Positions 1 through 32,318 of a DNA stretch of 32,318 nucleotides are shown one piece after another. The DNA is from Candidatus Kapaibacterium sp. GTDB lineage: Bacteria > Bacteroidota > Ignavibacteria > Kapaibacteriales > UBA4661. Made by a program: the position numbers and the translations under genes. The notes beneath the pieces were generated by a model. That model was not told the origin of the DNA and did not search any database. It saw only the letters and a list, made by a program, of their open reading frames with translations. Each line of letters opens with the position of its first letter. Positions within the stretch are counted from its first letter, which is position 1. The stretch is from positions 1 to 32,318 of the forward strand of contig JANYDO010000282.1 of the NCBI GenBank assembly GCA_025363605.1, written 5' to 3'.

Positions 1-468
1 GATAATGCCCGTGAGCGGAGTGCGAAATTCATGGGGCAGCGCATATGTAATATTTTTCCCTAAATCCGAGACCTTATCGTCAATTTCTTTTTTGATATCC
101 TTTACTTTTTCAAACTGCGCAGAAACAGCATTAATAAGTTCATCCGTCGTAAAAGGCTTCGTGAGATAATCATTAGCACCAAGTTCCATACCTCGGCGCA
201 TGTCGGCTTTTTCTGCCTTTGCGGTAAGGAAAATAAACGGTACGGTACGAATGCCATCAGTTTTGCGTATTTGCTCAAGTGCGCCGAATCCGTCCATGCG
301 CGGCATTGAAACGTCGCACAAAATTAGGTCGGGGCGCTCTGTCTTTGCCTTTTCGATGCCAGCCAAGCCATCTTCGGCGGTCATCGTTTCATAGCCCTCG
401 AACTGGAGTGTCGTGGCAATGTCCTCACGGATAAAGTCCGTATCATCTATGACGAGAATCTTTTTCAT
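1..468 (-). CDS. Hybrid receiver-histidine kinase, N-terminal part (runs off window)
   Basis: The reading frame starts at an ATG (complement of 466-468) and stays open for 156 codons to the window edge, so the 3' end is missing. Residues 1-120 form a CheY-like receiver domain: acidic pair D8/D9, phospho-acceptor D52 in the CDVSMPRMDG context, T82 and K104 before P105. A charged helical linker (about 115-137) leads into a HisKA H-box, HEFRTPL, with H146 as the likely autophosphorylated histidine. Receiver-first hybrid kinases are cytoplasmic and usually take input through the receiver instead of through a membrane sensor. A HATPase domain is expected outside the window. The start is 95 nt downstream of the topA stop on the same strand, so co-transcription is possible. 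The stimulus and output are unknown. Confidence 0.9.
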   Translation of the reverse strand, partial: MKKILVIDDTDFIREDIATTLQFEGYETMTAEDGLAGIEKAKTERPDLILCDVSMPRMDGFGALEQIRKTDGIRTVPFIFLTAKAEKADMRRGMELGANDYLTKPFTTDELINAVSAQFEKVKDIKKEIDDKVSDLGKNITYALPHEFRTPLTGII

Positions 469-563
469 GGCGCTGCTCTAGTAAAGCAAAATGTGAACGA
501 GGAGAGAGGTTTTCGGGAAAAGACGAAGGATAAAGGATGAAATTTATCTTTCTTCCTTTGTTC

Positions 564-3194
564 TTATTTTTTCTTCGACGCTTTCTTCACTGTGCCATTA
601 GCGCTCGATTTTGCTGTCGCGGGCTTTCTGGCGGTTGTTTTTTTAGTTGCTGTTTTACTCGTGGTTGCTGTTTTTGCAGCAGCTTTTTTCTTTTTAGGTT
701 TTTCGGGGTCAAGACTGATGTCGCCCGCAAATGCTAAACATTCTTGTAGGGTCAACTCTTCTACAGCCATGCCTTTCGGCAATTTAACTTTTTGCTTGCC
801 AACTGCCAAGCAATGACCCCATCGGTCTTTCAAAACCCGCAAAATCGCACCGGTCTCCAGTGTGAATTCTTTGATGATTTTGTCGCTGTCAGCCTTACGC
901 TTGGCAAGAAGAATCTCGACGGCGCGCTCGGCGGAAATCGTGTAGGGATCATCATTTCTGGTCAGCGAATAAAAATTATCATCATGCAAAATATATGGTC
1001 CGAAACGCCCCAGAGCCACTTTCATATCTTTATTCTCAAATTGTCCCACCACACGCGGCAGACGGAAGAGAGTCATTGCTTCTTCCAGCGTAATTGCTTG
1101 CAATGATTGTCCGGCGCGGAGGCTAGCGAATTTTTTCTCTGCATCATCCGGCTCACCAATTTGTGCTACCGGTCCGTATCGTGCCATGCGGACGTACACG
1201 TTTTTGCCACTTGCTGGGTCTATGCCAAGCAAGCGGTCGGTGCGCTCGGTGAATAGACGTAACGCTTCTTCCAGCGTGATGGTCTCTAGTGATTGACCGG
1301 TGCGCAGATTCGCATATTTTTTATCTTCATCTGTCGGGTCGCCGATTTGTACCACCGGACCGTAGCGAGCGAGTCGTGTATAGACATTTCTTCTGCTCTC
1401 GGGGTCTTGCCCCAAGAGCCGTTCTCCGCTCTGTCGCTCGGCGCTCTCGACGGTTGTTTCGACAATCTGATGAAACGGAATATAGAAATTTTCTATCATC
1501 TTGTTCCACACTTTTTCGCCTCGCGCGATTTCGTCGAACTCTTTTTCTACCGTTGCGGTAAAATTGTAGTCCATAATTTGATCGAAATGCTTGACTAAAA
1601 AGTCTGTAACCAGCATACCTACGTCGCTAGGAAAGAGTTTGTTCTTTTCCGCGCCATAATTTTCTGTTTCAGTTTGCTTGGTAACGGCGTTATCTTTCAG
1701 TGTAAAAATCGTTACCTCGCGTTTCTTGCCTTCGCGCTCTTCTTTGACCACATAGCCGCGCTTTTGAATGGTTGAAATAGTCGGCGCGTAGGTAGATGGG
1801 CGACCGATGCCGAGTTCTTCCAGCTTTTTGACAAGACTTGCTTCGGTGTAGCGCGGTGAGGGCTTGCCGAAGCGCTCAGTAGCGGTCATCTGGCGTAGCG
1901 GTACGGTCTCGCCTTGTTTCATCGGTGGCAAAATTCCTTCGTCGTCGCCATCACTTTCTTCATCGGTAGATTCAAGATATAATTTCAAAAAGCCGTCAAA
2001 CTTAATGACCTCGCCCGTAGCGGTCAGTGTTTCGGGTACTGTTGAAATGCCGATGGTAGCAATAGTGCGTTCTATCTGAGCATCTGCCATTTGTGATGCA
2101 ACGGCGCGTTTCCAGATAAGCTCGTACAGTCGCACGGCGTTTGCGTCCACATCACCACTTGGCGTAATGGCGCGGCGCGTGAACTCCGTCGGACGGATGG
2201 CTTCGTGTGCTTCCTGAGCCGAATCGTTCTTGGTGACGTATTTTTGCGGATTGCTGTATTGTGCTCCAAATGCGTTGGTAATAGCTTCTTGGGCTGCATC
2301 TATCGCCAAATCAGACAGGTTCACCGAGTCCGTACGCATATAGGTAATGTGACCGCTTTCGTAGAGGCGCTGTGCTAGAAGCATCGTTTGCGTGATGGAG
2401 TAGCCCAGCTTGCGACTTGCTTCTTGCTGAAGTGTGGATGTCGTGAAGGGTGCTGCGGGAGATTTTTTTGCCGGTTTCGTTTCGAGGTTTTTTATCGTGA
2501 AAGTCGCACCCTTGCAGGCGTTCAGAAACTTTTCTGCATCGGCAGCATTGTCAAACCGTTTTGGGAGTTCTGCTTTGAAGGAGCGTCCGCCTGCGGCAGC
2601 TTCAAATTCTGCATTCACGCGATAGAGCGAAATGGCATTAAAATTCTGCACATCGCGCTCACGTTCTACAATAAGGCGAACAGCCACCGACTGAACTCGT
2701 CCTGCGGACAAGGACGGACGGACTTTCTTCCAGAGAACGGGTGAAAGCTCAAATCCTACAAGCCTGTCGAGTACACGGCGTGCTTGCTGCGCGTTCACGA
2801 GGTCTTCGTCAATGCCGCGTGGATTCTGGACTGCCTTGAGAATTGCAGGCTTAGTAATTTCATGAAAAACAATACGCTTGGTTTTTTCTTTGCGGAGTTT
2901 GAGGGCTTCAAAGAGATGCCACGAGATAGCCTCGCCCTCACGGTCTTCGTCCGACGCAAGCCATACGGTTTCTGCTTCGGCGGCAAGTCTGGTGAGCGTA
3001 CTGACAATTTCTCGCTTGTCCGGCGAGACTTCGTAGCGCGGGCGGAAACCATTTTTAACGTCTATAGCATCATCCGTTTTCACAAGATCGCGGATATGCC
3101 CGAAACAGGATTTTACCGTAAAGTCCTGTCCTAAAAACTTTTCAATCGTTTTTGCTTTTGCGGGAGATTCGACAATGACAAGATTTTTGACCAT
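564..3194 (-). CDS. topA: DNA topoisomerase I (type IA)
   Basis: 876-residue type IA topoisomerase, which relaxes negatively supercoiled DNA through a 5'-phosphotyrosine intermediate. The Toprim domain is N-terminal (VIVESPAKA with E9; DEDREGE with D82, D84, E86) and the catalytic tyrosine is Y285 in ITYMRTDS. The SAGRVQSVAVRLIVERE segment (about 163-179) is conserved. The C-terminus lacks the tetracysteine zinc ribbons of E. coli TopA. Instead it has three tandem TopA C-terminal repeats at about 592-650, 653-711 and 714-765, each centred on a RYGP/RFGP core, plus a partial fourth near 780-822. A disordered Lys/Ala/Thr tail (about 831-876) follows, resembling histone-H1-like tails that add nonspecific DNA binding. 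It is divergent from the EF-G gene at 3521. Confidence 0.97.
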   Translation of the reverse strand: MVKNLVIVESPAKAKTIEKFLGQDFTVKSCFGHIRDLVKTDDAIDVKNGFRPRYEVSPDKREIVSTLTRLAAEAETVWLASDEDREGEAISWHLFEALKLRKEKTKRIVFHEITKPAILKAVQNPRGIDEDLVNAQQARRVLDRLVGFELSPVLWKKVRPSLSAGRVQSVAVRLIVERERDVQNFNAISLYRVNAEFEAAAGGRSFKAELPKRFDNAADAEKFLNACKGATFTIKNLETKPAKKSPAAPFTTSTLQQEASRKLGYSITQTMLLAQRLYESGHITYMRTDSVNLSDLAIDAAQEAITNAFGAQYSNPQKYVTKNDSAQEAHEAIRPTEFTRRAITPSGDVDANAVRLYELIWKRAVASQMADAQIERTIATIGISTVPETLTATGEVIKFDGFLKLYLESTDEESDGDDEGILPPMKQGETVPLRQMTATERFGKPSPRYTEASLVKKLEELGIGRPSTYAPTISTIQKRGYVVKEEREGKKREVTIFTLKDNAVTKQTETENYGAEKNKLFPSDVGMLVTDFLVKHFDQIMDYNFTATVEKEFDEIARGEKVWNKMIENFYIPFHQIVETTVESAERQSGERLLGQDPESRRNVYTRLARYGPVVQIGDPTDEDKKYANLRTGQSLETITLEEALRLFTERTDRLLGIDPASGKNVYVRMARYGPVAQIGEPDDAEKKFASLRAGQSLQAITLEEAMTLFRLPRVVGQFENKDMKVALGRFGPYILHDDNFYSLTRNDDPYTISAERAVEILLAKRKADSDKIIKEFTLETGAILRVLKDRWGHCLAVGKQKVKLPKGMAVEELTLQECLAFAGDISLDPEKPKKKKAAAKTATTSKTATKKTTARKPATAKSSANGTVKKASKKK

Positions 3195-3520
3195 AATGAT
3201 TGTAATGTGCTGTGTATGGCGTTGTCAGGGTAGAAAAATATTTCTTAGTTGAGCGCATAAAACTACAAACCTTTTCCGATACCGTCAAACGCTTTTCTTG
3301 GGCAAAAGGGAAATTTGCAGTTTTTGAGTACTCGATTGTTGTCATTGGAGAAGCAACAAACATACCAAAAGTCTGATTCCCGTCTGCTCTTTGTGGAAAA
3401 TTAGGTTTTATGAAAGAAAAATTGTAATTTAGTAGTCTTTACCAACTCATGTAGTTGGCAAATAACGTCGTAAGTAACTCTTTTACTTTCATTTTTTTTA
3501 CGTTTTAGCGAGCTAGTATC
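3195..3520. other. Divergent intergenic region between topA and fusA
   Basis: 326 nt without a credible gene. The topA side carries the promoter-like element at 3258-3289. On the fusA side I found no convincing TTTG/TAnnTTTG pair. About 60 nt before the fusA start there is a small perfect hairpin (CCAACT at 3442-3447 with AGTTGG at 3453-3458, 5-nt loop) that would lie in the 5' leader. No Shine-Dalgarno sequence precedes the fusA ATG; the upstream bases read GCGAGCTAGTATC. The short reading frames here have no recognisable homology. Confidence 0.6.
3258..3289 (-). promoter_or_regulatory. Putative topA promoter, Bacteroidota type
   Basis: Read on the minus strand, TTTG (3286-3289) is followed after exactly 20 nt by TAGTTTTA (3258-3265). 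This matches the Bacteroidota primary-sigma consensus TTTG-N19/20-TAnnTTTG at all but the last base. The spacing equals that of the stronger promoter before rpsL. Transcription would start near 3250, giving a leader of about 55 nt before the topA ATG. The assignment rests on motif and position only. Confidence 0.5.
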
Positions 3521-5635
3521 ATGGCAACTGTAGTTCCACCCCTTGAAAAAGTGCGTAATATCGGTATTTCCGCGCACATTGACTCCGGCAAAACCACCCT
3601 TTCCGAGCGCATCCTGTTCTACACAGGCCGTATTCACGCTATTCACGAAGTACGCGGCAAAGACGGCGTTGGCGCGAAAATGGACTCCATGGACTTGGAA
3701 CGCGAAAAAGGTATTACTATTCAGTCCGCAGCAACGTTCTGCGAATGGGGCGAATACAATATCAACCTCATTGATACTCCCGGACACGTGGACTTTACCG
3801 TCGAAGTAGAACGCGCACTTCGCGTTCTTGACGGTGCGATTCTCGTGTTGTGCTCCGTTTCCGGCGTACAAAGCCAATCTATTACGGTTGACCGTCAAAT
3901 GCGCCGTTACAGCGTACCGCGCCTTGCGTTCATCAACAAAATGGATCGTGCGGGCGCAAATGCTGAAAAAGTTATTTCCCAGCTCCGCGAAAAACTGAAT
4001 CACAACGCCGTTATGATTACGATGCCGATTGGTCGTGAGGCTGACTTTGCAGGTGTTATTGACCTTGTGAGAATGAAAGCAATTTATTATGATGGCGATT
4101 CGGGTGAAAATCTTCGCTACACCGAGATTCCGGCAGAACTTCTTGCTGACGCGAAAGATCGTCGTCACAAACTTATCGAAGCCATTTCTGACTTCGACGA
4201 TGTTATCATGGAGAAATTCTTGGGCGAACAAGAGGATGCTATCACTGAAGAGCAAGTTATGGCAGCTATCCGCAAAGGTACGCTTTCGCTGAAACTCACG
4301 CCTGTTTTTGTTGGTTCTGCATACAAAAACAAAGGTGTTCAAACGCTTCTGGATGCGGTGATAAGCTACCTTCCCAGCCCGCCGGAAACCAGAATCGAAG
4401 CGCTTGACCAAGATAACGGTGAAGCAAAAATCGAAATTAAATCTGATCCGACCAAACCGCTTGTCATGCTTGCCTTCAAATTGGAAGACGGCAAATATGG
4501 TCAGCTGACCTATATGCGTATCTACCAAGGCACGGTGAACAAAGGCGATACGGTTATCAATATGTCGAACGACAAAAAAATTAAAGTTCCTCGTCTTGTG
4601 CGGATGCACTCCAACGAGATGAACGAGATTGATTCGGCAAAAGCGGGCGATATTGTCGCACTCTTCGGCGTGGATTGTGCTTCGGGCGATACTTTCACCG
4701 ATGGCAAACAAAACGTAACGATGTCGTCTATGTTCGTTCCAAACCCGGTTATTGAGCTTGCGGTTGCACCGAAAGACAAAACCGGTCAGGTTAATTTCTC
4801 CAAAGCACTCAACCGCTTCACGAAAGAAGACCCGACTCTGCGTGTGTACCGCGATGAAGAGAGCGGCGAGACCATCATCAAAGGTATGGGCGAGTTGCAC
4901 TTGGAAATTTACATTGAGCGTATCAAGCGTGAGTACAACTGCGAAGTCAACGTCGGTAAGCCGAAAGTGGCATTCCGCGAGGCACTCACGAAAAAAACTG
5001 AGTTCAACTACACACACAAAAAGCAAACCGGCGGTTCAGGTCAATTTGGTCGTGTTGCCGGCTACTTCGAGCCGATGGAAGTTGAAGGCGACAAACTCTA
5101 CGAATTCGTTGACGAAATCGTTGGCGGTGTTATCCCGCGCGAGTACATCCCTGCGTGCGATAAAGGATTTGCCGAACAGTTCAAAAACGGTCAGCTTATC
5201 GGTCAGCCCGTCATGGGCGTTCGCGTGGTCTTGAACGACGGCGCGTATCACGCCGTGGATTCGTCCGAGATGGCGTTCAAAGTTGCTGCTATGACTGCAG
5301 TGCGCGAACACTACAAAGACGCCGCTCCGGTCGTATTGGAGCCTATTATGAACGTTGAAATCTCTGTTCCGGATGAGTTCCAAGGGCAAGTTATCGGTCA
5401 ACTTAGCCAGCGTCGGGCTGTGATTATGGGTACAGATGCTGATAATAACTACGTTATCGTCAATGCCGAAGTACCGCTTTCCGAGATGTTTGGCTATTCC
5501 ACCGACCTTCGTTCTGCCACACAAGGCAAAGGCGAATTCTCAATGGAGTTTGTGAAATACGCTCAAGTACCGAAATCCATTCAAGAAGAAATGACCAAAG
5601 ATTACCAAAAGCGTCGCGCTGAAGGTAACGCGTAA
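3521..5635 (+). CDS. fusA: Elongation factor G, mtEFG1/spdEFG1 type
   Basis: 704-residue translational GTPase that moves tRNA and mRNA through the ribosome after peptide-bond formation. GTPase motifs: P-loop AHIDSGKT (18-25), switch [11 protein letters not shown] (61-70), DTPGH (85-89), NKMD (139-142) and GSA (265-267). Domains II-V follow to the C-terminus. The stretch [15 protein letters not shown] (46-60), and further segments such as the one around LNHNA and EIPAEL, resemble mitochondrial EFG1 (GFM1) and the spirochaete/planctomycete spdEFG1 group more than canonical EF-G. Arg codons are mostly CGT/CGC, as expected for abundant expression. It is monocistronic by appearance, ending in a strong terminator, and lies outside the str operon, which holds a second, different EF-G. 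Inference: this copy is the main translocase. Confidence 0.96.
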
Positions 5636-5665
5636 GCGTCATTCTTTGGGATGAAGTAATCAGAC

Positions 5666-5709
5666 AAGCGACAAGGTTTTTTGTAAAGCCTTGTCGCTTT
5701 TTTATTTTT
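5666..5709 (+). terminator. Intrinsic terminator of the first fusA gene
   Basis: A perfect 11-bp inverted repeat, AAGCGACAAGG (5666-5676) and CCTTGTCGCTT (5689-5699), encloses a 12-nt loop and runs directly into a T-rich tract (5698-5709, interrupted by a single A at 5704). It begins 30 nt after the fusA stop codon. Its loop and T-tract also supply the two halves of a promoter-like sequence for the next gene. Confidence 0.9.
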
Positions 5710-5710
5710 G
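5680..5710 (+). promoter_or_regulatory. Putative glycosyltransferase promoter, nested in the terminator
   Basis: TTTG (5680-5683, in the terminator loop), a 19-nt spacer, then TATTTTTG (5703-5710, in the terminator T-tract) match the Bacteroidota consensus TTTG-N19/20-TAnnTTTG exactly. Initiation about 7 nt downstream would leave a leader of roughly 24 nt before the ATG at 5741. Low-complexity T-rich sequence raises the chance-match risk, but position and spacing are right. Confidence 0.55.
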
Positions 5711-5740
5711 TAGATTATTATCGCTACACCCCAAAAAAGT

Positions 5741-6907
5741 ATGCTCCAAACCCCGCAAAAAACTATCGTTCTTATCGGTCCTACTTATCCGTATCGTGGT
5801 GGCAATGCGCTCTTTATGTCGCATCTTTACGAGGCACTGGAGCCACATTTTCGTGTGCATTTTATCAATTACACGTTGCTCTATCCATCATTACTTTTTC
5901 CCGGCACAACGCAGTACGACCAAAGCCAAGCAATGACGAAGCAAATACCGTCGGAGCGTTTGCTTAGTTCCGTCAATCCGCTTTCGTGGTTGCGGGTGGC
6001 GCGGCGAGTGCGTGAATTACAGCCGGATTTGGTTGTCTTCGATTGGTGGAATCCTTTCTTCGGACCAAGTCATTATGCGATTTCCAGACTTTTAGGAGAA
6101 GAATTTCAAAGCAAGATTTTATTTATCACGGAAAATGTGATTTCGCATGAAGCACGGGCGATTGATACGATACTGACAAAACTAGGCTTGCGGAATGCCG
6201 CATCATTTCTTACACTGTCAAGCCAAGTGGCAGAAGATGTGAAAGTCTTTGCACATGGGAAACCAATTTACCGCTCGGAACTTCCCGTCTTTGGTGATTT
6301 CTATGCGCAAACATCGCTCCAACGCAGCAAAGACGAGGCAAAACAAGGTTTCGGTTTTGCTGCCGATGACGATGTGTTGCTGTTTTTTGGTTACGTCCGC
6401 AAGTATAAAGGGCTAGACATCTTATTGCGAGCAATGCCGACGATTGTGCGAGAGAACCCACGTGTGAAATTGCTGATTGCAGGGGAATTTTATGACGATC
6501 CAAAGCCTTATCACGACCTTATACGCGAACTTGCGCTTGAGCCGCACGTAAAAATGATAAACCGCTTCATTCCGAATGAAGAAGTTGCTGCGTTCTATGC
6601 GGCTTCGGATGTGGTAATACTACCATACAGAAGCGCTACGCAGAGTGGGATTCTGGGTATTGCCTACGGATTTGAGCGTCCTGTTATCATTACTAATGTT
6701 GGTGGCTTGGCAGAGTCGGTGGACGAGGGAAAAACGGGGTTTGTTGTGCAGCCGGAATCGCCGGAAGCATTGGTAGTAGCCGTGCGTACATTTTATGCCT
6801 TGCGTCCGACAACGGACTTTGCTGCACACGTGCGCTTGCGGGCGCATAGTAACGCTTTTGCGCATATTCACGAGCTTTTTGCTACCATAATCAGCAATGA
6901 GGCGTGA
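5741..6907 (+). CDS. GT4-like glycosyltransferase
   Basis: 388-residue protein with a GT-B fold pattern, probably transferring a sugar from a nucleotide-sugar donor to a cell-surface polysaccharide, lipid or other glycan; the substrate cannot be read from sequence. The N-terminal Rossmann half has the glycine-rich acceptor loop PTYPYRGGNA (14-23) and ENVISHEA (131-138). The C-terminal half has FFGYVRKYKGLDILL (215-229), IAGEFYDD (246-253) and the donor-site region PYRSATQSGILGIAYGF (295-311), then NVGGLAE (319-325). The usual first glutamate of the GT4 EX7E signature is replaced in this region by an SATQSG form. No membrane segment or signal peptide is evident. It is separated from fusA by a terminator and is convergent with the peptidase gene, so it is likely a single-gene transcript. 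Confidence 0.85.
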   Translation: MLQTPQKTIVLIGPTYPYRGGNALFMSHLYEALEPHFRVHFINYTLLYPSLLFPGTTQYDQSQAMTKQIPSERLLSSVNPLSWLRVARRVRELQPDLVVFDWWNPFFGPSHYAISRLLGEEFQSKILFITENVISHEARAIDTILTKLGLRNAASFLTLSSQVAEDVKVFAHGKPIYRSELPVFGDFYAQTSLQRSKDEAKQGFGFAADDDVLLFFGYVRKYKGLDILLRAMPTIVRENPRVKLLIAGEFYDDPKPYHDLIRELALEPHVKMINRFIPNEEVAAFYAASDVVILPYRSATQSGILGIAYGFERPVIITNVGGLAESVDEGKTGFVVQPESPEALVVAVRTFYALRPTTDFAAHVRLRAHSNAFAHIHELFATIISNEA

Positions 6908-6955
6908 AAATGTATAAAACGCAGGGTCGCTTTTGAGACGGAAAAGGCTTTAAAA

Positions 6956-9946
6956 CTAGCGCGAAATAAGGAGTGGCTTGCTGAGGGAAAGAGACGCTCC
7001 GCGTAAGCGTACCCAGTATAAACCGGAACTCAGCGAGTCCAATGCGAATGATGTTTGTTGCCAACCTTTGCTTTGCAAGCGGCTCACAGGTATTGCTACG
7101 ACTTGTCCCAGTGAATTGATGAGTTCTACCGTGACAACTTGGTCGCTGGTGAGTTCATATTCTAAAAAGGCGTTACTACTTGTGGGGTTTGGGTAGAGAC
7201 GAATAGTAGCGCTATCGGCTTGGGTGAGAGTACGGAAGCTGGCGCGAATTTCGTCCAATGAAAGTCCTCCGGCAATAGCAAAACGTACCAAAACAGAGGA
7301 TGTTGGCTGAAGCATCATTCCGCTTGCGCCGACCACGTGGGCAATATCGCCCGATTTACGTGATGAAGATATACCACTCGAAAGACTACGATATTTATCG
7401 CTACGGGGAAAGCCGTTCTCTAAGGTGATGGCATCCTGTGTTGTATCGCCGAGCGTAATTGGATAAAAAGTTGGCTTTTGCGGAGAAAGCAATTTTACAC
7501 CAATAAGAGGGAAATCACCGCCGGAACTTTTTGCAATACCGCATCCGCACTCGCTATCCCAAAAGGTCTCGTTGAGGCTGTAGTTGCCAATATCCCAATC
7601 GAAAAATAGTCCCGCATAGAGGTCAGAGAAGGTGCGGCTAGAGGTGTTGGTAATAATGTAGGAGGAAATAACCATGTTTTGACGCTGGCTCTGACGATAT
7701 TGCTGGAGTGTCTGGTCAACGCTCACGCCTGCTTGATTGCTTGCAGCACGGTCAGCAAAACTGGCGCGTGCAGTGAGAAGTGAAGAATCAGGCGTTGCGC
7801 TAAGGGAGAGCAGGGAGTTGGCAAGAAAGGCTCTGTCGCGTTGTGTTGGAGTGTCACGCACGGAAGATGATATGCTATCTGCTCCACTCGCAATAATTAA
7901 ACCACCTTCGTAGATGAGATTATTGGTATCGCGGGGCTGGTACAACAAGCCGTCACCCTGCATATTAGTGGGGAAATCATTGAAGCCGAAACTGCCACGA
8001 CTATTGACTGTGAGTCTGAGTGCATTACCACGAAGAGTTTGGTAGGATGTATTGACCGAAAGCGTGAGTGCATCTCGCCCGATGAGCTTGCCATTGGCAT
8101 CGGTGATAGAGAAAAGTAGAGGCACAATGAAATCCTGCGAAAGCATCGTGGTGAGACGGAAGCTAAAGTTTACAGCACTCATGCGGGCTTCGTTTATAGC
8201 AAGATTAGGAACTTGTCGAACGGTATCGTCGAAAAACGGATAAAAAGCGCTATTGGTAGCAATTGTTGTTCGCATAGAAATACGCGCTCCGGCGACAGCA
8301 GCAAAGCCGTTCGCAAGATTGAGTTGTACGGTGACGCGTTCACCGGATTCAAGTAGTCCATTATTATTTTCATCTTGCACCGTGTAGCCACGAACTTCGA
8401 TATATGGCAGGTTGACGGTTTGTACGGCAGCCAACATATTCAGTCGTCCTGTGCCAATAAGCCCCACCATATCAGGATTTAGGCGGTCGTTATTATCGGC
8501 TGTAGCTTTTAATTGAGAAAGAATTTGCCGAGGCGAAAGCTGTGGGAAACGCATTTTGACAAGCGCCGCTGCTGCCGATACCATCGGAGCTGCCATAGAT
8601 GTACCGCTTTGAGAGCCATAGCGATTATCTGCGAAAGTAGCATAAATATTTGTTCCGGGAGCGCCAATATCTACCGTTTCGTGATAATTTCCCGCAAGCC
8701 GCGTGTCGTCATCTTCCAGCCATGCCACAGAACACGTGTTGTCATACGAACCCGGATAAAATGCCGTATAGCGACGGTCATTACCAGCAGTCGAAATTAT
8801 CAAGGAGCCGAGTTCGGTAGCGATATTAACTGCGTCCTGTTCTGCCTGTGAACGTGAGATGTCGCCCCAGCTACAGTTGATAATTTTTGCACCCATTACT
8901 GCAGCGTAGATAATACCACGAAAACCGCCCGGTACTAACGTTGAGCCGGGTGGACTACATTTGACGGATAGAAGCCAAATACGCCGTGCTACACCTGCTA
9001 CACCGATGTTGTTATTGGTAACTGCGCCTGCTATTCCGGCAACGTGTGTACCGTGCGTGTTGCCGATGGGCATAGGGTCGTTGTTTTCGTTACCGTCGGC
9101 ATCAGCTGCAAAATTCCAGCCGTGCCAGTCATCTACCCTGCCATTACGGTCGTCGTCAATGCCGTTGGTTCGTTTGTCACGCCCTTGAGCGTCCATACCA
9201 CTTTCGCCCAGATTGACATAAATATTTGCTGCTAAATCTTCATGATTGTAGTCAACACCACTATCAACAATTCCTATAATAACACGTTGCGATGTGTCCG
9301 CTTGTGTCCGTACAACGTCCCATGCTTCAAAAGCACGAATAATGCGTAAATACTGCTGAGAACCGGTAAAGGGGTCGTTCGGTGTATCGGTAAGAGTCCG
9401 ATAGTAAAGCGGTTCGGCGTATTCTACGTCAGATAAATTTTTTAGTTTACTGGCAAGGAAAGCAGCATCGGTTTTGGCACTAAAGCGAATTTTGCACCAG
9501 CGCGTGAGTGTAGATGCGCGTTTGGCGGGATCATCTTCGGTCAGTCGGCTAAAGCGCTCTATAACGCCGTTGATTAAACCATCATCAAAGAGAGCTTCGC
9601 TTGTATGAGCGCTGAGAACAGTTTGCAGGCTCGGTATGGTACCGCGTCTTCCGCTTCTTTCCCATGCAGCGAAGATGGGTGAATTAGCTTTGAATTTGAC
9701 TAGCACTATGCCATTTGAGTAGGACGGATGCTGTGCCTGAGCCTTGGGAGGAATAAAGCAAAAGAGCGTTGTTAAAAAAAGCCCTAGAGTTGCCTTGAGG
9801 AACTTCCAAAGCGATGACTGTAAATACTTGCTTGGAGTTGTATAAAAATTCGTTCTGTGAGCCTGATGGAGTCCTTTAGCAAGGGACGCAGGGAGACAGA
9901 GGTGTTCTGTTATTGATGTCGCTGTGATTTTTGCCATAATCATCAA
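6956..9946 (-). CDS. Subtilisin-like S8 serine protease with T9SS sorting domain
   Basis: 996-residue exported protease. A hydrophobic segment (about 49-65) followed by AQAQ gives a probable signal-peptide cleavage near residue 71, after an unusually long N-region. No internal start shortens it, so the true start is uncertain. The catalytic triad is complete: D228 (GIVDSGVD), H298 (NTHGTHVAG), S450 (SGTSMAAP), with oxyanion N389 (STAGND). A Ca-binding-like DENNNGLLESGE stretch begins the post-catalytic region (about 525-536). The last ~80 residues (from LYPNPTSS to the terminal KPLLISR) form a type A T9SS C-terminal sorting domain, so the protein should cross the outer membrane through T9SS and be surface-anchored or released. 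Its start lies 9 nt after the stop of the TldD-like gene, indicating an operon. Possible roles are nutrient proteolysis or processing of surface proteins. Confidence 0.93.
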   Translation of the reverse strand: MMIMAKITATSITEHLCLPASLAKGLHQAHRTNFYTTPSKYLQSSLWKFLKATLGLFLTTLFCFIPPKAQAQHPSYSNGIVLVKFKANSPIFAAWERSGRRGTIPSLQTVLSAHTSEALFDDGLINGVIERFSRLTEDDPAKRASTLTRWCKIRFSAKTDAAFLASKLKNLSDVEYAEPLYYRTLTDTPNDPFTGSQQYLRIIRAFEAWDVVRTQADTSQRVIIGIVDSGVDYNHEDLAANIYVNLGESGMDAQGRDKRTNGIDDDRNGRVDDWHGWNFAADADGNENNDPMPIGNTHGTHVAGIAGAVTNNNIGVAGVARRIWLLSVKCSPPGSTLVPGGFRGIIYAAVMGAKIINCSWGDISRSQAEQDAVNIATELGSLIISTAGNDRRYTAFYPGSYDNTCSVAWLEDDDTRLAGNYHETVDIGAPGTNIYATFADNRYGSQSGTSMAAPMVSAAAALVKMRFPQLSPRQILSQLKATADNNDRLNPDMVGLIGTGRLNMLAAVQTVNLPYIEVRGYTVQDENNNGLLESGERVTVQLNLANGFAAVAGARISMRTTIATNSAFYPFFDDTVRQVPNLAINEARMSAVNFSFRLTTMLSQDFIVPLLFSITDANGKLIGRDALTLSVNTSYQTLRGNALRLTVNSRGSFGFNDFPTNMQGDGLLYQPRDTNNLIYEGGLIIASGADSISSSVRDTPTQRDRAFLANSLLSLSATPDSSLLTARASFADRAASNQAGVSVDQTLQQYRQSQRQNMVISSYIITNTSSRTFSDLYAGLFFDWDIGNYSLNETFWDSECGCGIAKSSGGDFPLIGVKLLSPQKPTFYPITLGDTTQDAITLENGFPRSDKYRSLSSGISSSRKSGDIAHVVGASGMMLQPTSSVLVRFAIAGGLSLDEIRASFRTLTQADSATIRLYPNPTSSNAFLEYELTSDQVVTVELINSLGQVVAIPVSRLQSKGWQQTSFALDSLSSGLYWVRLRGASLSLSKPLLISR

Positions 9947-9955
9947 GGAGAAATG

Positions 9956-11743
9956 TTACTTGCGAGAAAAGAACGGATGTGGCAGAATAGGCGGCTTTGT
10001 GAAATCATCTTCGATAGGGCGAATTTCAATATCTTCAAAAAGGAGCGCCGGCAAAATCACCGAAGCAGGCAGAAATTGTGCTCCTCCGGAGAAAAATGCT
10101 GCGGTAACGGGTAGTGCATAGCAGTTATAGGCGGTCTTGCGGTCGCCTACAGCAAGAACCTCTTTGAAGGATTGTACTGTCATGCCCGCAACGTCGCACC
10201 CGCGCACAAGCTCTTCCCGCCCGTTAGGGTAAATGCGATAGGCTTCGATTGCGGTCATTTGTCCGGGTGTGCGGGCGAAAGGAAAGTCACCTTCGGTAAG
10301 ATTGTAGAGTGTGGTCATTAAAATATTAGGATTCAAAATTTTCCGTACAACAATTCCGTATGGCAAGTCACGATCTTTGCAAAGCTGGAGCATCCTCGCG
10401 CGTAGTTTCGTGTAGGATTGTGTGCGGTCTTTGCTGGCAGAAACGTCTAAAACGCTGAACATGGCAGCCCCGCCACGGTTGTGACCATTAGAAGTCTTGA
10501 TGCGGCGTGTGGGAGTACGCGAAGACATGAGACCTTTCAAATAGCCGCCTTTGATGATTTGAAAAGATTCCGCCGGAATCGCCTCGTCGTCAATGCGGTA
10601 TGCTCCCACAAGCTGTGTCGTACCAAAGACTGCTTGAGATGGCGTAACGGCTACGGACAGAAACTCCGGCATTACCCGTGCTCCCACCTTATTTTGAAAC
10701 GTTGCATTTTGCGGATTATCGCTGATACCACGCTCGGTAACTGGTGGGCGCTGCGTGGCAAGGTTTGGTGCAAATATCTGTAAGAATACTTCTGCGGCGG
10801 CTTGATCTTCAAAGAGAACCGGACCTGAATATGCTTGAGCAACAGGTGCTGTAAGACTTTGTGAGAGCTTTTGTGCTAACGCACGAGTAGCTTTAAGCAA
10901 AGAATCGCGGTTCGGCAAACCGCTTGGAGTACGACTATAAGAGCTATACACCTGTGCAAGTGGCATCCCGTCTTTTGCCTGAGCCGTAGCGACGATTTCT
11001 ACGCCAACAATAAGATCGGTTCGCACATACTCGCGACCTTCCGTGTTGATAAACAATTCTTGTTTGGTATTGAACTCAATTGCAACGGTAGAGAGCGTAA
11101 CGGCGGGAAAATCCCGAAAAACCGCCGAAAGATCGACGGCAAGGTGTTCAAAATAGACTTTATCAAACGTGGGTATAGGAATGGTATCTACATTAGAAGT
11201 TGAAGAGTAGAGGGTAAAATCGGGTAGGGTATCAACTCGTACTCGATTTTTTAATGCCGCTTGCTTTTTGGCATACAGTTCGGCTGACTGCTTGTATGCA
11301 GCATCGGTTGCGAGCCAAAGTTCGCGGCGCAGGGCTGAGTAATCCAGCTCAGTAGGAATAGAGCGGCTTTTGAAGCGTTCTTCGTCATCGCTTGAGCCAA
11401 AAAACCCGAGTGCGGGGTCAAAAAAATTGGTGTTGTCAAATTGAGCAGAACCCACGCGTAAGCCAACCGCGAGACGGTTATCTTGTGCCAAGTGAGATTC
11501 TGTCAGGCTGCCAAATGAGGCTTTGATATTATTGGAAGAATTATGCGTAAGCGAATACTGAATGTAATACGGCTTTTCCAATGAAGGAAGCTGCAACTCA
11601 TTCATAGAGCGCTTGATTTCATCACGCATAGCACGGAAAATCTCTTGTGTCGGTGCTGGGTTTGGCTGTGATTGAGCAAAGATAGAAAAAGAGTAACAAA
11701 GAATGATGCCGGCGAGCAGATGTATCCTGAGCATGGTGTTCAC
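9956..11743 (-). CDS. Exported TldD/PmbA-like protein without the zinc motif
   Basis: 595 residues starting with a clear signal peptide (hydrophobic 8-22, likely cleavage after IFA at 23). Family features of TldD/TldE (PmbA): GPVLFEDQAAAEVF (307-320), GAYRIDDEAIPAE (380-392), SNGHNRGG (418-425) and a C-terminal end of the form PASVILPALLFEDIEI (559-574). The HExxxH zinc-binding helix that makes TldD a metallopeptidase is absent; the corresponding region reads RPPVTERGIS (332-341). It therefore resembles the non-catalytic TldE/PmbA partner or an inactive homolog. TldD/E of E. coli is cytoplasmic and processes microcin B17 and CcdA; an exported version must act elsewhere. It is first in an operon with the T9SS subtilase, which suggests a shared envelope function. 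Function is not established. Confidence 0.8.
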   Translation of the reverse strand: MNTMLRIHLLAGIILCYSFSIFAQSQPNPAPTQEIFRAMRDEIKRSMNELQLPSLEKPYYIQYSLTHNSSNNIKASFGSLTESHLAQDNRLAVGLRVGSAQFDNTNFFDPALGFFGSSDDEERFKSRSIPTELDYSALRRELWLATDAAYKQSAELYAKKQAALKNRVRVDTLPDFTLYSSTSNVDTIPIPTFDKVYFEHLAVDLSAVFRDFPAVTLSTVAIEFNTKQELFINTEGREYVRTDLIVGVEIVATAQAKDGMPLAQVYSSYSRTPSGLPNRDSLLKATRALAQKLSQSLTAPVAQAYSGPVLFEDQAAAEVFLQIFAPNLATQRPPVTERGISDNPQNATFQNKVGARVMPEFLSVAVTPSQAVFGTTQLVGAYRIDDEAIPAESFQIIKGGYLKGLMSSRTPTRRIKTSNGHNRGGAAMFSVLDVSASKDRTQSYTKLRARMLQLCKDRDLPYGIVVRKILNPNILMTTLYNLTEGDFPFARTPGQMTAIEAYRIYPNGREELVRGCDVAGMTVQSFKEVLAVGDRKTAYNCYALPVTAAFFSGGAQFLPASVILPALLFEDIEIRPIEDDFTKPPILPHPFFSRK

Positions 11744-12105
11744 GTAAGAGTAGCTAAAGAGGGATGAAGAGCTAGTGTATAACTACTAGACATAATGAAT
11801 AAGGGTTCCAATCTACGACTATTTTCTCGTTTTTTGATAATCTTTCTGGTAAAAGTGCTGAAGAAAAAGTAATGTGCACATGCCTTGCAGAGTAGATAAT
11901 AGCAAGCCGGAAAGCAGTAGAAGGTGATATGTGAAGAGTGTCTTGCAAAGAATAATTTTGCAGAAAGTGTAAAAAAAATTTGGACAACAAAGAAAAGTAT
12001 CGTAGTTTTGTTGCTCACTTGAATTACACTTGACGCTTATCACACGATATTGTTGATTTTCGTGGATTTCAAAAAACACACTTACGACAGAAATTCTAGT
12101 ACGTT
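11744..12105. other. Divergent intergenic region before the ribosomal supercluster
   Basis: 362 nt without a credible gene, AT-rich. It holds the rpsL promoter at 11979-12010 and about 95 nt of leader before rpsL. On the minus strand, toward the TldD-like gene, no good TTTG/TAnnTTTG pair was found. Short overlapping reading frames here (for example on the minus strand between 11740 and 12079) are in mutually different frames and resemble no family, so they are not called. Confidence 0.6.
11979..12010 (+). promoter_or_regulatory. Promoter of the str-S10-spc-alpha supercluster
   Basis: TTTG (11979-11982), a 20-nt spacer, and TAGTTTTG (12003-12010) match the Bacteroidota consensus TTTG-N19/20-TAnnTTTG exactly. 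Transcription would begin near 12017, leaving an approximately 90-nt leader to the rpsL ATG at 12106. It is the best promoter match upstream of rpsL and sits where the operon promoter is expected. Confidence 0.75.
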
Positions 12106-12513
12106 ATGCCTACAATCAATCAGCTCATTCGCAAAGGTAGAACCGTAGTCGAATACAAAAGTAAATCGCCTGCACTTGATTCTTGCCCTCAGAAGCGCGG
12201 TGTGTGTACGCGGGTTTATACAACTACTCCAAAGAAGCCAAATTCAGCGCTTCGCAAAGTAGCTCGTGTTCGTCTCTCAAATCAAATTGAGGTTACTGCG
12301 TATATCCCTGGTGAAGGTCATAACTTGCAAGAGCACTCTATTGTAATGATTCGTGGCGGTCGTGTAAAGGATTTGCCCGGTGTGCGTTATCACATTATTC
12401 GTGGTACTGCCGACACGCAGGGTGTTAAAGACCGTAAGCAGGCACGCTCAAAATATGGAGCAAAGCGTCCGAAGCCGGGTGCAGCTCCCGAGACAAAAGG
12501 CAAGAAGAAATAA
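12106..12513 (+). CDS. rpsL: 30S ribosomal protein S12
   Basis: 135-residue S12, which lines the decoding centre and monitors codon-anticodon pairing. [11 protein letters not shown] opens the protein, and [16 protein letters not shown] (40-55) and KDLPGVRYH (88-96) are the decoding loops. K43 and K88, the usual sites of streptomycin-resistance substitutions, are both wild type. The tail after residue 118 is basic and slightly longer than in E. coli. It is the first gene of the supercluster, about 90 nt from the predicted start site; no Shine-Dalgarno sequence is visible before the ATG (GAAATTCTAGTACGTT). Confidence 0.99.
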
Positions 12514-12588
12514 TTTGATGTGAAATGTCTTTGTCGTCCCTAATTAAAATTGAATACAAAATCTCACTAGATTTTACTTCTTAAAGCA

Positions 12589-13056
12589 ATGAGAAAAGCA
12601 AGAGCAAAACGTTTTCCAACTCCGGCAGATCCGAAGTACAAAGATGTAATCATTACAAGATTCATTAATAGTATTATGTACGATGGGAAAAAATTGACCG
12701 CGCAAAAAATCATGTACGGTGCTCTCGATATTATTCGTGAAAAGACCGGTCAAGATGAGTTGGAGTTCTTCCGCAAAGCGATGGCGAATGCGGCTCCGGC
12801 AGTTGAGGTTCGTGCTCGTCGTGTTGGCGGAGCTACTTATCAGGTTCCTTCGGAGGTTCCCGAGGCGCGTCGTGTGGCGCTTGCAATCCGTTGGCTTAAA
12901 GGTGCTGCTCGTTCCCGTCGCGATAAATCCATGGCACAGCGTTTGGCAAATGAGTTGACGGCTGCTGCTAATGGCGAAGGTTCTGCGATAAAAAAACGCG
13001 ATGATATGCACAGAATGGCAGATGCTAATAAGGCATTTGCGCACTTTAAATGGTAA
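12589..13056 (+). CDS. rpsG: 30S ribosomal protein S7
   Basis: 155-residue S7, the primary 16S rRNA 3'-domain binder that nucleates 30S head assembly and contacts E-site tRNA. The N-terminus MRKARAKRFPTPADPKY and the central VEVRARRVGGATYQVPSEV block (beta-hairpin region) are diagnostic, and length matches the family. It follows rpsL by 75 nt. No clear ribosome binding site precedes the ATG (TTACTTCTTAAAGCA). In E. coli S7 represses its own operon through the rpsL-rpsG spacer; whether that happens here cannot be read from the sequence. Confidence 0.99.
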   Translation: MRKARAKRFPTPADPKYKDVIITRFINSIMYDGKKLTAQKIMYGALDIIREKTGQDELEFFRKAMANAAPAVEVRARRVGGATYQVPSEVPEARRVALAIRWLKGAARSRRDKSMAQRLANELTAAANGEGSAIKKRDDMHRMADANKAFAHFKW

Positions 13057-13120
13057 ATTGAGATAAATTAGAAAATTTTTGTTCTTTGATAGAATAGTTT
13101 CTTTGCGTTAGGTCGAAATT

Positions 13121-15178
13121 ATGCCACGTGTAACACCGATAGAAAAGGTACGAAACATTGGCATTATGGCTCATATTGATGCGGGAAAAACGACAACCAG
13201 TGAGCGAATCTTGTTTTATGCAGGAGCTGTTCACAAGATGGGTGAGGTTCATTACGGCACGGCTGTGATGGATTTTATGGAGCAAGAGCGTGAGCGTGGA
13301 ATTACGATTAGCTCTGCTGCGACCCATTTTCAGTGGCGTGATTGTCAGTTTAATCTCATTGATACTCCTGGTCATGTAGATTTCACCGTCGAGGTGCAGC
13401 GCTCGCTGCGCGTTCTCGATGGCGCTGTCGCGCTCTACTGCGCAGTCAGCGGTGTCGAGCCGCAGTCGGAAACTGTTTGGCGGCAAGCTGAACAGTATCA
13501 TGTTCCTCGAATAGCGTTCGTTAATAAGATGGATCGTATTGGAGCAGACTTTTTTCGAGTGGTTCAGATGATGAAAGAAAAGCTCAGTGCTAATCCGGTT
13601 GTTCTACAGCTTCCAATAGGTTCTGGTGAAGATTTTACTGGTGTTGTAGATCTCCTTCAAATGAAAGCTCACGTTTATGACGATGACTCGCTTGGCTTGA
13701 AGTTTTCTACAGAAAATATACCAGAGGGTATGATTGCTCAAGCGGAAGAGTATCGCTCAATGCTTGTAGAATCTGCTGCGGAAATAGATGATGAGTTGCT
13801 TGCAAAATATCTTGAGCACGGTACGCTTGATAATGTAGAAATTTTGACCGCACTTCGCAAAGGAACAATTCAAACACAGATTACTCCAGTTCTTTGTGGT
13901 GCCTCTTTCAAGAATAAAGGTGTTCAGCAATTGTTGGATGCCGTCATAGAGTACTTGCCGTCCCCACTAGATATAGGCGGCGTAAAAGGGTATACGCTTG
14001 ATACGCACGAGGAGTTGTATCGCAACTTTCAAGATGATGAGTCGCTTGCGGCTCTTGTTTTCAAAGTTGTTACAGACCAATTTGTTGGTCGCTTGACATT
14101 CATGCGTGTTTATTCCGGTACGTTAAAAGTAGGTGCTTATTTGTTAAACGCCGCAACCGGAAAAAAAGAGCGCATCGGGCGTTTGCTGCGAATGAAAGCA
14201 AATCAGCGCGAGGATGTTGAGGAAGAGTATGCCGGTTCAATCGTCGCAGTCGTTGGATTAAAAGGCGCACGAACAGGAGATACTATTTGTGATGCAGCCC
14301 ATCCAATCCTCCTCGAAAAAATAGAGTTTGCTGAGCCGGTTATTAATCAAGCCGTTGAGCCGAAAACTCTAGCCGACCAAGAAAAACTTACTGACGCATT
14401 ACAAAAACTAACAGACGAAGACCCGACATTTCGCTTCAAAACCGATGAAGAAACAGGGCAAGTGCTCATCAGCGGTGTTGGTGAGTTACAGCTTGAGATT
14501 ATGGTAGATAGGCTAAAGCGTGAATTCGGAGTTGGTGTCAATATTGGTAAGCCCCAAGTAGCGTATCGCGAGACTATAGTCTCTGCGGTTCGCCAAGAAG
14601 AAATACTTGATCGGAGTGCTGCTGGAAAACAGCAGTTTGCACGTGTTGTCCTGAGTGTCGCGCCAAACAATCTTGGCAAAGGCATTGTCTTTGAAAACAA
14701 AGTGGATATATCAGTTTTGCCCAAAAACTTCGTTAATGCTGTAGAGCAAGGAGTTCGACAAGGCTTGCAAAATGGTCCAATAATGAGCTATCCCATCGTT
14801 GATGTTAAGGTTGAACTCGTTGATGCGTCCTTTAGTCAAGCAGATTCTACCGAAGTTACATTTACAATTGTAGCGTCTAATGCCGTCAGAGAGGCGGTTC
14901 GCAACGCTTCGCCGGTTCTGCTAGAGCCAACATTTGAAGTTGAAGTGGTTACGCCGGATAAAAATATGGGCGATGTTGTTGGAGACTTAAGTTCTAGGCG
15001 AGGTAAAATAGAAGGTATTTCGCAGCAAAGCATGGATTTGCAGCTTGTTAAAGCCTTTGTACCACTTTCAGAAATGTTTGGTTATGTGACAAAGCTGCGT
15101 TCCATTACGCAGGGACGAGCATCATACACAATGAAGTTTGCTCATTATGAGCCGGCGGTAAACGCGCCAACATACTAG
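13121..15178 (+). CDS. fusA: Second elongation factor G, EFG2-like (mtEFG2/spdEFG2 type)
   Basis: 685-residue five-domain GTPase in the canonical str-operon position between rpsG and tuf. Motifs: AHIDAGKT (17-24), [17 protein letters not shown] (51-67), DTPGH (81-85), NKMD (135-138). The N-terminal motifs [30 protein letters not shown] and [21 protein letters not shown] align better with mitochondrial EFG2 (GFM2) than with the other copy. Members of that group (mtEFG2, spdEFG2) work with RRF in ribosome recycling and lack strong translocase activity. Arg CGA and Ile ATA codons are commoner here than in the fusA at 3521 or in tuf, hinting at lower expression. Assignment to EFG2 is by eye; a divergent EF-G II is the alternative. 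Confidence 0.93.
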
Positions 15179-15246
15179 AAATAAAATTGATTTCAAATAC
15201 ACTTTATCTCTTTCACAATTTTTCACTGCATTGAGGAGCTACTACA

Positions 15247-16455
15247 ATGGCTAAAGAGAAATTCGAGCGCAATAAACCGCACGTAAACGTCGGTACGATC
15301 GGTCACGTTGACCACGGTAAGACAACCCTTACGGCTGCAATTACTGCTGGTCTTGCAAAAAAAGGCAATGCACAGTTCCGTGGATACGATTCGATTGATA
15401 ACGCGCCCGAAGAAAAGGCACGTGGGATTACCATTGCTACTGCGCACGTTGAATATGAAACAGATAAGCGTCACTATGCGCACGTTGACTGTCCAGGTCA
15501 TGCTGACTATGTAAAAAACATGATCACGGGTGCTGCTCAAATGGACGGTGCGATTCTTGTGGTGGCTGCTACAGACGGTCCGATGCCGCAGACGCGTGAG
15601 CATATCTTGTTAGCTCGTCAAGTAGGTGTACCGCGTATCGTAGTCTTTATGAATAAGATTGATATTGCTGATCCTGAGCTTGTTGAGCTTGTTGAAATGG
15701 AAATCCGCGAACTTCTTAGCCGTTACGGCTTCCCTGGCGATGATACTCCTATTGTTAAAGGTTCTGCGTTGAAAGCACTTGATGCTGGTGCAGACCCGGC
15801 TGTGAAGACTGATGATGAGCGCCTCAAATGTATCTACGAGCTTATGGATGCGGTTGATAGCTATATCCCGATGCCTGAGCGTGCCGTTGATAAGCCGTTC
15901 CTTATGCCTATCGAAGACGTGTTCTCGATTACAGGTCGCGGTACCGTAGGTACTGGTCGTATTGAGCGTGGTATCGTTAAGGTGAACGAAGAAGTTGAAA
16001 TCATTGGTTTGGGTCTCAACAAGAAAACATTCGTAACGGGTATTGAGATGTTCCGCAAGCTTCTTGATGAAGGTCAAGCGGGCGACAACGTTGGGCTTCT
16101 TCTTCGTGGTGTTGATAAAAATGAGCTTGAGCGCGGCATGGTACTCGCTAAGCCGGGTTCAATCACCCCTCACAAAAAATTCACCGCTCAGGTATACGTT
16201 CTTTCTAAAGAAGAAGGTGGTCGTCATACTCCGTTCTTTAACGGCTATCGTCCGCAGTTCTACTTCCGTACAACGGATGTGACGGGTGTGGCTACGCTTC
16301 CTGACGGTACTGAAATGGTTATGCCGGGTGATAACCTTGACAATCTTAGCATTGAACTTATTACTACAATCGCTATGGAGGAAGGTCTTCGCTTCGCTAT
16401 TCGTGAAGGTGGACGTACAGTAGGCTCCGGCGTTGTTACTAAAATTCTTCAGTAA
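15247..16455 (+). CDS. tuf: Elongation factor Tu
   Basis: 402-residue EF-Tu, the GTPase that delivers aminoacyl-tRNA to the A site. GTPase motifs: GHVDHGKT (19-26), [12 protein letters not shown] (59-70), DCPGH (81-85) and NKID (136-139; usual NKxD). Domains II and III include [13 protein letters not shown] and the C-terminal [19 protein letters not shown] good Shine-Dalgarno (GAGGAG, 15233-15238) lies before the ATG. Codon choice is strongly biased (CGT, GGT, CTT), consistent with a very abundant protein. It closes the str segment; two hairpins separate it from rpsJ. It is the only tuf in the window. Confidence 0.99.
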
Positions 16456-16465
16456 GATATTGCTT

Positions 16466-16543
16466 CTCTTTTCTGAATGAAAAGAGTTGTGAGAAATATG
16501 GACGTAGTTTTTAGCTTAAACAAAAAGCTGCGTTCATATCTCA
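16466..16543 (+). promoter_or_regulatory. Two adjacent RNA hairpins between tuf and rpsJ
   Basis: Hairpin 1: CTCTTTT (16466-16472) and AAAAGAG (16480-16486), 7 bp. Hairpin 2: a 17-bp arm starting ATATGGACG (16496) pairs with the arm ending CGTTCATAT (to 16539), with three positions as G-U wobbles. Beyond a two-base bulge it is extended by TGAGA (16490-16494)/TCTCA (16539-16543). No T-tract follows, so it does not look like a simple terminator. It could be a processing site, a stabilising 3' end for tuf mRNA, or an S10-operon leader element comparable in position to the L4-controlled leader of E. coli. Confidence 0.5.
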
Positions 16544-16595
16544 AAACAAAACAAATAAATTCGCATTACAAGGTTTCACTGAAAGAGGCACACAA

Positions 16596-16904
16596 GTGGC
16601 ACGTCAGAAAATCCGCATAAAGCTGAAGTCCTACGACCACAATTTGATTGACAAGTCGGCAGAGCGAATTATTCGCACAGTAAAGCAGACCGGTGCCGTG
16701 ATTTCTGGCCCGATTCCGCTTCCGACTGAGAAGCAAATTTATACCGTCCTGCGTTCTCCTCACGTTGACAAAAAATCACGCGAGCAGTTTGAATCACGCA
16801 CTCATAAGCGTCTTATTGATATTCTGAATTCCACGCCTAAAACAGTGGATTCCCTCATGCGCTTGGAGCTACCTGCCGGCGTAGATGTTGAAATCAAAGT
16901 CTAA
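16596..16904 (+). CDS. rpsJ: 30S ribosomal protein S10 (NusE)
   Basis: 102-residue S10, a 30S head protein that also acts in transcription antitermination as Nus[23 protein letters not shown] and the [13 protein letters not shown] motif are typical, and the length is normal. The start is GTG at 16596, supported by AAGAGG about 10 nt upstream and by the match of the N-terminus ([14 protein letters not shown]) to the family. It opens the S10 segment after the structured tuf/rpsJ gap. Confidence 0.99.
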
Positions 16905-16918
16905 GGAGCCAAACAATA

Positions 16919-17539
16919 ATGAGCGTATTACTCGGCAGAAAAATCGGCATGACAAGCATCTTTACTGATGCAGGAGATTATATTCCTTGCACAGTTATCG
17001 AAGCAGGTCCTTGTCCAGTCGTGCAAGTTCGCACGAAAGAAAATGATGGTTATGAGTCTGTGCAAATTGGCTTCGGTCAAATCCCAGCTCGTAAAGTTAA
17101 TAAACCTCTTGCGGGTCACTTCGCAAAAGCAAAAGTGGAGTTCAGGCGACACCTCCGTGAGTTTCGCAATATCAGAAAGCAAGTCAAAGTTGGCGACGAG
17201 ATTACTGTAGCAGACTTTGCTGTTGGAGACAAAATAAAAATCTCCGGTGACTCAAAAGGTCGCGGCTTTCAAGGTGTTGTTAAGCGACATCATTTTGGCG
17301 GTGTTGGCATGACAACTCACGGTCAATCAGATCGTCCTCGCGCTCCCGGTTCTATTGGTTCGTCGTCCTTTCCGTCGCGTGTCTTTAAAGGTATGCGTAT
17401 GGCTGGTCGAATGGGCGGTGAGCGTATAACGGTGCGTAACTTGAAAGTTCTGCGCATCATTCCGGAATCAAATCTCCTTATTGTCAAAGGAAGTATTCCC
17501 GGCGCTCCCAACTCAATCGTAGAGATTGTAAAGATTTAA
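16919..17539 (+). CDS. rplC: 50S ribosomal protein L3
   Basis: 206-residue L3, an early 23S rRNA binder whose central extension reaches the peptidyl-transferase centre. The N-terminus [16 protein letters not shown] and the [19 protein letters not shown] segment (the loop carrying the glutamine methylated in E. coli, here Q near 139) identify it. It starts 14 nt after rpsJ with a strong AAGGAG site ahead of the ATG, so translation is probably coupled. Confidence 0.99.
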
Positions 17540-17600
17540 CGATCACGATAGACTAACTTTGGAAGAATTCCCTACGGAATCCCTTGAAGGAAATTTCACT

Positions 17601-18227
17601 ATGAAAGCTGATGTCTTTTCAAAAGATGGCAAAGTTGCCGGTCAAGTAGAATTACCTGACTCAATCTTTAATGTCGAGCCACACGAACACGCAATGTATC
17701 TTGCTGTGCGTCAGTACCTAGCTCATCAACGACAAGGTACGCACAAAACAAAAGAAAAAGCCGAAGTGTCTGGAGGCGGTAAAAAGCCATGGCGACAAAA
17801 AGGTCGTGGTACGGCACGTTCCGGCTCAACACGCTCTCCGCTTTGGGTTGGTGGTGGAACAGTTTTTGGGCCACGACCGCATAAGTACTCGGTGAAGTTG
17901 CCGAAGAAAGTTGTTCGTCTTGCTCGAAAGTCTGCTTTGACACTACGTGTTCGTGAGAACAACTTTGTTGTTATTGAAGATTTGAACTTTGGTTCTATCA
18001 AGACTAAGCAAATGGCAGATGTACTTGCCGCGCTCAACCTGACAGGGCAAAAAGTTCTTCACTTGCTTTCGGCGACCAACGACAATGTGTATTTGTCCTC
18101 GCGCAATATTGAACGTCTGACGACACAAGTTGCCGATAAAATCTCAACCTATGACATCCTGAGCAACAAGAAAGTTCTTGTTCATAAAAGCGCGGTTGAT
18201 GTCCTTATTAAAACCTTTGCAGAGTAA
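17601..18227 (+). CDS. rplD: 50S ribosomal protein L4
   Basis: 208-residue L4, which lines the polypeptide exit tunnel with L22. The long internal loop KKPWRQKGRGTARSGSTRSPLW identifies it. A longer reading frame begins at TTG 17559, but the ATG at 17601 is preferred: the protein then begins MKADVFSKDG like other L4s, and GAAGGAAA lies about 12 nt upstream. In E. coli L4 controls the S10 operon by attenuation and translational repression; the hairpins before rpsJ are the place to look for an equivalent. Confidence 0.97.
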   Translation: MKADVFSKDGKVAGQVELPDSIFNVEPHEHAMYLAVRQYLAHQRQGTHKTKEKAEVSGGGKKPWRQKGRGTARSGSTRSPLWVGGGTVFGPRPHKYSVKLPKKVVRLARKSALTLRVRENNFVVIEDLNFGSIKTKQMADVLAALNLTGQKVLHLLSATNDNVYLSSRNIERLTTQVADKISTYDILSNKKVLVHKSAVDVLIKTFAE

Positions 18228-18251
18228 AAGGTTACTCACGAGGAAACTACG

Positions 18252-18545
18252 ATGCAAGTTCTGAAACGGCCAATTATTACAGAAAAAGCTACGAAACTCA
18301 ATACTTCTCGTCAATATGCTTTTGAAGTAGATGTAAAAGCAAATAAGATTGAAATTCGTAAGGCTATTGAAACGCAATTTACTGTGGATGTTATCAGCAT
18401 CCGTACAATCCGTGTACGCCCCAAGCGTACGGTGCAGTTTACTAAGCGTGGTCGGTTTGCTGGGAAAACAGCAGCTCGAAAAAAAGCGTATGTTACGCTG
18501 AAAACTGGTCAAACTATTGACATCGGAACTGGTGCAAACGAGTAA
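18252..18545 (+). CDS. rplW: 50S ribosomal protein L23
   Basis: 97-residue L23, at the exit of the peptide tunnel, where it docks trigger factor and SRP. The N-terminus VLKRPIITEKATKL and VDVKANKIEIRKAIE are diagnostic. The start follows rplD by 24 nt with GAGGAAA upstream of the ATG. It is followed by an unusual spacer that holds a short tandem repeat. Confidence 0.99.
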   Translation: MQVLKRPIITEKATKLNTSRQYAFEVDVKANKIEIRKAIETQFTVDVISIRTIRVRPKRTVQFTKRGRFAGKTAARKKAYVTLKTGQTIDIGTGANE

Positions 18546-18569
18546 TTCGTAACCATTTTCGCCCAGAAT

Positions 18570-18615
18570 CTTCGCATATACCGAACTTCGCATATACCGA
18601 ATTCGCTCTACCGAA
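18570..18615 (+). repeat. Short tandem repeat in the rplW-rplB spacer
   Basis: Two exact 16-bp copies of CTTCGCATATACCGAA (18570-18585, 18586-18601) are followed by a degenerate 14-bp copy, TTCGCTCTACCGAA (18602-18615). Each unit begins TTCG and ends CGAA, so each can form a 4-bp hairpin. The array ends 9 nt before the rplB ATG and fills the place where a ribosome binding site would be. It is probably a slippage-derived expansion; a regulatory role is possible but unproven. Confidence 0.85.
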
Positions 18616-18624
18616 CTTAGAATT

Positions 18625-19461
18625 ATGGCACTTCGCAAACTCAAGCCGATTACACCTGGAACGCGCTTCTATTCTGTGAGTACGTTCGAGGAAATTACCA
18701 AGTCAACACCTGAAAGAAGCCTACTTGCGCCTCTTAAAAAATCAGGTGGTCGTAATAATACTGGACGCATTACCTCGCGTCACCGCGGCGGCGGTCATAA
18801 GCGTCGCTATCGGATCATTGACTTTAAGCGCAATAAGCATGGCATAAATGCTCGCGTAGAAGCCATTGAATATGACCCAAATCGTACAGCACGTATAGCA
18901 CTCTTGAAATATGATGACGGAGAATTGCGCTATATTCTTGCTCCCGGGTCAGTAAAAGTGGGTGATATTTTGCAGTCTGGACCCAGCGCTGAAATACGTG
19001 ATGGAAATGCGCTCCCGCTATCAAAAATTCCAGTAGGCTCGTTTATTCACAATGTAGAAATGAAGCCGGGTAAGGGTGGTCAAATCGCTCGTAGTGCCGG
19101 AAATGCTGTGGTGTTAGTTGCTCGCGATGAAAAAAATGCACAAATTAAGTTGCCTTCAAGCGAGGTGCGATTGGTGCCTGTTACTTGTCTTGCAACGTTG
19201 GGTACAATAGGCAATTCCGACCACGAAAATATCTCGTATGGCAAAGCGGGTCGAATGATTTGGTTTGGTGTGCGCCCTCAGTCCCGTGGTATGGCAATGA
19301 ACCCTGTTGATCACCCAATGGGTGGTGGTGAAGGTCGTTCCAAATCCGGTGGTGGTCGTCAGCATCCTCGCTCACCATGGGGTCAGCTTGCCAAAGGTTT
19401 GAAGACCCGTAAAAAACGCAAACTGTCTAATAAATATATCGTTCGCCGCCGGGTGAAGTAA
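18625..19461 (+). CDS. rplB: 50S ribosomal protein L2
   Basis: 278-residue L2, needed for subunit joining and the peptidyl-transferase centre. The RNA-binding region includes [17 protein letters not shown] (48-64), and the C-terminal catalytic-centre loop reads [14 protein letters not shown] (224-237), with D229 and H230 conserved. Most bacteria have HPH at this site; HPM is typical of Bacteroidota L2 as I recall the family, so it is a lineage hint. No Shine-Dalgarno is seen; the tandem repeat lies immediately upstream. Confidence 0.99.
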
Positions 19462-19496
19462 ATTCCAACCACGTAACACTTTAGAATTAAAGTACA

Positions 19497-19778
19497 ATGG
19501 CACGTTCGCTTAAAAAAGGACCGTTTATCAGCATTAAATTGGCAAAAAAAATTACTGCCCTTAATGCGTCCAACAAAAAAGTTGTTGTCAAAACGTGGTC
19601 ACGCGCTTCGACTATCGCGCCGGAATTTGTCGGTCATACGTTTGCTGTGCATAACGGAAACAAATTTATTCCGGTCTATGTAACAGAAAATATGGTTGGT
19701 CATAAACTGGGCGAGTTCGCACCGACACGTACCTACAAAGGTCATGCAGGCAACAGAAAAGATCTTAAAGGCAAATAA
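19497..19778 (+). CDS. rpsS: 30S ribosomal protein S19
   Basis: 93-residue S19 of the 30S head, which contacts the A-site finger and complexes with S13. [35 protein letters not shown] and the C-terminal [15 protein letters not shown] are near-invariant family blocks. It follows rplB by 35 nt and precedes rplV by 20 nt in the standard S10 order. Confidence 0.99.
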
Positions 19779-19798
19779 TTTTTCCAAAGGTTACACCA

Positions 19799-20152
19799 AT
19801 GCAAAAGTTTGAAGCAAAAGCAACAAAGCGTTTTCTTCCGGGTTCGCCCCGTAAAATGCGACTTGTTATTGACATGATTCGCGGCAAAAGTGTTGCCGAG
19901 GCGATGTCCTTGCTAAAATTCAATTCAAAACACGCGGCACGTGATGCGGAATTTGTTCTTCGCTCTGCCTACGCAAATCTTACCGACAAGCATGAAAATG
20001 CTCGGTTTGATATGGAAGATGCGAAAGTAATCGGTGCGTTTGTAAACGGAGGTCCGATGCTTCGTCGCATTAGTCCTGCCCCAATGGGACGCGCTTATCG
20101 CATTCGCAAGCGTATGAACCACTTGACAATTGTCGTTCAATCCGTAAGCTAA
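19799..20152 (+). CDS. rplV: 50S ribosomal protein L22
   Basis: 117-residue L22, whose beta-hairpin lines the exit tunnel near the macrolide site. The N-terminal KATKRFLPGSPRKMRLVIDMIRG and the hairpin GPMLRRISPAPMGRAYRIRKR identify it. The length is normal, with no insertion in the hairpin of the kind that gives macrolide resistance. The order rpsS-rplV-rpsC is canonical. Confidence 0.99.
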   Translation: MQKFEAKATKRFLPGSPRKMRLVIDMIRGKSVAEAMSLLKFNSKHAARDAEFVLRSAYANLTDKHENARFDMEDAKVIGAFVNGGPMLRRISPAPMGRAYRIRKRMNHLTIVVQSVS

Positions 20153-20189
20153 TTATTCACAACGTACATTTTCGATTAGGAGATTAACC

Positions 20190-20879
20190 TTGGGTCAGAA
20201 AACTAACCCCATTGGTTTCCGTCTTGGAATCATTCGCGCGTGGGATGCAAACTGGTTTGATGAGAAAAACTTCGCCAGTAAGCTCGCCGAAGACATGATG
20301 GTGCGTAAGTACCTCCATGAGCGCCTCAAAAAAGCTGGTATTTCGCGCATCATTGTTGAGCGAACGCCAAAGCAAATTCGCCTTACCATCAAGACATCGC
20401 GTCCAGGTGTTGTTATTGGTCGCTCTGGTAAGGAAATTGCTCAGCTTGAGGAGGAATTAAAGAAAATTACCTCGAAAGAAGTAAAAATTCTTATCAGTGA
20501 AATCAAGCGTCCCGAAATTGATGCACAACTTGTTGCAGATACCATTGCTCAGCAGCTTGAAGGTCGCATATCATACCGCCGTGCAATGAAGCAAGGTGTA
20601 AGTGCTGCCATGCGAATGGGTGCAGAAGGTGTTCGTATTGTGTGTAATGGCCGCTTGGGTGGAGCTGATATGTCGCGAATGGAAAAATATCGCGAAGGAC
20701 GTGTCCCGCTTCACACTCTTCGAGCAAACATTGACTACGCAACCGGTACGGCTCAGACAATTTATGGTGCAATTGGCATCAAAGTCTGGATTTGTTTAGG
20801 TGAAGTGCTTGGTGGAAGCGCGTCAATGTATCAAGAAAAACCTGCTGCGCCGGGCGGAAATCCAAAATCGTCGCGCTAA
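20190..20879 (+). CDS. rpsC: 30S ribosomal protein S3
   Basis: 229-residue S3 at the mRNA entry channel, with helicase-like activity alongside S4 and S5. MGQKTNPIGFRLGI opens it; the KH domain carries RPGVVIGRSGKEI (the GxxG loop), and the C-terminal half has GRLGGADMSRMEKYREGRVPLHTLRANIDY. The start codon is TTG at 20190, supported by TAGGAG about 8 nt upstream and by exact correspondence of the N-terminus with the family. The tail after about 210 is variable. Confidence 0.99.
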   Translation: MGQKTNPIGFRLGIIRAWDANWFDEKNFASKLAEDMMVRKYLHERLKKAGISRIIVERTPKQIRLTIKTSRPGVVIGRSGKEIAQLEEELKKITSKEVKILISEIKRPEIDAQLVADTIAQQLEGRISYRRAMKQGVSAAMRMGAEGVRIVCNGRLGGADMSRMEKYREGRVPLHTLRANIDYATGTAQTIYGAIGIKVWICLGEVLGGSASMYQEKPAAPGGNPKSSR

Positions 20880-20959
20880 TTCTGATGCTTCGGTCACCGG
20901 ACATTGAAGATAGCGCTAGAAATCAGCAATAACGCATCAAAAGCATTTAAGGAAATATC

Positions 20960-21385
20960 ATGCTGCTACCAAAAAGAGTGAAATATCGCAAAACACAGCG
21001 CGGTAGAATGAAGGGTAAAGCATTTCGCGGTTCGCAAGTGGCTTTCGGTACCTTCGGTTTGAAAGCGCTTGAGCCAGCTTGGATCACAAATCGCCAGATT
21101 GAATCGGCTCGTATCGCGATTAATCGTTATCTTCGCCGTGACGGTAAGGTTTGGATTCGTATTTTCCCTGATAAGCCGTACACAAAAAAGCCCGCAGAAG
21201 TGCGAATGGGTTCGGGTAAAGGTAGCACAGAGTATTATGTTGCTGTCATTAAGCCTGGTCGGATTCTTTTTGAACTCGACGGTGTGCCGAAGGAAAAAGC
21301 AATGGAAGCAATGCGCCTTGCGTCGCACAAATTGCCGATTAAAACGAAGTTTGTAACACGCATTGATGCGCAAGAGCATCATTAA
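20960..21385 (+). CDS. rplP: 50S ribosomal protein L16
   Basis: 141-residue L16, which contacts A-site tRNA and helps order the peptidyl-transferase centre. [19 protein letters not shown] and [23 protein letters not shown] are diagnostic; the latter includes the arginine hydroxylated in some bacteria. AAGGAAAT lies before the ATG. The 80-nt spacer from rpsC is longer than usual, with only a small TAGCGCTA palindrome noted. Confidence 0.99.
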
Positions 21386-21400
21386 AAGGAGCAAAGAAAC

Positions 21401-21604
21401 ATGAAAGCTCGTAAATCAGAAGACTTGCGCAAATTAAATGACGCAGACTTGTCAATGAATCTGAAAGATTCGCAAGAGACATTGACTAACTTGCGATTCA
21501 AAAAGACACTCGGCGAACTTGAAAATACTGCATATTTGGCAACGCTTCGCAGAGATATTGCTCGCATTAACACCATCATCGGTGAGCGCCAACGTTCAAA
21601 ATAA
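21401..21604 (+). CDS. rpmC: 50S ribosomal protein L29
   Basis: 67-residue helical protein near the tunnel exit, part of the trigger-factor/SRP platform with L23. The pattern LRKLNDADLSMNLKDSQETLTNLRFKKTLGELENT and the C-terminal RRDIARINTIIGERQ match L29. It starts 15 nt after rplP with a strong AAAAGGAG site. Confidence 0.98.
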   Translation: MKARKSEDLRKLNDADLSMNLKDSQETLTNLRFKKTLGELENTAYLATLRRDIARINTIIGERQRSK

Positions 21605-21616
21605 CGAATAAGACAA

Positions 21617-21907
21617 ATGGATTCCACTATGGAAACGATACAAACACAGACTCAGCGCGGAAGACGCAAAGTAAAAATTGGTAAGGTTGTCAGCGCCAAA
21701 AAAATGGACAAAACAATCATTGTCGCCGTTGAACGTCAAGTAGCGCATCCGCTCTACAAGAAGTATTTCAAGAAAACGACAAAGTTTATGACACACGATG
21801 CTGAAAACGCCTGCAATGAAGGTGATACAGTTCGGATTATGGAGACCCGTCCCTTGAGTGCTCATAAGCGCTGGCGATTGGTTGAAGTACTTGAACGTGC
21901 GAAGTAA
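21617..21907 (+). CDS. rpsQ: 30S ribosomal protein S17
   Basis: 96-residue S17, an early-assembling OB-fold 16S rRNA binder. [42 protein letters not shown] and the C-terminal [23 protein letters not shown] identify it. It lies 12 nt after rpmC. A second in-frame ATG four codons in (21629) could be the real start; the N-terminal dozen residues are not conserved. Confidence 0.98.
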
Positions 21908-21953
21908 TTTTTACTGTGATAAATTTTTCACCAGAAAGTGAGCAGATCCTGCA

Positions 21954-22322
21954 ATGATTCAAGAAGAAACAAACCTCGTTGTTGCCGATAATTCAGGCGC
22001 AAGAAGAGTACGATGTATTCGCGTCTTGGGTGGTCACGAAAAGCGTTATGCAGGCATTGGCGATATTATCGTAGTCTCTGTTAAGGATGCTATACCAAAC
22101 GCAGGCGTAAAAAAGGGCGATAAGTCGCGTGCAGTTATTGTACGGACAAAAAAAGAAATTCGCCGCAAAGATGGCTCGTATATCCGCTTTGACGAAAATG
22201 CAGCTGTACTTTTGAATACGCAAGGTGAGCCTCGTGGAACCCGTATTTTTGGACCCGTTGCTCGCGAACTCCGCGATAAAAGTTTTATGAAAATTGTATC
22301 GCTCGCACCGGAAGTTCTCTAA
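21954..22322 (+). CDS. rplN: 50S ribosomal protein L14
   Basis: 122-residue L14 at the subunit interface (bridges B5 and B8), the docking site of the silencing factor Rsf[76 protein letters not shown] and [13 protein letters not shown] are near-universal, and the length is standard. It opens the spc segment, 46 nt after rpsQ. Confidence 0.99.
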
Positions 22323-22389
22323 TTTTGAGACTTGCTTTAAGGGCTGCGTTACTAAGAATTTGACGAAGATATTTATCTTTCATACTGCT

Positions 22390-22710
22390 ATGAAACTCAA
22401 AATTAAAAAAGGCGATACCGTCCGCATTCTTGCCGGTAATGATAAGAGCAAAGAAGGTCGTGTTATTGAACTTCTTCCTGAAAAAATGCGCATTGTTGTT
22501 GAAGGCATCAACGTACGCAAGCGCCATATGCGTCCTTCGCCAAATACACAGCAAGGGCAAATAATTGAGCGTGAAATGCCGATTCATTACTCTAATGTAA
22601 TGTTGCTTGACGGATCTGGTAAGACTACACGTCTTGGCGTAAAAGTTGTCGAGCAGGATGGCGAAAAAAGCCGCGTTCGTATCGCAAGAACCACTGGCGA
22701 AGAAGTCTAA
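22390..22710 (+). CDS. rplX: 50S ribosomal protein L24
   Basis: 106-residue KOW-domain protein that initiates 50S assembly. The start at ATG 22390 (MKLKIKKGDTVRILAGNDKSKEGRV) matches L24. The longer frame opening at 22294 would overlap rplN and add 32 residues unlike the family, so it is rejected. No clear Shine-Dalgarno precedes the chosen ATG. The 102-nt gap after it carries an attenuator-like hairpin. Confidence 0.97.
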   Translation: MKLKIKKGDTVRILAGNDKSKEGRVIELLPEKMRIVVEGINVRKRHMRPSPNTQQGQIIEREMPIHYSNVMLLDGSGKTTRLGVKVVEQDGEKSRVRIARTTGEEV

Positions 22711-22726
22711 ATTTGTGGCTAGAATG

Positions 22727-22745
22727 AGTTCTTAGAGAACTTTTT
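22727..22745 (+). terminator. Attenuator-like hairpin in the rplX-rplE gap
   Basis: AGTTCT (22727-22732), loop TAG, AGAACT (22736-22741), followed at once by TTTT: a 6-bp perfect stem with a short T-run. Its low GC content and short tract make it a weak terminator at best, but it could reduce read-through into the downstream half of the spc segment. In E. coli the S8-binding regulatory site sits at the equivalent junction; I do not recognise that fold here. Confidence 0.4.
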
Positions 22746-22812
22746 CAAAGCATTGCAGTTTTTCGTATTCCTTCAGTCAGAAACTATATCTACCTCTTGA
22801 ATAATAATAGCA

Positions 22813-23460
22813 ATGGCAAAGCAGCAAACACCAGTCAAAACTAAAAAGACAGAATTCACTCTTGAGGGTGGAAGATTACCTGAAAATGCGCCTAAAGCAC
22901 CAGACGCGCGTCTGGCTAAAGTTTACAAAGAAAACGTAGCTCCTGCGCTGATGAAGAAATTTAGCTATAGTTCTGTAATGCAAGTGCCAAAGTTGCATAA
23001 GATTGTGATTAACATGGGCGTTGGCGCTGCCACGCAAGACCAAAAAATCATGCAATCCGCCATTACGGAAATGGAATTGATTACTGGTCAGCGACCAGCA
23101 ATTACATTAGCAAAAGAGGCAATCTCTAATTTTAAGTTGCGCGTGAATCAGCCGATTGGTTGCCGAGTAACTCTTCGTCGCGCTCATATGTATGAATTTC
23201 TTGACAGGTTTATCAACATTGTTGCTCCTCGCATTAGAGATTTCAGGGGTCTTTCCGACAAATCTTTTGATGGACGTGGAAACTATTCGATGGGAATCAA
23301 AGAGCAGATTATCTTCCCCGAAATTGACGTAGATAAAGTGTCAAAAATTCGCGGTATGGATATTACCTTTGTTACAACTGCTCAAAGCGATGAAGAAGCG
23401 TATGCGCTTCTCAAAGAGTTTGGTTTCCCATTCCGAAAACAACAAGAAGCCACAGCGTAA
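22813..23460 (+). CDS. rplE: 50S ribosomal protein L5
   Basis: 215-residue L5 of the central protuberance, which binds 5S rRNA and P-site tRNA. The family-typical part begins at about residue 31 ([39 protein letters not shown]) and ends with KEFGFPFRK. The first 30 residues are a non-conserved basic/Pro-rich extension. No alternative ATG lies near residue 31, so the extension is probably real. No Shine-Dalgarno is visible before the ATG. Confidence 0.98.
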
Positions 23461-23495
23461 ACAAAACGAAGAATCATTTTACTTCCTGAACCGTT

Positions 23496-23765
23496 ATGTC
23501 AACAACAGCAATCGTAGCACGTAATCAAAAGCGACAAAGACTCGTTGATAAATATGCTGAAAAGCGCGCCACTCTTAAAGAGGCTGGCGACTGGGAAGCA
23601 CTTCAAAAACTTCCTCGTAATAGTTCTCCAACACGGTTACGTAACCGTTGTAATTTGACTGGTCGCGGCAGAGGAGTCTATCGTAAATTCGGTTTGGGTC
23701 GGAATAAATTCCGAGAGCTTGCCCTTGATGGGAAGATTCCGGGCATTCGTAAATCAAGTTGGTAA
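23496..23765 (+). CDS. rpsN: 30S ribosomal protein S14, zinc-free long form
   Basis: 89-residue S14 of the 30S head. The C-terminal [46 protein letters not shown] is diagnostic. It is the long C-minus form: only one cysteine remains and there is no CxxC pair, so it does not bind zinc. It sits in the normal spc position between rplE and rpsH. Confidence 0.99.
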
Positions 23766-23834
23766 GTTGTTTGCCAAGGCGCTGAAAAACAATAGCTAAT
23801 CAATAAAAACAGTATCATCAATTGTCTAAGTACA

Positions 23835-24230
23835 ATGCAGGTTACAGACCCAATATCCGATTTTCTGACGCGAGTGCGGAACGCATCGAAAGCTCGTCAT
23901 AAGCGCTTAGATGTTCCTTCTTCAAAAATGAAGATTGCTATCGCTAAAATCTTGAAAGAGCAAGGTTACATAGGAGAATTTCAAGTTATCGAAGATAACA
24001 AGCAAAACATCTTACGTGTATCGCTCCGATATTTTAACGGACGTGCTCCATTTGATAAGATTACACGCATAAGTCGTCCGGGTCTGCGTCGTTATACGCC
24101 TTCTGCGGAAGCTCCGCGTGTACGCAACGGGCTTGGTATTGCGATTTTGTCCACGCCGAAAGGTATTATCACGGACAAAGAAGCACGCAAACTCAATGTT
24201 GGTGGCGAAGTCCTCTGTACGATATACTAA
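23835..24230 (+). CDS. rpsH: 30S ribosomal protein S8
   Basis: 131-residue S8, a primary 16S rRNA binder and, in E. coli, the translational repressor of the spc operon. DPISDFLTRVRNASKARHKRLDVPSSKMK opens it, and the C-terminal GLGIAILSTPKGIITDKEARKLNVGGEVLCTIY is conserved. The length is standard. It follows rpsN by 69 nt without an obvious Shine-Dalgarno. Confidence 0.99.
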   Translation: MQVTDPISDFLTRVRNASKARHKRLDVPSSKMKIAIAKILKEQGYIGEFQVIEDNKQNILRVSLRYFNGRAPFDKITRISRPGLRRYTPSAEAPRVRNGLGIAILSTPKGIITDKEARKLNVGGEVLCTIY

Positions 24231-24316
24231 ACCGCTCTACTCAGGCTCCGCCTTTTGGCGTGTCCGATGTTCTGCAATTTTATTTGAACTCAAAAGATTT
24301 TTAAGGAGAACTTGCC

Positions 24317-24862
24317 GTGTCTCGTATCGGTAAAAAACTCATCACCATTCCCAAAGAAGCACAAGTTGCTGTGGATGGTACGCAAATCAAGGTGAAAGGT
24401 CCCAAGGGCGAATTAGAGTTTGCCATACCTGTCGGTATCTCGCAAGAGATGAAAGATGGTACTATGTCCTTCGCCCGTGCTTCCGATGAAAAGCATTGTC
24501 GTGCTCTGCACGGACTTACTCGCGCAATGGTAGCATCAATGATTGAAGGTGTAACTAAGGGGTTCACTAAAACTCTTGATGTCGAGGGCGTAGGATATAA
24601 AGTTGAGTTGCGTGGCAAGAATCTCTATCTCTCGCTTGGTTACTCGCACCCGATTTTGTTTATCCCGCCGCCGGGCATTGCCCTTGCTGCTGCAACCGCA
24701 ACGCAATTTAGTGTGAGCGGTATTGATAAACAGCTTGTCGGAGAGGTCGCTGCAAAACTTCGAGATTTACGTCCGCCAGAGCCCTATAAAGGCAAGGGTG
24801 TTCGTTATCAAGGAGAGCACATTGTACGTAAAGCAGGTAAATCGGGCGGTAAAGGGAAATAA
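24317..24862 (+). CDS. rplF: 50S ribosomal protein L6
   Basis: 181-residue L6, near the sarcin-ricin loop and factor-binding site. MSRIGKKLITIPK opens it, and the C-terminal LRPPEPYKGKGVRYQGEHIVRKAGKSGGK is diagnostic. The start is GTG at 24317 with a strong TAAGGAG at 24302-24308; the N-terminal match to the family fixes it. The short hydrophobic PPPGIALAAATATQ stretch is within normal L6 variation. Confidence 0.99.
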   Translation: MSRIGKKLITIPKEAQVAVDGTQIKVKGPKGELEFAIPVGISQEMKDGTMSFARASDEKHCRALHGLTRAMVASMIEGVTKGFTKTLDVEGVGYKVELRGKNLYLSLGYSHPILFIPPPGIALAAATATQFSVSGIDKQLVGEVAAKLRDLRPPEPYKGKGVRYQGEHIVRKAGKSGGKGK

Positions 24863-24953
24863 ATCCCATCTTTGTTGCGCCGCTGATAGCGAGTGTTCCT
24901 TGTTAATAGCGTACTTTCAACGATTCAACCATTTCATTGTTTAGTCTGAGAAT

Positions 24954-25322
24954 ATGATTACCACGAATAAACTTGAGCGCCGTGAGCGTCGCAAAAAAAG
25001 CGTCCGTCGAAAAGTGCAAGGCACAACAGAGCGTCCACGTCTTAGCGTGTATCGCAGTTTGAGCCATTTTTATGCTCAAGTAATTGATGACGCAAAAATG
25101 CACACAGTCGCCTCCGCTTCGAGCGCAGACAAAGAACTCAAAGACAAAGTTGCATCTGCAACAAGCAAGTCTGATGTGAGTAAAATGGTCGGCGAATTGC
25201 TCGCTCAACGAGCGACAGCAGCAGGAATAAAAAGTGTTGTATTTGACCGAAATGGTTATATTTACCACGGCAGAGTTAAAGCATTTGCTGATGCTGCTCG
25301 TGAAGCGGGCTTGAATTTCTAA
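24954..25322 (+). CDS. rplR: 50S ribosomal protein L18
   Basis: 122-residue L18, which with L5 binds 5S rRNA in the central protuberance. RRERRKKSVRRKVQGTTERPRLSVYRSLSHFYAQVIDD and the C-terminal VVFDRNGYIYHGRVKAFADAAREAGLNF are family signatures. It is 91 nt from rplF, with no strong Shine-Dalgarno, and is followed by a structured 139-nt gap. Confidence 0.99.
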   Translation: MITTNKLERRERRKKSVRRKVQGTTERPRLSVYRSLSHFYAQVIDDAKMHTVASASSADKELKDKVASATSKSDVSKMVGELLAQRATAAGIKSVVFDRNGYIYHGRVKAFADAAREAGLNF

Positions 25323-25342
25323 AGAGACTTTCTTTCTTCGTA

Positions 25343-25424
25343 TGGGGCTCATGCCCCACCGAATTGAAGATAGTGTCGGCATTCGTACAAATACTGAGAT
25401 ATTTGTGCTGTTGATTAAACTATC
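25343..25424 (+). promoter_or_regulatory. Structured spacer between rplR and rpsE
   Basis: Hairpin A: TGGGGC (25343-25348), loop TCAT, GCCCCA (25353-25358), a GC-rich 6-bp stem. Hairpin B: GTACAAATA (25385-25393) and TATTTGTGC (25400-25408), 9 bp with one G-U pair, enclosed by an outer pair GATAGT (25369-25374)/ACTATC (25419-25424). No T-tract follows A or B. The spacer is longer than usual for this junction and leads to the weakly initiated GTG start of rpsE, so a role in translation of rpsE or in mRNA processing is possible. Confidence 0.45.
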
Positions 25425-25461
25425 GTAAACAAAAATTATCACAATTTTACTGAGTGTTGCT

Positions 25462-25965
25462 GTGGCTAGACAGAAAACATCTGAGTTAGAACTCAAAGAC
25501 AAACTTGTAAACGTTGCCAGAACAGCGAAAGTGGTCAAAGGCGGTCGTCGCTTTGGCTTTAGCGCAATCGTTGTTGTTGGTGATGGTAACGGTCACGTTG
25601 GTTATGGTCTTGGCAAGGCAAACGAAGTTGCCGACGCTATTACCAAAGCAACCGACGCTGCTCGTAAAAGCCTTGTCAAAATCACGTTGAGCGCGAATAC
25701 AATTCCGCATGAAGTGTTTGGCAAATTCGGCGCGGGGAAAGTTCTCTTGAAACCCGCTACACCTGGTACAGGCGTTATTGCTTCTGGTGGCATTCGCGCC
25801 GTCTTGGAGATGGCAGGGGTTCAGGATGTTTTGACCAAAAGTCTTGGCTCGTCAAACCCTCACAATACCGTAAAGGCTACCTTTCAAGCTCTTACACAGT
25901 TGCAAGATGTACAGACCATCGCAGAACGTCGCGGACTTGACGCACGTAAGGTGATGTTCGGTTAA
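25462..25965 (+). CDS. rpsE: 30S ribosomal protein S5
   Basis: 167-residue S5, involved in decoding accuracy and the mRNA entry site. The double-stranded-RNA-binding-like N-domain reads [47 protein letters not shown]; the C-domain has [29 protein letters not shown]. The start is GTG at 25462, chosen from the family N-terminus. Unlike the other non-ATG starts here it lacks a Shine-Dalgarno (TTTTACTGAGTGTTGCT precedes it). Confidence 0.98.
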
Positions 25966-26024
25966 TGGTAACGCGCCCTGCATTTAGTTAGGCGACTTAC
26001 GAACACTACTTCATACTTCATGTT

Positions 26025-26210
26025 ATGGCAAAGCTGAAAATTACCCAAGTGCGCAGTACGATTAACTGCAAAGAAGCACAAAAGCGTACTATTAAAGCGT
26101 TGGGGCTTGGTCGTCCACATTCTACGACCGTACAGCCGAAGAGTGCTACAACCCTCGGGATGTTGAACGTTGTTCAGCATCTTGTAAAAGTCGAAGAAAT
26201 ATCAGAGTAA
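26025..26210 (+). CDS. rpmD: 50S ribosomal protein L30
   Basis: 61-residue L30 of the short bacterial form. KLKITQVRSTINCKEAQKRTIKALGLGRPHSTTVQP and GMLNVVQHLVKVEEI are characteristic. It sits in the standard place between rpsE and rplO. Confidence 0.98.
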   Translation: MAKLKITQVRSTINCKEAQKRTIKALGLGRPHSTTVQPKSATTLGMLNVVQHLVKVEEISE

Positions 26211-26236
26211 TAATCATCCTTTCAAGGTTGACATCA

Positions 26237-26698
26237 ATGAAACACGTTGGCAATTTGACATTTAGTCCCGGTTCGCGCAAAAACGTGAAGCGAATTGGTC
26301 GCGGCACCGGATCCGGTCATGGCGGAACATCAACACGTGGTCACAAAGGACATCAGTCCCGCAGTAACTTCAAGCGCAAACGCAGCTTTGAAGGCGGTCA
26401 AATGCCGTTGAACCGTCGTTTGCCGAAGCATGGCTTCAAAAATCCATTCCGCATCGAGTATCAGTGCATTAACGTTGCCCGATTAGAAGAATTGGCAAAC
26501 GAAGGTGTATTTGTGAACAATACAGTAGATTTTGATGCGCTCTTCGACCTTGGTGTTCTGAGCAAAAGCAATGTACCGCTCAAAATTTTGGGTAATGGTG
26601 ACATTTCTAAAGCACTCAAAGTATCAGCTCATAAGTTCTCCGAATCCGCAAAATCAAAAATTGAATCAGCCGGAGGCACGGTAACGGTTCATGAATAG
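26237..26698 (+). CDS. rplO: 50S ribosomal protein L15
   Basis: 153-residue L15, a late-assembly 50S protein with an extended glycine/arginine-rich N-terminus (SRKNVKRIGRGTGSGHGGTSTRGHKGHQSR) followed by FEGGQMPLNRRLPKHGF. The frame is open from TTG 26228, but ATG 26237 gives the usual start (MKHVGNL) and AAGG lies about 10 nt upstream. Its 3' end overlaps secY by 8 nt, indicating translational coupling. Confidence 0.97.
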   Translation: MKHVGNLTFSPGSRKNVKRIGRGTGSGHGGTSTRGHKGHQSRSNFKRKRSFEGGQMPLNRRLPKHGFKNPFRIEYQCINVARLEELANEGVFVNNTVDFDALFDLGVLSKSNVPLKILGNGDISKALKVSAHKFSESAKSKIESAGGTVTVHE

Positions 26699-28064
26699 AA
26701 TTATTGAAACACTCAAAAATATCTTCAGAATTGAAGAACTCCGGCAGAGAATTCTCTTCACCGCCGGAGTACTGTTTGTTGTGCGCTTAGGCGCGTTTAT
26801 CACCCTTCCGGGTGTTGATGTCGCTGCCCTTAAAGCTGCAAGTGCACATTCCTCAAGTTCCAATACCCTCTTTGGTCTTTTCGACCTTTTTGTAGGTGGT
26901 GCATTTTCTAATGCCGCCATCTTTGCACTTGGGATTATGCCGTATATTTCCGCAACCATTATTCTCCAGTTGGGCGGCATCTTCATACCTGAGTTGCAAC
27001 GTATGCAGCGTGAGGGCGAAGAAGGTCGTCGGCGATTGAATAATTATGCCCGTGTTGCAACTGTCATCTTGGCTGCATTACAGGCTTGGGCTGTGAGCAT
27101 TAAAATCGCTAGTACGCAGGGAGCAGGAGGTACATCGGTAGTGCCCGATGCAGGCTTCCTCTTTACGATTACAGCAATTGTGCTTCTAACTGCTGGAACT
27201 GTCCTCCTTATGTGGCTCGGAGAACAAATTACTGAGCGTGGTATTGGTAATGGTATATCGCTAATTATTTTTATCGGTATTATTGCGCAACTCCCCGTAG
27301 CGTTCTTGCAAGAGTTCAAATTGATTCAAGCAGGTTCTCGAGTATGGATTGTTGATGTGATTTTGTTAGGGCTTCTTGTAGTTATTATAGCGCTTGTTAT
27401 ACTGATGACACAAGGGACACGCCGTATTCCGGTGCAGTATGCAAAACGAGTTGTTGGTCGTAAGGTATATGGTGGTACAACGCAATATATTCCGCTCCGT
27501 GTGAATACAGCTGGCGTAATGCCGATTATCTTTGCACAGTCCATCATGTTTATCCCAAGTACCATTTTGAGTTTCTTTCCTGATGCTCAATGGGCTGCTA
27601 CACTAGCGCGTGTGTGGAGTGATCGCTCATTTGTCTACGCGGCATTTTACGCAGTATTGATTGTGTTTTTTACATACTTCTATACAGCAATTGCGTTTAA
27701 TCCTAAAGATGTTGCTGATAATATGAAGAAACAAGGCGGTTTTGTTCCGGGTATTCGCCCTGGTGCTCCGACTGCTGAGTATATGGACAATATTCTGACA
27801 CGTATCACGCTCCCTGGTTCGATTTTCCTTGCTATTGTTGCCATTTTGCCCGTATTTGTTTCAAATGCGCTCGCAGTACCATCGCTCTTTGCGTCTTTTT
27901 TTGGTGGCACAAGTTTGCTGATTATCGTCGGTGTTGCACTTGATACATTACAGCAAATTGAGTCATACTTGCTCATGCGTCACTATGATGGCTTTATGAA
28001 AAGTGGCAAGCTACGTGGTCGCTCCTCAGGTAATGTGAATGTTGGTGCGCCGGGTGGCTTTTAA
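26691..28064 (+). CDS. secY: Protein translocase subunit SecY
   Basis: 457-residue inner-membrane channel of the Sec translocon, with about ten transmembrane helices. Signature stretches: an N-terminal segment ending FVVRLGAFITLPGVD, ALGIMPYISATIILQL, GEQITERGIGNGISLIIFIGI, a cytoplasmic loop with RRIPVQYAKRVVGRKVYGG, and ADNMKKQGGFVPGIRPG. It overlaps rplO by 8 nt, as is common for this pair. It supplies the pathway that the signal-peptide proteins at 6956-11743 need to reach the periplasm. Confidence 0.99.
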   Translation: MNRIIETLKNIFRIEELRQRILFTAGVLFVVRLGAFITLPGVDVAALKAASAHSSSSNTLFGLFDLFVGGAFSNAAIFALGIMPYISATIILQLGGIFIPELQRMQREGEEGRRRLNNYARVATVILAALQAWAVSIKIASTQGAGGTSVVPDAGFLFTITAIVLLTAGTVLLMWLGEQITERGIGNGISLIIFIGIIAQLPVAFLQEFKLIQAGSRVWIVDVILLGLLVVIIALVILMTQGTRRIPVQYAKRVVGRKVYGGTTQYIPLRVNTAGVMPIIFAQSIMFIPSTILSFFPDAQWAATLARVWSDRSFVYAAFYAVLIVFFTYFYTAIAFNPKDVADNMKKQGGFVPGIRPGAPTAEYMDNILTRITLPGSIFLAIVAILPVFVSNALAVPSLFASFFGGTSLLIIVGVALDTLQQIESYLLMRHYDGFMKSGKLRGRSSGNVNVGAPGGF

Positions 28065-28109
28065 TACGAGTTTGGTTAGTTCTTTTTAAGATTTTTTAGG
28101 ACAACGGCT

Positions 28110-28934
28110 ATGGTTGGTGCGCCGTCGGTTAAAGTCAAAAACGCTCTTGATTATATTGAAGAAGCCTGTCGGATAGTTGCCGATACAATCATGCTTGTCA
28201 GTAAGTCAATGAAGCCGGGAATGAATACCCTAGAAATTGACCAAATCGCAGACGATTACATTTGCTCAAGAGGTGCAACGCCCTCTATCAAGAACTATCA
28301 AGTTCCCTGGAGTAATAATGCAAATGGAAAGCCTCGTTACCTTGTCTATCAGTATGCTACGTGCATTTCTGTTAATGACGCGGTTGTGCACGGTCTACCA
28401 AGTAAAGACGCTATTCTCAAAGAAGGTGATATTGTCTCGTTTGACTGTCTTGCCTACAAAAATGGCTATCATGGTGATAGTGCTTATACCTTTGCTGTCG
28501 GCGAAGTAGATGACGAGAAGAAAAAACTTCTTCGAGTCACTCAAGAAGCGCTGATGCTAGGCTTAGAGCAAGCAACAGGACGTAATAAAGTATATTCTAT
28601 TTCTGGAGCAATTCAGAAACACGTAGAAAAAAATGGTTTTTCCTGCGTACGAGAATTGGTTGGTCATGGTGTCGGTGAAACCATTCACGAAGAGCCATCC
28701 ATACCAAACTTTATACCACCACTCATGCACCGCGATAGCTATCCGAACACGCGGTTATATGCAGGGCAAACGCTCGCCATTGAGCCAATGGTTAATGCTG
28801 GAAAACTTAAAGTATTTACTGATAAAGATGGATGGACAGTGCGAACATCAGATGGAAAACCTTCTGCGCACTTCGAGCATACCGTTATTGTACAAGAAAA
28901 AGAACCACCGATTATTTTGACCTTGCTTGATTGA
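28110..28934 (+). CDS. map: Methionine aminopeptidase, type I
   Basis: 274-residue pita-bread metallopeptidase that removes the initiator methionine from nascent proteins. Metal ligands in order: D112 (SFDCLAYKNG), D123 (YHGDSAYTF), H186 (VGHGVGETIHEEP), E225 (LAIEPMV), E256 (HFEHTVIV); catalytic-site histidines H94 and H193 are also present. Between NYQ (62-64) and the CISVND strand (85-90) the loop is roughly a dozen residues longer than in E. coli Map. It follows secY by 45 nt, and the secY-map-infA order is standard. AGGACA lies upstream of the ATG. Confidence 0.98.
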   Translation: MVGAPSVKVKNALDYIEEACRIVADTIMLVSKSMKPGMNTLEIDQIADDYICSRGATPSIKNYQVPWSNNANGKPRYLVYQYATCISVNDAVVHGLPSKDAILKEGDIVSFDCLAYKNGYHGDSAYTFAVGEVDDEKKKLLRVTQEALMLGLEQATGRNKVYSISGAIQKHVEKNGFSCVRELVGHGVGETIHEEPSIPNFIPPLMHRDSYPNTRLYAGQTLAIEPMVNAGKLKVFTDKDGWTVRTSDGKPSAHFEHTVIVQEKEPPIILTLLD

Positions 28935-28979
28935 GCCTTTTTGCTCACAAACACTGTTTTCATTTACGCATCATTTTCT

Positions 28980-29198
28980 ATGGCAAAACAAGGCTTAATA
29001 CGAGTTGATGGTCTTGTCGAAGAAACTCTCCCCAACGCCCAATTTATTGTGAAGTTGGAAAACGGGCACAAAGTGCTTGCACACGTGTCCGGTAAGATGC
29101 GTATGAATTTTATCAAGATTATTCAAGGCGACAAAGTAACTGTAGAGCTTTCACCATACGATTTAACAAAAGGCAGAGTTGTATATCGTTACAAATAG
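28980..29198 (+). CDS. infA: Translation initiation factor IF-1
   Basis: 72-residue OB-fold protein that occupies the 30S A site during initiation. [47 protein letters not shown] and [23 protein letters not shown] are near-invariant. The longer frame opening at 28941 adds 13 residues unlike the family; the ATG at 28980 gives the normal length and is used. The putative promoter for the next genes overlaps its last codons. Confidence 0.98.
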
Positions 29199-29209
29199 TT
29201 GTATATTTG
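29178..29209 (+). promoter_or_regulatory. Putative internal promoter for rpmJ-rpsM-rpsK
   Basis: GTTG (29178-29181, matching three of four bases of TTTG), a 20-nt spacer, then TATATTTG (29202-29209), an exact TAnnTTTG. Spacing is the same as at the rpsL and topA sites. It straddles the infA stop codon and would start transcription near 29216, about 70 nt before rpmJ, at the usual boundary between the spc and alpha segments. Confidence 0.45.
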
Positions 29210-29283
29210 CAATTCTGTACTCGTTTTTCGGCAATCACCTAACAATAGCATACTAAACGATATTATTATCAAGGATTACTGCA

Positions 29284-29400
29284 ATGAAGGTTCAAGCCTC
29301 AGTAAAAAAACGTAGCGCTGACGACAAAATTGTTCGTCGTAAAGGCAGAGTCTATGTTATTAACAAGAAAAACCCACGTCATAAGCAACGTCAAGGTTAA
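29284..29400 (+). CDS. rpmJ: 50S ribosomal protein L36, zinc-free form
   Basis: 38-residue L36, translated directly from the sequence: it opens [20 protein letters not shown] and ends [12 protein letters not shown]. The four zinc ligands of the classical form are not conserved: the cysteine positions are occupied by S/D residues and N, so this is a C-minus, zinc-independent version. L36 sits under the L7/L12 stalk base and contacts 23S rRNA. It lies between infA and rpsM as in most bacteria. Confidence 0.97.
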
Positions 29401-29423
29401 TTTTTTAATTCAAGGAGTAGCAC

Positions 29424-29804
29424 TTGGCACGTATAGCCGGCGTCGACTTGCCCAAAAATAAACACGCATTCATTGGGCTGCAATATATCTACGGGATTGG
29501 TCAAACTCGCTGTATCGAAATTCTCGAAAAAGCGGACGTTCCTGTTAATAAGCGTGTTTCGGACTTATCCGATGAAGAAGTAGCGCGTTTGCGCCAAATT
29601 ATCCAAAACGAATATAGCGTGGAAGGTCAGTTGCGAAGTGAAACATCGCTTGACATCAAACGCCTTATGGATATTGGATGCTATCGTGGCTTGCGTCACC
29701 GCCGAGGGCTGCCTGTTCGCGGTCAGCGTACGCGCACCAACTCGCGCACTCGCAAAGGTCGACGTAAAACAGTTGCAGGTAAGAAAAAAGCAGCACGGAA
29801 ATAA
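29424..29804 (+). CDS. rpsM: 30S ribosomal protein S13
   Basis: 126-residue S13 of the 30S head, forming intersubunit bridges and touching P-site tRNA through its C-terminal tail. [33 protein letters not shown] is diagnostic, as is the C-terminal [35 protein letters not shown]. The start is TTG at 29424, with a strong CAAGGAG 10 nt upstream; the family N-terminus confirms it. Confidence 0.99.
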
Positions 29805-29891
29805 TGTGTTTCCTGTATGGGATTTTGCAAAGAAAATATTCGCAAGTTCCCTCAATGCATTGCTTTTTCGATACTTTAGGTGACGTACAAC

Positions 29892-29939
29892 TGATAGACT
29901 ATCAATTACAGCAGCACAGGCATATTGTCTGTGCTACTG
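29892..29939 (+). promoter_or_regulatory. Hairpins in the long rpsM-rpsK gap
   Basis: The rpsM-rpsK spacer is 214 nt, long for this junction. It holds TGATA/TATCA (29892-29904, 3-nt loop). Beside it is a stronger hairpin: AGCACAGGCA (29913-29922) and TGTCTGTGCT (29926-29935), 10 bp with one G-U pair, extended past a single C/A mismatch by CAG (29909-29911)/CTG (29937-29939). No T-tract follows. No credible small gene was found in the gap. It may be an RNA processing or translational control element for rpsK. Confidence 0.45.
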
Positions 29940-30018
29940 TTGTCTAAAAGCTATCCTTGGATGATTGCTCTTCAAAAATCGAATATTTACAACGTACTCT
30001 TTCATTTCATAACGTATT

Positions 30019-30408
30019 ATGGCTAAAACCTACGCGAAACGCGCAAAAAAAAAGACAGTTTCCGATATTCATGGAAAAGCCTTTGTTCGCGCTACGTTCA
30101 ATAATGTACAAGTTACCATTACCGACGTTTATGGTAACGTACTCAGTTGGTCGTCTGCCGGACGCAATGGCTTCCGAGGCTCCAAGAAAAACACCCCATA
30201 CGCTGCGCAAGTTTCGGCAGAAAATGCTGCCAAAGAAGCATACGATATGGGACTGCGTAAAGTGGATGTCTTTGTGAAAGGACCCGGCTCTGGTCGTGAA
30301 GCGGCTGTACGGGCGATGAACCAATCCGGTCTTGAGGTGCAAATCATTCTTGATCGCACACCTGTACCGCACAACGGTTGCCGTCCCCCCAAGCGCAGAA
30401 GAGTCTAA
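30019..30408 (+). CDS. rpsK: 30S ribosomal protein S11
   Basis: 129-residue S11 of the 30S platform, near the E site and Shine-Dalgarno helix. [45 protein letters not shown] and the C-terminal [18 protein letters not shown] are near-invariant. No Shine-Dalgarno precedes the ATG (TTCATAACGTATT). In most bacteria rpsD follows; here a hairpin-bearing spacer and rpoA follow instead. Confidence 0.99.
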
Positions 30409-30431
30409 AGCTCCGCATTTTGTAAGGAAGT

Positions 30432-30462
30432 ACCGTGTGCGCATTACGAATGCTCGCGCGGT
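30432..30462 (+). promoter_or_regulatory. Strong hairpin between rpsK and rpoA
   Basis: Arms 30432-30445 (ACCGTGTGCGCATT) and 30449-30462 (AATGCTCGCGCGGT) can form 13 of 14 pairs, including two G-U wobbles and one C/U mismatch, closed by a 3-nt ACG loop. It is followed by a moderately T-rich stretch (CTTTCTTGTTGTTG), so it could act as a partial terminator that sets the S11:RpoA ratio, or as a leader element for rpoA. It occupies the 175-nt gap where rpsD normally lies; no remnant of rpsD is visible. Confidence 0.5.
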
Positions 30463-30583
30463 GCTTTCTTGTTGTTGTGCAGAGAGCAAGTCCGCTTCAT
30501 TTTCCTTCAATTCACATTGTACAGAATTTTTCCTTTTCTTGAAATAATCGGAATAAATTCTTCACGGACAAAGGACACATACC

Positions 30584-31582
30584 ATGAGTCTTTCCATGCA
30601 AATGCCAGAGCGTGTCATCGTACACGAAAACTCAACCCCGAATCACGGTATTTTTATTCTTCAGCCTCTCGAAGGCGGCTATGGCGTTACTATCGGTAAT
30701 TCGTTTCGCCGTGTGCTGCTTTCTTCTATTCAGGGCGCAGCCATCGTCGCTGTGCGCATTAGCGGTGTCTTGCATGAATTTCAGACTATCCCCGGCGTTA
30801 TTGAGGATATGTGTGAAATTATCCTGAATTTGAAGGGTGTACGCCTGAAAATTATGGATAAAAAAGGCGCTCAAATTGCTTTTCGCCTCAAAGGTCCGCA
30901 CGTCTTTACCGCGAAAGACATCCAAACCGCAAGCGACCAAGTGGAAGTGATGAACCCTGACCACTATATCGCAACTCTCGCAAAAGATGCTGATATTGAA
31001 GTGGAATTGATGATTGGTCGCGGCAAAGGCTATGTGCCTGCCGACGAAAATCGTGACCCTGAGTATCCGCTCAATACGATTCCGATGGATTCGATTTTTA
31101 CGCCGATTAAGAATGTGAAATATAGCGTTGAGCCATTCCGCGTGGGTCAGAAAACTGACTACGAGCGCCTCACGATGGACGTAGAAACAGACGGTACGCT
31201 CTCTGCTGAAGAAGCAATGGAGCAGGCTGCACGTATTCTGCGCGACCACATTCAACTCTTCATCAACTTTGATTTTGAAGAAGAACCCGAAGCAGAAGAC
31301 GAATCACGCGATGCCGAGTTTGCTCGCGTTCGCCGTATTTTGAATACCTCGGTGGATGATCTTGAGCTTTCGGTGCGCTCGCATAATTGCCTTAAAGCAG
31401 CAAATATCAAAACGCTTGCCGACCTTGTGCGCAAGCAAGAAGGCGATATGCTGAAGTTCCGCAACTTCGGTCGTAAATCGCTTGCTGAATTGACAGAAAT
31501 CGTACAGCAATTTAACCTCCATTTCGGTATGGACGTTGAAAAGTACCTGCAAGAAGACGAAAAACAACCAGCAGAAGATTAA
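30584..31582 (+). CDS. rpoA: DNA-directed RNA polymerase subunit alpha
   Basis: 332-residue alpha subunit. The N-terminal domain (about 1-230) mediates dimerisation and binds beta/beta': HGIFILQPLEGGYGVTIGNSFRRVLLSSIQGAAIVAVRI. After an acidic linker (EEEPEAEDESRDAE), the C-terminal domain (about 255-320) has the DNA/activator-contact helix-hairpin elements ELSVRSHNCLKAANIKTLADLV and KFRNFGRKSLAEL. AAAGGA lies before the ATG. The stop codon sits in the loop of a perfect hairpin. Confidence 0.99.
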   Translation: MSLSMQMPERVIVHENSTPNHGIFILQPLEGGYGVTIGNSFRRVLLSSIQGAAIVAVRISGVLHEFQTIPGVIEDMCEIILNLKGVRLKIMDKKGAQIAFRLKGPHVFTAKDIQTASDQVEVMNPDHYIATLAKDADIEVELMIGRGKGYVPADENRDPEYPLNTIPMDSIFTPIKNVKYSVEPFRVGQKTDYERLTMDVETDGTLSAEEAMEQAARILRDHIQLFINFDFEEEPEAEDESRDAEFARVRRILNTSVDDLELSVRSHNCLKAANIKTLADLVRKQEGDMLKFRNFGRKSLAELTEIVQQFNLHFGMDVEKYLQEDEKQPAED

Positions 31583-31592
31583 TCTTCTGCTG
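31569..31592 (+). promoter_or_regulatory. Perfect hairpin with the rpoA stop codon in its loop
   Basis: CAGCAGAAGA (31569-31578), loop TTAA (31579-31582), TCTTCTGCTG (31583-31592): a perfect 10-bp stem with a tetraloop. The rpoA TAA (31580-31582) lies within the loop. No T-tract follows, so it is not a standard terminator. It could protect the rpoA message end, mark a cleavage site before rplQ, or affect termination by the ribosome. Confidence 0.6.
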
Positions 31593-31717
31593 CGTTATTC
31601 GGGGAAGGTACGGCTTTGAGGTTATCATTGTGAAAACTTCCTCAAGCCCTCTTCGATGCAAGTCTTGCACGGCTTTTCTACGATAATTATTCACACCCTT
31701 TTTCCGTACTCACAACA

Positions 31718-32314
31718 ATGAGACACTTACGCGCAGGCAGAAAACTCAAGCGCACGGCAAGCCACCGTAAAGCAATGCTTAACAACATGGCTACCTCGCT
31801 CTTGCAGCACAAAAAAATCGCTACCACCGAAGCAAAAGCAAAAGAATTGCGTCCCTTCGTTGAGCGCCTCATCACCAAAGCAAAAAATGCGTACTTGGCT
31901 GAACAAGCCGGTCAACTGCAAAATGGTCACACTGTTGACATTCATGCTCGTCGTACCGTTGGTCGCTACATCAAAGACAAAGCTGTTTTGCAAGAACTCT
32001 TTGATGCTATCGCTCCTGTTGTCGAAAACCGCCCGGGTGGCTATTGCCGCATCATCAAAACCGGTACCCGTCATGGTGACGGTGGTCGTACCGCCGTGAT
32101 TGAGTTGGTTGACTGGGCAGAAACCCAAGACGGTAAGCGCACACTGGGTCGCAAGAAAAAACGCAAAGAAGTTCCGCAGAACCCCGCACAGCAGCGCGTT
32201 CAGCAGCAAGTAGCCGCCAGCGTGGCTGTAGCAGTAGTGCAATTAGAAGAAGCGGAAGTTGTTGCCGAAGAAACGGCTTCGGAAGCCGCACCGGAAGAAA
32301 AAGCAGCAGAATAA
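31718..32314 (+). CDS. rplQ: 50S ribosomal protein L17 with acidic C-terminal extension
   Basis: 198-residue L17 near the tunnel exit. The conserved core, MRHLRAGRKLKRTASHRKAMLNNMATSLLQHKKIATTEAKAKELRPFVERLITKAK and the GGYCRIIKTGTRHGDGG block, ends near residue 130. A basic linker (GRKKKRKEV) leads into an Ala/Val/Glu-rich low-complexity tail (about 155-198). Such tails occur in Bacteroidota L17s and are absent in E. coli. It is 135 nt from rpoA with no Shine-Dalgarno, and is the last gene in the window. Confidence 0.98.
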   Translation: MRHLRAGRKLKRTASHRKAMLNNMATSLLQHKKIATTEAKAKELRPFVERLITKAKNAYLAEQAGQLQNGHTVDIHARRTVGRYIKDKAVLQELFDAIAPVVENRPGGYCRIIKTGTRHGDGGRTAVIELVDWAETQDGKRTLGRKKKRKEVPQNPAQQRVQQQVAASVAVAVVQLEEAEVVAEETASEAAPEEKAAE

Positions 32315-32318
32315 ATTC

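Follow-up and report, generated by a model that had tools for sequence, protein, structure and literature searches.

A zinc-less TldE-like protein of Candidatus Kapaibacterium as the likely dead subunit of an exported TldD/TldE-type peptidase

RESULTS

A TldE-like gene precedes a T9SS subtilase gene

The DNA analyzed here (the window) is a stretch of 32,318 nucleotides from Candidatus Kapaibacterium sp. (assembly GCA_025363605.1, contig JANYDO010000282.1). On its minus strand, a gene for a TldE-like protein is followed, after a 9-nt gap (9947 to 9955), by a gene for a subtilase; the coordinates in the initial annotation were correct. The features are as follows.

9956..11743, minus strand: putatively exported TldE-like (zinc-less) subunit with a full predicted TldD/PmbA fold, 595 aa
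11675..11743, minus strand: signal-peptide-like leader, residues 1-23, with a probable signal peptidase I site between IFA and Q (read from the sequence and from a hydrophobic-leader measure over family members)
10022..10822, minus strand: PmbA/TldD C-terminal domain PF19289, residues 308-574 (Pfam match)
10766..10783, minus strand: degenerate metal site LQIFAP, residues 321-326, aligned with HEIFGH of the partner (alignments and column counts)
6956..9946, minus strand: T9SS subtilase, 996 aa, co-directional with the TldE-like gene
8486..9289, minus strand: Peptidase S8 domain of the subtilase, residues 220-487 (Pfam)
6983..7198, minus strand: T9SS C-terminal sorting domain of the subtilase, residues 917-988 (profile match)

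The TldE-like ORF starts at a GTG or at an ATG 9 nt later. The 9-nt gap is only approximate, because translation of the subtilase could begin at a TTG or at one of the ATG codons that closely follow it. Also in the window are two genes encoding elongation factor G domains, at 3521-5635 and 13121-15178, the second in an rpsL cluster.

The subtilase had been described as a surface protease with an intact triad and a T9SS sorting domain, and its sequence agrees. The translation contains the triad motifs VDSGVD (Asp), HGTHVAG (His), and GTSMAAP (Ser) and matches PF00082 (E = 2.9e-43) and Por_Secre_tail (E = 3.1e-9). The genome holds 149 sorting-domain matches and a SprA-like frame of 2556 aa. Both marks of T9SS cargo are therefore present: a sorting domain at the C-terminus and, in the genome, a T9SS.

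The window protein has a TldD/PmbA fold without the metal site

The TldE-like protein matched PF19289 with an E-value of 2.3e-12 (47 bits; cut-off, 22 bits), and no N-terminal or central Pfam domain was matched at E = 1e-3, although the predicted fold covers both regions. A PDB sequence search with the single protein as query returned chance matches only, whereas profile searches reached TldD/PmbA. We then modeled the protein with AlphaFold from an alignment of 50 family members (pLDDT 92.2, pTM 0.89). All 16 Foldseek matches at E-values up to 0.001 were TldD, TldE, or PmbA structures. VIA-align superimposed the model on Escherichia coli TldD (5nj5_A) with a Z-score of 30.8 and an rmsd of 4.0 over 441 residues, and on TldE chains with Z-scores of about 25. 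The TldD/PmbA fold spans model residues 28-578, including the N-terminal half that has no Pfam match. The kinship to TldD/PmbA claimed in the initial annotation is thus supported by domain match and predicted fold alike; a prediction without this fold was one of the two outcomes that it had named as refuting, and it did not occur.

The HExxxH motif and Cys ligands of canonical TldD are absent from the window protein, which has LQIFAP at the motif and Ala at the Cys column, in agreement with its earlier description as zinc-less. The signal peptide described earlier also has a counterpart in the sequence, a putative leader that reads MNTMLRIHLLAGIILCYSFSIFA and is followed by Q.

The conserved partner is a putatively exported paralogue with HExxxH

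No TldD partner is encoded within the window, as had been noted, but a partner is encoded elsewhere in the same genome. A search for a second exported TldD homologue with HExxxH identified G000:C72:19647-21260, which has a leader, HEIFGH, and Cys529. This protein matched the central domain PF19290 at 1.5e-4 and PF19289 above the cut-off. PF19289 found only these two proteins in the genome and no third. We refer to proteins of the C72 type as active (exported D) and to those of the window type as dead (exported E).

Across the order, active and dead genes are both present in 58 of 61 genomes (own included). The exceptions are G003 and G055, with the dead gene only, and G043, with the active gene only, at a contig end. 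The active gene comes first and adjoins the dead gene in 38 of the 58 genomes holding both. In the other 20 the pair is unlinked, part of these being contig fragments or ends; the two genes are separated in the genus of the window, in a second genus of the same family, and across most of family f9, among others. A canonical TldD/TldE pair is additionally present in only three of the 61 genomes (G020, G034, and G039). The active gene in the order is often preceded by panD and by nucleotidyltransferase, glyoxalase, and phosphoglycerate-mutase-like genes.

Identity matrices of active and dead proteins were correlated (0.818 over 21 pairs, with none of 2000 permutations as high), as would also be expected from shared ancestry alone. 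In one genome (G060), a further and more divergent exported D-E pair occurs (L073, G060:C26), whose E protein is only 28% identical to the window protein. In some Kapabacteria-type loci (L087 8047-8610, likewise L139, L147, and L158), a small membrane-like protein is encoded between the active and dead genes; the L087-type protein weakly resembles DUF6141 (25.2 bits, cut-off 27).

Residues were counted in distinct proteins no shorter than 450 aa. HExxxH was found in all 104 active proteins, in none of the 96 dead proteins, and in all six single-chain fusions of the two. In a 59-row alignment, all 22 exported D rows and all 9 canonical TldD rows conserve the His, Glu, His, and Cys columns. The 22 exported E rows have mostly Ala, Pro, and Gln at both His positions and at the Glu position; individual rows retain one His or the Glu, and none retains the set. 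Exported E shares residues typical of TldD that canonical TldE is without, such as Arg at column 401 (21 of 22 rows).

Both subunits carry hydrophobic leaders

A hydrophobic leader reaching the set strength lies ahead of the core in all 104 active and all 96 dead proteins, compared with 1 of 15 canonical TldD/TldE; the measure is crude rather than a trained predictor, and a looser version passes 474 of 1108 other ORFs. Positive charge before the stretch and no acidic residue within it were found in 98 of the 104 active and 91 of the 96 dead proteins. A leader site of the form [AVSTGIL]x[AGS], with Q after the putative cleavage point, is conserved in 15 of 24 D rows and 12 of 25 E rows. From these sequence features, we infer that both TldD-like subunits are exported via Sec to the periplasm.

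Separately, several canonical TldD proteins have twin-arginine-like N-termini (RRDFLK and similar), at L206 755-2281, L207 2785-4317, L209 825-2351, L210 1432-2973, L211 1728-3278, and L214 1079-2629. The canonical TldE beside them (seen in L206, L207, L209, and L211) is without such an N-terminus, and in L206-type loci the canonical pair is possibly co-exported through Tat.

The pair occurs in several phyla and is fused in some loci

We sampled 296 genomes of the phylum (own included), 25 of them from the order. Among the 271 genomes outside the order, five match the active protein strongly (E up to 1e-50); in four of them the match is intact and the dead gene adjoins it, and in the fifth (G179) the match is in pieces. 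A scan of 84,980 species genomes then matched at least 591 stretches, 584 of them relatives, and we analyzed the best 80. These best 80 of at least 584 relatives are titled Kapaibacterium, Ignavibacteria, Bacteroidetes, Acidobacteria, Gemmatimonadetes, Planctomycetota, Gammaproteobacteria, Zixibacteria, Aminicenantes, and Verrucomicrobia.

Among the same best 80, the dead gene lies downstream on the same strand in 68 loci, three of which have one gene between and one of which has a gap with a small ORF. Active and dead parts share one ORF in five. The remaining seven have no linked dead gene: L124, L125, L135, and L143 are unlinked relatives, the contig ends right behind L185 and L193, and L183 has no dead gene within 8 kb downstream. 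Clustering of neighbors across phyla revealed no shared neighbor or functional partner of the pair and no recurring subtilase cluster. At L184 (9464-13081), a 468-aa ORF on the opposite strand, possibly a mobile element, seemingly splits the dead gene.

In the five fusions (L134, L188, L192, L197, and L199), whose titles fall in at least three groups, the active part comes first and the dead part second; L085 is a further fusion, like L134. The fusions have a single leader, at the N-terminus, and the joint lacks one; L199 begins at a contig edge, where its own leader cannot be judged. Alignments mixing fusions with single D and E rows (A4 and A6) placed rows on the wrong half, and we therefore folded the L134 fusion alone from an alignment of fusions and E rows only (A5), in which 5 rows cover the D half and 25 cover the E half. 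The model (1105 residues, pLDDT 86.5, pTM 0.84) suggests two halves with a defined placement, and TldD chains ranked first among its Foldseek matches.

The exported pair is separate from canonical TldD/TldE

In an unrooted tree of 59 proteins, exported D and exported E join each other (100/100), apart from canonical TldD and TldE. Support is 100/99 for exported E, 100/100 for canonical TldE, and only 64/28 for canonical TldD. For exported D it is moderate, at 94/82, and 80/77 in a reduced tree that drops 17 long or doubtful rows. Forcing a shared split (D with TldD, E with TldE) cost 71 log-likelihood units (p-AU 4e-5) and, in the reduced tree, 49 units (p = 0.006). The window protein is therefore not a canonical TldE: it has a leader, and the grouping of exported E with TldE is rejected in both trees. 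The idea that the pair arose by export of canonical TldD/TldE was likewise discarded, since the tree separates them, despite the few canonical TldD with twin-arginine-like N-termini.

The unrooted topology requires two losses of the metal site wherever the root lies. Since the exported proteins form their own clade and the shared split is rejected, the design of one active plus one dead subunit probably evolved twice, as judged from these sequences. Ghilarov et al. assumed one loss of the catalytic center for E. coli TldE (sections of PMC5810440).

The subtilase is a neighbor in part of the order

The initial annotation had paired the TldE-like protein with the subtilase and had asked whether their adjacency extends beyond this genome, which it does. 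The best match to the window subtilase lies directly behind the dead gene in six of eight genomes of the genus (G000, G001, G002, G003, G006, and G007). Four genomes of two other families add to these: the best match again directly follows the dead gene in G016 and G031 (family f8), it lies about 0.65 kb further behind in G018 (f10), and the three best matches stand in tandem beside a 3' fragment of the dead gene in G024 (f8). The gap in same-genus genomes ranges from 6 to 94 nt, with one overlap that depends on the start chosen. In total, the subtilase is behind the dead gene in 10 of the 26 genomes examined, in three families. In the other 16 the best match is elsewhere, for instance on the opposite strand at a distance of about 2.6 kb in G005 and 16 kb away on the same contig in G004. 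The adjacency is therefore ancient and genuine within a part of the order and missing elsewhere in it, and we regard the subtilase as a lineage-level neighbor, not a core partner.

It could still be argued that the TldE-like protein binds or chaperones substrates of the adjoining T9SS subtilase, or matures it, as a two-gene envelope maturation unit. The neighbors are co-directional in those six genus members and four further genomes, the adjacent subtilase being the genome's best match, and neighboring subtilases in relatives also bear sorting domains, one of them below the cut-off. However, the adjacency is absent in 16 of 26 genomes, and loci of other phyla show the D-E pair without a recurring subtilase cluster. 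Moreover, Pfam finds no sorting domain in the TldD-like proteins, so the subtilase, which would be expected to pass beyond the periplasm, and the pair are expected in different final compartments. We give such a unit an outside chance. The protein conserved alongside the TldE-like protein is instead the exported HExxxH paralogue, with which it is paired or fused in 68 and 5, respectively, of the best 80 of at least 584 relatives, and this speaks against the earlier suggestion of a chaperone or substrate binder for the subtilase. The reading of a lone TldE partnered by the subtilase was rejected in view of the C72 partner, the co-occurrence in 58 of 61 genomes, and subtilase adjacency in only 10 of 26.

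DISCUSSION

A candidate chambered peptidase of the periplasm

We consider it likely that the window gene encodes the dead subunit, and C72 the active subunit, of an exported, independently evolved heterodimeric chambered metallopeptidase of the TldD/TldE type. The exported pair would have arisen through its own duplication and metal-site loss, separately from cytoplasmic TldD/TldE. The ancestral operon would have been the active gene followed by the dead gene; its breakup in this lineage would explain why the active gene is now on another contig. After Sec export, both subunits would fold in the periplasm and together enclose a hollow chamber, with the metal held on its inner wall by the active subunit and the other half of the shell formed by the dead one. 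E. coli TldD/E is active only as a heterodimer, with the metal on TldD, and is a closed shell that only unfolded peptides enter (sections of PMC5810440). By analogy with this behavior and from the conserved residues, the pair is most likely an extracytoplasmic chambered peptidase that admits and trims only unfolded peptides.

Its substrate is most likely general: peptide leftovers of the envelope, such as secretion leftovers and fragments of misfolded proteins, or peptides imported from the surroundings. The T9SS surface subtilase encoded behind the dead gene in this genus and in two further families may feed peptides to the pair; a link of this kind, for example trimming of the peptides that the subtilase releases, is possible. 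A broader statement, to which we give only slightly better than even credence, is that the pair represents an as yet undescribed chambered metallopeptidase acting outside the cytoplasm, widespread in diderms of several phyla, with a TldD fold, an active and a dead subunit, and a second origin from a catalytic ancestor, which is the only TldD/E system in most of the order and is partly coupled to peptide-feeding T9SS subtilases.

The pair might alternatively act in a dedicated pathway, for example by cutting the leader off an exported peptide product, much as TldD/E does with microcin B17; TldD/E has known functions in peptide natural products (sections of PMC5810440). No neighbor is common across phyla, however, and in the order the active gene often sits in a housekeeping setting. 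Both points favor general peptide turnover, and we see a dedicated pathway as a slim prospect. That the dead protein dispenses with the active subunit, working as a homodimer or scaffold, is very improbable: the genes are split in this genus and PmbA/TldE homodimers crystallize, but cytoplasmic homodimers are inactive (sections of PMC5810440), and co-occurrence is near universal, with linkage and repeated fusion.

TldD/E has so far been a cytoplasmic protease whose dead subunit was thought to stem from one lost catalytic center. If the independent step and the repeated fusion hold true, the active-plus-dead design would be a favored solution for a closed peptidase chamber, and two independent cases would allow a comparative test of it. 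The pair would also add a candidate peptide-clearing enzyme to the periplasm, a compartment with few chambered proteases, and it corrects the misleading reading of a "lone" exported TldE.

Comparison with known systems

A search of titles and abstract openings, with subscription papers and reviews mostly outside its reach, found no exported TldD/E pair. The T9SS subtilase (S8 with Por_Secre_tail) is ordinary; its one unusual trait is where it sits, behind the TldE-like gene. Both the window protein and its partner score above the cut-off of PF19289, a model blind to exported versus cytoplasmic and to active versus dead proteins, and the sole NCBIfam match is far under its cut-off (25 of 635 bits). 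The closest known system is the cytoplasmic TldD/TldE (PmbA) of E. coli (PDB 5NJ5), which the exported pair resembles in fold, as the Z-scores indicate, and in having two paralogous subunits, one with HExxxH and a remote Cys and the other without. The exported proteins are longer (550-620 aa, compared with 450-480 aa for canonical TldD/TldE) and have leaders on both subunits. Their genes are adjacent or fused into a single chain in most genomes seen, whereas E. coli tldD and tldE are distant from each other. Unlike canonical TldD/TldE, the exported pair forms a separate clade with its own D/E split.
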